In this document: piece by piece, positions 1-64,000 of the stretch
Layout: each line of letters starts with the position of its first letter
Numbering within the stretch: the stretch's first letter is position 1
Assembly: GCF_001263395.1 (NCBI RefSeq)
Contig: NZ_CP011786.1
Location: 1,364,001 to 1,428,000 of the forward strand
Length of the DNA stretch: 64,000 nt
DNA from: Bifidobacterium actinocoloniiforme DSM 22766
Lineage (GTDB): Bacteria; Actinomycetota; Actinomycetes; Actinomycetales; Bifidobacteriaceae
Direction: 5' to 3'
Made by a program: the position numbers and the translations under genes
The notes under the pieces: model-generated
The model's database searches: none
What the model was told of the DNA's origin: nothing
What the model saw: the letters and a program-made list of their open reading frames with translations, nothing else

Positions 1-212
1 ACCCTTGCCGCTCCTCTATGGCTTCCGCGAAATGCCTCGCCGCTGAGGACCGACCGTTCCCGCCGAAGCCAGCGTCGGTCGGAGAGAATGGTTGCGATAA
101 CATAATTTATTATACACGTCTGTAAGTGAAATACCGAGGAAAACCCTAGTGTCTTTCTGATATCGCAATCGCAAGGCCCGGAGCGATGATCCACCCCTGG
201 ATGAACCTCCGC
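1..212. other. Intergenic region downstream of the GH42 gene
   Basis: No convincing gene is seen here. A TATAAT hexamer lies on the minus strand at 109-114, with only a poor -35 candidate 17 bases upstream, so a leftward promoter for a gene beyond the left edge is possible but weak. TTGCGATA (92-99) and its reverse complement TATCGCAA (161-168) form a widely spaced inverted pair. No T-tract terminator is obvious after the GH42 stop codon. Confidence 0.4.
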
Positions 213-3350
<3,138 letters not shown>

Positions 3351-3354
<4 letters not shown>

Positions 3355-4280
3355 TTCATCTGCTCCTTCATGCTGTTCAACTGCACCGCGTACGCGATGC
3401 CCATCGTGATCACCGCCATTACGATCGCCAACGCCGCCGCGTAATTGCTCTGGTTACCCGAGAACGACAGGTTATACGCGTACATGTTCGGCGTGTAATA
3501 CGTCGTAATCGCGTTACCCGGCACCATGTTCTGCAAAATGCTCGGCTCGTTGAACAACTGGAAGGAACCGATGATCGAGAAAATCACCGTGATCGCCAGC
3601 GAGCCCTTGAGTTCAGGCATCTTGACACGCTTGACTATCTGCCACTCACTGGCACCGTCAATCGCCGCCGCCTCATACAAGGAATGCGGAATCGTGGACA
3701 GGGACGAATAGAAGATCAACATGTTATACCCCGTGAACTCCCACGTGTTGATATTGCCGATCGCCGCCAGGAGCACGCTGGGCTGCAACACGTCGATATG
3801 CACGCCCAGCCAACTATTCAGCGAACCCACCAGGCCATACTTCGCGCCATACACGAATCCCCAAATCAACGCGGACACCACAGCAGGCACCGCGTACGGC
3901 AGGAACGTCGAAATACGGAAGAACTTCGTGCCATGGAGCCTCATCGAATCCAATGCCAACGCCATCAACGCCGCCAACGCCAACATCACAGGCACCTGCA
4001 CCACCGTGAACAACGCCACCCGGCGCACGGAACTCCAAAACTGCCCATCCCTGAACAGCCGCGTGTAATTTGCGAATCCACTGAACACCGTCCCGCCGAT
4101 CATCTTCTGCTGGAAGAACGAGATATACACCGCATACACAATCGGAATCACGAACACCAGCAAGAACACTAAGGCGAACGGCCACATGAACTTCCACCCA
4201 CGCCAATCCGTCCTTCGCCGGTGAACCGTCACCTGAGGCCGGCCTGCAAGCCCACTCGCATCAAGATCCCCGGAAGTCAT
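3351..4280 (-). CDS. Sugar ABC transporter permease, MalF type
   Basis: First gene of the leftward operon and partner of the MalG-type permease. The protein (309 aa from the chosen start) has six predicted membrane helices, the first in FMWPFALVFLLVFVIPIVYA. The MalF-type EAA loop is YEAAAIDGASEWQIVKRVKM. The frame stays open to 4340, but the ATG at 4280 has a purine-rich GAGGGAGAGGG upstream and avoids a poorly conserved 20-residue extension. The usual lipoprotein substrate-binding gene does not precede it: the next gene upstream is the divergent regulator. The binding protein must therefore be encoded elsewhere, or lie beyond the left edge of the window. Confidence 0.9.
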
Positions 4281-4350
4281 CCCAATCCCTCTCCCTCGAA
4301 GGCCGACCGCCGAAAACTTACAGGAGTTCAGGGCAGTCACTCCAAAATGT

Positions 4351-4378
4351 TTGCGTTATCATCTTAACACTTCGCAAT
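4351..4378. promoter_or_regulatory. Operator-like inverted repeat before the permease/GH42 operon
   Basis: GTTA-N6-TAAC (4355-4368) lies inside an outer pair TTGCG (4351-4355) and CGCAA (4374-4378). The site sits 70-100 bases upstream of the first permease start, between two divergent units, as expected for the operator of the adjacent LacI-type regulator. The outer arms are offset by four bases, so the symmetry is imperfect. Confidence 0.35.
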
Positions 4379-4422
4379 AATGTAATATTGCCATACTTAA
4401 GGCCTGAGCGCACGCTGATAGG

Positions 4423-4428
4423 TATAAT
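4423..4428 (+). promoter_or_regulatory. -10 element of the lacI-type regulator promoter
   Basis: A consensus TATAAT hexamer lies 60 bases upstream of the preferred regulator start. The -35 region is poor (TTAAGG at about 4398, spacing 19), which fits a weak or controlled promoter. Its position rules out the TTG at 4428 as start codon. Confidence 0.45.
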
Positions 4429-4487
4429 TGGTCAAGAAAATACCGCTCGGGAAGCTTGCAGCCGATAGATCAAGAGGCCGAATCGAG

Positions 4488-5501
4488 ATGGAACACGCAC
4501 AACCCGCGTCTATGCGCGATGTCGCCAAGGCGGCGGGCGTCTCCGCCCAGACGGTCTCCCGGGTGGCGAATGGTTCCACGGCTGTGCGCCCCCAAACCCA
4601 GCAACGAGTGGAAGCGGCGATGACCAAGCTCGGCTACCGGCCCAACTACGCGGCTCGGGCCCTGAAACACGGACGCTTCAAGAACGTGGGTGTGCTCATG
4701 CACAACATGACCTCAAACGGAAACGTGCGCATCTTGAATGGAATCGTCTCAGCCGCGGCGGAGAGCGGCTACGCGGTGACAGTTCACACCATCAACGGGC
4801 AAGCCAACCAGAGCCTGAACTCAGCCATAACCCACTTCCAGCAACTACCGGTGGACGCGGTGGTGGCCGTGCTGGAACGGCGGGTTCCCGACTTCAACGA
4901 ATTCGATCCGGCAAAAGACCTTCCAGTAGTCCTGATCTCGGAGGACCCAGCTAACCACTGCCCGACAATCGATGCTGACCAGTACGGTTGCTCCACCGCC
5001 ATCGTCGACTATCTGCTGAGCAAGGGGCATCGGACCGTCTACCATGTGGCCGGCCCCTCCTGGTCGCGCGCTGCGGAGAGCCGGGCCAAAGGCTGGAGGG
5101 ACGCCCTGAAGCAGTTCGGAATCCCCCTGCCTAAGACCTATGTCGGCGACTGGGAGGCGGACAGCGGATACCAGGCCGGGCTGGCTCTGGCCCGTGAGGA
5201 GGACTGCACCGCGATCTACGCGGCTAACGACCAAATGGCCTACGGGCTGGTGCAAGGACTGGTAGCCAACGGCAAGCGCGTGCCCCAAGATGTGAGTGTG
5301 ATCGGCGTGGACGACTCCCTGCTGGGCGTGGTGCCGCGGCTGACAATGACCACCATGAGGATGAAGTTCAACGAAATCGGCCGCGAGGCCTTCTCAATGG
5401 CCCGCCGCCAGTGCGAAGGCGAGGAGGTGCCGGTAGGCGTCAAGACCGTGATCCCCGCCGAGCTGATCGAGCGCGGGTCAGTGCGTGACATCAGCGAGTA
5501 A
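4488..5501 (+). CDS. LacI-family transcriptional regulator
   Basis: DNA-binding sugar-responsive repressor (337 aa). The helix-turn-helix is at about residues 9-30 (MRDVAKAAGVSAQTVSRVAN), followed by a hinge rich in Ala and Arg (NYAARALKHGR) and a periplasmic-binding-protein-like effector domain with the usual AANDQMAYGLVQGL and GVDDSLLGVVP segments. The ATG at 4488 follows a TATAAT promoter element and an AGAGG site about 10 bases upstream. It is divergent from the permease/GH42 operon, which is its most likely target. The effector is probably a galactose-containing sugar or breakdown product; this is inferred only from the neighbours. Confidence 0.9.
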   Translation: MEHAQPASMRDVAKAAGVSAQTVSRVANGSTAVRPQTQQRVEAAMTKLGYRPNYAARALKHGRFKNVGVLMHNMTSNGNVRILNGIVSAAAESGYAVTVHTINGQANQSLNSAITHFQQLPVDAVVAVLERRVPDFNEFDPAKDLPVVLISEDPANHCPTIDADQYGCSTAIVDYLLSKGHRTVYHVAGPSWSRAAESRAKGWRDALKQFGIPLPKTYVGDWEADSGYQAGLALAREEDCTAIYAANDQMAYGLVQGLVANGKRVPQDVSVIGVDDSLLGVVPRLTMTTMRMKFNEIGREAFSMARRQCEGEEVPVGVKTVIPAELIERGSVRDISE

Positions 5502-5567
5502 GGGCCCGAACGGCTTGAGAGGCCGCAGGGAAGAACCTTGTTCGCGCAAAGGACCACAATAGAAGGC

Positions 5568-7856
5568 ATGAGCAGAGTGGACGTGCTGAACTTGCAGACC
5601 GGCGACGAGGTGGGAGGCTACACGCTGATCGCCCCGCTGGGCGGCGGGGCGATGGGCTCAGTCTGGCGGGTCCAGGACGACGGGGGCACCGACTACGCGA
5701 TGAAGGTCCTGCGGGACTCCCTGGCCGAGAAGGACGGCCAGGCGGATGGTCAGGGGGGAACGGACCGGGCATCCGCCCGCGAGCGCCTACGCCGGGAAGC
5801 CATGTCCCTGCGGCGGATCGACCACCCCGGGGTCTGCCGGATTGTGGACATGGAGCTGGACGACTCGCTGGCCTTCATCGTCACCGAACTGATCGAGGGG
5901 CTGAACCTGAGCGACGATGTGTCCACGAACGGAGCCTACAGCGGCGATGACCTGGAGCGCTTGGCCGCCAAGCTGATCGACGCGGTGGCCGCCGTCCACC
6001 GGGCGGGCATCGTCCACAGGGACATCAAGCCCACGAACGTGATGATTTCCGCCGCCGGTCCGGTCCTAGTGGATTTCGGCATCGCTATGGGCGCGGGCGA
6101 AGCGCACGTGACCCGCACCGGGCTCGTGATGGGCACGCCGGGATTCATAGCCCCGGAGGTGATCGATGGGGCCGAGTCGGACGAGGAATCGGACTGGTGG
6201 AGCACGGCCGCAGTATTGGCTTACGCGGCCTGCGGCAAGCCGGTCTTCGGTTCCCAACCCATGATGGCCGTGTTGGAACGGGCGGCCTCGGGATCGGCGG
6301 ACTTAACCGGGCTGCCAGCCCGGACCATGGCGGCTTTCCGGGCCGCCCTCAGCCCCCGCAGGCAGGACAGGCCCAGGCCCCAAGCCCTGCTGGACGCCAT
6401 AGGGCTGGACGCCCTGCAACCTGAGCTCTGGGAGCGGGACGACGAACCGGACGATCAACAAGACAGCGAACAGGGCGAGGACAGCGGCGAAAGCGGACAG
6501 AGCCAGCCTGGCGACGAGGAAAGCGAAGGGGTGGTGCGCCCTTTTGGCGCAAGCTCTTCGACTGATCGGCGACCTGGGCCCAGCGGCGGCGCGCAGGCCA
6601 GCGGAGTTGGAGATGCGAGAAATCTGACGGCCGGCGAAACCACGCAGGTTCTAGGGGGCCCAGCAAGCAACCCCCGCCTGACCTGGCGGACTCAAAACGT
6701 CGATACTGCTCGCACCCAGGCCCTGGCCGACAGCGGCCCGGAGGATGCAACGACCCTAGCTGGACTGACCCGCACGCTGCCCGCCAAGGAATCGGAGTTG
6801 GGCGCCACGGCCGACTGGGACGAAGCGGAGGACGGAGCCGAGGACGACGCGGAAAAGACCTGGGTCGGCGGTCCTTCCAGCGCCACGCGGACCCTGCCAG
6901 CCATGACCACGGCGCTGCCGGCGGAGGTTGGAGGACCAAGCCTCCAAGCCGGAACCATGGCCCAGGCGGCGCCGCGCATAGCGCCCGAAGCGGCCGTCCC
7001 AGGCCAGTACGCGGCTCCAGCCACCCCCTATGGCCCTTACGCCCAAGCCCCCCTTGACCCCCCTGCCGCTGTACGCTGGAGGGAGCGCTACAAGCGGGGC
7101 AGGCCGGTTCTGTGGATGATCGGCCTGCTGGCCGCCGCCCTGGCCGCACTGACCCCGTTCTCCGCCTGTCTACTCTCCTCCCTGGCCCTATGGGCGCTGG
7201 CCACCGCCGGTCTGAGCCTGGGCGGGCAGATGAGCCGGGAACTCAAGCGGGGCGATGGCCGACGCCGGCGGGACGCGCTTCTGAACCTGGCAAGCCTGCC
7301 CTGGTTGGCCATCAAAGCCCTCGCGATGACCCTGCCCCGCCTGCTCATCCTCCTAACCACTGACGCCCTGGGGCTGGCAGCAGGCGGCTGGCTCTTGGGA
7401 ACCCCCAAGGTCAGCGGGAAGCTGGGGCTCTTCGGCGCCGTCATCCCGCTCCCCCTAGTGGCTGGCAAGTCCTCATCGGCGGCGGGCCTGCTGGCTGCCA
7501 CCTGCGCGCTTGTCGGCTGGCTCCTGGCGGCTTTCGCTGGTGGCGGAGGAGGGGCGTCGAATTCAGCCACCGCTCCTGGCACGAAGGATTGGAGGCTGGC
7601 AGTGCGCCTGGGAGCCGGTGCCCTGCCAGGCAAGGGCGCCCAGGAGAGGGAGGCGGAGCAAGCCCAGCAGGCGGCGGCAGCGGGCCTGAGCGGCCAAGCG
7701 GACCCACTCCAGGGGACTCCAGCCCAGGCCAGCCGCAGGCGTCCGCTGATTCTGCTGGCCCTGTGGGTGCTCATCCTAGGTGTGTTGCTGGCCTTCATCG
7801 CCTCGGGCACCACCCTGGACTGGGCTCCAATCACGCTCATGCCCGCGAGCTCCTGA
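5568..7856 (+). CDS. Membrane-anchored serine/threonine protein kinase
   Basis: Hanks-type kinase (762 aa from ATG 5568). Glycine loop GGGAMGSV at 25-32, ATP-binding lysine K46 in YAMKVL, catalytic loop HRDIKPTNVM at 150-159, DFG at 169-171 and GFIAPEV at 192-198 are all intact, so it should be active. After the kinase fold (to about 275) comes a long acidic, Ser/Pro/Thr-rich linker with several TRTLPA-like phosphoacceptor-type motifs. The C-terminal third is hydrophobic, with about five membrane segments and a last helix near residues 735-755. It lacks PASTA repeats, so it does not sense muropeptides in the PknB manner. Upstream TTG codons are in frame but less likely. A possible partner is the pseudokinase domain fused to MurJ at 17588-22108; this is inference. 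Confidence 0.87.
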   Translation: MSRVDVLNLQTGDEVGGYTLIAPLGGGAMGSVWRVQDDGGTDYAMKVLRDSLAEKDGQADGQGGTDRASARERLRREAMSLRRIDHPGVCRIVDMELDDSLAFIVTELIEGLNLSDDVSTNGAYSGDDLERLAAKLIDAVAAVHRAGIVHRDIKPTNVMISAAGPVLVDFGIAMGAGEAHVTRTGLVMGTPGFIAPEVIDGAESDEESDWWSTAAVLAYAACGKPVFGSQPMMAVLERAASGSADLTGLPARTMAAFRAALSPRRQDRPRPQALLDAIGLDALQPELWERDDEPDDQQDSEQGEDSGESGQSQPGDEESEGVVRPFGASSSTDRRPGPSGGAQASGVGDARNLTAGETTQVLGGPASNPRLTWRTQNVDTARTQALADSGPEDATTLAGLTRTLPAKESELGATADWDEAEDGAEDDAEKTWVGGPSSATRTLPAMTTALPAEVGGPSLQAGTMAQAAPRIAPEAAVPGQYAAPATPYGPYAQAPLDPPAAVRWRERYKRGRPVLWMIGLLAAALAALTPFSACLLSSLALWALATAGLSLGGQMSRELKRGDGRRRRDALLNLASLPWLAIKALAMTLPRLLILLTTDALGLAAGGWLLGTPKVSGKLGLFGAVIPLPLVAGKSSSAAGLLAATCALVGWLLAAFAGGGGGASNSATAPGTKDWRLAVRLGAGALPGKGAQEREAEQAQQAAAAGLSGQADPLQGTPAQASRRRPLILLALWVLILGVLLAFIASGTTLDWAPITLMPASS

Positions 7857-7957
7857 GACCGGATGAGCCCTGGCGCCAGCGACCTGGAACCAGCGGAGCC
7901 CATCTTCTCTTTTCTTGGCTACACTTAGTGCACGAGATTGGCGAAAGGAACGTGGAT

Positions 7958-8947
7958 ATGGCCCAAAAGCACCCCCAGCAGTCCCAACAGGAGCGCACGG
8001 TGCGCCCGAACGCGAGCTCCAACCGGGCGGCCAAAGAAGCCCAGGAGCGCGCGCACCAGGAGGAATTGGCCCGGGAAGGACGCCAACAGACCATCATCGG
8101 TGTGGTCGCGGCCGTCATCGTTATCGCCCTGGTGGCCGCAGGCGGCTTCTTCTACTGGCGCTCGCACCGCCCTGCCGCCGAGGACTCGCCCTCCTCAATC
8201 AAGCAGGCTTACCAGGCGGTGGAACAGGTCAAAGTGAAGCCCCGGGACGCCAACAGCCAGGGGGGCTTCCTCCTGTCCAAGGACGGCGTGGGCAAGAGCG
8301 TGGCCGGGGCCCCCACCGTGGAAATCTATATGGACTTCATGTGCCCCGGTTGCGCCGCGCTCAACCGCAGCCTGGACCCCACGTTGAACAAGATGATGGA
8401 CGCGGGTCAACTCAACCTGGAAATCTACCCGATGAGCTTCATGGACCGGCTCACCACAGACGAGTACTCGGCCCGGGCCGGCTCCGCAGGAATCTACCTG
8501 CTGGAGCACGACTCGAAGCACTACATGGCGTACATGTCGAACCTGTACGCGAAAGACTTCCAACCCGACGAGTCCAACTACCAGCCCGTCTCGGACGCGC
8601 GTCTCAAGGAGCAGATGCTCAAGGCCGGGGTGAGCGAGCAAGTGGCCGATGAGGCGCTCAAGGGGCAGTACAAGGAGTGGCTGTCCAAGATGAACAAGTA
8701 CACCCCCATGCGCTCCGAGCTGTGGAACACGAGCGGCTCAAGCAAGGGGTCGATGACCACCCCGACGGTACGCATCAACAAGCGTTTCTGGTCGGTGGAC
8801 TCCCCATCCAAGGCGGGCATGGACACGGTTAGCGGCTTCCTGGCCGCGGTTGGTCTGCCGGCCGCTCAGGTGGGCCAAGCGGGCCGGATGCCGTCGATTG
8901 GGGACAAGGGGGCGCCGATTGCGCTCACAGCGAGTTCGCGGCAGTGA
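7958..8947 (+). CDS. DsbA-family thiol-disulfide protein, membrane anchored
   Basis: Thioredoxin-fold protein (329 aa) facing the cell exterior. A charged cytoplasmic N-terminus (1-45, Gln/Glu/Arg-rich) precedes one membrane helix at about 46-67. The active site is C129-P-G-C132 in DFMCPGCAALN, and the cis-proline loop is TTPTVRIN near residue 271. Actinobacterial proteins of this type introduce or shuffle disulfides in exported proteins. The ATG at 7958 is chosen because GAAAGGAA lies eight bases upstream; a GTG six bases earlier is too close to it. The short 100-base gap after the kinase gene holds no terminator, so co-transcription is possible. Confidence 0.88.
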   Translation: MAQKHPQQSQQERTVRPNASSNRAAKEAQERAHQEELAREGRQQTIIGVVAAVIVIALVAAGGFFYWRSHRPAAEDSPSSIKQAYQAVEQVKVKPRDANSQGGFLLSKDGVGKSVAGAPTVEIYMDFMCPGCAALNRSLDPTLNKMMDAGQLNLEIYPMSFMDRLTTDEYSARAGSAGIYLLEHDSKHYMAYMSNLYAKDFQPDESNYQPVSDARLKEQMLKAGVSEQVADEALKGQYKEWLSKMNKYTPMRSELWNTSGSSKGSMTTPTVRINKRFWSVDSPSKAGMDTVSGFLAAVGLPAAQVGQAGRMPSIGDKGAPIALTASSRQ

Positions 8948-8948
8948 C

Positions 8949-8978
8949 TTGAGGGTCGCCCGCAGTATGTGCTAAGGT
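8949..8978 (+). promoter_or_regulatory. Predicted promoter for the tRNA-Thr transcript
   Basis: TTGAGG (8949-8954), an 18-base spacer and TAAGGT (8973-8978) give a sigma-70-type promoter immediately after the DsbA-like stop codon. The predicted start near 8985 leaves a leader of over 200 bases before the tRNA. Confidence 0.45.
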
Positions 8979-8984
8979 GAACGA

Positions 8985-9206
8985 CCTTGCCTGCGTGAGA
9001 GTTTGAGCCCTCGAACCAGGCGGACCGGCGTCCTGCGGACGTGCTGGCCCACAATTGAATATGAAGCCCTTGCCGGATTCGGTTTCGATCGCATGGCCAA
9101 GGAGCTTAGGACGGTTTTGGGATGTGGCTCACAGAACGGCCACGTCGTTACAAAACAATAGTATGCTGACTGATGCGTTGCGCGTTCGCATACTAGCGCA
9201 CTCACC
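8985..9206 (+). other. Structured leader upstream of tRNA-Thr
   Basis: No supported gene. The segment contains pairing elements: GCCTG (8989-8993) with CAGGC (9017-9021), and CGTCC-TGC-GGACG (about 9029-9041). A 50-codon frame from the ATG at 9061 lacks a ribosome-binding site and runs into the tRNA. The region is long for a tRNA leader and could hold a small RNA. Confidence 0.3.
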
Positions 9207-9280
9207 GCCTCCTTAGCTCAGTTGGCCAGAGCAGCCGCCTTGTAAGCGGCAGGTCGTCAGTTCGAATCTGACAGGAGGCT
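9207..9280 (+). tRNA. tRNA-Thr (anticodon UGU)
   Basis: 74-base cloverleaf. The acceptor stem GCCTCCT pairs with AGGAGGC. The D-arm is AGCTCAGTTGGCCAGAGC. The anticodon stem GCCGC/GCGGC encloses the loop CTTGTAA, giving UGU, which reads ACA threonine codons. The T-arm GTCAG-TTCGAAT-CTGAC is standard. The discriminator base is T and the 3' CCA is not encoded. Confidence 0.95.
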
Positions 9281-9455
9281 CGCTGAGAACACTTGTCTGG
9301 ACACGCCTTACGGGTGGCGTCCGGCCTCGGCCCCCTCAACGGGAGCGGCCCGGACTACCGGCCCGCAAACGAATACTTCTCTCGAGTAAGATTCCGAAGG
9401 TTTCGGCCTGCGGAGACAGGACGAAGCGCTTTCTCCAACCAGCTTCGTCCGTTTG

Positions 9456-9498
9456 CAGGGGCGGGAACATCCCCTTCAATCCCGCCCCTGATTTCTTT
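9456..9498 (+). terminator. Rho-independent terminator after tRNA-Thr
   Basis: A perfect 10-bp stem CAGGGGCGGG/CCCGCCCCTG with a 15-base loop is followed by ATTTCTTT. It should end the transcript that includes tRNA-Thr. Confidence 0.7.
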
Positions 9499-9504
9499 GT
9501 GGAC

Positions 9505-9533
9505 CGTTTGTGGAGGCACAACCTCCACAAACG
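9505..9533. repeat. 12-bp perfect inverted repeat with 5-base loop
   Basis: CGTTTGTGGAGG and CCTCCACAAACG flank CACAA. No T-tract follows, so a terminator is less likely than an operator or an RNA processing or stability stem. It is about 115 bases upstream of the transglycosylase-like gene. Confidence 0.6.
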
Positions 9534-9647
9534 CTTCACAGGTGCCCCGACAATTGTGCATATTTACACATGTCCGCGCCCACCTCCACGGAAGCCACAC
9601 ATCGCACCGATAGAGTCGGGTCTATTGCGTGCACGAAAGGAGCGACC

Positions 9648-11072
9648 ATGAGTAGACGGTGGACACCGCAGCAATTCGTGATCAAGCGCCGCATCCGCGT
9701 CATCGCTTGCGCCGCCCTGGTGGCCGTTGCCATAATCGGCTCATTCGCCTTCACTGCGCGTAAATCAGTGGCCTTGACCGTCAACGGTCAGACCCGTCAG
9801 GTCACCACCTACGCTTCCAGCGTGGATGCCTTGCTCCAGCAAGAAGGCATCGATCGCAAGACCCACGACCTGGTTGAGACCTCCGCCGGCGGGCAGCTGG
9901 TGGACCACGGGACAGTGACCGTGCAGTCCGCCTACCAGACCACGATTTCGATCGACGGACAGCAAGTGCCCTTCTGGACCACCGCCAGCTCGGCCGAACA
10001 GCTCCTGGGCTTCTTCGAGGCCAACCGCCGCAACGCCGCCAAGGTGAGCGTGGACATCAAGAACGTATACAACCAACTAACCGGCGGACTAGCCATCAAC
10101 CAGGCGGGTCCGGTGACCGTCATAGCGGACGGCAAGACATCAGTGGCGCCCGACGGCAAGTTGCCGGCCGCCTCGATCCTGGACTCCAAGGGCATAGTCC
10201 TGGGCAAGGAGGACCGCGTCTCTGCGGAGAAGGGCGCCGGCACCACCATCCTGCGCGTACAGCGGGTCACCCACGGGCAGACGATCAAAATGGTGGCCCT
10301 GCCCTTCGGCAGCCGCACGGTAGTTGACACCAGCCTGGCCCCAGGGCAGACCGTCATCCGCCAGCAAGGCCAGGCGGGCCAGAAGAAGCAGACCTACCAG
10401 ACCACATTCGTGGACGGCGAAGCCGAGTCCTCCATCTTGATCAATGAAGAGACCGTGGCCGTGCCGCTGGACCAGATCATCGCCGTCGGACCGGAGCAGC
10501 AAGCAGCCCAAGGCGGCTCAGCGGATGCCAACAAGCAGGGCGGTGAGAACGACAAGAAGAACGGAGAGGATAAGGACAAGGACCAGTCCAGCAAGCAAGA
10601 AGCGGCGAAGCCCAGCCAAAACGACGGCCAGAACGGGGCCTCCACCCCCTCAAAGCCTACGTCCACGCCTGCGCCCGCTCAACCTGCGCCACCCGCTCAG
10701 CCAGCTCCTGCGCCCCCCGCACCGCCGGCCCCTCCCGCGCCTTCCGAAAGCGGCCTGTGGCATGCCAGCCCCGCCGCCGCGCAAAGTTTCGCCGCCGGTG
10801 CCGCCGCCCAACGCGGCTGGACCGGCCAGCAATTCGATGACCTGGTGAAACTGTGGAACCGGGAATCGGGTTGGAGATGGTCTGCGGAAAACCCCGGTTC
10901 AGGCGCCTATGGCATCCCCCAGTCCTTGCCTGGCAGCAAAATGGCCGCATTCGGCGCCAACTGGCGCGATGACGCCGCCATCCAGATCGCGTGGGGTCTG
11001 AGCTACATCGCCTCCGCCTACGGCAACCCCAGCGCCGCCTGGCAGCACTCTGAGAGATTCAATTGGTACTGA
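9648..11072 (+). CDS. G5-domain transglycosylase-like (Rpf-type) cell-wall protein
   Basis: Secreted or membrane-tethered peptidoglycan-active protein (474 aa). An N-terminal membrane/signal segment lies at about 17-36. It is followed by DUF348-type repeats (e.g. SVALTVNGQTRQVTTYASS), a G5 domain at about 190-285 and a long hydrophilic then Pro/Ala-rich linker (about 290-370). The C-terminal lysozyme-like domain has the putative catalytic glutamate in LWNRESGW and the conserved GAYGIPQSLPG. The architecture is like RpfB of actinobacteria, with a transglycosylase domain at the end. ATG 9648 has GAAAGGAG seven bases upstream. It probably remodels the wall during growth or exit from dormancy. 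ksgA follows immediately, as rpfB-ksgA does in many actinobacteria. Confidence 0.88.
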   Translation: MSRRWTPQQFVIKRRIRVIACAALVAVAIIGSFAFTARKSVALTVNGQTRQVTTYASSVDALLQQEGIDRKTHDLVETSAGGQLVDHGTVTVQSAYQTTISIDGQQVPFWTTASSAEQLLGFFEANRRNAAKVSVDIKNVYNQLTGGLAINQAGPVTVIADGKTSVAPDGKLPAASILDSKGIVLGKEDRVSAEKGAGTTILRVQRVTHGQTIKMVALPFGSRTVVDTSLAPGQTVIRQQGQAGQKKQTYQTTFVDGEAESSILINEETVAVPLDQIIAVGPEQQAAQGGSADANKQGGENDKKNGEDKDKDQSSKQEAAKPSQNDGQNGASTPSKPTSTPAPAQPAPPAQPAPAPPAPPAPPAPSESGLWHASPAAAQSFAAGAAAQRGWTGQQFDDLVKLWNRESGWRWSAENPGSGAYGIPQSLPGSKMAAFGANWRDDAAIQIAWGLSYIASAYGNPSAAWQHSERFNWY

Positions 11073-11077
11073 GCCCC

Positions 11078-12043
11078 GTGAACGATTCGCATAAGCAAGG
11101 AGAGCCAGGTCTGACCGCTAGTAGCGACAGCGCCTCCTTCCCGCTCAGCAGCCCCGATACCGGAACCGAAAGCGGCCTGTTAGGGGCCGCCGATATCCGG
11201 CGCTTGGCCGCGGCCGCCGACGTGAGCCCAACCAAAAAACTTGGGCAGAACTTCGTGACCGACCCAGGGACCGTGCGCCGCATCGTGCGCGAAGCCAGGG
11301 TGGGCGCTGGCTCACGGGTGGTGGAAGTGGGCCCTGGCCTGGGCTCGCTCACCCTGGGGCTGCTCGAAACCGGCGCGCGCGTGTCCGCCGTCGAGATTGA
11401 CCCCCGCCTGGCGACCCAGCTGCCAAATACCATTCAATCGTATATGCCGCAAGCCTTGGACCGGTTCGATGTGAGAACGCGCGACGCCCTCACCCTGAGC
11501 CGGGAGACAGCGCCGGACCTGGCCCAGGCGCCCGAGCTCACCTTGGTCTCGAACTTGCCCTACAACGTGGCCACACCCATTATCCTGACCTTGCTGGAGC
11601 GCTTCGACAACCTCACCGGATTCTTGGTCATGGTGCAGAAGGAGGTCGCCGACCGGCTGACCGCTCAGCCCGGGAGCAAGACCTACGGGGCGCCCTCGGT
11701 CAAGCTGGCCTGGTACGGCCAGGCACGCCCCGCCGGACGGATTGGGCGCGCGGTCTTTTGGCCGGCCCCGAACGTGGACTCGGCCCTCGTGTCCTTCAAC
11801 AGAACCGAGGGGCGCGAGCGCGGTCCCGAACACGCCCCAGACGAACGGGCGCGGGTGTTCTCCCTCATCGACGCCGCCTTCGCCCAGCGGCGCAAGACCC
11901 TACGCGCAGCCTTGTCCGGACGCGTGGATCCGTCCGCTTTCAACGCTGCGGGCATCGACCCCAAGCGCCGGGGGGAGACCCTGCTCGTGGACGAATTCGC
12001 CCGTCTGGCGGCCGCTGATCCCAGGGACGGCGAACTCCCATAA
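11078..12043 (+). CDS. rsmA: 16S rRNA dimethyladenosine transferase KsgA
   Basis: SAM-dependent enzyme that dimethylates the two adjacent adenines in the 3'-terminal hairpin of 16S rRNA (A1518/A1519 in E. coli numbering). Visible motifs are KKLGQNFVTD, the SAM loop VVEVGPGLGSLTLGLLE, acidic VEIDPRL, and the catalytic NLPYNVATP. The C-terminal helical domain is complete (about 321 aa). The start is uncertain: TTG 11063 overlaps the preceding gene, GTG 11078 has no good ribosome-binding site, and the only strong site (AAGGAG at about 11097) precedes a CTG at 11111. GTG 11078 is given as a compromise. Translation may be coupled to the Rpf-like gene, whose stop lies just upstream. Confidence 0.92.
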   Translation: MNDSHKQGEPGLTASSDSASFPLSSPDTGTESGLLGAADIRRLAAAADVSPTKKLGQNFVTDPGTVRRIVREARVGAGSRVVEVGPGLGSLTLGLLETGARVSAVEIDPRLATQLPNTIQSYMPQALDRFDVRTRDALTLSRETAPDLAQAPELTLVSNLPYNVATPIILTLLERFDNLTGFLVMVQKEVADRLTAQPGSKTYGAPSVKLAWYGQARPAGRIGRAVFWPAPNVDSALVSFNRTEGRERGPEHAPDERARVFSLIDAAFAQRRKTLRAALSGRVDPSAFNAAGIDPKRRGETLLVDEFARLAAADPRDGELP

Positions 12044-12123
12044 CACCGCCCCGCCCGCGCCGCGCCAGCGTCAGCCGGACGGGATAGAGTATTGAGGCAG
12101 TCACCGTTCAGAGGGGTTCAACC

Positions 12124-12732
12124 ATGACGTTTCCCGATCCAGCGGATGAGCGAGAGGCTCGCCGCCAGTTCGTCCGCCGCCGCCAAAAGATGGTCTTCAC
12201 AATCGCGGTATCGGCCCTGGCCGTGGTGTTGGTCATCGCCCTGGTCGTCACCCTGGGCGCGGTCGGACGCTCCCACCGGCAGTCGGCCCAGTCCAAGCCC
12301 AATTACGGGGTGGCTGTGATTTGCCCTCCCAAGGACGCAGCCGTGCTCAACCATCCGACCGTGCGCGTGCGCGTGCTCAATGGCACCAACAAGACCGGGT
12401 TGGGAAGCGCCGTCTTGCGGGCCCTTCGCAACCGCGGTTTCAACATGCAAGGTCTAGCGGACTTCCCGACCAAAACCGAGCTGGCCCGCACCGAGATCCG
12501 CTTCGGCGCCAATGGCGTGGCCCAGGGCTACACGGTGGCAGGCCTCTTCAACGATGCGATCATGCGCATGGACGACCGGCAGGATGACCTGGTCGACGTG
12601 GTGATCGGCGCCACCTTCAACGACTTGGCCAAGGAGAAAGAGACCCCGGCCGTAGGCAAGCCGATCGAGGCGATCCGGGGCTGCCAATCGGACATCAAGG
12701 ACCTCGGCACCCTGCCCAAGTTCAAGCAGTAA
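12124..12732 (+). CDS. LytR C-terminal domain membrane protein
   Basis: A 202-residue protein with a charged N-terminus, one membrane helix at about 23-46 and an extracytoplasmic LytR_C domain. The domain hallmark is VRVLNGTNKTGLGSAVL at about 80-96. This domain occurs at the end of LCP (LytR-CpsA-Psr) ligases and alone in small actinobacterial proteins. No LCP catalytic domain is present, so it is not itself a ligase. AGAGGGG is placed well for the ATG at 12124. A strong terminator follows. The exact function of these stand-alone forms is not known; a role in wall-polymer attachment is inferred. Confidence 0.82.
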   Translation: MTFPDPADEREARRQFVRRRQKMVFTIAVSALAVVLVIALVVTLGAVGRSHRQSAQSKPNYGVAVICPPKDAAVLNHPTVRVRVLNGTNKTGLGSAVLRALRNRGFNMQGLADFPTKTELARTEIRFGANGVAQGYTVAGLFNDAIMRMDDRQDDLVDVVIGATFNDLAKEKETPAVGKPIEAIRGCQSDIKDLGTLPKFKQ

Positions 12733-12775
12733 CACTCAGAGCGGGAATGCCGGTAATACAGGCATAGATAAGCAA

Positions 12776-12822
12776 GCGGGGGAGCGGCGAACCACTCGGA
12801 TTCGCCGCTCCCCCGCCGTTTC
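12776..12822. terminator. Bidirectional terminator
   Basis: A perfect 16-bp stem (12776-12791 with 12801-12816) and a nine-base loop are followed on the plus strand by CGTTTCGT. On the minus strand the stem is followed by TTGCTTATCT. It lies between the convergent LytR_C and pcnB genes and can serve both. Confidence 0.85.
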
Positions 12823-12839
12823 GTACGCCCCTGGCTCGC

Positions 12840-14294
12840 TTAGGGGCGGCGCGCAGACCGTCGGGCCGACCGCCTCTGATCCTCGGGCAGGGCGTCCCAC
12901 CAGGCCTTGAGCTCTGCCTCGGCGCTGGCCGGGTCGACCGGGCCGTGGTCCAAACGGTAGTTCAGCATGTGCCGGTAAGCCTTGCCCACCAGAGGCCCAG
13001 GTTCCAGGCCAAGGATCGCCATTATCTGCTGGCCGTCCAAGTCAGGGCGGATGGCGTCCAGGTTCTCCTTCTTTTTCAACTGCCGAACGCGGTCCTCCAG
13101 CTCGTCCATGGCGGCGGAGAACACCTGGGCTTTGCGCTTGTTGCGCGTGGTAGCGTCAGCCCGGGTCAAGCGGTTGAGCCGCTCATACAGGGGGCCGGTC
13201 TCCTTGGCGTACCGGCGCACAGCCGCATCCGTCCAGCGCTCATCCACATACCCATGAAAGCGTAGGTGCATGGCGATCAGGTCGCACACGTCGTCGATGA
13301 GCCGCTTGTCGAAGCGCAACGCCTTGAGGCGTTTGCGGGCCAGTTTGGCGCCCACCGCGTCGTGGTGGTGGAAGCTGACCTTGCCACCGGGCTCGAAGCG
13401 GCGGGTGGCGGGCTTCCCGATGTCGTGCAGGAGGGCGGCCATGCGCAGGGTCAGGTCGGGAGCGGGCACCGGTCCATCCGGGCCGGTCTCAAGCGCGATG
13501 GCCCGGTCCAGGACCATCAGCGTATGCTCGTAGACATCCTTGTGTCGGTGGTGTTCGTCTATCTCCAACTGGAGGGCGGGCAGCTCAGGCAGCACCTGGT
13601 CAGCCAGCCCTGAATCCACCAGGGCCTCGACGCCATCGGAGGCATGCTCGCTGAGCAGGAGCTTGGTCAACTCGTCGCGCACCCTCTCGGCCGAGACGAT
13701 GCTGATCCGGTCTGTCATGTCGCTCAACGCTTCGGCGGTCTCCGGGGCTATGCGGAAGCCCAGCTGGGCGACGAAGCGGACGGCACGCATCATCCGCAGG
13801 GGGTCATCATCGAAGGACTGCCGGGGGTCCACTGGCGTGCGCAGGACCCGTTTGGACAGGTCGGAAGCCCCGCCGAAGGGATCCACGAACTCCAGGTCGG
13901 GCACCCGCAGGGCCATCGCGTTGACTGTGAAGTCCCGCCGTGACAGGTCGCCTTCCAAGCTGTCTCCGTAGTCCACGTCCGGCTTGCGAGAGTCCGGCTC
14001 GTACCGGTCGGACCGGTAGGTGGTGACCTCCACCTTCACCTCGGTCCCGTCCGGCCGCCGACGCATGGCGCCTAGGGTGCCGAACTTGCGGCCCATATCC
14101 CAAAAACCCTGCCCCCACCGGCGCAGGATGGGCTCGAAGCGCTCAGGCTTGGCCGAAGTGCAGAAATCCAAATCGTGGGAGGGGCGGCGCAGGAGGAGGT
14201 CGCGCACAGGGCCGCCTACCAAGGCCAGCTCGAAGCCCTCCTGGGCGAACAAGCGCCCCAGCTCCAGCGCCTCAGGCCAAACTTCAAAGTCCAC
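12840..14294 (-). CDS. CCA tRNA nucleotidyltransferase
   Basis: Class II nucleotidyltransferase that adds or repairs the 3' CCA of tRNAs; the tRNA-Thr gene in this window does not encode CCA, so such an enzyme is needed. Motifs are LVGGPVRDLLLRRPSHDLDF with the metal-binding DxD, the RRDFTVNAMA motif, RRADDDPLR-like FDDDPLRMMRAVRF, and a C-terminal HD domain (LLHDIGKPATR, then HHHDAVGAKLA). The full length (about 484 aa) is normal for actinobacterial PcnB-like forms with an HD domain. Two in-frame GTG codons lie at 14300 and 14294; the second has the better spacing from GGAAAGGG. The HD domain may act on 2',3'-cyclic phosphates; that is family knowledge, not visible here. Confidence 0.92.
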   Translation of the reverse strand: MDFEVWPEALELGRLFAQEGFELALVGGPVRDLLLRRPSHDLDFCTSAKPERFEPILRRWGQGFWDMGRKFGTLGAMRRRPDGTEVKVEVTTYRSDRYEPDSRKPDVDYGDSLEGDLSRRDFTVNAMALRVPDLEFVDPFGGASDLSKRVLRTPVDPRQSFDDDPLRMMRAVRFVAQLGFRIAPETAEALSDMTDRISIVSAERVRDELTKLLLSEHASDGVEALVDSGLADQVLPELPALQLEIDEHHRHKDVYEHTLMVLDRAIALETGPDGPVPAPDLTLRMAALLHDIGKPATRRFEPGGKVSFHHHDAVGAKLARKRLKALRFDKRLIDDVCDLIAMHLRFHGYVDERWTDAAVRRYAKETGPLYERLNRLTRADATTRNKRKAQVFSAAMDELEDRVRQLKKKENLDAIRPDLDGQQIMAILGLEPGPLVGKAYRHMLNYRLDHGPVDPASAEAELKAWWDALPEDQRRSARRSARRP

Positions 14295-14321
14295 AATCAC
14301 CCTTTCCGCGTATACTTGTCA

Positions 14322-14342
14322 TCACGCCCGTCGCAGCGGCGT
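14322..14342. repeat. Short hairpin in the pcnB-Nudix divergent spacer
   Basis: CACGCC and GGCGTG form a 6-bp stem around CGTCGCAGC in the 116-base spacer between divergent genes. It may be a regulatory site. Clear promoters could not be assigned here. Confidence 0.3.
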
Positions 14343-14410
14343 GAGCAGTGTATGCGCCTACCAGCTTACCGTCACCCCACCTGCACAATAGCTTACGTAA
14401 AGTGGAAGTT

Positions 14411-15226
14411 ATGACTACGCCTACCGATTTTGCGCGCATGCTGTCGCGCCACGCCAAAGATCGGGGCGACCATGCCAAAAAAGGCCAGGGACCCAAGGAA
14501 TCCCCACGGCTATTCCATACTTTGAGCGACGATTTGGATCCGGACCTGGGTCGGATGGTGGAGCGGCTGAGCCGGGGCCAGGAACTGGGGGACGGCGAGC
14601 TGGACCTTGATGCATCCGCTGCCGAGGCCGACGAGACGGACGGAACCTCGAACGGACGGCTGATCTCCGTTTCCATCCGCGAGCACAGCAGCGAAAGGGA
14701 CGACAGCGACGCGCCCACGCCCGCGATCATGCCGCGTCACCGCCAGGAGACAGGCCGCGCCTCATTCGCCTCCTTGCAGACCCAAGACCTGCCAGTGGTG
14801 CGCGAGTACTCGGCCGGTGGGCTCATCTTCGACAAGGACAACAGGGTGGCCATCATCGCCAGGCACTCGCGCTCCGGTCACATGGAGTGGTGCCTGCCCA
14901 AAGGGCACATCGAGAAGGGCGAGAGCCCGGAGCAGACCGCCGTACGCGAGGTGCACGAGGAAACAGGCATCCTGGGGCGGGTGGTCGATTCAATCGCCAC
15001 TATCGACTACTGGTTCACCGGCAGCAACCATCGGGTCCACAAACTGGTCCATCATTTCGTCCTGGAACAGACTGGGGGCTGGCTGACCGTGGAAGGCGAC
15101 CCCGACCACGAGGCCGAGGACGCCACCTGGGTGGACTTCGACGACTTGACCGACGTCCTCTCCTACCCGAACGAGCGCAAAATCGCCTGGCTCTACGCCA
15201 AGAAAATCAAGAGGCCTCATGACTGA
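14411..15226 (+). CDS. Nudix hydrolase
   Basis: MutT-like protein of 271 aa. The first ~130 residues are polar and acidic without a recognisable fold. The Nudix domain follows from REYSAGGLIF onwards. Its Nudix box is exact: G-x5-E-x7-R-E-V-x-E-E-x-G-I, starting with GHIEKGESPEQ. The conserved place in actinobacteria, after pcnB and before the DUF6049 and MurJ genes, suggests a link to wall or tRNA metabolism, but the substrate is unknown. ATG 14411 is preferred over an upstream ATG at 14348 that would read through the likely promoter. The ribosome-binding site is weak. The gene overlaps the next one by eight bases. Confidence 0.9.
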   Translation: MTTPTDFARMLSRHAKDRGDHAKKGQGPKESPRLFHTLSDDLDPDLGRMVERLSRGQELGDGELDLDASAAEADETDGTSNGRLISVSIREHSSERDDSDAPTPAIMPRHRQETGRASFASLQTQDLPVVREYSAGGLIFDKDNRVAIIARHSRSGHMEWCLPKGHIEKGESPEQTAVREVHEETGILGRVVDSIATIDYWFTGSNHRVHKLVHHFVLEQTGGWLTVEGDPDHEAEDATWVDFDDLTDVLSYPNERKIAWLYAKKIKRPHD

Positions 15227-17591
15227 GAGCCAGCACCGTGGGAGTTCCGTCACCCCCCAGGACCGCCGCGCCCCCGCACCGGGAGCAGACCGGCGGCGAC
15301 CCAGCGCACCCCTAGGCGCGTTGACCACATCAATCCGCGCCCTGCTGGCGTTCCTTTTGGTCTGCGCCAGCATCCTGCTGCCAGCGCCCGCGGCCCTGGC
15401 GAACCCAGGCGAGGAGATTCAAGCGGCGGGCGAACAGCGCAAGACCGAAGAGCGCGAGGATGAGACCAAAACCAAGCTGGCCATCCGGTCCTCCACGCCA
15501 ATGATCTCGTCCACGTCCGGCTACGCGGCGCGGGTGGCCGTGACCAACACCTCGAGCGCCCCCCTTGATGCGGGCAGCCTAAGCGCCTCCACCAACAGCC
15601 TGTATACCTTCAGCTCCAGAATCGACATGCAGGGTTGGGCCGAAGGAGGCTCCCGGATCCCCACGCCCAACCAGCTTGCCGCCCAGCCCGTCGGCGTCAT
15701 CCAGCCAGGGCAAAGCGTGGAGGTCACCCTTTCCGCCCCCGCCGACGACGGATCGATCAAAGCCATGGCCACTTGGGGGCCGAAACCCCTGTTGCTGACA
15801 TACCAGAGCGGGCAGGCGGGCGGCTCCGGCAAGCAGGTGCGCGCAGCGATCAGTTCCTTCCTGACCCGCTCGCAAGACGGCTTGACCACCGCCCAGACCC
15901 CGCCGATGACGGTGAGCATGCTTATGCCGCTGACGACGACCGGCTGGACCAGCGACCAAGGCGCGGTCAAGCGCCTGATGACCGGTGAGCGCCAAGAGGA
16001 TCAGGACAGCCAGGGCAGCAAGCACAGCGACGGCCAAGCCGGTCGCGGTGAAGGATCGCGTGAGCAGACCGATCCCAGCCAAATCCTAAGCCTCAATCAG
16101 GAGGCCCAGAAGGTGCAGAACAGCCAGATGCAACTCGTCAGCCACCATCCCAATCTCAATGTGGTGGCCGACCCCACCTACCTGGCCGCGTTCGAGAACT
16201 CGCCCAAGGTGGATGCCGTCATGCAGCCCGCCGCATTCGACCTGACCGCATACTCCAGCCAAGACGCCGCCCACTACGCTTCCGCCGGCGTCCAACCCAC
16301 CGTGTGGAGCGCCGACCAAACCGGCAAGGACCTGCAAGCGGCCCTGGGCGCATCCTCGAAGACCATCCCAACCTACGCTTGGCAAGGGCGGAGGTCCTGG
16401 TCCATGGACTCATTGACCCAGGCCCGTCAGCAGGGATACCAGACCGTCGTGGCCCCCCTGGGCTTGGACGCGGGCTCCGGCTCCTCGGCCCACACCGGCA
16501 AGTACACGGTACCTACAGCCGCCGGCGAGGTCACGGTGCTGTCGGCCCAGCAGGAGTTGAGCGACCTGGCGCAAGGGCAACCCACCTCCACCAGAGCGGC
16601 GGGCGAGCAGACGCCGGCCGGGCAGACCGCCCGATTCATGGCCCAATCCGCCTTCTACCAGATGGAACAGCCTTACTCCGAGCGGCCCCTGCTGGTCTGC
16701 TTCGGGACCGACCAAGACGCCGAAGCCACGTCGGCGCTGATGGACGCGGCGGAGAAAGCCCCTTGGCTGAAGCTGAGCGGACTTGACGCGCTCAATCAGG
16801 CCCAGGCCTACCAGGGCGGGGAAGCCGCCAAACAGACCGTGGCCCAGGCGAATCAGGCCAACGGCGGCCAGAGCAAGGACAACGGACTGTCCGGCACGCT
16901 GGACTCCCTGACCGCCAGTCGGCAGGACATCTCCCGATTCGGCGAGTCCATCCTAGCCACCCCCAGCCAAGCCCAATCCACTCCCTCGGCCTCCAGCCGG
17001 TCCGACGCCCAAGCCCTGGCCCGGCAAGACGCGGCCAACGCGGCCCATCGCTCCGATGACCCCCGACGCTGGCTCAACGAGGTGAGCGAGGCCCACGACA
17101 CCCTGGCTCTGCACACCCTGGCCTGCACCAACCAAGCTGCAAGCCTGGCCGACTCGGCGCGCGCCCTAGCCGACCAACTTCTCGGCGGCATACAAATAAG
17201 GCCTTCCGAGTCCATCACCGTGGTCTCCGAGACCGCGACGATGCCGGTCACCGTCTCCAACTCGCACCCTTATCCGGTGGCCGCCCGGGTCAGCGCTAAG
17301 ACCGATTCGATGGAGATCGCCACCACGCGCACCGCAGACACGGTCATCCCCGCCAATTCCGAAGCCCAAGTGACCTTCACCATCCGCGTGGCCACCGCCG
17401 GCCAAGCCACCGCTGAAATCTCCCTGGTGGACCGGCAGGGTCGTCCCTTCGGGCAGACGCAGGCCACCCACATCAACAGCCACCTGCGTCTGAGCGACAT
17501 GTCTGGTTTAATCATCGTCGTCGCAGCCCTCTTGTTCGGCGCCTTAGGCCTGTGGCGGCAGTTCCATCGCAAGAAGGACCCGGACGAATGA
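15219..17591 (+). CDS. DUF6049-type secreted membrane-anchored protein
   Basis: A 790-residue exported protein. An N-terminal signal or membrane segment lies at about 30-60 (LLAFLLVCASILLPAPAALA). A long extracytoplasmic part rich in Gln, Ala, Ser and Thr follows. A C-terminal helix (LIIVVAALLFGALGLW) and a short basic cytoplasmic tail RQFHRKKDPDE end the protein. The region from about 640 looks like an immunoglobulin-like beta fold. The family occurs between Nudix and MurJ genes in many actinobacteria, including mycobacteria, and its function is not established. It overlaps the Nudix gene at its start and MurJ at its stop (ATGA), so the three are probably one transcript acting on peptidoglycan export. 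Confidence 0.8.
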   Translation: MTESQHRGSSVTPQDRRAPAPGADRRRPSAPLGALTTSIRALLAFLLVCASILLPAPAALANPGEEIQAAGEQRKTEEREDETKTKLAIRSSTPMISSTSGYAARVAVTNTSSAPLDAGSLSASTNSLYTFSSRIDMQGWAEGGSRIPTPNQLAAQPVGVIQPGQSVEVTLSAPADDGSIKAMATWGPKPLLLTYQSGQAGGSGKQVRAAISSFLTRSQDGLTTAQTPPMTVSMLMPLTTTGWTSDQGAVKRLMTGERQEDQDSQGSKHSDGQAGRGEGSREQTDPSQILSLNQEAQKVQNSQMQLVSHHPNLNVVADPTYLAAFENSPKVDAVMQPAAFDLTAYSSQDAAHYASAGVQPTVWSADQTGKDLQAALGASSKTIPTYAWQGRRSWSMDSLTQARQQGYQTVVAPLGLDAGSGSSAHTGKYTVPTAAGEVTVLSAQQELSDLAQGQPTSTRAAGEQTPAGQTARFMAQSAFYQMEQPYSERPLLVCFGTDQDAEATSALMDAAEKAPWLKLSGLDALNQAQAYQGGEAAKQTVAQANQANGGQSKDNGLSGTLDSLTASRQDISRFGESILATPSQAQSTPSASSRSDAQALARQDAANAAHRSDDPRRWLNEVSEAHDTLALHTLACTNQAASLADSARALADQLLGGIQIRPSESITVVSETATMPVTVSNSHPYPVAARVSAKTDSMEIATTRTADTVIPANSEAQVTFTIRVATAGQATAEISLVDRQGRPFGQTQATHINSHLRLSDMSGLIIVVAALLFGALGLWRQFHRKKDPDE

Positions 17592-20500
17592 GCCGGGCGA
17601 ACCGGGCCTCGGCCCAGAAACAGACCCATGCGCAAGCATCCTTGCCGGCCTCATCCTCGCCAGCCCCAGAGCGGCTGAGCCAGGCGGCTGAGGGCAAGGA
17701 TTCCGTAGGACGTAACTCAATCATCATGGCCTCCGGCACGGCCGCCTCGCGCGTGACCGGACAGATTCGCACCATCCTGCTGGCCGCCGCGATCGGCACC
17801 ACCGGCATCGCCGCGGACGCCTACCAAACTGGCGCCATGATCCCCCAGGTCATGTTCACCCTGATCTCAGGAGGCATCTTCAACGCGGTGCTGGTCCCGC
17901 AGATTGTGCGCACCCTGAAGGAGGAGGACGCCGAGGACCGGCTCAACAAGCTTATAACCGCGTCAATCGCCCTGCTGGCCGGTCTGACGCTCATCCTGAT
18001 GCTGGGCACTTCGGTGCTGACCTCCATCTACCTGAACTCGAAATGGAACCCAGCCCAGCGCGCCCTGGCGAACGCCTTTACGCTCTGGTGCATGCCACAG
18101 GTCTTCTTCTACGGTCTGTACACGGTCCTCGGGCAGATTCTGGCGGCTAAGGGGCGCTTTACGGCCTACGCCTGGTCCTCGGTAGCGGCGAATGCCATCT
18201 CCTGCGGCGGTTTCCTGGCCTTCATCGCCATGTTCGGCAACGCCCAGAAGCAACCGATGGACTTTTGGACGACCGAGAAAGTGGGGCTCACAGCCGGAGC
18301 TTGGACCCTGGGTGTGGCCTTCCAAGCCCTGGTCCTGTTCATCCCGCTCATCCAATCCGGCTTCACCTACCGGCCGCGCTGGGGGCTGAAGGGCATCGGC
18401 CTGCGCTCGATGGGCCCCGTGGCGGCCTGGAGCCTGGGCGTGGTGGTCATCGACCAGCTGGCGAATATCGTTAACGCCCGCATTACGAACGGTGCGCCCC
18501 TGGAAGGCGATCCCTTCGACATCGCCGGCAACGGCTCCTATCAGAACGCCTACACGCTCTACATGCTGCCCTATTCGCTGATCGCCGTCTCCGTCTCCAC
18601 CGCTATCTTCCCCCTGCTCTCACAGGCCATCGCCGAGAACCGAATCGATGACGCCCGTCAGGCTTTGAGCCGGGCCCTGCGCAATGTGGGCCTGATGATG
18701 TGTTTCTTCGGCGTGGTCATGCTGGTCATCCCAGTGCCAATCATCCGCGCGCTCCTGCCCTCGGTCAGCGTGCACGAAGCCGTCCTGATTTCCGGCCCCC
18801 TATTGGGCCTTACGGTGGGCTTGGCGGCGGTCTCGGCCTTCCTGCTCATACAGCGCACTTTCTACGCTTTCGAGGACGGCAAGCAGCCTTTCATCTTCGC
18901 GGCCATCTCAAACACGCTGCAGGTGGGCATGGTGCTGGTCGCCGTCCGCCTGGCTCCTCCCCGCTACTGGACCACTCTCGTCGGCCTCTCTTTGGCCCTG
19001 AGCAACATCGTCTCATTCCCCTTCCTAGTGCACATGCTCAAGCGCCGGTTCGAAGGATTCCTGGACGGACGACGAATCGTCGCCACCTATTGCAAGGCCC
19101 TGCTGGCCGCCATCGTGGCAGGTGGCCTGGCCCTCCTCGTGAAGACGCCGCTGACCAAGCTCGCAGGCGCCGAGGTAAGCGGGCGCCAGGGGCACATGAG
19201 TTGGGTCCAGGCGGTGTTCATCTGTCTGGTCATCAGCGTCCTGGTCGGCGCGGTCTACTTCCTGCTGCTCTGCCTGCTGCGCACCAGCGAACTGACCGAC
19301 CTTCTCAACGGCCTGACCAGACGTCTGGGCGTTGGCGAGAAAACCAACAGCAAGAGCGCTCGAACCGGTTCGATACCAGCTGTTTCCTCCCTACCCGCCG
19401 ACCCGACGGCCCAGGAGAGCGAACTGGCCGGGCAGCCCATACGCGTCATCCGGTCCTACACCCAACCCGCCATCGGCTCTGAGTTGGAAGGGGCGCTCGA
19501 GCAAATCGAGAATGTGGCCATGGCTGACGCCGGCTCCATGAATCCTCGCGTCTGGAAGCAGCCAGCCCGCATCGTCCCCAAACTCCCACCCCGCAAAACC
19601 TTGCAGCGAAAGGCCACGGAGCCCGCAACACCAACACCCGCAACACCAGCAGCCGCCCCAATCAGCCAAACGACAGGCCAGCGGGCTGGCGATCGCCAAA
19701 GCAACCTCGCAAGTGCCCCCATACCGGCCGCACCCCCCTCAGGAGCCCCCCTGGCCAAACCTACCGAACCCTCTCCTTCCTTCGCCCTCCCGTCCGAAGG
19801 CACAGCCTGGCCCCAGCCAAGCGCCCTCTCGACGCAGCCCAGCCCCGCAGCTCACGAGAATTCAGGAACCATGGAGCCTTCCACCTCAGATATCCTTCTC
19901 GACCGCTACCAGCTCAAAACCCTCCTCAAGCGCGGACCGGGCCTGAGCGTATGGCAGGCGCAAGATAAAGTCCTCGATAGGCCCTGCCAGCTCTTCCTGG
20001 TGACCGACGCCTCGGCCTTGGAGCCAGTGGGTGCCGCGGCCTCCGCCATGGCCCTGAAGCCCAACCGCCGGTTCACACCGGTCTATCAACTCCATGCGCG
20101 CGACGGCATCGCCCTGGTCGTCACTGGCCTGGACGAAGGCACCTCACTCCGAGAGTTCCTGGAGAACCAGGAGCCAGCCCAGCGCCCCAGCTTTGAAGCC
20201 ATCCGCACCATCGTTGGCGAAAGCGCTCAGGACCTGACCACCCTACGCCAGGCCGGCCTGACCAACCTGTCGCTTTCGCCTAGCCTGATTCGCCTGGCAG
20301 CGCCACGAATCTGCATCGCCGACGCATCGGTCTTCTCCATGCTCAAGCCCTGGCTACCAAGCAGAACCGAAGACGACAATGGCAGCGAAAGCTTGGCCAT
20401 CCGCCAACTTTCCGGGATCCTCTATGCCCTCTTGACCGGTTCAATCCCCAATGACAGCAGCGAATCCCTATCCTTGCAAGCGCTTCCGGCGGACGTGCCC

Positions 20501-22108
20501 GAGGCGTTCAGCATCATTTGCGAGCGCGGCCTGGGCCTGCGCGCACCCGAGAGGCCTGCGCCCACCCGCTTAGTCACCCTGGCTGAGCTGACCGCCCTCC
20601 TAGGCTCCTGGACGCCGCCGGAAGAGTTGGGCGAACGCGACATCCACTGGCCCCAAGGCTCTGGAAGCGCCTCAATCGAGACCGTCCGCCTCAAGCCCGT
20701 AGCTCAACGCGACCGCCTACCAATCCCGGCTTCCCTGATGATAACCGGGCGCACGGCTTCACGCACCCTTGCTGAGCCGAGGTGGGGGGCCAACCAGCTC
20801 CTCTTCCCCGGTCGCGGCGAAGTGCAGATGGTCAATCCTGCCGAATCCGATGCCGACCTCTTCTCCATGTTCGACGAACGCAAGCTCCAGAACCGTCGCT
20901 CCTCTTCCGCACCACTCGGGCAGAGCGAGCGTTCCACCTGGCCAACACGGATGGTCGATGCCAGCGAGCTACGGCGAGTCGGCAGCTCAGACTTCAGCGA
21001 TACGGCTTCCACCACGGCGGGCGGTCAGCGTTCTCTTGCAAACAAGGGCAAGCAGGAGCCTGAGGACGATCAGGGCACTGATTTGTTCGCGCGGATACCC
21101 GCCAGGCCGCTCGCTGGCCAGGGCAATCAGGCCGCGCGGTCCGCAGTGCCCGCGATGGTGTGGGATTTCGCTGACACCGGTGAAATCAACTTGGCCCGCC
21201 CGCAGGAGACCGATCCGGCCGACCTGCCGGACAAGCAGGCGGAGGACGCACAGGCCATTGCAACTGGTGCCGGGGCCGGGTCCCCTGCCCATGCGCAAGC
21301 CGAATCCGTACTGGACCTGCCGCCCAGCTTCGCTCCCGGCAGCGCCGAACAAGCCATCAACGTCCGATCGCAACGAGGTCCATTCGGGCTGGACGAACCC
21401 GGCGATGACAGAGATGACGAAGACGACGAGGACGTCGCGGATGCCCGTCTATTCGGCCGCTTCACCACCAAATCCGTGGTCATAGCCGTGGCCTCATGCC
21501 TGGTGGTCATAGGCCTGATCTGGGCTTCCCTCACCTTGGTTGGCCACCGGCGACCCAAGGAGGGGAAAGCGTCGGGCTGGCCGCAAATGTCCAATGTGCC
21601 CTTCCCAGGCCACAAGAGCGACTCATCCGACTCCTCGTCCACGGCCCAACCCCAGCAACCCGAGGAGGGCGAGAAAGCGGGACAGAAGTCCGGCGAAGCA
21701 TCCCCGGCCCCAACGGTCAAGCATGGGACCAAGTCAGCCTCGGCTGTGCCCGCCCCCAGGCAGCCGACCAACACGACTGCCTACCCAACACTCAGGCAAA
21801 CCTTCCTGAGCCACCCCGCCGGGCAACCGGGCTTCGCCTGGTACGTACACCTGGACGCGCCCCACGAGGTCTCCCGTGTGGAAGTCTCCATCCGCCAGCA
21901 GGGCGGGCACGCCCAGATCTTCGCCAATGCGTCCGCTTCCCAGCCCACGCCTGGCCAATCCCTAGCGGACTTCTCATTCGACCCCTCTGGCGTCAGCAGG
22001 GTCACGCTCACAAAACCGGTCACCACCCAGGATTTAATCATCTGGGTCCCCCAAGACGGCTTGCCGGCGGGAGGGACACTGCATTTCAACGAGGTCAAAG
22101 TCTACTGA
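17588..22108 (+). CDS. murJ: MurJ lipid II flippase fused to a pseudokinase and an outer beta domain
   Basis: Large multi-domain protein (1506 aa). Residues about 45-575 form the MurJ/MviN flippase with 14 or so membrane helices (start NSIIMASGTAASRVTGQIRT). After a Pro/Ala-rich linker a kinase-like domain begins near residue 770 (LDRYQLKTLLKRGPGLSVWQ). It lacks the ATP-binding lysine, the HRD loop reads NLSLSPSLIRL, and DFG reads ADASVF, so it should be catalytically dead. A second acidic linker leads to a membrane helix near 1297-1319 and a C-terminal extracytoplasmic domain (about 1395-1506) resembling galactose-binding folds. Mycobacterial MviN has the same plan, and there the pseudokinase is phosphorylated by PknB and binds FhaA. 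The ATG overlaps the DUF6049 stop codon. Confidence 0.9.
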   Translation: MSRANRASAQKQTHAQASLPASSSPAPERLSQAAEGKDSVGRNSIIMASGTAASRVTGQIRTILLAAAIGTTGIAADAYQTGAMIPQVMFTLISGGIFNAVLVPQIVRTLKEEDAEDRLNKLITASIALLAGLTLILMLGTSVLTSIYLNSKWNPAQRALANAFTLWCMPQVFFYGLYTVLGQILAAKGRFTAYAWSSVAANAISCGGFLAFIAMFGNAQKQPMDFWTTEKVGLTAGAWTLGVAFQALVLFIPLIQSGFTYRPRWGLKGIGLRSMGPVAAWSLGVVVIDQLANIVNARITNGAPLEGDPFDIAGNGSYQNAYTLYMLPYSLIAVSVSTAIFPLLSQAIAENRIDDARQALSRALRNVGLMMCFFGVVMLVIPVPIIRALLPSVSVHEAVLISGPLLGLTVGLAAVSAFLLIQRTFYAFEDGKQPFIFAAISNTLQVGMVLVAVRLAPPRYWTTLVGLSLALSNIVSFPFLVHMLKRRFEGFLDGRRIVATYCKALLAAIVAGGLALLVKTPLTKLAGAEVSGRQGHMSWVQAVFICLVISVLVGAVYFLLLCLLRTSELTDLLNGLTRRLGVGEKTNSKSARTGSIPAVSSLPADPTAQESELAGQPIRVIRSYTQPAIGSELEGALEQIENVAMADAGSMNPRVWKQPARIVPKLPPRKTLQRKATEPATPTPATPAAAPISQTTGQRAGDRQSNLASAPIPAAPPSGAPLAKPTEPSPSFALPSEGTAWPQPSALSTQPSPAAHENSGTMEPSTSDILLDRYQLKTLLKRGPGLSVWQAQDKVLDRPCQLFLVTDASALEPVGAAASAMALKPNRRFTPVYQLHARDGIALVVTGLDEGTSLREFLENQEPAQRPSFEAIRTIVGESAQDLTTLRQAGLTNLSLSPSLIRLAAPRICIADASVFSMLKPWLPSRTEDDNGSESLAIRQLSGILYALLTGSIPNDSSESLSLQALPADVPEAFSIICERGLGLRAPERPAPTRLVTLAELTALLGSWTPPEELGERDIHWPQGSGSASIETVRLKPVAQRDRLPIPASLMITGRTASRTLAEPRWGANQLLFPGRGEVQMVNPAESDADLFSMFDERKLQNRRSSSAPLGQSERSTWPTRMVDASELRRVGSSDFSDTASTTAGGQRSLANKGKQEPEDDQGTDLFARIPARPLAGQGNQAARSAVPAMVWDFADTGEINLARPQETDPADLPDKQAEDAQAIATGAGAGSPAHAQAESVLDLPPSFAPGSAEQAINVRSQRGPFGLDEPGDDRDDEDDEDVADARLFGRFTTKSVVIAVASCLVVIGLIWASLTLVGHRRPKEGKASGWPQMSNVPFPGHKSDSSDSSSTAQPQQPEEGEKAGQKSGEASPAPTVKHGTKSASAVPAPRQPTNTTAYPTLRQTFLSHPAGQPGFAWYVHLDAPHEVSRVEVSIRQQGGHAQIFANASASQPTPGQSLADFSFDPSGVSRVTLTKPVTTQDLIIWVPQDGLPAGGTLHFNEVKVY

Positions 22109-22259
22109 CACCAATGGCTTGAGCGGCGCAAGCGAATTGGTGGCGGTCAAACGTCTGTACCGACTTGGTGAGCGCCGAGCGGTTGGCAGCCTTTGGCCTG
22201 CCTGCTGTACTACGATGACCTAGCAAGGGTTTCTCTGCCCGTAAGCGAAAGGCGGACAC

Positions 22260-23576
22260 ATGGCCGACGACCCCACCACTGCCCCGAAAGTCATTAACAA
22301 CGACCCCTGGTATGGCTCTTACGCCGCTCGGGCCGAGTCCATGCGAGCCTCGGAGATACGGGCCTTATTCGCGGTGGCTAACAGGCCCGACGTGGTCTCC
22401 CTGGCTGGCGGAATGCCTTATCTGGGTCGTATGCCGTTCGACCAACTGGCCGACCAAGTGACGCAAATGCTCAGGGAGCGGGGCGAGGTGGCCTGGCAGT
22501 ACGGCTCGGCCCAAGGCGACCCGCATCTGCGCGAGGACGTCCTGCAAATCATGGCCCTGGAGGGCATCACGGACGCCCAGAGCGACGATGTGGTCATCAC
22601 TAACGGCTCCCAGTCAGGCCTGGACCTGATCACCCGGGTCATGTGCGATCCAGGCGATGTGGTGCTGGCCGAGGCGCCCAACTAAGTAGGAGCCCTGGGT
22701 GTTTTCCAATCCTTCCAGGTCGAGGTCGCCAACGTGCCCATGGACGCGGATGGGCTGATTCCCGAGGCTTTCGAAGAAGCGATTCAGGCCCAACGTCGTC
22801 AGGGCAAACGGGTCAAAATGCTCTATACGGTCCCCAATTTCCACAATCCAGCTGGTGTGACGATGAGCTTGGAGCGGCGCCCGCGCATCCTTGACATCGC
22901 CCACCGGGAGCATGTGCTGATCCTGGAAGACAACCCCTACGGCCTGCTCGGTTTTGACGGCCGCACCTACCCCGCCTTACGCTCCATGGATCCAGATGGC
23001 GTCGTCTACCTCTCCTCCTTCTCCAAAATCATCGCCCCAGGCATGCGCGTGGCCTGGATGCTGGCCCCACCCGGCATCCGCCAAAAACTGGTCCTGGCTA
23101 ACGAGTCCGCCATCCTCTGCCCTTCGAATATGAGCCAGATGACCATCACCAGCTACCTGGATAACTTCGACTGGCGCGGGCAGATAGAAGACTACAGAAG
23201 CATGTACCGGGAGCGCAGGGACGCGATGGATGCCGCCTTGAGCGAATACCTGCCTTTCTGCTCATGGAACAAGCCCCAGGGAGGCTTCTACATTTGGCTG
23301 CGCATCCCGGAAGGGTTGGACGCCAAAGCCATGCTGCCGCGCGCCATCGCCGCCAAGGTGGCCTATGTCTCCGGCACCGCTTTTTACAATGACGGCCAGG
23401 GCGCCGACCATATGCGGCTCTCCTTCTGCTATCCCACACCGGAGCGCATCCGAGAGGGCATCAGGCGCCTGGCCGGCGTCATCGACCGCGAGCTGGAAAC
23501 CGTCCAGCTCTTCGAGGGCGCGAAACAAGAGGCAAGCAAGTTCCCAGCAACCCTAGACCAGCAGGAGGAACGATGA
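22260..23576 (+). pseudogene. PLP-dependent aminotransferase interrupted by one in-frame stop
   Basis: Fold-type I aminotransferase (2-aminoadipate/MocR-like class) of about 438 codons. The reading frame is continuous from ATG 22260 to 23576 except for TAA at 22683-22685, where homologues would have a tyrosine (EAPN-Y-VGALGVF). A single C-to-A change (TAC to TAA) explains it. Both halves are otherwise intact: LAGGMPYLG and the NGSQSGLDL cofactor loop before the stop, and the PLP-lysine segment YLSSFSKIIAPGMR after it. If the stop is real, only a 141-residue fragment is made and the downstream half could start only at an internal ATG such as 22740. The stop overlaps the ddl-like start (ATGA). 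A sequencing error or recent inactivation are the main explanations. Confidence 0.85.
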
Positions 23577-24622
23577 GCGAGCGCGAAACGAATGCGGGCC
23601 CAAACCCCGGCCAGGCCTCAATTCTCGTCGTCTGCGGTGGGCTGAGCACCGAGCGTGACGTCTCCCTGAGCTCAGGCCATCGGGTCCGGGGTTTCCTCAG
23701 GGAAGCGGGCTGGCAGGTGACCATCCACGACTTGGATCAGACCCTGCTGGACTACCTGACGGCCCCGGCAACACGCCCGGACCTGGTCTGGCCTCTCCTG
23801 CACGGGGCCGACGGGGAGGACGGCTCCATTCGCGACATTCTCGATATGACCGGCCTTCCCTACATCGGTTCCCGCGCTAAGGCCTCGCGCACAGCTTGGA
23901 ACAAGCCCATCGCCAAGAACGTAGTGCGCCAGGCCGGCCTGTCCACCCCCCACTCAGTCACACTCCCAGAATCGATTTTCCGCGAGCTAGGCGCCCGGCA
24001 GATCGTGGATCTGATGGTTGAATCCCTCGGGCTGCCCCTGTTCGTTAAACCCAGTGAAGGTGGATCGGCCATGGGTTGCTCGTTGGTTGACACACCGGAT
24101 CGGTTGCCGCAGGCTTTGATTAATTGCTTCGCTTACGGACCAGTCGCCCTGATCGAGCAGGCCGTCAACGGCACCGAAATCTCCGTCTCGGTCCTGGAGA
24201 TTGACGGCCGGCTACGCGCCCTACCACCACTGGAGATTTGGACGCCCGACGGCATCTACAATTACGAAGCAAGAGCCACGCCCGGACCAACCAAGTTCTA
24301 TGCGCCCGCCCGGCTGAGCCGGCAGACCTTGGCAAAGGCCCAGGAAGCCGCCTTGACCGCCCACCGCGCCCTGGGCCTACGCGACATCTCACGAGCCGAC
24401 TTCATCGTCGATGCCTCAGGCCTTCCTCTCTTCCTGGAGTCGAATGTGGCGCCCGGCATGACCGCTACCTCACAGTTACCCCAGTCGGCCTTGGCCGCCG
24501 GATACTCCCTGCCTGAGCTTTACTCCAGCTTGGTTCGATCAGCGCTTTCGCCAGGCCGTTCTGACAGCCCCAACGCCGGCTCCGAATCATTCCGGGAGCC
24601 AGGCTTGCCTTCCATTGCTTGA
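23573..24622 (+). CDS. D-alanine-D-alanine ligase family protein
   Basis: ATP-grasp enzyme (349 aa) expected to join two D-alanines for peptidoglycan. The N-terminal serine motif is GGLSTERDVSLSSG, then WPLLHGADGEDGSIRDIL, the ATP-grasp loop LFVKPSEGGSAMGCSL, and the metal and substrate loop FLESNVAPGMTATSQLPQS. The usual metal-binding EVN is ESN here, which keeps Glu and Asn. It is somewhat shorter than classical DdlA, and the family is also called ATP-grasp Ddl-like in actinobacteria. The start overlaps the stop of the damaged aminotransferase, so its translation may depend on that gene. The 3' end overlaps a leftward small gene by about 100 bases. Confidence 0.85.
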   Translation: MSERETNAGPNPGQASILVVCGGLSTERDVSLSSGHRVRGFLREAGWQVTIHDLDQTLLDYLTAPATRPDLVWPLLHGADGEDGSIRDILDMTGLPYIGSRAKASRTAWNKPIAKNVVRQAGLSTPHSVTLPESIFRELGARQIVDLMVESLGLPLFVKPSEGGSAMGCSLVDTPDRLPQALINCFAYGPVALIEQAVNGTEISVSVLEIDGRLRALPPLEIWTPDGIYNYEARATPGPTKFYAPARLSRQTLAKAQEAALTAHRALGLRDISRADFIVDASGLPLFLESNVAPGMTATSQLPQSALAAGYSLPELYSSLVRSALSPGRSDSPNAGSESFREPGLPSIA

Positions 24623-24849
24623 CGAACCTGCGGAGCCGCGAAGTCAGGGTCGTCTTTCGGTAGCCAGAGCCTGAATGAATACCATTTGTCTTGATCGCGC
24701 CCTTGATCGCCCTCGTGTTTAGCGGGATTGGACCGCATCAGTTTATCGATTTGCCAAAACACCACGCCCACCACAACCGCGGTGCCGAGGTTCGCCACAA
24801 GCACTACGATTGCGATGATCAGGGTCTTGCTATCCATACGCTCTACCAT
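24520..24849 (-). CDS. Small single-pass membrane protein, unknown function
   Basis: Hypothetical protein of 105-109 aa. A membrane helix lies near the N-terminus (TLIIAIVVLVANLGTAVVVGVVFW), followed by a charged cytoplasmic part with KWYSFRLWLPKDDPDF. ATG codons at 24849 and 24837 are both possible; GGGAAG is close upstream of the first. The last third overlaps the 3' end of the ddl-like gene on the other strand. I recognise no family. The clear helix and the plausible translation start support a real gene, but a spurious frame cannot be excluded. Confidence 0.5.
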   Translation of the reverse strand: MVERMDSKTLIIAIVVLVANLGTAVVVGVVFWQIDKLMRSNPAKHEGDQGRDQDKWYSFRLWLPKDDPDFAAPQVRQAMEGKPGSRNDSEPALGLSERPGESADRTKLE

Positions 24850-24933
24850 ACTTCCCGCCCAGCCTAGAGGCCCGCAAGGCTCACATTCAGCCTCAGGCAA
24901 GAGCGGTCAGAAAGGCTGGCTAGAGTGTAGGAC

Positions 24934-25878
24934 ATGAGTGAACAAGTACGCGACGCAATCGTCATCGGCTCCGGACCCGCAGGCTACACGGCAGCCATCT
25001 ACCTAGCCAGGGCCGGCTATCAACCCTTGGTCATCGCCGGCGCGGTCACCCCGGGAGGCCAGCTGGTCAACACGACCGAGGTGGAGAACTATCCAGGATT
25101 CCCTGAAGGCGTTCTCGGCCCTGACCTGATGGACCGCATGCGCGAGCAAGCCGAGCGTTTCGGAGCCCAAATTGAGTATGAAGATGTGACCGAAACGGAC
25201 CTCTCCGGTCCAATCAAGACCGTCATCACCGACGGGGGCGAGCGTTACCAAGCGAAAGCGGTCGTCATCACCACCGGCTCCGACTACCGCAAGCTCGACA
25301 TTCCAGGTGAGCGTGAGTTCGGTGGCCGCGGCGTCTCCTACTGCGCCACCTGCGATGGCTTCTTCTTCAAAGACAAGCCGATCGCGGTGATTGGCGGCGG
25401 TGACTCTGCCATGACTGACGCTGACTTCCTGACCCGTTTCGGGTCTTCGGTCACGGTGATTCATCGCCGAGAAGGCTTCCGCGCTTCCAAAATCATGGTG
25501 GATAGGGCTCAGGCCAACCCCAAAATCGACTTCATCCTCAATGCTGTAGCCACTCGCATCAACGGCAGCGCCCAAGGGGTCGAATCCCTGGACTTGCTTG
25601 ACACGGTGACCGGTGAAACGCGCCAGCTCCCAGTCAACGGCATCTTCGTGGCCATAGGCCATACCCCACAGACCGCGTTCCTGAACGGAAGCCTTGCCTT
25701 GGACAAGCAGGGATACATCGAAGTGGAGGGCGCCTCCACCCTGACTTCCGTCCCAGGCGTCTTCGCAGCCGGCGACGCGGTGGACAGCGTCTATCGTCAG
25801 GCCATCTCCGCAGCCGGCATGGGTTGCCGGGCCGCCCTCGACGCTCAGGGCTACCTGACTCGCCTGGATCCCGCCTAG
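24934..25878 (+). CDS. trxB: Thioredoxin reductase
   Basis: FAD/NADPH enzyme of 314 aa that reduces thioredoxin. FAD motif GSGPAGYTAAIYLARAG at 12-28, redox-active C137-A-T-C140 in YCATCDGFFF, NADPH motif VIGGGDSAMTDADFL at about 152-166, and the C-terminal FAD motif GVFAAGDAVDSVYRQ are all present. ATG 24934 follows AGGA. Actinobacteria often have trxB-trxA next to parAB; here no thioredoxin gene lies between trxB and parB. It may supply electrons indirectly to the DsbA-like or other thiol systems, but that is inference. Confidence 0.95.
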   Translation: MSEQVRDAIVIGSGPAGYTAAIYLARAGYQPLVIAGAVTPGGQLVNTTEVENYPGFPEGVLGPDLMDRMREQAERFGAQIEYEDVTETDLSGPIKTVITDGGERYQAKAVVITTGSDYRKLDIPGEREFGGRGVSYCATCDGFFFKDKPIAVIGGGDSAMTDADFLTRFGSSVTVIHRREGFRASKIMVDRAQANPKIDFILNAVATRINGSAQGVESLDLLDTVTGETRQLPVNGIFVAIGHTPQTAFLNGSLALDKQGYIEVEGASTLTSVPGVFAAGDAVDSVYRQAISAAGMGCRAALDAQGYLTRLDPA

Positions 25879-25915
25879 GCGGGGTTCACTGGCTCACTTC
25901 CGGCCCCATACGGCA

Positions 25916-25948
25916 AAGCCCGCAAGCGCAAATATCGCTTGCGGGCTT
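25916..25948. terminator. Bidirectional terminator between trxB and parB
   Basis: A 13-bp stem (AAGCCCGCAAGCG with CGCTTGCGGGCTT) surrounds a seven-base loop CAAATAT. It lies between convergent genes. T-rich sequence is modest on both sides. Confidence 0.8.
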
Positions 25949-25972
25949 CCCCATACCGTTGTTTACTGTGAG

Positions 25973-27397
25973 TCAGACCCAGCCGTCATGATTCGCTGCC
26001 TCAGAGCCTTGGAGACTCGACCCTTGCCCCGCGAGCAAGAGGGACAGAATTCGGTTCATATCGTCTGGCGAGGAGAAGGTAATCTCTATCCTCCCCCGCC
26101 GTTCGCTGCCCTTGATGTCGACCTTGGTCTCAAACCTGTCCTCCAGGTTGTGCAGGATTGGCGAACCAGCCCACGCGCTAGCCGCCCGCTTGCGAGGCTT
26201 TTTCTCGGACGCATGGGTCTTGAGCGCCACCAGTTCCTCAGTCGAACGCACTGACAGCCCTTCTGCGATGATCCTGTCAGCCAAGGCCTCCATGTCGGCT
26301 TCAGTGGGCAGAGTGAGCAGGGCGCGTGCATGCCCCGCCGAAAGGACACCGGATTCGACCTTCTTCTGGACACTGAGCGGTAGTTTCAGCAGACGAAGCG
26401 TATTCGCAATCTGTGGCCGCGACTTGGAGATGGATTTCGACAACTCCTCCTGAGTCATGCCAAATTCATCCATCATCTGCTGGTAGGCAGCCGCCTCTTC
26501 CAAGGGATTCAGGGCCACACGATGCAGATTCTCAAGCAGGGCATCGCGGAGCATCTCATCGTCCGTGGTCGTCTTAACGATGGCCGGTATGGTCTTCAGC
26601 CCCGCTAATACGCTCGCCCTCCAGCGCCTCTCGCCCATGATGATTTCATAGGTGGTTGCGGAGGAAAGTTCGCCTCTCACTGGCTTCTTTGGAGCCTTCC
26701 TAACGACGATTGGCTGGAGAAGCCCTACTTCAGTAATCGATCGAGAGAGCTCCAGCAACTCATCCTCATCAAAGATTCGCCTGGGCTGTTCGGAATTGGC
26801 GCGGATATCATCCACGTTCAACTCCGCTAAGTAGCCACCTGCGACTGGCTGGAGATCATTGTCCGCCGCCGATTCACCTGCTGCGCCAACGACTGCGCCG
26901 ACGGTGGATTTTCCGGTATCACCAGCGCTCGCTCCGGAACCATTGGGGGCCGTATCATCCCCAGCGCCGAAGAAAAGGTCGCTAGGATGCTCCAACTCGC
27001 TTAATTGAGGCACTGGCATTCGGTTAATCCGTGACTTCTTGGCCGATGTTTCACGTGAAACATTTTTGCTGCTGTTGGGCTTTCCGCTGCCAGCAGCCGA
27101 AGACGTCTTGGAGGAATTCCCGGCCTCCGACTTCGCGGCGGCAACCCGCGACTCCTTACCGGCTTTCGCTCCCCCGCTGGTCTCCGCCTTTTTACCACGA
27201 ATTGTCTTCGCGGACACCGTTTCACTGGTCTTGACTTCTTTAGTCTCAGCCTTGTCCAAGGTGGCCGATGCCTGCTTGGATGGGGCGACCTGGGGATCCC
27301 CGCTTCCCACATCCTCCAAGCCATCCAATGGTGTTTCACCAGGGAGCGCAGGGAAAAGTGCACCAAGGCCCTTTCCCAGTCTTGAACGTTTCGCCAT
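25973..27397 (-). CDS. parB: Chromosome partitioning protein ParB
   Basis: CTPase and parS-binding protein (474 aa). The N-terminal 120 residues are a long Ala/Ser/Lys-rich segment after the ParA-interacting start MAKRSRLGKGLGALFP. The ParB domain has the CTP-binding GERRWRASVLAGL, the DALLENLHRVALNPLEEAAAYQ helix and the helix-turn-helix ELSKSISKSRPQIANTLRLL. A C-terminal dimerisation part ends it. The start ATG shares one base with the parA stop (TGATG) and has GGGAGAG seven bases upstream; the GTG three bases earlier is less likely. A perfect parS lies inside its own coding sequence. Confidence 0.95.
   Translation of the reverse strand: MAKRSRLGKGLGALFPALPGETPLDGLEDVGSGDPQVAPSKQASATLDKAETKEVKTSETVSAKTIRGKKAETSGGAKAGKESRVAAAKSEAGNSSKTSSAAGSGKPNSSKNVSRETSAKKSRINRMPVPQLSELEHPSDLFFGAGDDTAPNGSGASAGDTGKSTVGAVVGAAGESAADNDLQPVAGGYLAELNVDDIRANSEQPRRIFDEDELLELSRSITEVGLLQPIVVRKAPKKPVRGELSSATTYEIIMGERRWRASVLAGLKTIPAIVKTTTDDEMLRDALLENLHRVALNPLEEAAAYQQMMDEFGMTQEELSKSISKSRPQIANTLRLLKLPLSVQKKVESGVLSAGHARALLTLPTEADMEALADRIIAEGLSVRSTEELVALKTHASEKKPRKRAASAWAGSPILHNLEDRFETKVDIKGSERRGRIEITFSSPDDMNRILSLLLAGQGSSLQGSEAANHDGWV
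27047..27062. other. parS site inside parB
   Basis: TGTTTCACGTGAAACA is a perfect 16-bp palindrome identical to the bacterial parS consensus. It lies in the non-conserved N-terminal part of parB and is read there as Asn-Val-Ser-Arg-Glu-Thr. Confidence 0.93.
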
Positions 27398-28428
27398 CAC
27401 TCACTCTCCCAACTGGACTGCTTCTTGCTGATCATGTTCAGGACTCGTTTCGACCGTTCGGCGATCTCCAGGGCGGCTTCACTATACGAAATTGCGCCCG
27501 CCCCTCGCGGGTCATACGAAATAATCGATTCGCCAAAGCTGGGCGCTTCCGAAATCTTAACCGACCGGGGAATGGTCGTCTTCAAGACGATCTGCGGATA
27601 GTGCTCTTTCACCTCGTCGTAGACTTCCCTACTCAGCAAGGTCCGACGGTCATACATGGTGATCAGCATCGTCGAGACGATTAAGGACCTGTTATAGTTC
27701 TCCTGAACCAGCTCAATGGTGTGGAGGAGCTGCTGGAGGCCCTCGAGTGCGTAATACTCAGCCTGCACCGGTATCAAAACCTCAGTAACGGCGCACATAG
27801 CGTTGAGGACCAGAAGCCCTAGACTTGGCGGGCAGTCTACAATTACATAGTCGTAATGAACCTGGCTCTCGGCCAAGAATTGGGAAAGCGCCCTGTTGAG
27901 CAAGAGGTTCCGCTCCGGCAGATTCGCCACCTCCAGCTCCGTGCCCGACAAGTCTATCGAGGCAGGCACTAAATCCAGGGTAGGGAACACCGTGCTGGGA
28001 CGCTTTGCTTGCCCGATACCGATCCTGCCCTCGATGACATCGTAGGTGGTGGCCATATCATGAGTTCGCTGGGCACCCAGCGCTGTCGAAGCGTTCCCTT
28101 GCGGGTCCATGTCGATGACGAGGACTTGCGCTCCATTCTCAGCGAGAGCCGCGGCCAGATTCACGGCCGTTGTCGTCTTACCTACACCGCCCTTTTGATT
28201 GGCGACCGCAATCAATCGAGTCTGCGGAGGCTTCGGGAACACGACATTCTGGAGGGCCGCGAACCGCGATGTCAGATTAGCGATCTCAGCGCCGACTGAA
28301 AATTCGTCGTCCCCCTTGGCGAAGATGCGGTTTAGCACGTCCGATGCCGATTCGATCTTCGGTCTCGGTGGCATACCGCCCGCCCGGCTTTTATCCGGGC
28401 GCACCCGTTTTCCTTTCGCCTTGGTCAC
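27397..28428 (-). CDS. parA: Chromosome partitioning ATPase ParA
   Basis: Walker-type ATPase (343 aa) that moves ParB-parS complexes over the nucleoid. The deviant Walker A is ANQKGGVGKTTTAVNLA with the signature lysine in KGGVGK, Walker A' is VLVIDMDPQGNAS, and Walker B is YVIVDCPPSLGLL. A basic N-terminal extension of about 65 residues precedes the ATPase fold. The GTG start at 28428 has AAGGAGGA eight bases upstream. It is co-transcribed with parB. Unlike the usual arrangement it is separated from rsmG by a hydrolase gene and two further parS sites. Confidence 0.95.
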   Translation of the reverse strand: MTKAKGKRVRPDKSRAGGMPPRPKIESASDVLNRIFAKGDDEFSVGAEIANLTSRFAALQNVVFPKPPQTRLIAVANQKGGVGKTTTAVNLAAALAENGAQVLVIDMDPQGNASTALGAQRTHDMATTYDVIEGRIGIGQAKRPSTVFPTLDLVPASIDLSGTELEVANLPERNLLLNRALSQFLAESQVHYDYVIVDCPPSLGLLVLNAMCAVTEVLIPVQAEYYALEGLQQLLHTIELVQENYNRSLIVSTMLITMYDRRTLLSREVYDEVKEHYPQIVLKTTIPRSVKISEAPSFGESIISYDPRGAGAISYSEAALEIAERSKRVLNMISKKQSSWESE

Positions 28429-28507
28429 CTGACTATCCTCCTTTGTCCTTATTCAAGTTTCTTGCCACAGCTGGACATAAACCGTTCCACAGTCTTACCC
28501 ACAAGCC

Positions 28508-28526
28508 TGTGGATAAGTGTGGATAA
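28508..28526. promoter_or_regulatory. Tandem DnaA boxes
   Basis: Two consensus boxes in the same orientation, one base apart. They lie about 80 bases upstream of the parA start codon. Confidence 0.75.
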
Positions 28527-28718
28527 ACGCATCAAGCATTGCGCACATTGCTCAAACTCACCAAAAGCTCAGCAGCGCTCAATGTCAATGATTCCAGGAC
28601 TTCTCTCCATCATACTAGACGAAAGGCGCAGTCCAGTCTCCGAATGTGGACAACTTTTTACGTTCTTTTAAATTGTGCATAACTCGCTACCGTGGGTTTC
28701 CTTATGCCCTTTACAAAA

Positions 28719-28734
28719 GGTTTCACGTGAAACA
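28719..28734. other. parS site, one mismatch
   Basis: GGTTTCACGTGAAACA differs from the parS consensus only at its first base. It lies in the parA upstream region. Confidence 0.88.
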
Positions 28735-28982
28735 CTCTGGCATCGAGAATCATCCAGCACCTTCGGCTGTTTCATGCTGATCCTCCCCCAAACGACATCT
28801 TTCCCCGCCGCCCCTCATCCACTATCTCAGGAACGCAGTTCAGAGTGTCAGGTTCTTCCTTATTTTTTTGGCGGTACGAATACAGAGGAGAAATACAGCC
28901 GCCCCGGAAGAATGATTCCTACGACTCCTGAATTGACCGTACGCATCTTACGAGGGCACGACACTCAAGGCCTTTCGCTGAA

Positions 28983-28998
28983 TGTTTCACGTGAAACA
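28983..28998. other. parS site, perfect
   Basis: TGTTTCACGTGAAACA is exact here. The symmetry continues three bases further on each side (28980-29001), giving a 22-bp palindrome, longer than the core that ParB needs. Confidence 0.93.
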
Positions 28999-29100
28999 TT
29001 CAGCCCCAACCATCGACACCCGCGACTTGCCGCCGCTCAGGCTTCACTCTCCCAATGCTTGAAGCACCTGCGAAAACACGCGCGCAGCCACGAATGCACA

Positions 29101-29970
29101 CTACCGCCGCCAGATGAAGTCGACGAGTTGACGGTCAACCTGACTGCTCTCGTGCAGATTGCTATGAGCCGCGTCAGGTCCTGTAATCTTCAACTCACGA
29201 TACGACTTCGCACGCCCACCGGTCAAGTAACGCAAAGCTCTGGAGGATGCATTGCTGACCTGACCATCTGAGTGCGTGCCGTCACCCTTGTCCCCATAAA
29301 TGTTCAGAATTTCGGCCGACTGTGGGTAGGTATTCCGCAGAGACAGTAGGGCCTTGAACTCGGGCGTCTGCGGTGACGGCAGTCCCGCAGCATCAAAGGT
29401 CATCTGGTTTGGCTGATCGTCAACGCCGATAATCCCATTGAAATTGCCAGCCAAGTCCACCTGCTTCCGTAACTGAGGCAGGGAAGCATCCCCCGCCGTA
29501 TCACGCAAGTAATTAGCCAGGACCATATTCCCCATGGAATGAGCTACAACATTGTAGCGTTCGAACGGGTAGACGGCATGGACTGTGGTGACAACACTCT
29601 TGAACCACTGCCCACAAAGCGTGTAATCCGCGTTTGTGTTATCGACGAACGAGACCTCAATCAGCGGGTTTCGCGCTGATTGAGGCAGATTGGATGTCAT
29701 CGTCGCTTGTCCGGAAGGGCTCACGCCCACACGGACCATGGTTTTAGTAACGCCCGCGTCCTGAACCGCATTGACCATATGGGTCTCTGACTTGTAGGAC
29801 CCGCTCCAACCATGCAAAAAGAAGGTAGGCACCTCTTCTTGGGCAAAGCCAGAAAGGGGCTCACGTCGGATCTTGCCGCTGACAGGAATGGCTACGGACA
29901 AGGCAATCGCCAGCACGACAACGCACAGCACCAGCACGGCTTTTCCTGCCACACGCCTGCTCTTGGACAT
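29101..29970 (-). CDS. DUF915-type alpha/beta hydrolase, exported
   Basis: Extracytoplasmic alpha/beta hydrolase (289 aa) of the kind called cell-surface hydrolase in lactobacilli. An N-terminal membrane or signal segment lies at about 10-30. The oxyanion region is FFLHGWSGS, the nucleophile elbow AHSMGN, the acid region is near GDKGDGTHSDGQV, and the histidine is in AAHSNLHESSQV. ATG 29970 has AAGGAGG six bases upstream. It sits between rsmG and parA, which are usually adjacent, and its composition is less GC-rich than neighbouring housekeeping genes, so it may be acquired. The substrate is unknown. Confidence 0.85.
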   Translation of the reverse strand: MSKSRRVAGKAVLVLCVVVLAIALSVAIPVSGKIRREPLSGFAQEEVPTFFLHGWSGSYKSETHMVNAVQDAGVTKTMVRVGVSPSGQATMTSNLPQSARNPLIEVSFVDNTNADYTLCGQWFKSVVTTVHAVYPFERYNVVAHSMGNMVLANYLRDTAGDASLPQLRKQVDLAGNFNGIIGVDDQPNQMTFDAAGLPSPQTPEFKALLSLRNTYPQSAEILNIYGDKGDGTHSDGQVSNASSRALRYLTGGRAKSYRELKITGPDAAHSNLHESSQVDRQLVDFIWRR

Positions 29971-30062
29971 GCCGCCTCCTTAAGAACCACCGGCACTCCA
30001 ACCTAGCTCAATCACCGGATCGTTGAAACGGGTAGCACATGGGACAAAGCCCCATTAATTCA

Positions 30063-30902
30063 CTAGACTTTGTCGACTAAAACCACATGCGTCGACTCCA
30101 AGCCCGGTCCGACCGCCGCTTCCACGACACGAGCGTCCCGGCCCCCGTACTTACGAAGCTCCTTGGACGCTTTGTCTATTTCCGCCTGAGCGGACTTCCC
30201 CTTGAGAGCCACAAGCCTGCCCCCTGGTGCCACAAGAGGCAAAGCCCAGCCAGCCAATTTCGTCATTGGGGCGACAGCCCGGCAAGTGACGACGGCGAAC
30301 GGCGCTGGAACAGCACTATGCGTGGGCTGCATCGAACCGGTTCGAGGAGCTCCCTTTCGCTCATTCCTAGCCCTATGGCGCTTTCGCTCACTCCCGCTCG
30401 ATGCCCTCGGAGCGACCAATTCCTCGGCCCTAGCGCGCAGAATCGACGCATTACCCAGGCCCATCTCTTCGACCGCTTCAGTGAGCCAAACCACCCGGCG
30501 CTCCATCGGCTCAATGAGAGTGAACTCGCACTCAGGCATGCAGGCCGCCAGAACCAATCCAGGGAAACCGCCCCCAGAGCCCAAATCGGCTACACGCATC
30601 GAGCCGGCGGCCCTGCAGGCGTCCCTCACGAACGGGACGGCAGCGGCGGAGTTAAGGATGTGCCGCTCCCAGATAATCCCAGCGTCCCGAGGCCCGATAA
30701 TGCCGCGCTCCAGGCCCTGCTCAAACAGTTTGGCGTGGAATCGCTCCAAGGGCCCCAGGGCCGGTCCCAACAGCTCCGACAAGAGAGGGGAGCCATCCAG
30801 CTGATCGACGGACGCGGCGGCTCCCGCACTTCCCGTAAGCGCGTTCTCACCGACCTCAGCCTCAGCGTCCGCAAGGACCTGCGACTCCCCCTCGTCCGTC
30901 AT
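30063..30902 (-). CDS. rsmG: 16S rRNA (guanine527-N7)-methyltransferase RsmG
   Basis: SAM-dependent methyltransferase that makes m7G527 in 16S rRNA. The SAM site [16 protein letters not shown] is at 104-119, and the catalytic segment [17 protein letters not shown] and the strand [16 protein letters not shown] follow. At 279 aa it is long: there is an Ala/Glu-rich N-terminus and a charged insert of about 35 residues (roughly 166-200, [17 protein letters not shown]) between two core strands. The ATG shares a base with the jag stop (TGATG), showing translational coupling. Confidence 0.92.
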
Positions 30903-31462
30903 CAGCGCTCGTCTTCCTCAGCCTGATCGGCATCGTCCTTAAGTTCGTCCACGCCCTCCGCAGCATCAACCTTGGGGTACACCGTCACATACCTGTGGGG
31001 CTCCTCCCCGTGGGAGCGAGATTTGAGCCCCTCCTCGCGCACCATATCGTGCACGATCTTGCGCTCAAAGGAGTTCATTGGCTCCAGGTCCACCGGCTCG
31101 CCGGTCTCCCCCGCCTCGTCAATCGCGTCAAGGGCGGTCCGCCGCAGCTTCTTGCGCTTGCGGCTCAGGAATCCGTCCACATCGATGATCAAATGCGAAC
31201 GCTCGCCCGTGCGCTGCTGCACAGCCAGGCGGGTCAGCCTCTGCAGGGCATCGACAACATCCCCATCCTGCCCGATCAGGTGCTGTATGTCCGTGTCGTC
31301 ATCGGCCACGATCTGGACGGTCGGACGGTGGTTGCGCACGCCCATCTCGATGTCGCCCTCATAATCGACGATGTCAAGCAAATCCTCAAGGTAGTCGGCG
31401 GCTATGTCGGCCTCCTCGTTGAGCTGCTCCATGCTCTTGTCTTGATCCAAGTCTTGGGACAT
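30902..31462 (-). CDS. RNA-binding protein KhpB/Jag
   Basis: Single-stranded RNA-binding protein (186 aa) with an acidic N-terminus. A KH-II domain carries [20 protein letters not shown], and an R3H domain carries [20 protein letters not shown] and HRYVTVYPK. The conserved order rnpA-yidD-yidC-jag-rsmG is kept here. It acts in the cytoplasm and in other Gram-positives partners KhpA and influences cell division and wall growth. AAGGAG lies about nine bases before ATG 31462. The acidic C-terminal tail ends in [11 protein letters not shown]. Confidence 0.93.
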
Positions 31463-31623
31463 TTGCCCCGCTCCTTACTCGTGTCTGTCCGCGCCCCGGC
31501 GTTCCCTACCTTGGGGACGGCCGGTCAGGACCTTAATCCGACCGCCGGCACGCGCGTACTCGCTTGATTTCCAAGAATACTCATCGCCTGTCCCAAAAGG
31601 GTCGGCCCGAGCCACCTGGCACT

Positions 31624-32646
31624 TCAGCCCTTGCGCCGCTTGCGGTGGGGCTGTTCGCGCTGGTGGGAGACCTTCTTACCCGACCTGGCCTCTTCCTCCA
31701 TCTGCTTGAGCTTGGCCAGCTCCTCCTCCTCGATCGAGGGAAGGCCCTTACGCGCGCGGCGGTTGTTTTCGCGCCGGTGGTCGCGCTCCTCCTTCTCCTC
31801 GGCAGCCGGGGAGCCCGGAGTGGGCATATGGTAGACCTGGAAGAGGGTCTGCCCAAGGTTCCACAGGTTGTTGGTCAACCAGTAAATCAGCACGGCGAAG
31901 GGGAAGGCCACGCCTGAGAAGATGTACATGACCGGGAAGAAGTAGGCCATCATCTTCTGCATTTTGTACTGCTGGCCCTCCATTGAGGCGCGCGGCAAGT
32001 TCTTTCGCACATTGTGGAACTGTGAGTAGAACATAGCCAGGCACATCAGGGCGATGAAGACGACGATGACGGCCTTGCCGGCCCCCTGGGCCGTCGTGAG
32101 GTTGTCGGAGATCTTGAGGCCGAAGAAGGTCGTCTCCTCGAACTCCTTGGAAACGTCCTTGGTGAAGGCGCCCAGGGGGTCGTGCGTGCCATGCGCGATG
32201 AAGGGCACCGCGGAGAGCACGTAGAACATGGTCATGAAGATAGGGCTCTGAATCAGCGCCGGCAGGCAAGAGCCCACTGGGTTCACGTGATTGTCCTGGT
32301 AGAGCTTCATGGTCTCCCGGCTCATCGCTTCGCGCGAGGCGGGATCCTGCTTGTTCTTGTACTTGTTCTGGATCTTCATCAGCTTAGGCTGGAGGGCCTG
32401 CATGCGTTGCATGGAGCGCATCTGCTTGATGAACAGGGGCAGGATCAGCAAGCGGACGAAAATCACCAAAAGCACGACTGAGAGCGCCCAGGCCAGGCCG
32501 GGCCCTTCCTCGAAGCCCACGAAGGTCAAGGCTTTATGGCACCAGACCATCACATAGGTCATCAACCATTCGATTGGGCGCAGAATCTTATAGAAGAAGC
32601 CGAAGATGCCCTCGTCGAAGGTGAAGGTGTTGTAGTTGCGGAACAT
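31624..32646 (-). CDS. yidC: Membrane protein insertase YidC
   Basis: Oxa1/YidC insertase (340 aa) that inserts and folds membrane proteins. Helices are visible at about 55-75 (LAWALSVVLLVIFVRLLILP), near SPIFMTMFYVLSAVPFIA, AVIVVFIALMCLAMFY and YFFPVMYIFSGVAFPFAVLIYW. The hydrophilic-groove arginine is in the first of these. The C-terminus is very basic (GKKVSHQREQPHRKRRKG), as in Gram-positive forms that bind ribosomes. No lipobox is seen, which is usual in actinobacteria. AAGGAGAC precedes ATG 32646, which starts just after the yidD stop. Confidence 0.95.
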   Translation of the reverse strand: MFRNYNTFTFDEGIFGFFYKILRPIEWLMTYVMVWCHKALTFVGFEEGPGLAWALSVVLLVIFVRLLILPLFIKQMRSMQRMQALQPKLMKIQNKYKNKQDPASREAMSRETMKLYQDNHVNPVGSCLPALIQSPIFMTMFYVLSAVPFIAHGTHDPLGAFTKDVSKEFEETTFFGLKISDNLTTAQGAGKAVIVVFIALMCLAMFYSQFHNVRKNLPRASMEGQQYKMQKMMAYFFPVMYIFSGVAFPFAVLIYWLTNNLWNLGQTLFQVYHMPTPGSPAAEEKEERDHRRENNRRARKGLPSIEEEELAKLKQMEEEARSGKKVSHQREQPHRKRRKG

Positions 32647-32648
32647 CG

Positions 32649-33050
32649 TTAGATAGTCTCCTTAAGCGAAGCCATGGGCTTTGTACCGCCCCGGGCCCAA
32701 GCCAGGGGGACCAGCCGAGGCTCTTCGTGGGCTTTGGACCAACGGAATCGGTAGAAGAGAGAGAAGCGGGCGGGCACATCATCGATGCCGCCGTTGGACC
32801 AGGGCCGGCAGCGCAGGAGGCGCAGGACTGCCAGCGCCCCTCCTTTGCAGGCTCCGAACCTTTCAATCGCGGTGAGCGCGTAGGTGGAGCAGGTGGGATA
32901 GTAGCGGCAGCAGGGGGGCGAAAGGGGTGAGAGTGAACGCCGGTACCAGGCCACGGCTTTGAGGGCCCAACGGGCGGCTAAACTTGGCCTTACGCCCTCG
33001 ACCGGTTTGTCCTCCCCGCGCTCGGCGGGCTCGCGCTTGGCTTGCTTCAT
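32649..33050 (-). CDS. yidD: Membrane protein insertion efficiency factor YidD
   Basis: Small membrane-associated protein (133 aa) that helps YidC-dependent insertion. The family motif [22 protein letters not shown] is interrupted nowhere: the conserved cysteines and the [13 protein letters not shown] segment are present. The N-terminal 25 residues are charged. The ATG overlaps the rnpA stop by four bases, and the stop is three bases before yidC, so all three are one translational unit. Confidence 0.92.
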
Positions 33051-33487
33051 GGCCGTTCGCCCACCTTGCCTGCTCTGGTGCCGGCATCACCGGACCGGTT
33101 GCCCGGTCGGCGCCCCTTGCTGGCGACATCGGCGAAGAGCCGGCCCACTTGCTCGTCCAAGGCCTGGTAGCGGGCTCTCGCCGCGCTCGGTTTAGCCCGA
33201 ATCACCAGGTCGCACTCCTGAGGGAGGCTGTCCTCGTGGGCGCGGGCCAGGGCGCGGAGACGCCGTTTCACCCGGTTCCTGACGACCGCGTTACCCACGG
33301 ACTTGGAAACGGCCAACCCTATCCGTCGGCCGCCTGGCGTACCTTGACCTGCTTCGGCCTGCCTTGGCCTGCGGTTGCGCGCTGCATCCTCACCGGTCAG
33401 CAGGTGAATGACCACATCACGACTGGAGACCCGTTGCCGCCGCCGCAGGACCGCAGTGAACTCACGATGGCTCCTCAGCCGTTCCAC
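33047..33487 (-). CDS. rnpA: Ribonuclease P protein component
   Basis: Protein subunit of RNase P (146 aa), which trims tRNA 5' leaders, including that of the tRNA-Thr here. The signature is [19 protein letters not shown] with the conserved RNRVKRRLR. The start GTG 33487 follows the rpmH stop by 19 bases. A 10-residue insertion-rich stretch ([19 protein letters not shown]) lengthens the middle. The C-terminus is Gly/Arg-rich and not conserved. Confidence 0.93.
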
Positions 33488-33506
33488 CTCGACGCCTGGA
33501 CTGGTC

Positions 33507-33641
33507 TCAGGCGGAGAGGGTCTTGCGGCCCTTGGCCCTGCGACGGTTGATCAGGGCGCGGCCCGAGCGGGTGCGCATACGGGCGCGGAAACCGTGCTTC
33601 ATGTGACGACGGCGGTTGTTGGGCTGGAAAGTCCTCTTCAT
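33507..33641 (-). CDS. rpmH: 50S ribosomal protein L34
   Basis: A 44-residue basic ribosomal protein beginning [20 protein letters not shown] and ending [11 protein letters not shown], which is full length for the family. The ATG at 33641 has TAGGAGCG eight bases upstream. It is the first gene of the leftward rpmH-rnpA-yidD-yidC-jag-rsmG series and is divergent from dnaA across a short regulatory region. Confidence 0.97.
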
Positions 33642-33998
33642 ATCAACGCTCCTAGTACTAGCCACGCAGAGGGCATGGCTCCTCATATGAGTTCAAGCTC
33701 TACTAAAGTACAAGCCGAGGGGGACGAAAGCAAAAATCATCCGTCTCTTCGGCCCTGACCCGCCTTATCACAGTGCGGGCGGGACCGGCGGTAACCCTTA
33801 TCAGGGGGCCGTTCCGAGACCGTAATTTATCCACAAACAACACAAGCGTTGTTCACAATCGGCCCCCTGCAACACGCAAGGCTGTGGATAAGCGACCATG
33901 CCGCGTGCCATTATGGACTGGTTATATCTCCGGGTGGCGCGCGGACAGTTTGAAGCACCCAACCACGGGAGCTAGTGAGCGATAGAGAGGAGGAGGGC
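33642..33998. promoter_or_regulatory. rpmH-dnaA divergent regulatory region with DnaA boxes
   Basis: No gene is seen. Two exact DnaA boxes face each other: TTATCCACA at 33827-33835 and TGTGGATAA at 33883-33891. They lie 110-170 bases before the dnaA start and could mediate autoregulation of dnaA and add to the origin. An AT-richer stretch near 33700-33720 probably carries the rpmH promoter, but exact elements are uncertain. Confidence 0.65.
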
Positions 33999-35741
33999 AT
34001 GGCCGACGATCAGCAGGATCCTGCCCAACAAGCGCGTTCGATCTGGCAAGCTGCCTCCCAAGCCTTGGCGTTCAGCGCCACGCTCACCGCCCGCGACAAG
34101 GGTTGGCTGGCCGACATCACCCCCGAAGCCGTCTTCGGCAACACAATCGTCCTCTCCGTCTCTTCACGGGCAGCCCAGACGGCCATCCAAGGGGATCTGG
34201 GCGACACCCTGGTCAAGGCCCTGAACCTGGTCTCAGGGAAAGACATGATCCCGGCCATCAAAATCGTGCGAGACCGGCCCGCCCAAGCAGAAGCAGCCCC
34301 TCAGGAGGCGCCTGGACCGGCGGCGCCCGTCCAGGCGAGCGGCCACGACCAGGCGAAACACCAAGCCAGGCAGTCGGACCGGAGCCAGCCCGCGGCCCAG
34401 GACGAAGCCCGCGCCCAGGCCGAGCGCACGGCTCAAACCTCAGACCCTAACCCCCCGGCGCAGGTCACGCAAAACCAAACGGCGCAGGCCCCTCAGACCC
34501 CCGAGTCCCTTCATCGCGACGAGAACCCGGACGAGCGCGCCCACCGCTCCGCGCAGGATTCCCCAACGGAGCAAACGCCCGAAGCAGAGCATAGGTCTTA
34601 CCGCCAGCAGACTTTCGCGGAGCAAAGCGACTCCAACCAACAGGATTTCACTCCCCCCACGTTCCCGATGGGCACCAACCAGGTGGAACGCGACCCCGAA
34701 ACCCATCTGAACAAGTCCGCTACCTTCGCCACCTTCGTGCCCGGCGACTCCAACCGCTTCGCCCGCACGGTGGCGATGGCCGTGGCCGAGGGATCGGGCC
34801 AGGATTTCAACCCCTTGTGCATCTACGGAGCCTCGGGACTGGGCAAGACCCACTTGCTCAACGCGATCGGAAACTACGCCCTGGTCAAGGACCCGGGGCT
34901 GAAGGTGCGCTACGTGACGAGCGAGGAGTTCACGAACGAGTTCATCGAGGCCTTGCAGGACCCGAACCGGAGCCAGGGTCAGATTGCCGCCTTCAACCGC
35001 CGTTACCGGCAGGTGGACGTGCTCCTGATTGATGACATCCAGTTCCTGGGCGGCAAGGACGCCACCCTGGAGCAGTTCTTCCATACGTTCAACGCCCTGC
35101 ACGACGCGAATAAGCGCATCGTCATCGCCTCGGATGTGGCCCCTAAGAACCTGAAAGGGTTCGAGGAACGGCTGATTTCGCGTTTCGATTCCGGGATGCC
35201 GGTGGACATCAAACCGCCGGACCGGGAGACCCGGGTGGCGATTCTTCGCATGCTGGCGGGCACCATGGGCATTGCGATCCCCAACGAGGTCTTCGACCTG
35301 ATCGCCGAGCGCTTCACCGAGAACATCCGTGAGCTGGAGGGCGCGCTGACCCGTGTGACGGCCGTGGCCTCCCTGAACAACCAGCCCGTCACCCAAACCC
35401 TGGCCGAGCAGACGCTCCAGGACTACTTCGCCACGGATGTGGAGATCAAGCCAACCGACATCATCTCCCAGGTGGCCAAGTACTTCCACCTGACCTTCGA
35501 TGACCTTGTGGGGCGCACCAGGACCAAGAACATCGCCATGGCCCGTCAGATCGCCATGTACCTGGCCCGGGAGATGACCTCAATGTCCCTGGTCGACATA
35601 GGCGAGGTCTTCGGCGGCCGTGACCATACGACGGTCATGCACGCCTATACCCGCATCTCTAACGAAATGCAGGAGAAGCGTGAGATCTACAACTACGTCA
35701 TGGAACTGACGGTCCGGCTTAAGCAGCCTCAGAACGATTAA
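33999..35741 (+). CDS. dnaA: Chromosomal replication initiator DnaA
   Basis: AAA+ initiator (580 aa) that binds DnaA boxes and opens the origin. Domain I (about 1-90) is followed by a long Gln/Ala/Glu-rich domain II (about 95-225). The AAA+ module has Walker A GASGLGKTHLLNA and Walker B DVLLIDDIQFLGG. The domain IV DNA-binding signature GGRDHTTVMHAYTRI is near the end. ATG 33999 is taken because GAGGAGGAGGG stands just before it; a GTG 24 bases upstream is possible. oriC-type sequence follows directly. Confidence 0.97.
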   Translation: MADDQQDPAQQARSIWQAASQALAFSATLTARDKGWLADITPEAVFGNTIVLSVSSRAAQTAIQGDLGDTLVKALNLVSGKDMIPAIKIVRDRPAQAEAAPQEAPGPAAPVQASGHDQAKHQARQSDRSQPAAQDEARAQAERTAQTSDPNPPAQVTQNQTAQAPQTPESLHRDENPDERAHRSAQDSPTEQTPEAEHRSYRQQTFAEQSDSNQQDFTPPTFPMGTNQVERDPETHLNKSATFATFVPGDSNRFARTVAMAVAEGSGQDFNPLCIYGASGLGKTHLLNAIGNYALVKDPGLKVRYVTSEEFTNEFIEALQDPNRSQGQIAAFNRRYRQVDVLLIDDIQFLGGKDATLEQFFHTFNALHDANKRIVIASDVAPKNLKGFEERLISRFDSGMPVDIKPPDRETRVAILRMLAGTMGIAIPNEVFDLIAERFTENIRELEGALTRVTAVASLNNQPVTQTLAEQTLQDYFATDVEIKPTDIISQVAKYFHLTFDDLVGRTRTKNIAMARQIAMYLAREMTSMSLVDIGEVFGGRDHTTVMHAYTRISNEMQEKREIYNYVMELTVRLKQPQND

Positions 35742-36162
35742 GCGACACGCCTAAGAAGTGGATATTATCAAAGAAGTTATCCACATGCTTATCCCCAGAT
35801 GTGGGCAAATCCTGGGGATGGAGCCTTTCTTTTCAGTGGACAAGCCGTGAGCGTATTGCGCGCAAAAGCCGTAAAAATGTGGACAGACGAAAGCCTCGCC
35901 GGCGACTGTGCGTAACCTTCTGATTTATTCACCGTAATTAACAATTTCCTTGACAACAAAAAACTATCCACATTCGCGGCCTGCCGCTCTTTTTAAGGTT
36001 TATCCACACTTTCCACCGCGCTTATTACTACGACTACCCCAGGTAAGTAAAATCCCGTCATTCTCATTATCAATTCCGCCCCGCGCCATTCTCAGTAAGT
36101 GCTGGAGGCTCCCGCTAGAATAAAAACAGCGAACGTACAGCCCATCCCCGAAGAAGGCCTCT
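35742..36162. other. Replication origin oriC (dnaA-dnaN spacer)
   Basis: The 421-base spacer holds exact DnaA boxes at 35777-35785 and 36000-36008 (TTATCCACA), and near-matches at 35789-35797 and 35964-35972 and around 35855-35885. An AT-rich stretch at about 35918-35970 lies between them and is the likely unwinding element. Position between dnaA and dnaN is the standard origin place in Gram-positives. A -10-like TAGAAT at 36116-36121 probably belongs to the dnaN promoter. Confidence 0.88.
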
Positions 36163-37287
36163 ATGAAAGTCGAAATCAACTCGCACGCATTCTCCGACGC
36201 CGTAGCCTGGACGACCAGGGTCATCCCAGCCCGCCCTGCCACGCCCATACTCGCTGGCGTACGCCTGGAGGCGGCCGAAGGAACCTTGAACCTCTCAGCA
36301 TTCGACTACGAGACCTCAGCCCGCCACCATATCGAGGCCGGCATTGATGAACCCGGATCCGTCCTCGTCCAGGGCAAGCTTCTGGCCGACATCGCCAAAT
36401 CCCTGCCCGCCGAGAAGGCCTACCTCTCGACTGAGGGTTCCAAAATCACCATTTCCTCGGGTAAATCCACTTTCACCATGCAGTTGATGCCCGATTCCGA
36501 ATACCCCGCCCTTCCTCAACTGCCGAGCCAACTTGGCCAGGTGGACGCGCAAACCTTCGCCCAAGCCGTCTCCCAGGCAATCGTGTCGGTATCCAGGGAG
36601 GAGAACCGGCCAGTCCTGACCGGCGTGAAAATCCAAATCAGCGGCGACAAGGTCATCATGACCGCCACCGACCGCTTCCGCCTCTCCCAGTCATCCTTCA
36701 CCTGGACCCCCCAGGATGCCGACGCCGAGGCCACCCTGCTGGTGCGGGGCTCCCTCCTGAGGGACATCTCGCGCTCCCTGGATGAGTACCAGAACGTCGT
36801 CCTGGACTTTACCCCGGACGACCCTAAGATCGTAGGCATTGAGAACGCTGGCCGGGTCACCACTTGCCAGCTGATCGACGGCGAATTCCCGACGGTCGAT
36901 CGCCTCTTCTCCGACGAGTACCCCATTCAGGCGGTGGTCGGCCGTCAGGTCCTCCTGGACGCCATCAAGCGAGTATCCTTGGTGGCCGAGCGCAATGCCC
37001 CGATCCGCATGATCTTCAGCGGCCACGAGGTGACCCTGTCCGCCGGCGCCGCCGATGAGGCCCAGGCTCATGAGGTTTTGGACGTGGACCTGGACGGGGA
37101 GGACATCACCGTGGCCTTCAATCCCACCTACTTGATCGAAGGTCTGTCCGCCATAGAAGAGCCCTTCGTGCGCATGAAGATGACCTCGGCGGTCAAGGCC
37201 GTGGAATTCAACGGTCAGCAGGAGGCCGATTCGGACGAATCCATGGACTACCGCTACCTGCTGGTGCCCATGCGTTTCAACGTCTGA
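36163..37287 (+). CDS. dnaN: DNA polymerase III beta subunit (sliding clamp)
   Basis: Ring-shaped processivity clamp (374 aa) with three repeated clamp domains. Typical segments are MKVEINSHAFSDAVAWTTRV at the start, the LKEAEG-like LEAAEGTLNLSAFDYE, and the C-terminal LLVPMRFNV. It starts at ATG 36163 behind AAGAAGG. It lies in the conserved dnaA-dnaN-recF order, about 40 bases before recF. Confidence 0.96.
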   Translation: MKVEINSHAFSDAVAWTTRVIPARPATPILAGVRLEAAEGTLNLSAFDYETSARHHIEAGIDEPGSVLVQGKLLADIAKSLPAEKAYLSTEGSKITISSGKSTFTMQLMPDSEYPALPQLPSQLGQVDAQTFAQAVSQAIVSVSREENRPVLTGVKIQISGDKVIMTATDRFRLSQSSFTWTPQDADAEATLLVRGSLLRDISRSLDEYQNVVLDFTPDDPKIVGIENAGRVTTCQLIDGEFPTVDRLFSDEYPIQAVVGRQVLLDAIKRVSLVAERNAPIRMIFSGHEVTLSAGAADEAQAHEVLDVDLDGEDITVAFNPTYLIEGLSAIEEPFVRMKMTSAVKAVEFNGQQEADSDESMDYRYLLVPMRFNV

Positions 37288-37325
37288 GCGCTCTTACGCA
37301 AAGCAGTCAAGGAGGTAGCGGGGCA

Positions 37326-38492
37326 GTGCGCATCTCACGGTTGGCCGTGGACCACTTCCGCTCCTGGCAGGCCCTGGTGCTCGATTTGGAGCCAGGCGTC
37401 AACATCCTCCAGGGACGCAACGGCTTGGGCAAGACCAACCTGGTGGAGGCCTTGGAGGTCTTGTCCACTGGGTCGAGCCACCGGGCCTCTTCCTCGGCTC
37501 CCCTGGTCCAAAGGGGCCAGGCCCGGGCCACGGTCCGAGCGAACGCCCAGGAGGCCGGGCGTACGACCACTTATGAGCTGACCATCCCGGTCCGGGGCGC
37601 CAACCGCGCCCGCATCGACGGCGGACCCTCCCTCTACATGCGCGACTTGGTAGGCCGGGTCCCCTCAGTCACGTTCTCCCCCGAGGATCAGCGCCTGGTC
37701 TCCGGCGATCCCTCCGGGCGGCGCTCCTTCCTGGATCAGACCGCCTCACAGCTGGACCCGGCTTACTATCAGGCCAAGCAGGATGTCTCCCACTTGGCCC
37801 AGCAGCGCAGCGCCCTCTTGAAACGGCTCTCCCGAGCCGAGAGCGCCGGCGCCGATGAAGGGGACCGACAGGCGGATTTGAGCGGCTTGGAGGTGTGGAC
37901 CGGGCAGTTCATCCAACGGGGGATGGACCTGACCGCCCGCCGTCAGCGGCTGGTTCAGACCCTGCAAGGACCCCTGGCCCAAATATACGAGCGCTTGGCC
38001 GGGGCGGGCCAAGAAGCGTCGATGACCTATGAGCCCTCCTTCGCGGAGGTCTTGCAAGCGGGGCCCGGGCCCGAGGCCGCCGCTGAAATCAGCCGCCACT
38101 TCCAGCGGGTCTGGCCGGGTGAGCTGGCCCGAGGGGTCAACCTTTTAGGGCCACAGCGTGATGACCTTTCCTTCAGCCTCAATGGCTTGCCGGCCAAGGA
38201 ATACGCCTCCAACGGCGAGGAGTGGACCCTGGCCTTGGCCCTGCGCTTGGCCGAGCACCAGATCCTGTCGCAGGAGGGCGGGCAGGCGCCCATCCTCATC
38301 CTGGACGATGTCTTCGCCCAGTTGGATGACGAGCGTCGCGGGCAGATTCTGGATTTCGCCAGGGAGCAGCCTCAGGCCCTGATCACGGTCGCCGCTCCTG
38401 GCGATTTGCCGGCCTTGGAGGGCGCCCACCTGATCAATGTGGCCCAGTTGGCGCAGCGTCAGCGCGAGGCCCTGGGGGAGGCGGAGGCGTGA
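37326..38492 (+). CDS. recF: DNA repair protein RecF
   Basis: SMC-like ATPase (388 aa) that helps load RecA at gaps. Walker A GRNGLGKTNLVEALEVL is near residue 31, the signature region is near EWTLALALRLAEHQIL, and Walker B is PILILDDVFAQLDDERR. The GTG start at 37326 has AAGGAGG about 12 bases upstream. The stop overlaps the next gene (GTGA). Length and motifs are normal. Confidence 0.95.
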   Translation: MRISRLAVDHFRSWQALVLDLEPGVNILQGRNGLGKTNLVEALEVLSTGSSHRASSSAPLVQRGQARATVRANAQEAGRTTTYELTIPVRGANRARIDGGPSLYMRDLVGRVPSVTFSPEDQRLVSGDPSGRRSFLDQTASQLDPAYYQAKQDVSHLAQQRSALLKRLSRAESAGADEGDRQADLSGLEVWTGQFIQRGMDLTARRQRLVQTLQGPLAQIYERLAGAGQEASMTYEPSFAEVLQAGPGPEAAAEISRHFQRVWPGELARGVNLLGPQRDDLSFSLNGLPAKEYASNGEEWTLALALRLAEHQILSQEGGQAPILILDDVFAQLDDERRGQILDFAREQPQALITVAAPGDLPALEGAHLINVAQLAQRQREALGEAEA

Positions 38493-38977
38493 GGAAGCCA
38501 GTCGACCAAAGTCTTGGTCTGAATCCCAGCAAGCTGCCAGCGCAGGTTTTCCGTCGTTTCGTGGTGCGCAGCCTCAGCCGCAAGGAGCGTCTGCACGACG
38601 CCGAATTGGCCTGGGAATCCTTCGGCAAGCCCGGCCGCGACCCGAAGCGCTTGGGCTCGGTGACTACGTCGATGGCAGGCCAAGGCGGGTGGTTCCCCCA
38701 CTTGAAAGTGGCCCAGCTCCAAGACCACTGGGATCAAGTAGTGGGCCCCGCGATCGCCGCTCACTCCACCGTGCGCTCCTACAAGGAAGGACGTTTGGTC
38801 CTTCAAGCCTCCACACCGGTGTGGGCCACCCAGCTGACCTACCTGATTCCCCAGCTCAAGTCCACGGTCGCCGCCCGTCTGGGGATGCCCGTCACTGAGG
38901 TGGTCGTCTCCGGCCCTGGCTCCGGCTCTGGTTCCAGGGGAACACACGCCTGGGTGCGCCCCCACCGCCGCTGGTAG
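38489..38977 (+). CDS. DciA-like DUF721 protein
   Basis: A 162-residue protein of the DUF721/DciA family. Members act as loaders or partners of the replicative helicase DnaB in bacteria without DnaC. The conserved part is at about 75-140, including VAQLQDHWDQVVGPAIAAHS and LVLQASTPVWATQLTYL. Place between recF and gyrB is conserved in actinobacteria, which supports a replication role. The start GTG overlaps the recF stop. The N-terminal half is basic and less conserved. Confidence 0.82.
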   Translation: MRKPVDQSLGLNPSKLPAQVFRRFVVRSLSRKERLHDAELAWESFGKPGRDPKRLGSVTTSMAGQGGWFPHLKVAQLQDHWDQVVGPAIAAHSTVRSYKEGRLVLQASTPVWATQLTYLIPQLKSTVAARLGMPVTEVVVSGPGSGSGSRGTHAWVRPHRRW

Positions 38978-39153
38978 GCCAATAGCGGGCGCGCATTGCG
39001 TCCTGAGCCACTTCAAGAGCCCGCAGGAGGTCTTCCGTCGCCTGTGGCTGGTAGGATACGTATAGATAGTTGAACGTGCGTGAGAGCCTTTTTTGTGCGT
39101 TCTAGAGCGTAAGACCCTTATCTCGACCCTAGCAAACAGAGCCGAGGGCCTAG

Positions 39154-41247
<2,094 letters not shown>

Positions 41248-41347
41248 GCCAGGGAGCGGCGGGGCGGGCGCGCGGCACCTCCCCCGCCGGCCCCGGCCGC
41301 AGCGGACAAGCTTGAATCATCTTCTATTTGTGATGTAAGGACCGACA

Positions 41348-44056
41348 GTGGCAGACGAGAACAACAGCAACAACAACGACGACGATGGGCTCATCCTGCC
41401 CGACGGCTCGCGCGAACCCCTGAGCCCCCAAGAGATGGACAACACCGACTATGGGCTGCTCAAGGGCGAGAGGATTCAACCGATCGACCTGCAGAAGGAG
41501 ATGAAGGACTCATACCTGTCCTACGCCATCTCCGTGATTGTCGAGCGCGCCCTGCCTGATGTGCGCGACGGCATGAAGCCGGTGCATCGCAGGGTCATCT
41601 ACGCCATGTACGACGGAGGCTACCGGCCCGACCGGGGCTACAACAAGTGCTCGCGCGTGGTCGGTGACGTGATGGGCAAGTACCACCCCCATGGCGACGC
41701 GGCCATCTACGACACGATTGTGCGCCTGGCCCAATCCTGGTCCATGCGCTACCCCCTGATCGACGGCCAGGGCAACTTCGGCTCCCCCGGCGACGATCCC
41801 GCGGCCGCCATGCGCTACACCGAGTGCCGTATGGCTCCGCTGGCCATGGAGATGGTGCGCGACATCGACAAGGACACGGTCGATTTCATCCCCAACTACG
41901 ACGGCAAGACCCAGGAGCCCACGGTCCTGCCCTCCCGCTTCCCCAACCTGCTGGTCAACGGTTCAGCCGGCATCGCGGTGGGCATGGCCACGAACATCCC
42001 TCCGCACAACATGGGCGAGATCGCCCGAGGCGTCCACTGGGCCCTGGACCACCCGGACGCGACCAAGGAAGAGCTCCTGGACGCCTTGATTTCCATCATT
42101 AAGGGCCCTGACTTCCCGACCGGCGCAACGATCCTGGGTCACAAGGGCATCGAGCAAGCCTACCGCACCGGTCGCGGGCTCATCACCATGCGCGCCGTGG
42201 TCAACACCGAGGAGATCAAGGGCCGCATGTGCCTGGTGGTCACCGAGCTGCCCTACCAGGTGAACCCGGACCGGTTGGTCGTCTCCATCCGCGAGGCGGT
42301 GCGCGACGGCAAGATCCAGGGCATCGCCGACATGAGGGACGAGACCTCGGGCCGCACCGGCCAGCGCCTGGTGCTCGTGCTCAAGCGCGACGCCGTGCCC
42401 AAGGTGGTTCTGAACAACCTGTACAAGCACTCCCAGCTCCAGCAGACGTTCGGGGCCAACATGCTGGCCCTGGTGGACGGCGTGCCCCGCACCCTGAGCC
42501 TGGACGCCTTCATCCGCCATTGGGTGGACCACCAGCTGGACGTGATCGAGCGCCGCACCAAGTATTTGAAGCGCGAGGCCGAGGAACGCGACCACATCCT
42601 CCAGGGCTACCTGAAGGCCCTGGACATGATCGAAGAAGTCATCGCCCTGATTCGCCGTTCCAAGGATGTGGAGAGCGCCCGCACCGGGCTGATGGATCTG
42701 CTAGGCGTGGACGAAGTCCAGGCCGACGCGATCCTGGCCATGCAGCTGCGCCGTCTGGCCGCCCTGGAGCGTCAGAAGATCGTGGACGAGCACAACGAAC
42801 TGATGCGCCGGATCAAGGATTACAACGACATCCTCGCCGACCCCTTGCGTCAGCGGCGGATCGTGGGCGATGAGATGGACGAGATCGTCGAGAAGTACGG
42901 CGACGAGCGGCGCACTAAGATTCTGCCTTACTCGGGCGAGATGAACGTGGAGGATCTGATCGCCGACGAGAACGTCGTGGTCACGGTCACCCACTCCGGT
43001 TTCGTCAAGCGCACCAAGGCCGATGAATACCGGGCCCAGCATCGTGGAGGAAAGGGCATCAAGGGCACCAAGCTGCGCGAGGCGGATGTGGTGGACCACT
43101 TCTTCCTGACCTCCACCCACAATTGGCTTCTCTTCTTCACGAACAAGGGTCGGGTCTACCGGCTCAAAGCCTACGAGTTGCCCGAGGGCTCACGTGACTC
43201 CAAAGGCCAGCATGTGGCCAACCTCCTTCAGCTGGCCCCAGGCGAGCAGATCGAGCAGGTCCTCTCCTTGCGCTCTTACGATGACGCCGACTACTTGGTC
43301 TTGGCCACGCGCAGCGGCAAGGTCAAGAAGACCCGTCTGTCCGAATACGATTCCCCTCGTCAGGGCGGCCTGATCGCGATGCGCCTGGTGCAGTTGGAGG
43401 ACGAGAATGGGCGGCCCTTGACCCGTCCGGCCGATGCGACCGACGAAAACGGTGGTGAGGAGCCGGTCTACGACGAGCTGGTCGGCGCCGCCCTGTGCAA
43501 CGCCCAGGATGACATCATCCTGGTCTCCAGGCATGGCATGAGCGTCAAGTTCGAGGCCAACGACGAGACCTTGCGCCCGATGGGACGGCAGACCACTGGC
43601 GTGCAAGGCATGAGGTTCCGCTCCGGCGATGAGCTGTTGAGCATGGACGTGGTGCCTGCGGATTCCGACGACGATCTGCTTGTGGTCACTGACCAGGGCT
43701 ACGCCAAGCGCACCGCCCTGTCCGAGTACCGCCTCCAGGGACGCAACGGCTACGGGGTCAAGGCCCTGGCCTTGGTCGAGGGCCGTGGGTCCCTGACCGG
43801 CGCGTTGGTGGTGAGCGAGAACGACCAAGTCATGGCGATCATGAAGTCAGGCAAGGTGATCCGCTCCGACGTCGCCGAGGTCAAGCGCACCGGGCGCAAC
43901 ACCCAGGGTGTCACCCTGGCCAAGCCCGATAAAGGCGACGAAATCATCTCGGTCGCCCGCAACGCCGAACATGACGACAATGACGGCGATGATGATGAGG
44001 CGGGCGGGGCCGACACCGCTCAGCAGACACCGGAGACCGAACCCGCCGAGGTCTGA
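41348..44056 (+). CDS. gyrA: DNA gyrase subunit A
   Basis: Breakage-reunion subunit (902 aa). The catalytic tyrosine is Y157 in AAMRYTECR. The quinolone-resistance region reads [16 protein letters not shown], with Ala118 at the place of E. coli Ser83 and Asp122 at Asp87. The C-terminal pinwheel has the gyrase box in [13 protein letters not shown]. The tail is acidic. GTG 41348 follows AAGGACC. It lies 100 bases after gyrB in the usual order. Confidence 0.96.
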
Positions 44057-44080
44057 TCAGGGCAGGTCCGGCGGTAGTGT

Positions 44081-44109
44081 GGAGGAGCGGGGCCGCCCCC
44101 CGCTCCTCC
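44081..44109 (+). terminator. GC-rich hairpin after gyrA
   Basis: A perfect 12-bp stem GGAGGAGCGGGG/CCCCGCTCCTCC with loop CCGCC lies 25 bases after the gyrA stop. No T-tract follows, so it may be a partial terminator or an mRNA-stabilising stem before the DUF3566 gene. Confidence 0.5.
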
Positions 44110-44200
44110 AGAGGAAGCTGGTAGCCTCACTAGAGGGTGAGGGGCTCGTGGGCTCCGAACGCAGTGGGGTCGTCTTGGTTGAAATGAGCAAGGAGCACCG

Positions 44201-45301
44201 ATGAGCCAGAACAACAGCGGAAAGTCCCAACCAAAGCAGGGTGTCGACCATCCCGGGCGGTCGGTCTCCGGCGCAGCCCAGGCATCCCAACGACCGTCCC
44301 AGGCCGGTAAGCCCGAGACCGCGCCCAAGAGCGAACCGGCCCAGCAGGCGAAGGCCCAGGCCACCGCCCCGGCGAGGGGCCAGACTCCCGTCAAGGCTCA
44401 GCCCGCTGCGAAGGAAGCCGGGCAACAAGACCCACAGGCGAAGCAAACGGCCACCGTCAAGGGTCAAGGCCAGGCTCAAGAGACCCAGCGCAAGGTGGAG
44501 TCCAAGTCCCCTGCGCAAGCTTCCAAGACTGCTCAGGACAATCCCGCCAAAGCTGCCAAGCGCAAGCAAGGCCAGCAGGCGGCCAGCATGGGCGCGACTG
44601 TGGCGGCCGCCTCCAAAGACAAGCCCAAGGTAGAAGCCAAGCCGGCAGCGGCGGCGGCGACTTTGAAGCCGATTAAACCGGAGCAGGTCCGTCGGGCTGG
44701 AGCGCCCAGGACCGCCGCTTCCTCCTCCTCTGAATCCATCCCGCAGGTCGCCGCCAGTTTGAAGGGGCGGCAGGAGACTTCCGCCCACCCACGCTCGTCC
44801 GCCTCCCCTACGGCCAGGCCCGCGGCAACCGCCCGTCCAGCGGTCTCCCCGCGTCCGGCGGCCTCCACACGCACGGCCCGTCCCAACCGACAGGCTTCGG
44901 CGGGGATCGGCGGCGGCGAGGATAAGGTCCGTGTGCCGCGAGCCCGGCGTATGCAGCTTTCATTGACCAGGGTCGAGCCCTGGTCGGTGGCCAAGGTCTC
45001 CTTCCTGCTGGGCATCGCTGGTGGCATCATCCAGGTGGTCGCCACCTCCTTGCTATGGTTCCTCCTGAACGCGATCGGCCTGTTCGACAACATCACCCAG
45101 ATGGTTTCCAAGACCGGTCTGGACGCCGGCGGCCTCGATTTGAGCTCCGTGCTCAGCCTGGGCACCGTGATTAGTTCGGTCACGATTTTCTCCATTTTCG
45201 AGATCGTCTTCATCGTGGTCCTGGCCACGATTGGCGCCTTCTTGTACAACATCGTCGGCTCCCTGGTCGGCGGCATCCACGTGACTTTGGGCGACGACTA
45301 G
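44201..45301 (+). CDS. DUF3566 membrane protein
   Basis: Protein of 366 aa with a long low-complexity N-terminus (1-245) rich in Ala, Gln, Lys and Pro, followed by a DUF3566 domain. That domain has two membrane helices (AKVSFLLGIAGGIIQVVATSLLWFLL-like and IFEIVFIVVLATIGAFL) and the end GSLVGGIHVTLGDD. The family is found right after gyrA in most actinobacteria and its role is unknown. ATG 44201 has AAGGAGC five bases upstream. It may be co-transcribed with gyrBA. Confidence 0.88.
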   Translation: MSQNNSGKSQPKQGVDHPGRSVSGAAQASQRPSQAGKPETAPKSEPAQQAKAQATAPARGQTPVKAQPAAKEAGQQDPQAKQTATVKGQGQAQETQRKVESKSPAQASKTAQDNPAKAAKRKQGQQAASMGATVAAASKDKPKVEAKPAAAAATLKPIKPEQVRRAGAPRTAASSSSESIPQVAASLKGRQETSAHPRSSASPTARPAATARPAVSPRPAASTRTARPNRQASAGIGGGEDKVRVPRARRMQLSLTRVEPWSVAKVSFLLGIAGGIIQVVATSLLWFLLNAIGLFDNITQMVSKTGLDAGGLDLSSVLSLGTVISSVTIFSIFEIVFIVVLATIGAFLYNIVGSLVGGIHVTLGDD

Positions 45302-45316
45302 TTTACGGTCCTGAAC

Positions 45317-45370
45317 AGCCGGCGGCCCCTTCGTATCGGGGGTGTGAAGGCGCCGCCGGCTCCGGGCTTT
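45317..45370 (+). terminator. Probable terminator after the DUF3566 gene
   Basis: AGCCGGCGGC (45317-45326) pairs with GCCGCCGGCT (45352-45361), with an additional inner pairing CCTTC/GAAGG. The downstream tract is only weakly T-rich. Confidence 0.55.
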
Positions 45371-45381
45371 AACCTGCGCAC

Positions 45382-46635
45382 ATGCTCTCGTATCTTGGCT
45401 CTTTTTCAGCTTCGTTCGGCCTGTCCATCGCGGTCTGGCCCTTCGTCTCCTTGCTGCTGACCCTGCCGGTTTTGGCTCTGATTTACCACCGCTACCACCG
45501 CCTGCGCTTGGCCGCGGCCTTGGCCGCCTACCTGGTCATCCTCTACCTGTTGGCCCTGGTCTGCTTCACCTTGTGGCCCATGCCTGACGATCGCGCCGCC
45601 TTCTGTGCCACCCACCACCTGGCTCCCCAGCTCAATCCGCTGCGCTTCCTGTCCGACCTGTCCTTCGGCGGCCGTGACGCTTTGCTGCAAATCGTGTTGA
45701 ACCTGGTGTTCTTCCTGCCTTTGGGCTTCATTATGGGCCGCGTCTTCCGCTGGCGCCTGCGCCTGGCCCTGCCCGCGGGCTTCCTGACTTCCCTGACCAT
45801 AGAGACCGCCCAGCTGACCGGAGCTTTCGGCCTAGTGGGCTGCGCCTACCGGCTCTTCGACGTGGATGACCTCCTGTGGAACACCTCCGGCGCCCTGATT
45901 GGCTTTGCCTGCGCGGTCCTGCTCAACCGCTTGGTCCCGCCTCGTTCGACCCATGCCAACGAAGTGGTCCGCTCCCCCAGTTTCCTTCACCGTTGCGTGA
46001 CAATGGCCGTGGATCTGGTCCTGGTCTATTCCCTCTCCTCCTCCTTGGGTTTCGGACTGGTGGTCGTGATCAACGCTTGGGCCGGTCACCGTTCGAACGG
46101 CGACTACGATTTGGCTGGCTGGGCCGTCTCCACTCACGCCCTGCGGCTCATGGTTATCGCCCTGGACTTGGCAAGCCTGCTCTTCTTCGAGCTTTTGATC
46201 CCCTTTCTGCGCCGGGGGCAGACCTTGGGCGCGGCGTTCACTCACATGAGCGTGGAGACGCGGGCTCGGCGGGGTTGGACGCGCGCGGCCTTCTACCTGG
46301 CCCGTACAACGGTTCTCCTGCTTGTCTTCGGCCCTTGGAGCGGTCGTCTGCGCTCCTGGGTCAACCTGCTGGCCTTCCTTCTTCTGGTCTTCTATGTAAT
46401 CAAGCGGCAGATGCCCTATGACCTCATCCCCGTTTCACCCGTTTCAACGGCTGCGTCACCGCTCTCGCGTCCCGTTGGCGGGCAAGGCAGCGGGTCAGCG
46501 GTCCCCCGCTTTGCCTGGTCTTCTGATGCGGACTTCGGAGACGACAATCCCCACGAAGATGATCGCGAAGCCAACCAAGTGGGCGGTCGTCAATTCCTCG
46601 CCCAAGGCCAGGACGGAGACGGCCATGCCGAATAG
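45382..46635 (+). CDS. VanZ/RDD-type integral membrane protein
   Basis: Multi-pass membrane protein (417 aa). The first half is VanZ-like: LNLVFFLPLGFIMGR and FDVDDLLWNTSGALIGF are typical of the family. The second half resembles an RDD domain (RCVTMAVDLVLVYS and LLIPFLRRGQTLGAAFTHMS). VanZ-like proteins are linked to glycopeptide tolerance in some Firmicutes, but most have unknown roles. The polar last 60 residues run antisense to the 3' end of the EamA gene. The ATG at 45382 has no clear ribosome-binding site, so the start is less certain. Confidence 0.82.
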   Translation: MLSYLGSFSASFGLSIAVWPFVSLLLTLPVLALIYHRYHRLRLAAALAAYLVILYLLALVCFTLWPMPDDRAAFCATHHLAPQLNPLRFLSDLSFGGRDALLQIVLNLVFFLPLGFIMGRVFRWRLRLALPAGFLTSLTIETAQLTGAFGLVGCAYRLFDVDDLLWNTSGALIGFACAVLLNRLVPPRSTHANEVVRSPSFLHRCVTMAVDLVLVYSLSSSLGFGLVVVINAWAGHRSNGDYDLAGWAVSTHALRLMVIALDLASLLFFELLIPFLRRGQTLGAAFTHMSVETRARRGWTRAAFYLARTTVLLLVFGPWSGRLRSWVNLLAFLLLVFYVIKRQMPYDLIPVSPVSTAASPLSRPVGGQGSGSAVPRFAWSSDADFGDDNPHEDDREANQVGGRQFLAQGQDGDGHAE

Positions 46636-47415
46636 GCTCTCGGTGCACAGGATCAGTGAGCCTTGCGCGGCCGGCACTTGTGAGAATGCGACATTTTGCA
46701 GGTTCTGGGCGATTAGCGTGGAGACCAGCACCAAGTAGGTCAGAGCGCCAATCGTCTGGGGGTGCAGGGTGGCCAGTTGCGGCGCTGGCTCGGTCAGGGC
46801 GGCGCCGATGAGGAAGAGGACTCCGGCCACCAGCAGTTCGTAATAGGTCAGGATGGTCGCGTCGAAATTCTTGGCCAGGCTGCCAGCCAGTACGATGTTC
46901 ATACCGTAGCAGACCGCACCGGCCAGGGTCAGCAGGTCTCCTGGGCTTAGAGCCAGGCGGGCCGAGTCATTCGGTGACAAGGAGATGAGGCCAACGCCGA
47001 CCACGCACAGGAGCGCGGCCAAGAAATTGCGCCAGGCGGGGCGCTTGCGGGTGGCCGCCCAAACCAGGAAGGGCACCAGTACGCAGTATGTGGCGGTCAG
47101 GAAGGAGTTGCGCCCCGGGCCGATGGTGCGCAAGCCTTCCATCTGCAGCAGGAAGGCGGACCAGTAGGTGATCCCCAGTGTCAGTCCGGGAACCAGCATG
47201 TCCAACAGATGGGCCCGCCGTAACTTGGGCCATAGGATCAGGGTCATCAGGGCTACCGCGATCACCAGCCGCACGCCCATGATCCACTGCACGCTCATTT
47301 GGCGTAGGGCTATTTTTTCGAAGGTGTATCCGGCCCCCCAGGCGGCGGCCGCTGCCAGAAGCATGAGTCTGGCGGCCCAAGGGTTCAGGTGGATGGAGTC
47401 GTCGCGGGAAGTCAT
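46495..47415 (-). CDS. EamA/DMT-family exporter
   Basis: Ten-helix drug/metabolite transporter (306 aa) with two EamA repeats, one beginning LMLLAAAAAWGAGYTFEKIA and the second GDLLTLAGAVCYGMNIVLAG. Such proteins export or import amino acids, nucleotide sugars or other small metabolites; the substrate cannot be read from sequence. ATG 47415 follows TAGGATTGGGG. The 3' end overlaps the VanZ-like gene by 141 bases on the other strand, and no separate terminator is seen there. Confidence 0.88.
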   Translation of the reverse strand: MTSRDDSIHLNPWAARLMLLAAAAAWGAGYTFEKIALRQMSVQWIMGVRLVIAVALMTLILWPKLRRAHLLDMLVPGLTLGITYWSAFLLQMEGLRTIGPGRNSFLTATYCVLVPFLVWAATRKRPAWRNFLAALLCVVGVGLISLSPNDSARLALSPGDLLTLAGAVCYGMNIVLAGSLAKNFDATILTYYELLVAGVLFLIGAALTEPAPQLATLHPQTIGALTYLVLVSTLIAQNLQNVAFSQVPAAQGSLILCTESLFGMAVSVLALGEELTTAHLVGFAIIFVGIVVSEVRIRRPGKAGDR

Positions 47416-47507
47416 GCCCCAATCCTAGCTGTGCCCAGGCCCAGGTTTATGGGCGTTCGCTTATCTGGGAATTTTAATCTCAAGCGTATAGAGAAAAACA
47501 CAAGAAC

Positions 47508-47536
47508 TTCACAAAAGACTGTCCCTAGTTTATACT
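47508..47536 (+). promoter_or_regulatory. Predicted promoter of the GlpT-family gene
   Basis: TTCACA (47508-47513), a 17-base spacer and TATACT (47531-47536) match the sigma-70 consensus well. The start of transcription would be near 47543, just before a compound hairpin. Confidence 0.65.
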
Positions 47537-47545
47537 AGTACTTTT

Positions 47546-47588
47546 AAGCAACCAAGGTTCGCGTTGAACCATGATGGTTGCTTGGTTT
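47546..47588 (+). promoter_or_regulatory. Hairpin leader (possible attenuator) of the GlpT-family gene
   Basis: AAGCAACCA (47546-47554) pairs with TGGTTGCTT (47575-47583), enclosing GGTTC (47556-47560) paired with GAACC (47566-47570). GGTTTT follows the outer stem. The leader is formed at the very 5' end of the predicted transcript and looks like a weak terminator or a regulated leader. Confidence 0.45.
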
Positions 47589-47627
47589 TCCGCAATGCAT
47601 GCGGAAGAGAGAAAGGAATTTGGGCGA

Positions 47628-48998
47628 ATGTTCGCTTTTCTGAAACCAGCGCCTCCTGCGGCCAACAAGGTGCCCGCAGGTAAGGTGGCCGGTAAGTACC
47701 GGCAGTACAGGATCAGGGTCTTCCTGAGCATTTACCTCGGGTATGCCGGTTACTACATCGTCCGTTCAAACTTCTCGGTGGCCTCTCCCTACCTGAAGAA
47801 GAACTACGGCTTCACGACTGCGGACATTGGTCTGATCACTCTGTGCCTAGCCGTTTCCTACGGCATCAGCAAGTTCGTCATGGGCATGCTCTCCGACAAG
47901 TCCAACCCGCGTTTCTACATCGCCACCGGCCTGCTGGCCTCGGCCTTCCTGAACCTGATCTTCGGCGCGACGGCCAGCAAGGGCGTCATGATGTTGCTGA
48001 TGGTCCTGATGGGCATATTCCAGGGCATGGGCGCCCCAGCGGCTCACAAGTCCCTATCCAATTGGTGGGCGGAGAAAGAGCGTGGCTCCTTCGTTTCCAT
48101 GTGGAACACCTCCCACAACCTGGGTTCCGGCACCGTCGCCCCAATCGTCGGGTTTGCGCTTGCGGCCTTCGGCCCCCACATGTGGAAGAGCATCTTCTTC
48201 GTCCCCTCGGTCATTTCGATCATCATGGCCGTCCTGGTCATCGTGCTCGGCGCCGACACCCCTGAGTCCGTGGGCCTGCCGCCCATCCAGGAGTTCAAGG
48301 CCGACGAGTACAAGGGCGAGAAGATCGACAAGTCCAAGCTCCAGTCCCACTCGGATCTCTCAATCCCCCAGATTTTCATCCGCTATGTGGCTTCCAACCC
48401 CTACATTTGGGTCTTGGCCCTGTCGAACGCTTTCGTCTACATCGTTCGCTACGGCGTGTTGAACTGGATTCCGATTTACCTGAACGAGGCCAAGGGCTTC
48501 TCGCTGGCGCAAGCCCGCTCCTCCTTCGCCCTGTTCGAGTACGCGGCCATCCCCGGCACGATCCTGATTGGATGGATGAGCGATAAGTTCTTCCACGGCA
48601 AGCGCGCTGGCATCGCCGCGGCTCTTATGGCCCTCCTGGGTGTCATCTTCTTGGGCTACTGGGCCTCCAGCTCCTTGTGGGCCATCGACATCGAGATCGC
48701 GCTGATGGGCATCTTCGTCTACGGCCCACAGATGCTGATCGCCGCCCTGACCATCGATCTGGCACCTCGGTTCGCAATCGGCAGCACCACCGGCTTCGTC
48801 GGCCTATTCGGCTACATCTTCGGCGAGGCGACCGCTTCCTATGGAATCGGTGCTCTCGTGGGCAAGAACGGTTGGGACAAGGGGTTCGGAATTATCGCCA
48901 TCTCCGCGGTCCTGGGTATCGTCTGCTTCCTGATCCTGACCCGCGCCGAGCGCTACAAGAAGGTGGAGGCCCCCGAGGCTGGCGTCGTTGAGGACTGA
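47628..48998 (+). CDS. Organophosphate:phosphate antiporter, GlpT/UhpT family
   Basis: Major facilitator protein (456 aa) of the family that exchanges sugar phosphates or glycerol-3-phosphate for inorganic phosphate. Twelve helices are evident. Family segments are YLGYAGYYIVRSNFSVASPYL, ISKFVMGMLSDKSNPR and MGAPAAHKSLSNWWAEKERGSF. ATG 47628 has AAAGGA ten bases upstream; earlier ATGs at 47571 and 47574 lie inside the leader hairpin and are unlikely. Whether it takes up hexose phosphate or glycerol-3-phosphate cannot be settled. It stands alone with its own promoter. Confidence 0.9.
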   Translation: MFAFLKPAPPAANKVPAGKVAGKYRQYRIRVFLSIYLGYAGYYIVRSNFSVASPYLKKNYGFTTADIGLITLCLAVSYGISKFVMGMLSDKSNPRFYIATGLLASAFLNLIFGATASKGVMMLLMVLMGIFQGMGAPAAHKSLSNWWAEKERGSFVSMWNTSHNLGSGTVAPIVGFALAAFGPHMWKSIFFVPSVISIIMAVLVIVLGADTPESVGLPPIQEFKADEYKGEKIDKSKLQSHSDLSIPQIFIRYVASNPYIWVLALSNAFVYIVRYGVLNWIPIYLNEAKGFSLAQARSSFALFEYAAIPGTILIGWMSDKFFHGKRAGIAAALMALLGVIFLGYWASSSLWAIDIEIALMGIFVYGPQMLIAALTIDLAPRFAIGSTTGFVGLFGYIFGEATASYGIGALVGKNGWDKGFGIIAISAVLGIVCFLILTRAERYKKVEAPEAGVVED

Positions 48999-49265
48999 CT
49001 GTCGGCTGCTGATTGGGCAGGTGGCAGCGCGGCTCAAGCCCGTTCACCGCTTACTAGTGAAGTGCGTGAAGCGATAAGCAAGAAGTGAGAAAACATGGTG
49101 GGCGGCATCCGCAAGGGTGTCGCCCACCGTCGTATGCGCTCTTCTGGGCCGGATTGGATGATCAGTGAAGTACAACGATAGTGGTCACCTGTGGGCGCAT
49201 ACCCTCCCTGAGTGGTTGAACGTCGACGGTGTCGTTGGCATATAACCCTTGATTTTTCTAGCTAG

Positions 49266-49294
49266 TTGTGCAATTTACGAAACTGTTGTATATT
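49266..49294 (+). promoter_or_regulatory. Predicted promoter of the GH51-ABC unit
   Basis: TTGTGC (49266-49271), a 17-base spacer and TATATT (49289-49294). It leaves a leader of about 105 bases that contains the two operator-like sites. Confidence 0.6.
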
Positions 49295-49305
49295 TTCTTC
49301 ATAAG

Positions 49306-49317
49306 TACAAGGTTGTA
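49306..49317. promoter_or_regulatory. Operator-like palindrome 1 (TACAA-GG-TTGTA)
   Basis: The 5-base arms are perfect around GG. The site lies just downstream of the predicted transcription start, where a repressor would block elongation. It shares ACAA-N2-TTGT with the second site. Confidence 0.45.
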
Positions 49318-49362
49318 TGAAAAAAGCCAAGAACTAACGAAGCCATTGGTTTGACCATTAGA

Positions 49363-49372
49363 ACAACGTTGT
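49363..49372. promoter_or_regulatory. Operator-like palindrome 2 (ACAACGTTGT)
   Basis: A perfect 10-bp palindrome with a central CG, the usual form of LacI-family operators. It is the likely target of the LacI-type regulator encoded at 54461-55498. Confidence 0.5.
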
Positions 49373-49406
49373 ATTAAATAGCGTGCTAACTCTAGGGAAG
49401 GGCATC

Positions 49407-50963
49407 ATGGCATCTCCATTCGACTCTTCGATTCACCAGGCTCAGCTGGACGTGGATCCTGACTTCCGACTTGCTTCGGTTCCAGACCGGATTTTCGGTT
49501 CTTTCGCCGAGCACCTAGGCCGATGCATCTACACCGGCATATATGAGCCTGGTCATCCCAAAGCTGACTGTAATGGGTATCGCACCGATGTAATGGAGTT
49601 GGTCCGAGAGCTCGGGGTTACCGCCATTCGCTATCCGGGCGGGAATTTCGTCTCCGGCTACCGCTGGCAGGATGGCATTGGTCCTCGCAATCAGCGACCT
49701 CGGCGCCTGGACTTGGCCTGGCACTCCACGGAGACCAACGAATTCGGCTTGCACGAGATGGTCGAATGGCTCAAGCGATTGGGTGGAAACGAGCTGATGG
49801 AGGCTGTCAATCTGGGTACGCAAGGTACGCAGGAGGCCCTTGATTTGCTGGAGTACTCCAATATTCCCTCCGGTACCGTCCTGTCCGATTTACGCCGCCG
49901 CAACGGCTCCGAAGACCCGTTCGATATCCATATGTGGTGTCTGGGCAACGAAATGGACGGCCCCTGGCAGCTGGGGCATCGGGATGCTGCCGACTACGCC
50001 CGCACCGCAGCCATGGCGGCGGCGGCCATGCGGCAGATGGATCCGGATGTCGAGCTGGTGGTTTGCGGCTCCTCAAGCCACAGCATGCCCACTTTCGGCG
50101 ATTGGGAACGCACGGTTTTGGAACGTACGTATGAGCAGGTGGACTTCATCTCCAGTCATGCCTACTACCATCCGGTCGATGGTGACATGGATTCGTTCCT
50201 GGCGTCCGGTGAGGATATGGGGGCTTTCATCCGGGAAGTGGCTGCAGTAATCGACGCCACCCGCGCCAAGCTAAAGAGCGATCACCAGGTGGCGATTTCC
50301 TTCGATGAGTGGAATGTGTGGTACCAGGACAGCGAGCCTTCGCGCACACCTGAGGGGATTGGCAATTGGCCGCAAGCCCCGAGGCTCCTTGAAGACGTCT
50401 ACAGCCTCGCAGACGCTGTTGTTTTCGGTGACTTGTTGATTACTTTGCTCAAGCATGCGGACCGGGTGCGTTCAGCCTCCCTGGCTCAGTTGGTCAACGT
50501 CATCGCGCCGATCATGACTGAACCTGGAGGCCCTGCATGGCGGCAGACCACTTTTTATCCTTTCTCGTCAACGGCGCGTCTGTCCAAGGGTGGCAATGTC
50601 GTCGAGTCACATATGAACAGCGACTTCTACGAGACGGCCCGGTACGGTGATGTGCCCGACCTGGATTCGGTGGCCGTAAGCCAGGATGACGGCTCTCTGT
50701 CGATCTTCGTCGCCAATCGGTCGCGCTCTCGGCCGTATGACCTGACCCTGCGTCTGCCCGCGTGGGCCTGCTCCGGTTATTCACGGATTGAGGCCCAAAC
50801 CTTGCACGACGATGACATCCAGGCCAGCAACACTTTGGAAGCGCAGGATCGTGTCCTGCCTCACCCGAACACGACTGCCCGCTTAACGGCCTCCGGCAGT
50901 CAGGCCTCCATCCACCTGCCCCCGGTTTCATGGAGCGCGATTCGGCTTTCTGGGATGCAATGA
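49407..50963 (+). CDS. GH51 alpha-L-arabinofuranosidase
   Basis: Cytoplasmic retaining glycosidase (518 aa) that removes alpha-L-arabinofuranosyl groups from arabino-oligosaccharides. The acid/base is E182 in CLGNEMDGPWQ and the nucleophile E301 in SFDEWNVWY. Also typical are AIRYPGGNFVSGYRWQDGIG and the C-terminal beta-sandwich. ATG 49407 has GGGAAGGG four bases upstream; the GTG at 49383 is less likely. It heads the rightward sugar-import operon, so imported arabinosides are the likely substrate. Confidence 0.94.
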   Translation: MASPFDSSIHQAQLDVDPDFRLASVPDRIFGSFAEHLGRCIYTGIYEPGHPKADCNGYRTDVMELVRELGVTAIRYPGGNFVSGYRWQDGIGPRNQRPRRLDLAWHSTETNEFGLHEMVEWLKRLGGNELMEAVNLGTQGTQEALDLLEYSNIPSGTVLSDLRRRNGSEDPFDIHMWCLGNEMDGPWQLGHRDAADYARTAAMAAAAMRQMDPDVELVVCGSSSHSMPTFGDWERTVLERTYEQVDFISSHAYYHPVDGDMDSFLASGEDMGAFIREVAAVIDATRAKLKSDHQVAISFDEWNVWYQDSEPSRTPEGIGNWPQAPRLLEDVYSLADAVVFGDLLITLLKHADRVRSASLAQLVNVIAPIMTEPGGPAWRQTTFYPFSSTARLSKGGNVVESHMNSDFYETARYGDVPDLDSVAVSQDDGSLSIFVANRSRSRPYDLTLRLPAWACSGYSRIEAQTLHDDDIQASNTLEAQDRVLPHPNTTARLTASGSQASIHLPPVSWSAIRLSGMQ

Positions 50964-50966
50964 TGA

Positions 50967-50995
50967 CTGATTGATTGATGTGATCGGTCAATCAG
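50967..50995 (+). terminator. Hairpin between the GH51 gene and the binding-protein gene
   Basis: CTGATTGA (50967-50974) pairs with TCAATCAG (50988-50995) three bases after the GH51 stop. No T-tract follows, so it is more likely an mRNA-processing or stability stem than a full terminator. Confidence 0.45.
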
Positions 50996-51086
50996 AAAGA
51001 AGGGAGGAAGCGCAAAACGAAACTTCAAGCGGGTTGGTATGACAGCTTGCTTCGAGCTCAATTGTACGAAAAAGGAAGGTAGACCA

Positions 51087-52487
51087 ATGAAGAAATCGAT
51101 GAGGATTGCTTCAGCTTGCGTCGCATGTTTGGCATTGTTGTCGTTCAGCGCCTGTGGCGCACCGGGATCCCAAGGCTCCAAGGACGCCGGAGGGGCTGAC
51201 CAGGTGCATAGCGACGCCAAGGCGAATGATGATGCGAAGTGTCAAAACACCATCAAGAAAAAGGGTGTTGAGAAGGTCACGGTTTGGGCCTGGTACCCAG
51301 CCATGGAAAAGATGGTCGATACATTTAACGATCAGCATGATGATGTGCAGGTTTGCTGGACCAGAGCTGGTTCGGGGCAGACTCAATATCAGAAGATCAC
51401 CACCGCAGTCAAGGCGAAGTCAGGTTTGGCGGATGTGGTGCAAATCGAGTATGACGTGCTGAGCCAGTATGTATCAGGCGTCGAGAAGCACTTGGTCGAT
51501 CTCAACCAGTTTGGGGCCGACAAGCTTTCCGATAAGTACACCAAAGGTGTTTGGAATGCGGTGAGCTTGAGGGGCGGTAAGTCTGTTTATGCGATTCCAG
51601 TAGACCAAGGCCCATACGTCATGATGTATCGAAAGGATATTTTCGATAAATACGGGGTCAAGGTGCCGACCACCTGGCAGGAGTATGAGCAAGCCGGGAA
51701 AGAGTTGCGGCAGAAGGGCTTCCAGGGGCATATCGGCAACTACGAACCTAGCGGTAACGGTTCTAACGTCACGCTTATCGCCCAGAACAAGGGCAAAGTA
51801 TATGACTACTCTGCCTCTCAGCCTGATAAGTTGGGCGTCGACTTCACTAGCAAAGAGTCCAAGGAGGTCATGGAGTACTGGCAGAGACTCGCCAAAGAGG
51901 GTGTGGTGACCACCGATGACGCTTATACCGCCGAGTGGTACAAGAAGATTGTTGACGGTTCTTGGGCTACGGCGGTTTGCGCGTCCTGGCTGGTAGGGAA
52001 TCTTCGCGGGGTCAGTGGGGCGGATTCGAGCGCTGACTGGAAGGTAGCGAAGGCTCCTGGGTGGAGTTCCACAACGCCGAGTGTGAACTTCGGCGGGTCG
52101 TCTTTGGCTGTGACCGACCAAGCGAAGGTTACGAAAAAGGCCGCCAAGGTAGCTATGGAGTTCTTCGATGATCCTGCCATCCAGCAGACGGCTATCACTG
52201 AAAGCGGACTCTTCCCAACGTGGACCAAAGTCTTGAATTCCGAGAGCTTCCAGAATATGACGGATCCCTTCTACGGTGATCAAAAGATAAATCAGGTTAT
52301 AGCTCCAGTAGCCCTAGGGTACAAGGGCTATGACTTCTTGCCCTTCCAGCCATACGCTTACGACGAGCAGACCAAGGTCTTCACCGAGATTGTGCGCAAT
52401 GGAGCGGATGTCCCCAGCTCACTGCGTGCATTGAACAAGACGCTCACTGACTATGCAACTCAGCAAGGGTTCACGGTCAAGAAGTAG
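51087..52487 (+). CDS. Sugar ABC transporter substrate-binding lipoprotein
   Basis: Extracellular solute-binding protein family 1 (466 aa), attached to the membrane by a lipid. The signal MKKSMRIASACVACLALLSF leads to a lipobox-like FSAC with the lipidated cysteine at residue 28 or so. The mature part has the usual bilobal features (VWAWYPAMEKMVDTFNDQH, and YAIPVDQGPYVMMYRKDIF). AAGGAAGG stands seven bases before ATG 51087. It precedes its two permeases. Arabino-oligosaccharides are the inferred ligand because of the GH51 neighbour. A strong hairpin follows it. Confidence 0.92.
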   Translation: MKKSMRIASACVACLALLSFSACGAPGSQGSKDAGGADQVHSDAKANDDAKCQNTIKKKGVEKVTVWAWYPAMEKMVDTFNDQHDDVQVCWTRAGSGQTQYQKITTAVKAKSGLADVVQIEYDVLSQYVSGVEKHLVDLNQFGADKLSDKYTKGVWNAVSLRGGKSVYAIPVDQGPYVMMYRKDIFDKYGVKVPTTWQEYEQAGKELRQKGFQGHIGNYEPSGNGSNVTLIAQNKGKVYDYSASQPDKLGVDFTSKESKEVMEYWQRLAKEGVVTTDDAYTAEWYKKIVDGSWATAVCASWLVGNLRGVSGADSSADWKVAKAPGWSSTTPSVNFGGSSLAVTDQAKVTKKAAKVAMEFFDDPAIQQTAITESGLFPTWTKVLNSESFQNMTDPFYGDQKINQVIAPVALGYKGYDFLPFQPYAYDEQTKVFTEIVRNGADVPSSLRALNKTLTDYATQQGFTVKK

Positions 52488-52496
52488 CGCAGAATT

Positions 52497-52526
52497 GGGG
52501 CCGGGAGGCCTGTTCCTTCCGGCCCC
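52497..52526 (+). terminator. Intra-operon hairpin after the binding-protein gene
   Basis: GGGGCCGG and CCGGCCCC with an additional AGG/CCT form a stem of about 11 bp only ten bases after the stop codon. There is no T-tract. Such stems after binding-protein genes commonly protect the upstream mRNA and let the binding protein exceed the permeases. Confidence 0.55.
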
Positions 52527-52546
52527 GGTTATGAGAGGCAACAGTC

Positions 52547-53470
52547 ATGTCATCAATCAGGTCGAAAGCGCTCCCCGCGCGTAAGCGAGGGATATCCAGG
52601 AAGGAAAACGCCTGGGGCTGGTTCTTTACAGCGCCTTTCGCGGTGATTTTCCTGTTCTTCCTCGTCATCCCACTGGCATACGCTTTTTACGTTTCTCTGT
52701 TTTCTTATACGCAGTTGAAAGGTGCTGTGTTCACAGGCCTGGGCAACTATACCCGTGCCTTCCGCGATCCCATTTTCTTGGCCGGCATGGGCCGCGTGGT
52801 CATGTATGCGGTGGTCATGGTGCCCACGCAGCTGGTCTTTGCCCTTATCCTGGCTTTGGTGCTTGATAGTGTAAAGAACCGTTTTGCGTCGTTCTCACGC
52901 CTGGCTTTCTTCTTGCCGTACGCCATTCCTGTGGTCATTGGGGCACTGATGTGGGGATTCCTGTACTCCAAGCAGATGGGTCCGTTTACCTCCATTTTCG
53001 ACTTGTTTGGAATGAAGGCGCCGGCATTCTTGAGCCCAAGCGGGATCTTCGGGTCGCTTGTAAATATCGTGACCTGGCAATGGACTGGTTACTACATGGT
53101 TATTCTGTATTCGGCCCTTCAATCCGTACCGCCTGAACTCTATGAGTCGGCGCGGCTCGACGGGGCTTCAGAGGTGCAGATTGCCTTAAGGATCAAAACC
53201 CCCATCATTTCAAGTTCGCTGGTTATGGTAACTGTCTTCTCCTTGATTGGGACTTTGCAGTTTTACACAGAGCCGATGATTCTGCGCAATAACGTCCCAT
53301 CGGTCATCGCTCCGGAATACACCCCGAATATGTACGCTCAGGCGCTCGCTTTCAATTACAACCAGTTAAATTATTCCGCGACGGTGTCGTTCGCTTTGGG
53401 GCTTTTGGTGGTGGTGTTCAGCGTCGTTTTCATGCGCTTGACCCGGCATCAGTCAGGATTGGAGGATTGA
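52547..53470 (+). CDS. Sugar ABC transporter permease, MalF type
   Basis: First permease of the second sugar importer (307 aa). A basic N-terminus (RSKALPARKRGISRKEN) precedes six membrane helices, the first WGWFFTAPFAVIFLFFLVIPL. The ATPase-docking loop is YESARLDGASEVQIALRIKT. GAGAGG lies about ten bases before ATG 52547. Its stop is one base before the next permease. No ATPase gene is present locally. Confidence 0.92.
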   Translation: MSSIRSKALPARKRGISRKENAWGWFFTAPFAVIFLFFLVIPLAYAFYVSLFSYTQLKGAVFTGLGNYTRAFRDPIFLAGMGRVVMYAVVMVPTQLVFALILALVLDSVKNRFASFSRLAFFLPYAIPVVIGALMWGFLYSKQMGPFTSIFDLFGMKAPAFLSPSGIFGSLVNIVTWQWTGYYMVILYSALQSVPPELYESARLDGASEVQIALRIKTPIISSSLVMVTVFSLIGTLQFYTEPMILRNNVPSVIAPEYTPNMYAQALAFNYNQLNYSATVSFALGLLVVVFSVVFMRLTRHQSGLED

Positions 53471-53471
53471 T

Positions 53472-54368
53472 ATGGGTAGGCGAATTTCACGCAATCAAGT
53501 TACCGATGGCGGCCGCGTCCGCAGCTCTCACCGCTTAGCCTATGTGCTGCTACTTATCTGCTGCGTTTACTTCCTGTTCCCTGTCTGGTGGCTATTAGTG
53601 GCAGCTACCAAAAACAACGCCGGCTTGTTCTCCGGCGCTCACGGAGCTATGTGGTTCGACAATAATTTTGCGTTGTGGAGCAACATCAAGCAGCTAAGCA
53701 CGTATGAGGGCGGTATTTACTGGCGGTGGCTGTTCAACTCCCTCTTATACGCGGTTGTCGGTGGTATAGGGGCCACAGCCATATCGGTGATGGCTGGCTA
53801 TGGTTTTGCCAAGTTCCGCTTCCATGGCCGGAAGTTCTACTTCAATGTCGTATTGGGCGCGCTGATGATCCCGACGACCGCCTTGGTTATTCCCACCTTT
53901 ATCCTGATGTCCCAGTTTGGCATGACCGACACTATCTGGGCAGTTCTTTTGCCTTCCCTGCTATCTCCGTTCGGCACCTACCTCATGAGGATTTACTGCA
54001 TGGGCTCCTTACCGGATGAAATGATGGAGGCGGCGAGGGTGGATGGTGCTGGCGAACTCAGGACCTTCTTCCAGGTTTCGTTGCCAATTATGACCCCCGC
54101 TATCACAACTGTCTTCCTGTTGTCGGTAGTGGGCTGCTGGAACAACTTCTTCCTGCCATCGGTCGTGCTTTCTGACACCAAGCTCTTCCCGATTACAGTA
54201 GGTTTGACTCAGTGGCAGGTAAAATCGAATGCTGGTGCGGGGTCGGAGCAGGTATGGAACCTGATCACGTCGGGTGCGCTGGTATCGGTTATACCGCTCG
54301 TTCTGGCTTTCCTTTTCCTTCAGCGATACTGGGTAGGAGGGCTGGCGGCTGGTTCCGTGAAGGCCTAA
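53472..54368 (+). CDS. Sugar ABC transporter permease, MalG type
   Basis: Second permease (298 aa) with six helices, the first LAYVLLLICCVYFLFPVWWL. The docking loop is MEAARVDGAGELRTFFQVSL, and the end LQRYWVGGLAAGSVKA is like that of the MalG-type permease at 2362-3354. The ATG follows the previous stop by one base, so translation is coupled. A strong terminator ends this unit before the regulator gene. Confidence 0.92.
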   Translation: MGRRISRNQVTDGGRVRSSHRLAYVLLLICCVYFLFPVWWLLVAATKNNAGLFSGAHGAMWFDNNFALWSNIKQLSTYEGGIYWRWLFNSLLYAVVGGIGATAISVMAGYGFAKFRFHGRKFYFNVVLGALMIPTTALVIPTFILMSQFGMTDTIWAVLLPSLLSPFGTYLMRIYCMGSLPDEMMEAARVDGAGELRTFFQVSLPIMTPAITTVFLLSVVGCWNNFFLPSVVLSDTKLFPITVGLTQWQVKSNAGAGSEQVWNLITSGALVSVIPLVLAFLFLQRYWVGGLAAGSVKA

Positions 54369-54376
54369 TGGGTAAA

Positions 54377-54410
54377 ACCGGCCCACGTCTGCAGTGGGCC
54401 GGTATACCCT
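54377..54410 (+). terminator. Terminator of the arabinoside import operon
   Basis: A perfect 10-bp stem ACCGGCCCAC/GTGGGCCGGT with loop GTCTGCA starts nine bases after the permease stop. The following ATACCCTTGTTG is only moderately T-rich. Confidence 0.65.
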
Positions 54411-54460
54411 TGTTGTGAACGGACTCACCCGCGATGCTGAAGGTAAAAAGGTGATGAAGC

Positions 54461-55498
54461 ATGCAAAAGCGAGCGACTATCAAAGATGTGGCGCGCGAAG
54501 CGCATGTGTCGATCAAAACTGTTTCGAACGTCATCAATGATTCTGGAAGCATGAGGCCGCAAACCCGAAAACGGGTCGAACAGGCTATCGACAGTCTGGG
54601 ATATTCGATTAACATGTCGGCTCGCCTGCTGAAAACCGGCGAATCACGTCTCTTGGGTTTGGCTACGTTCGACTTCGCCCAACCATTCCCAGCGACTTTC
54701 GTTGACGCGGTAGTCAAGGCAGCTCGTAAACGCCAGTACGGGGTCGTCGTCGATACATACGACAGCGACGGGGAAGGGCTGAGCACGATCCTTAAAGAGA
54801 TTCCCCAGCTTGGGGCGGATGGGTGGGTTTTCCTAATGGACCGACCGGCCCATCCCAAGTCCATCCTCGACCAGAACTATCCTCTGGTATTGGCTGGTGA
54901 TTACCTGTCCTACGGGAAAGTGGATAGCGTTATGATGCCCAACGTCGATGCGGTCAAAGCCGTTGTGGGAAGATTGCTCGACGGTGGGGTGGAACGCATA
55001 GGCCTTATCGGTGCTCCTGATGGTGCGGACCGCCAGCTTGTCTTCGAAGCCCAGGAAGGCGGGCGTCCCATGCGTACCCGGGGGTATATTGAGGCTTTTG
55101 AAGAACGCGGAATGCGGGTGGATTGGCGGATTATGGTGTCCGGCAATAAGTGGATCAGCAGTGACGGTGAACGGGCGGTGAGTACGATGCTAGCCAATGC
55201 TGATCTGCCTGAGGCCATAGTTTGCCTCAATGACGCGCTCGCGTTTGGGACCATGCATGAGTTGCAACGCCGAGGTTTTAGTATCCCTGAAGATGTACAG
55301 ATTGTAGGTTTTGACAATGTGGCTGAAGGGCGCTACTCCAACCCAGCCCTGACGACTATCGACCCCAATACCGGTGATTTCGCTCAGCGTGCCGTCGATA
55401 TGGTGATCGAGCGTATAGAAGGCTATCAGGGGCCGGCCAGAATGTGTACCACTGATTTTCGGCTTATCGAGCGCGCTTCTACTTGGTTCGAACGCTAA
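54461..55498 (+). CDS. LacI-family transcriptional regulator
   Basis: Repressor of 345 aa. The DNA-binding domain is at the start: ATIKDVAREAHVSIKTVSNV (5-24), followed by a ligand-binding domain with IVCLNDALAFGTMHELQRRG and QIVGFDNVAEGRYSNPALTT. ATG 54461 has AAGGTGATG a few bases upstream. It lies directly after the GH51-ABC operon and probably controls it through the ACAA-N2-TTGT sites at 49306 and 49363. The operon's end product or an arabinose derivative is the expected inducer. It may be expressed partly by read-through. Confidence 0.92.
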   Translation: MQKRATIKDVAREAHVSIKTVSNVINDSGSMRPQTRKRVEQAIDSLGYSINMSARLLKTGESRLLGLATFDFAQPFPATFVDAVVKAARKRQYGVVVDTYDSDGEGLSTILKEIPQLGADGWVFLMDRPAHPKSILDQNYPLVLAGDYLSYGKVDSVMMPNVDAVKAVVGRLLDGGVERIGLIGAPDGADRQLVFEAQEGGRPMRTRGYIEAFEERGMRVDWRIMVSGNKWISSDGERAVSTMLANADLPEAIVCLNDALAFGTMHELQRRGFSIPEDVQIVGFDNVAEGRYSNPALTTIDPNTGDFAQRAVDMVIERIEGYQGPARMCTTDFRLIERASTWFER

Positions 55499-55675
55499 TA
55501 AAAGCAGATTTCCCCCCGCACGCTTTCAGCAGGCCGCCGAACCGGTAATCGTTCCACACAGCAGGCAGTTATTATCAAACTATCAGATACCGGTCGGTGC
55601 AAGGTCAGCCATTAGGCTATCGGGGTCCGAGCCCGGCCGCAGCGAGTGACGATAAGCATCGAGGAGGGCTGCCCC

Positions 55676-56650
55676 ATGATGCGTGCGCATCGCCTGTCTG
55701 GGCCCAGGGACGAGGACGGCCGTCCGTTGCCTCACTCCACCAGCCGTATACACAGGGTCGCCATCAATGGCGCAAATCTGGCCTTTTCGATGAATCCAGC
55801 CCCTCGCCAGGCTCCAATCCTCCTCTACTTGCACGGCGGTCCCGGCGATGCCTGCATCCCTCTGACCGAGCGCTACAACACGCCCCTGGAGCGCTATTTC
55901 CGCGTCATCAACCTGGACCAGCGCGGCTGTGGGCTCTCCTATTACCCCTTCCGCCCGGGTGAGAGCATCACCATCGAGAGCATGGTGGAGGACATCCACG
56001 CTTTCGTCGCCCTCCTGGCCCGAGCCTATCCTGGCGCGCCTATCACCCTCTTGGGGCACTCTTGGGGCAGTGTCCTGGGCCTGGAGTTCGCCCGCCGCTG
56101 GCCCTCTTTGATTCGCCGTTTCATCGGCGTTGGCCAGGTGGTCTGCATGCCTGCCAGTCACCACGCGCGTTCCCTCCCCACCCCGGGCTTCAGCCCGGCC
56201 TGGCTGGGGCGGCTTGTGGCCCAGGAGAGCAATCTGGCTGACCTCCTCTTGCTCTTGGTTGAGATGGGCCGCACTGGTTGGTTGCGTGGACTGCGCCAAA
56301 GTCTGGACCGGGTGGCCGCCTACCTGCGGTCCCCGGACTACGGGCTGGCCGGTTTATGGGGATTGCTGCTAGGGGCGCACCAGTCGCATGCCCGCCTTGA
56401 TTCGCAGCTGGATAGGGTGGATTTCTCTGCCATCCGTTCGTTCACTGCCCCTGTGGCTTTTTTGGAGGGGCGTCACGACCAGCACCTGCCCTCCCAGCTG
56501 GTGGCTCGCTATGCCGCCAGGTTGACAAGTCCGCACGAATTCGTCTGGTTCGACCACTCCGGTCACTGCCCGCAGTGGGAGGAGCCGGGGCGTTTCAATA
56601 GGGAGGTGCTGCGTCTGTGCAGGGAAGACTTTAATGACGACACGCCGTAG
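55676..56650 (+). CDS. Proline iminopeptidase-like alpha/beta hydrolase
   Basis: Cytoplasmic hydrolase (324 aa) of the prolyl aminopeptidase group. The oxyanion motif HGGPG is at 53-57, the nucleophile serine S129 in GHSWGS, and DQRGCGLS follows the usual pattern. The acid is probably in FLEGRHDQHLP and the catalytic histidine in DHSGHCPQWE. GAGGAGG precedes ATG 55676; a second ATG follows at once. The substrate may be N-terminal proline peptides, but related enzymes also hydrolyse esters. It is not obviously part of an operon and lies just before the rRNA promoter region. Confidence 0.85.
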   Translation: MMRAHRLSGPRDEDGRPLPHSTSRIHRVAINGANLAFSMNPAPRQAPILLYLHGGPGDACIPLTERYNTPLERYFRVINLDQRGCGLSYYPFRPGESITIESMVEDIHAFVALLARAYPGAPITLLGHSWGSVLGLEFARRWPSLIRRFIGVGQVVCMPASHHARSLPTPGFSPAWLGRLVAQESNLADLLLLLVEMGRTGWLRGLRQSLDRVAAYLRSPDYGLAGLWGLLLGAHQSHARLDSQLDRVDFSAIRSFTAPVAFLEGRHDQHLPSQLVARYAARLTSPHEFVWFDHSGHCPQWEEPGRFNREVLRLCREDFNDDTP

Positions 56651-56994
56651 AATGGCGGAATAACGCCGTTTTATGCCCTGTCAAAAGGGTACGATTTGCC
56701 ATAGGAGCTTGTTCGTAGTAAGTTTATCACTTGCTGCCGCTCAGCTGCACAGAGTCCACAGGGGTTCTTTGCAGAGGGGTGTGTAAGAGTGGTTTGAGAA
56801 CTCAATAGTGTGTTTGTACTGCTTATAGTTTTTTGATTGTCAGTCTGATGCCTGCCTGGCGTGTTTGCGTTGGGTGCGTGGGAGCGCTTAATTGGTGTCG
56901 GGTTTTTTTGTGTGGGCCTTCCATTGGACCGTTTGGTTTGGTGGTTGGCTTTTTTGTCAGTTTTGTATTGGGGCTTGTTTCTGCCCTTTCATTT
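56651..56994 (+). promoter_or_regulatory. rRNA operon promoter and leader
   Basis: No gene is seen. A candidate promoter is TTGCCA (56696-56701), 17 bases, TAAGTT (56719-56724), which is weak. The antitermination-type box TTGAGAACTCAATAGTG lies at 56794-56810 and resembles boxA regions before actinobacterial 16S genes. T-rich tracts precede the 16S start. Confidence 0.55.
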
Positions 56995-62025
<5,031 letters not shown>

Positions 62026-62204
62026 GCCCTTGCCGTGTGGTGGGGGTCGTGGCGTGGCGTGAGCTTGCCGTGACGGACGGCCTTCAACGGGTCAGGGTCC
62101 GGCGCTTCAAGCGATCATGAGGAACACGCGTCCGCTAGCCGGTCCCCGAGCCAGCACCAAGCATCCCCGTCAACGCGGGGGTGGTTCATGGATTGTTGTT
62201 TGTT

Positions 62205-62322
62205 TTGCGGTGGTCATAGCCTGGGGGAGACGCCCGGTCCCATTCCGAACCCGGAAGCTAAGACCCAGCACGGCGATGGTACTGCACTCGGTAGGGTGTG
62301 GGAGAGTAGCGCACCGCCGCAA
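62205..62322 (+). rRNA. rrf: 5S ribosomal RNA
   Basis: About 118 bases from TTGCGGTGGTCATAGCC to CGCACCGCCGCAA, whose ends pair in the terminal helix. The internal CCATTCCGAACCCGGAAG loop is characteristic. It lies about 180 bases after the 23S gene. Confidence 0.95.
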
Positions 62323-62336
62323 CACAAACGTTCGAG

Positions 62337-62371
62337 AGCCCCGGCAAGCACCACGCTTCCCGGGGCTTTTT
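62337..62371 (+). terminator. Terminator of the rRNA operon
   Basis: AGCCCCGG (62337-62344) pairs with CCGGGGCT (62360-62367) and runs directly into five T residues. Confidence 0.88.
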
Positions 62372-62780
62372 GCATATCCAGCCGATGCCGATTCTTTCTT
62401 CTCAATCAGTGGAATCCAGGTTGCGATCTTCATATAGCGCCGCCATAGGTGTACCTTCTCATGTGCTTCTAGGTTAGAACATTGTGCTGAAGCAGGGTAT
62501 GTCAATGGTTGAGTTGATGCCCTTATAATTAGGCAATTGCGAATCGGACACTGACTCGCTTTTTTCTATTTTGGTTAGACTTCCCAGCCATGTGTGAAGC
62601 CGGCACTTGTTAACAGTAAGTAACTGACCCGTATCAACGAATTCTATCATTAATGACACCAAGAAGAGTCTACCTGTAGGGTAAATCAGCATTAGCACTA
62701 CATTTATTGTTTACAGCACAGTACTGAGCAAGTGTTAAACGAATCTGCAACTATAAGATGAAACGTTACCAAGATGGTAG
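62372..62780. other. Low-GC spacer after the rRNA operon
   Basis: No convincing gene. The sequence is much poorer in GC than the rest of the window. A leftward 74-codon frame (62474-62698) lacks a ribosome-binding site, and a 14-codon frame on the minus strand near 62445 has one but is too short to interpret. No repeat or insertion-sequence end was found. Confidence 0.5.
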
Positions 62781-63248
62781 TTAGCCATGTTTCTTGACTA
62801 CCGATTCTCTGAAGGGGATTTTCGACTTTTCATCCTTGTGACGTTTTCTGGCATGGCGCGTATACGCATTGTTTAAGCCGCATGAAGAACTAAGAAATAC
62901 GAGGGCAGCTTTCCTTTTGTACCGTTGCCATATCCAGTAGTTTATGTACAGATCTTCTTCGCTCCCTGCTCGGAGTAAACGCCAGGTCCTAACATGCTTG
63001 GCAAAATACTCATCTGTGTATTTGCCTTTTCTTACAAAGTCGTACAAGTAGCCGAGCGGAAAAATGATAATGAGAATGATAATGAGGAGACACAAAAAAA
63101 CAAGAACTCTGGCCAACCATTGATTTAACAAAGACTTCGCTTCCTCTGCTAAGACCGGGTTGATATGGACGGGAAAGTCGAATTCGGTGTCAGTTGACAA
63201 TGATACGGTTAAATTGTGGTAGGCAGATGTGATTGCCGTTATGCACAT
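62781..63248 (-). CDS. Small membrane protein of unknown function
   Basis: Hypothetical protein (155 aa) that I do not recognise. An N-terminal polar stretch of about 45 residues precedes one strong membrane helix (about 47-68, LVFLCLLIIILIIIFPLGYL). A basic C-terminal half rich in Tyr, Arg and Lys (YINYWIWQRYKRKAALVFL, then HARKRHKDEKSK) probably lies in the cytoplasm. ATG 63248 has AAAGGA well spaced, and a good promoter is seen upstream, so it looks like a true gene. Codon use and low GC differ from the neighbours, which suggests acquisition. Confidence 0.65.
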   Translation of the reverse strand: MCITAITSAYHNLTVSLSTDTEFDFPVHINPVLAEEAKSLLNQWLARVLVFLCLLIIILIIIFPLGYLYDFVRKGKYTDEYFAKHVRTWRLLRAGSEEDLYINYWIWQRYKRKAALVFLSSSCGLNNAYTRHARKRHKDEKSKIPFRESVVKKHG

Positions 63249-63285
63249 GCAAAAATCCTTTCGGCAAAAATTGAAGTTCCACAGA

Positions 63286-63315
63286 ATAGTACAAAATGTT
63301 GAAACTCACGCTCAA
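63286..63315 (-). promoter_or_regulatory. Predicted promoter of the small membrane protein gene
   Basis: On the minus strand TTGAGC (63310-63315), an 18-base spacer and TACTAT (63286-63291) match the sigma-70 consensus well. Confidence 0.5.
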
Positions 63316-63415
63316 GAGGATCTGCCTGGCGTGTCTAGCACGAGAGTATTAAAAGCGGTTAGAAGAGTGTGGATTAGCTGGCAGGGCAGCGTTTAGGCGC
63401 ACAAAGGAGATAGGT

Positions 63416-64000
63416 ATGAACATCATAGTCGTAGGAGCCAGCGGTCGGGTTGGTCGGGCGTGTGTGCGGCGGCTGGAGGCGCAAGGGCGGCACGTTATCG
63501 CCTGCGCCAGGCATTTGGACGGCATAGAGGCCAGTGAACTGGTGACGCCGGTCGCGTTTGATATGGCCGCGCCGCTGAATGCCATGATCACGGTATTTAA
63601 GGACGCACAGGCCGATGCCATCATCTTTACGGCTGGATCGCGCGGGGCGGACGTCATTCATGTGGACGCTCTGGGGGCTATCAAGACGATGGAAGCGGCC
63701 AAGGGGGCCGGCATCAAGCGCTATGTGCTGCTGGGGGCGCTGTTTGCGGCGGAACTGGAGCGTTGGGACGAGCCTGAGGTCAAGCGGGCCATCGACCAGC
63801 TGCCGGACTATTACCCGGCCAAGTACTTTGCGGACGACCATCTGATGCACTCCGGGCTGGACTACACGATTGTGGAGCCGGGGGCGCTGGTGGAAGAGGC
63901 CAGGACGGGCGCGGTCAACGTGGATGGGCGGCAGACCGGGCCCATAGCCATCGAGGATGTGGCGGCCATGCTGGTGGACAGTCTGGGGCAGCTGGGCAGC
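63416..64000 (+). CDS. NAD(P)-binding protein of the SDR/NmrA type (partial)
   Basis: The gene starts at ATG 63416, behind AAAGGAGAT, and remains open to the right edge (195 codons). The N-terminus MNIIVVGASGRVGRACVRRL is a Rossmann dinucleotide-binding motif. Then follow DAIIFTAGSRGADVIHVDA, a strand RYVLLGALFA, and YYPAKYFADDHLMHSGLDY, where the tyrosine and lysine resemble atypical short-chain dehydrogenases. TIVEPGALVEE and the IAIEDVAAMLVDSL helix complete the pattern. It is probably an NAD(P)H-dependent reductase or epimerase-like protein; the exact reaction is unknown. The end is outside the window. Confidence 0.85.
   Translation, partial: MNIIVVGASGRVGRACVRRLEAQGRHVIACARHLDGIEASELVTPVAFDMAAPLNAMITVFKDAQADAIIFTAGSRGADVIHVDALGAIKTMEAAKGAGIKRYVLLGALFAAELERWDEPEVKRAIDQLPDYYPAKYFADDHLMHSGLDYTIVEPGALVEEARTGAVNVDGRQTGPIAIEDVAAMLVDSLGQLGS

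Follow-up and report, generated by a model that had tools for sequence, protein, structure and literature searches.

In the genome of Bifidobacterium actinocoloniiforme DSM 22766, the gene coding for a PLP-dependent aminotransferase is interrupted by one in-frame TAA codon, which is probably a real and very recent nonsense mutation truncating an enzyme of the kynurenine/2-aminoadipate aminotransferase-like group. The window, i.e. the whole stretch of 64,000 nucleotides that was analysed (contig NZ_CP011786.1, positions 1,364,001 to 1,428,000), has a G+C content of 61%. The class I/II aminotransferase frame is located on its forward strand and runs from the ATG at 22260 to the TGA at 23574-23576. 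The N-terminal part of 141 codons (22260-22682) carries the GSQ motif for the PLP phosphate (residues 116-118), TAA occupies codon 142 (22683-22685), and the remaining frame up to the TGA (22686-23576) contains the N193/N196, D224-Y227 and SFSK256 motifs. Matches to Pfam Aminotran_1_2 were obtained on both sides of the stop, for residues 58-141 before it (E 4.6e-7) and for the stretch after it (E 4.2e-20). When TAA is translated as tyrosine, a product of 438 residues is obtained which matches PF00155 over its full length (residues 59-404, E 7e-34, 118 bits for a gathering score of 19.7). The PLP lysine and the active-site residues (GSQ 116-118, D224, Y227 and K256) are all in frame, but the TAA divides them between two polypeptides. 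A whole-genome search found exactly one internal stop in this gene, this TAA, in frame with both the ATG and the rest of the gene; these results are in agreement with the first-pass annotation, which had described an otherwise intact aminotransferase split by a single stop. The gene is present in single copy and its next paralogue is 27% identical. A second copy substituting for the broken gene was considered and rejected, the other aminotransferases found in the genome being at most 27% identical. The closest named record is that of B. xylocopae (87% identity).

The alignment of the read-through protein with the PH0207 aminotransferase (1x0m/3aov; E 5e-99) spans about 390 residues, and the structural relatives of the group also include the T. 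thermophilus 2-aminoadipate transaminase (2egy) and human KAT-II (4gdy). It shares with these enzymes the GSQ motif, the PYG and SFSK-type motifs and, at the position of the stop, a tyrosine, whose codon here is a stop. None of the NCBIfam equivalog cut-offs was reached by the aminotransferase. All full-length orthologues checked have tyrosine at codon 142, written TAC or TAT, and for loci on the minus strand it is the residue, Y, that was compared; they are from Bifidobacterium, Bombiscardovia, Alloscardovia, Cellulomonas, Isoptericola, Demequina, Actinomyces and the Propionibacteriaceae. TAT is found in B. xylocopae and Bombiscardovia coagulans and TAC in another near relative (G001); because the nearest relatives are divided between both, neither codon can be preferred as the ancestral one. 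The earlier proposal that a single change from TAC would restore an enzyme of about 438 residues therefore holds for the length of the product, TAT being as good a candidate as TAC for the original codon.

Residue 142 aligns with Tyr129 of PH0207 in structure 1x0m, as counted along the alignment. Human KAT-II has its PLP ring parallel to Tyr142 (PMC4848902), and the spacing of the motifs, rather than a printed alignment, suggests that this residue is the equivalent of residue 142 in B. actinocoloniiforme. By alignment with the nearest structural relatives, Tyr142 is thus predicted to stack on the PLP ring, so that the stop would remove a cofactor-contacting residue and the whole of the protein beyond it, with the Schiff-base lysine (K256 of SFSK). 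In the draft genome of Actinomyces ruminis CtC72, the aminotransferase gene is frameshifted by one missing G just past the Tyr142 equivalent (L064:4330-4400) and the ddl-like gene also looks frameshifted (L064:5493-5511), trxB aligning there unbroken; these appear to be either draft errors or a parallel decay of the two genes.

The age of the stop was approached by comparison with relatives. No internal stop was detected in any of the 25 other same-genus genomes carrying the aminotransferase gene. The genome G165 had first seemed to be another relative whose gene is interrupted ("1 TAG"), and was rejected since this TAG is the normal terminal stop. The dN/dS ratios calculated against B. xylocopae, with dS near saturation, were 0.064 for codons 15-141 and 0.051 for codons 143-413; these values suggest that purifying selection is as strong before and after the stop as between intact relatives. 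At 232 alignment columns that are unchanged across 39 relatives, the gene shows three departures (the stop and two others), B. xylocopae showing three and one Bombiscardovia genome five. A Poisson bound limits neutral drift to at most about 2-5% of the lineage time since B. xylocopae, depending on the assumed branch length. Normal selection, the few departures and this bound therefore indicate that the stop is either very young or an error. An old pseudogene was rejected, both sides being under normal selection with no further lesion. About 52 kb of the window were set against the syntenic DNA of two relatives, and the conserved genes showed neither a further internal stop nor a frameshift once alignment-end stops upstream of true starts and shadow open reading frames in other frames had been sorted out by eye. 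An apparent break near 33.5 kb was rejected as the ordinary boundary between rpmH and rnpA.

The stop thus presents the features of a point-nonsense pseudogene: it is absent in relatives and the frame is otherwise conserved. Since the gene shows neither a second lesion nor relaxed selection and is intact in the relatives, the data lead to a single fresh nonsense change or to a base error. Independent frameshifts in all relatives, which would have spoken for another history, were not observed. The same features fit with an A at 22685 that is only a sequencing or consensus error, the gene being intact in the organism; this explanation is a tentative one and the less probable of the two. The stop is the sole blemish of a gene that shows normal selection on either side and is intact in all relatives, and a one-base consensus error would be expected to look identical. 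Furthermore, about 52 kb are without another broken gene and the genome gives no independent sign of decay. Base rates may also be considered: an assembly with 1e-5 to 1e-6 errors per base would have about 2-18 wrong bases in 1.83 Mb and, if about 1 in 25 substitutions makes a stop, 0.1-0.7 false nonsense codons would be expected per genome. Against such an error, the assembly looks clean (one complete contig of 1.83 Mb, 99.87% complete and 0.03% contaminated), no indel-type error was seen in the approximately 52 kb compared with relatives, and the site at 22685 is not a homopolymer. A real and very recent mutation is the more probable reading. The third position of the invariant Tyr142 codon would have changed once, from TAY to TAA, and the product would be an inactive piece of 141 residues without the catalytic lysine; any fragment restarted downstream would be without the phosphate-binding and ring-stacking residues.

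The first-pass annotation had proposed recent loss, base error and read-through as the three options, and the comparative data fit the first two. The third, in which read-through or recoding of the TAA, as tyrosine or another residue, would give a full-length regulated enzyme, is very improbable. Purifying selection does persist before and after the stop, as read-through would predict, but it is explained equally well by a very young mutation; tyrosine is encoded directly in every orthologue and the stop is found in none of the 25 same-genus relatives with the gene. Further arguments against read-through are that both release factors recognise the UAA stop codon and that no residue but tyrosine would be expected to restore the stacking on PLP. 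The genome search gave 46 tRNA genes, all ordinary and none with a TTA, CTA or TCA anticodon; these genes were searched with one family model, from which a highly aberrant tRNA could escape. A genome-wide code change or a suppressor tRNA was rejected, the tRNA set being ordinary and no other internal stop being present in the compared genes of the window. There is equally little reason to believe in a real stop that is tolerated through a low, possibly regulated, tyrosine-inserting read-through that would set the level of the aminotransferase and, through coupling, that of the Ddl-like protein.

The first in-frame start codon past the stop is a GTG at 22734-22736, from which a fragment of 280 residues would be produced. 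That the gene now works as two proteins, an N-terminal one of 141 residues and a C-terminal one of 280 residues that starts again at this GTG, is the least credible of all the explanations considered. The Shine-Dalgarno sequence of the GTG is moderate (-7.1 kcal/mol, for a background median of -3.3 and a 5% level of -9.4), but the GAGGT on which it relies sits in ordinary coding sequence. Furthermore, the restart leaves out residues 142-158, including the invariant Y142, V143, G144 and F149, the PLP site is divided between the two pieces and the split gene is observed in no relative.

The ddl-like gene (23573-24622, forward strand) codes for an ATP-grasp ligase of 349 residues. Its ATG at 23573 overlaps the stop codon of the aminotransferase as ATGA, confirming the overlap described at the first reading, and the same arrangement is found in B. 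xylocopae. The product matches PF07478 (E 5.8e-40) and PF01820 (E 9.6e-16), and the catalytic motifs are present when it is aligned to the canonical Ddl of the genome. It reaches the cut-off of D-alanine--D-alanine ligase (NCBIfam NF002378) with 243.2 for 243, Ddl-type motifs being kept. This is the second gene of ddl type in the genome and shares about 34% identity with the canonical one (G000:C1:1757659). Its dN/dS ratio against B. xylocopae is 0.076, with dS near saturation. The strong Shine-Dalgarno sequence AGGAGGA (23563-23569) pairs with the anti-Shine-Dalgarno at -10.3 kcal/mol (5% level of the window background, -9.4), and the region showed no terminator-like site. With the moderate Shine-Dalgarno at GTG 22734, ribosomes might restart past the stop, which would limit polarity. 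The ddl-like gene would therefore probably still be translated from its own ribosome-binding site, at a level that may be lower. The idea that lost translation of the aminotransferase might reduce Ddl accordingly survives in a weakened form: given the own Shine-Dalgarno sequence of the gene, the possible restart and the canonical ddl elsewhere, a lower level of the ddl-like product after the stop is possible and a shortage of D-Ala-D-Ala is unlikely.

The distribution of the two genes was compared across 189 Bifidobacteriaceae genomes. With a threshold of E below 1e-120, an orthologue of the ddl-like gene is present in 62 genomes and, on comparison of the two genome lists by hand, a close aminotransferase is present in these same 62 (62/62); the ddl-like gene at close identity occurs only with the aminotransferase. 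The close aminotransferase is missing in 122 of the 189 genomes, and in five fragmentary, more distant ones an aminotransferase of 53-61% identity occurs alone. In four examined complete genomes without the pair, no more than 1.5 kb separates the end of murJ from trxB downstream and neither gene lies there; in the others examined the murJ-trxB region is rearranged. One genome of the same genus (G021) is without both the aminotransferase and the ddl-like gene. In it, a shortened murJ-like gene is followed by about 4.7 kb without an open reading frame of 150 codons and then by trxB (G021:C1:2272790-2277460; L189:790-5462), a stretch that is possibly a decayed region. In B. actinocoloniiforme, positions 17552-22108 of the window hold an open reading frame of 1518 residues in which, by eye, a MurJ-like flippase is seemingly fused to a long, kinase-like C-terminal region of low complexity; it lies close to trxB, parB and parA.

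The aminotransferase and the ddl-like gene thus form a conserved, uncharacterised unit of two genes that are kept or lost together. Literature searches on this gene pair, or on a pseudogene of this sort in bifidobacteria, gave nothing relevant. A role of the pair in peptide or cell-wall precursor chemistry, suggested by the ligase partner, is only a guess. The joint presence and absence indicate a dispensable unit whose members go together, so that a recent knockout in a single species is unremarkable; the mutation would be a first step to a loss that is common in the Bifidobacteriaceae. Like other bacterial point-nonsense pseudogenes, the gene is dispensable and otherwise conserved, is intact in relatives and carries a single nonsense codon; it differs from the typical ones in that a PLP-stacking residue is struck and the gene pair is missing from many family members. 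The case is of an ordinary kind, whether a further point-nonsense pseudogene or a base error, and the co-occurrence of the pair is the more useful by-product. If the stop is real, B. actinocoloniiforme would offer a natural knockout in which decay has only just begun, an aid to learning what the aminotransferase/Ddl-like pair beside murJ does, and it would also bear on why the Bifidobacteriaceae kept or lost the two genes jointly.
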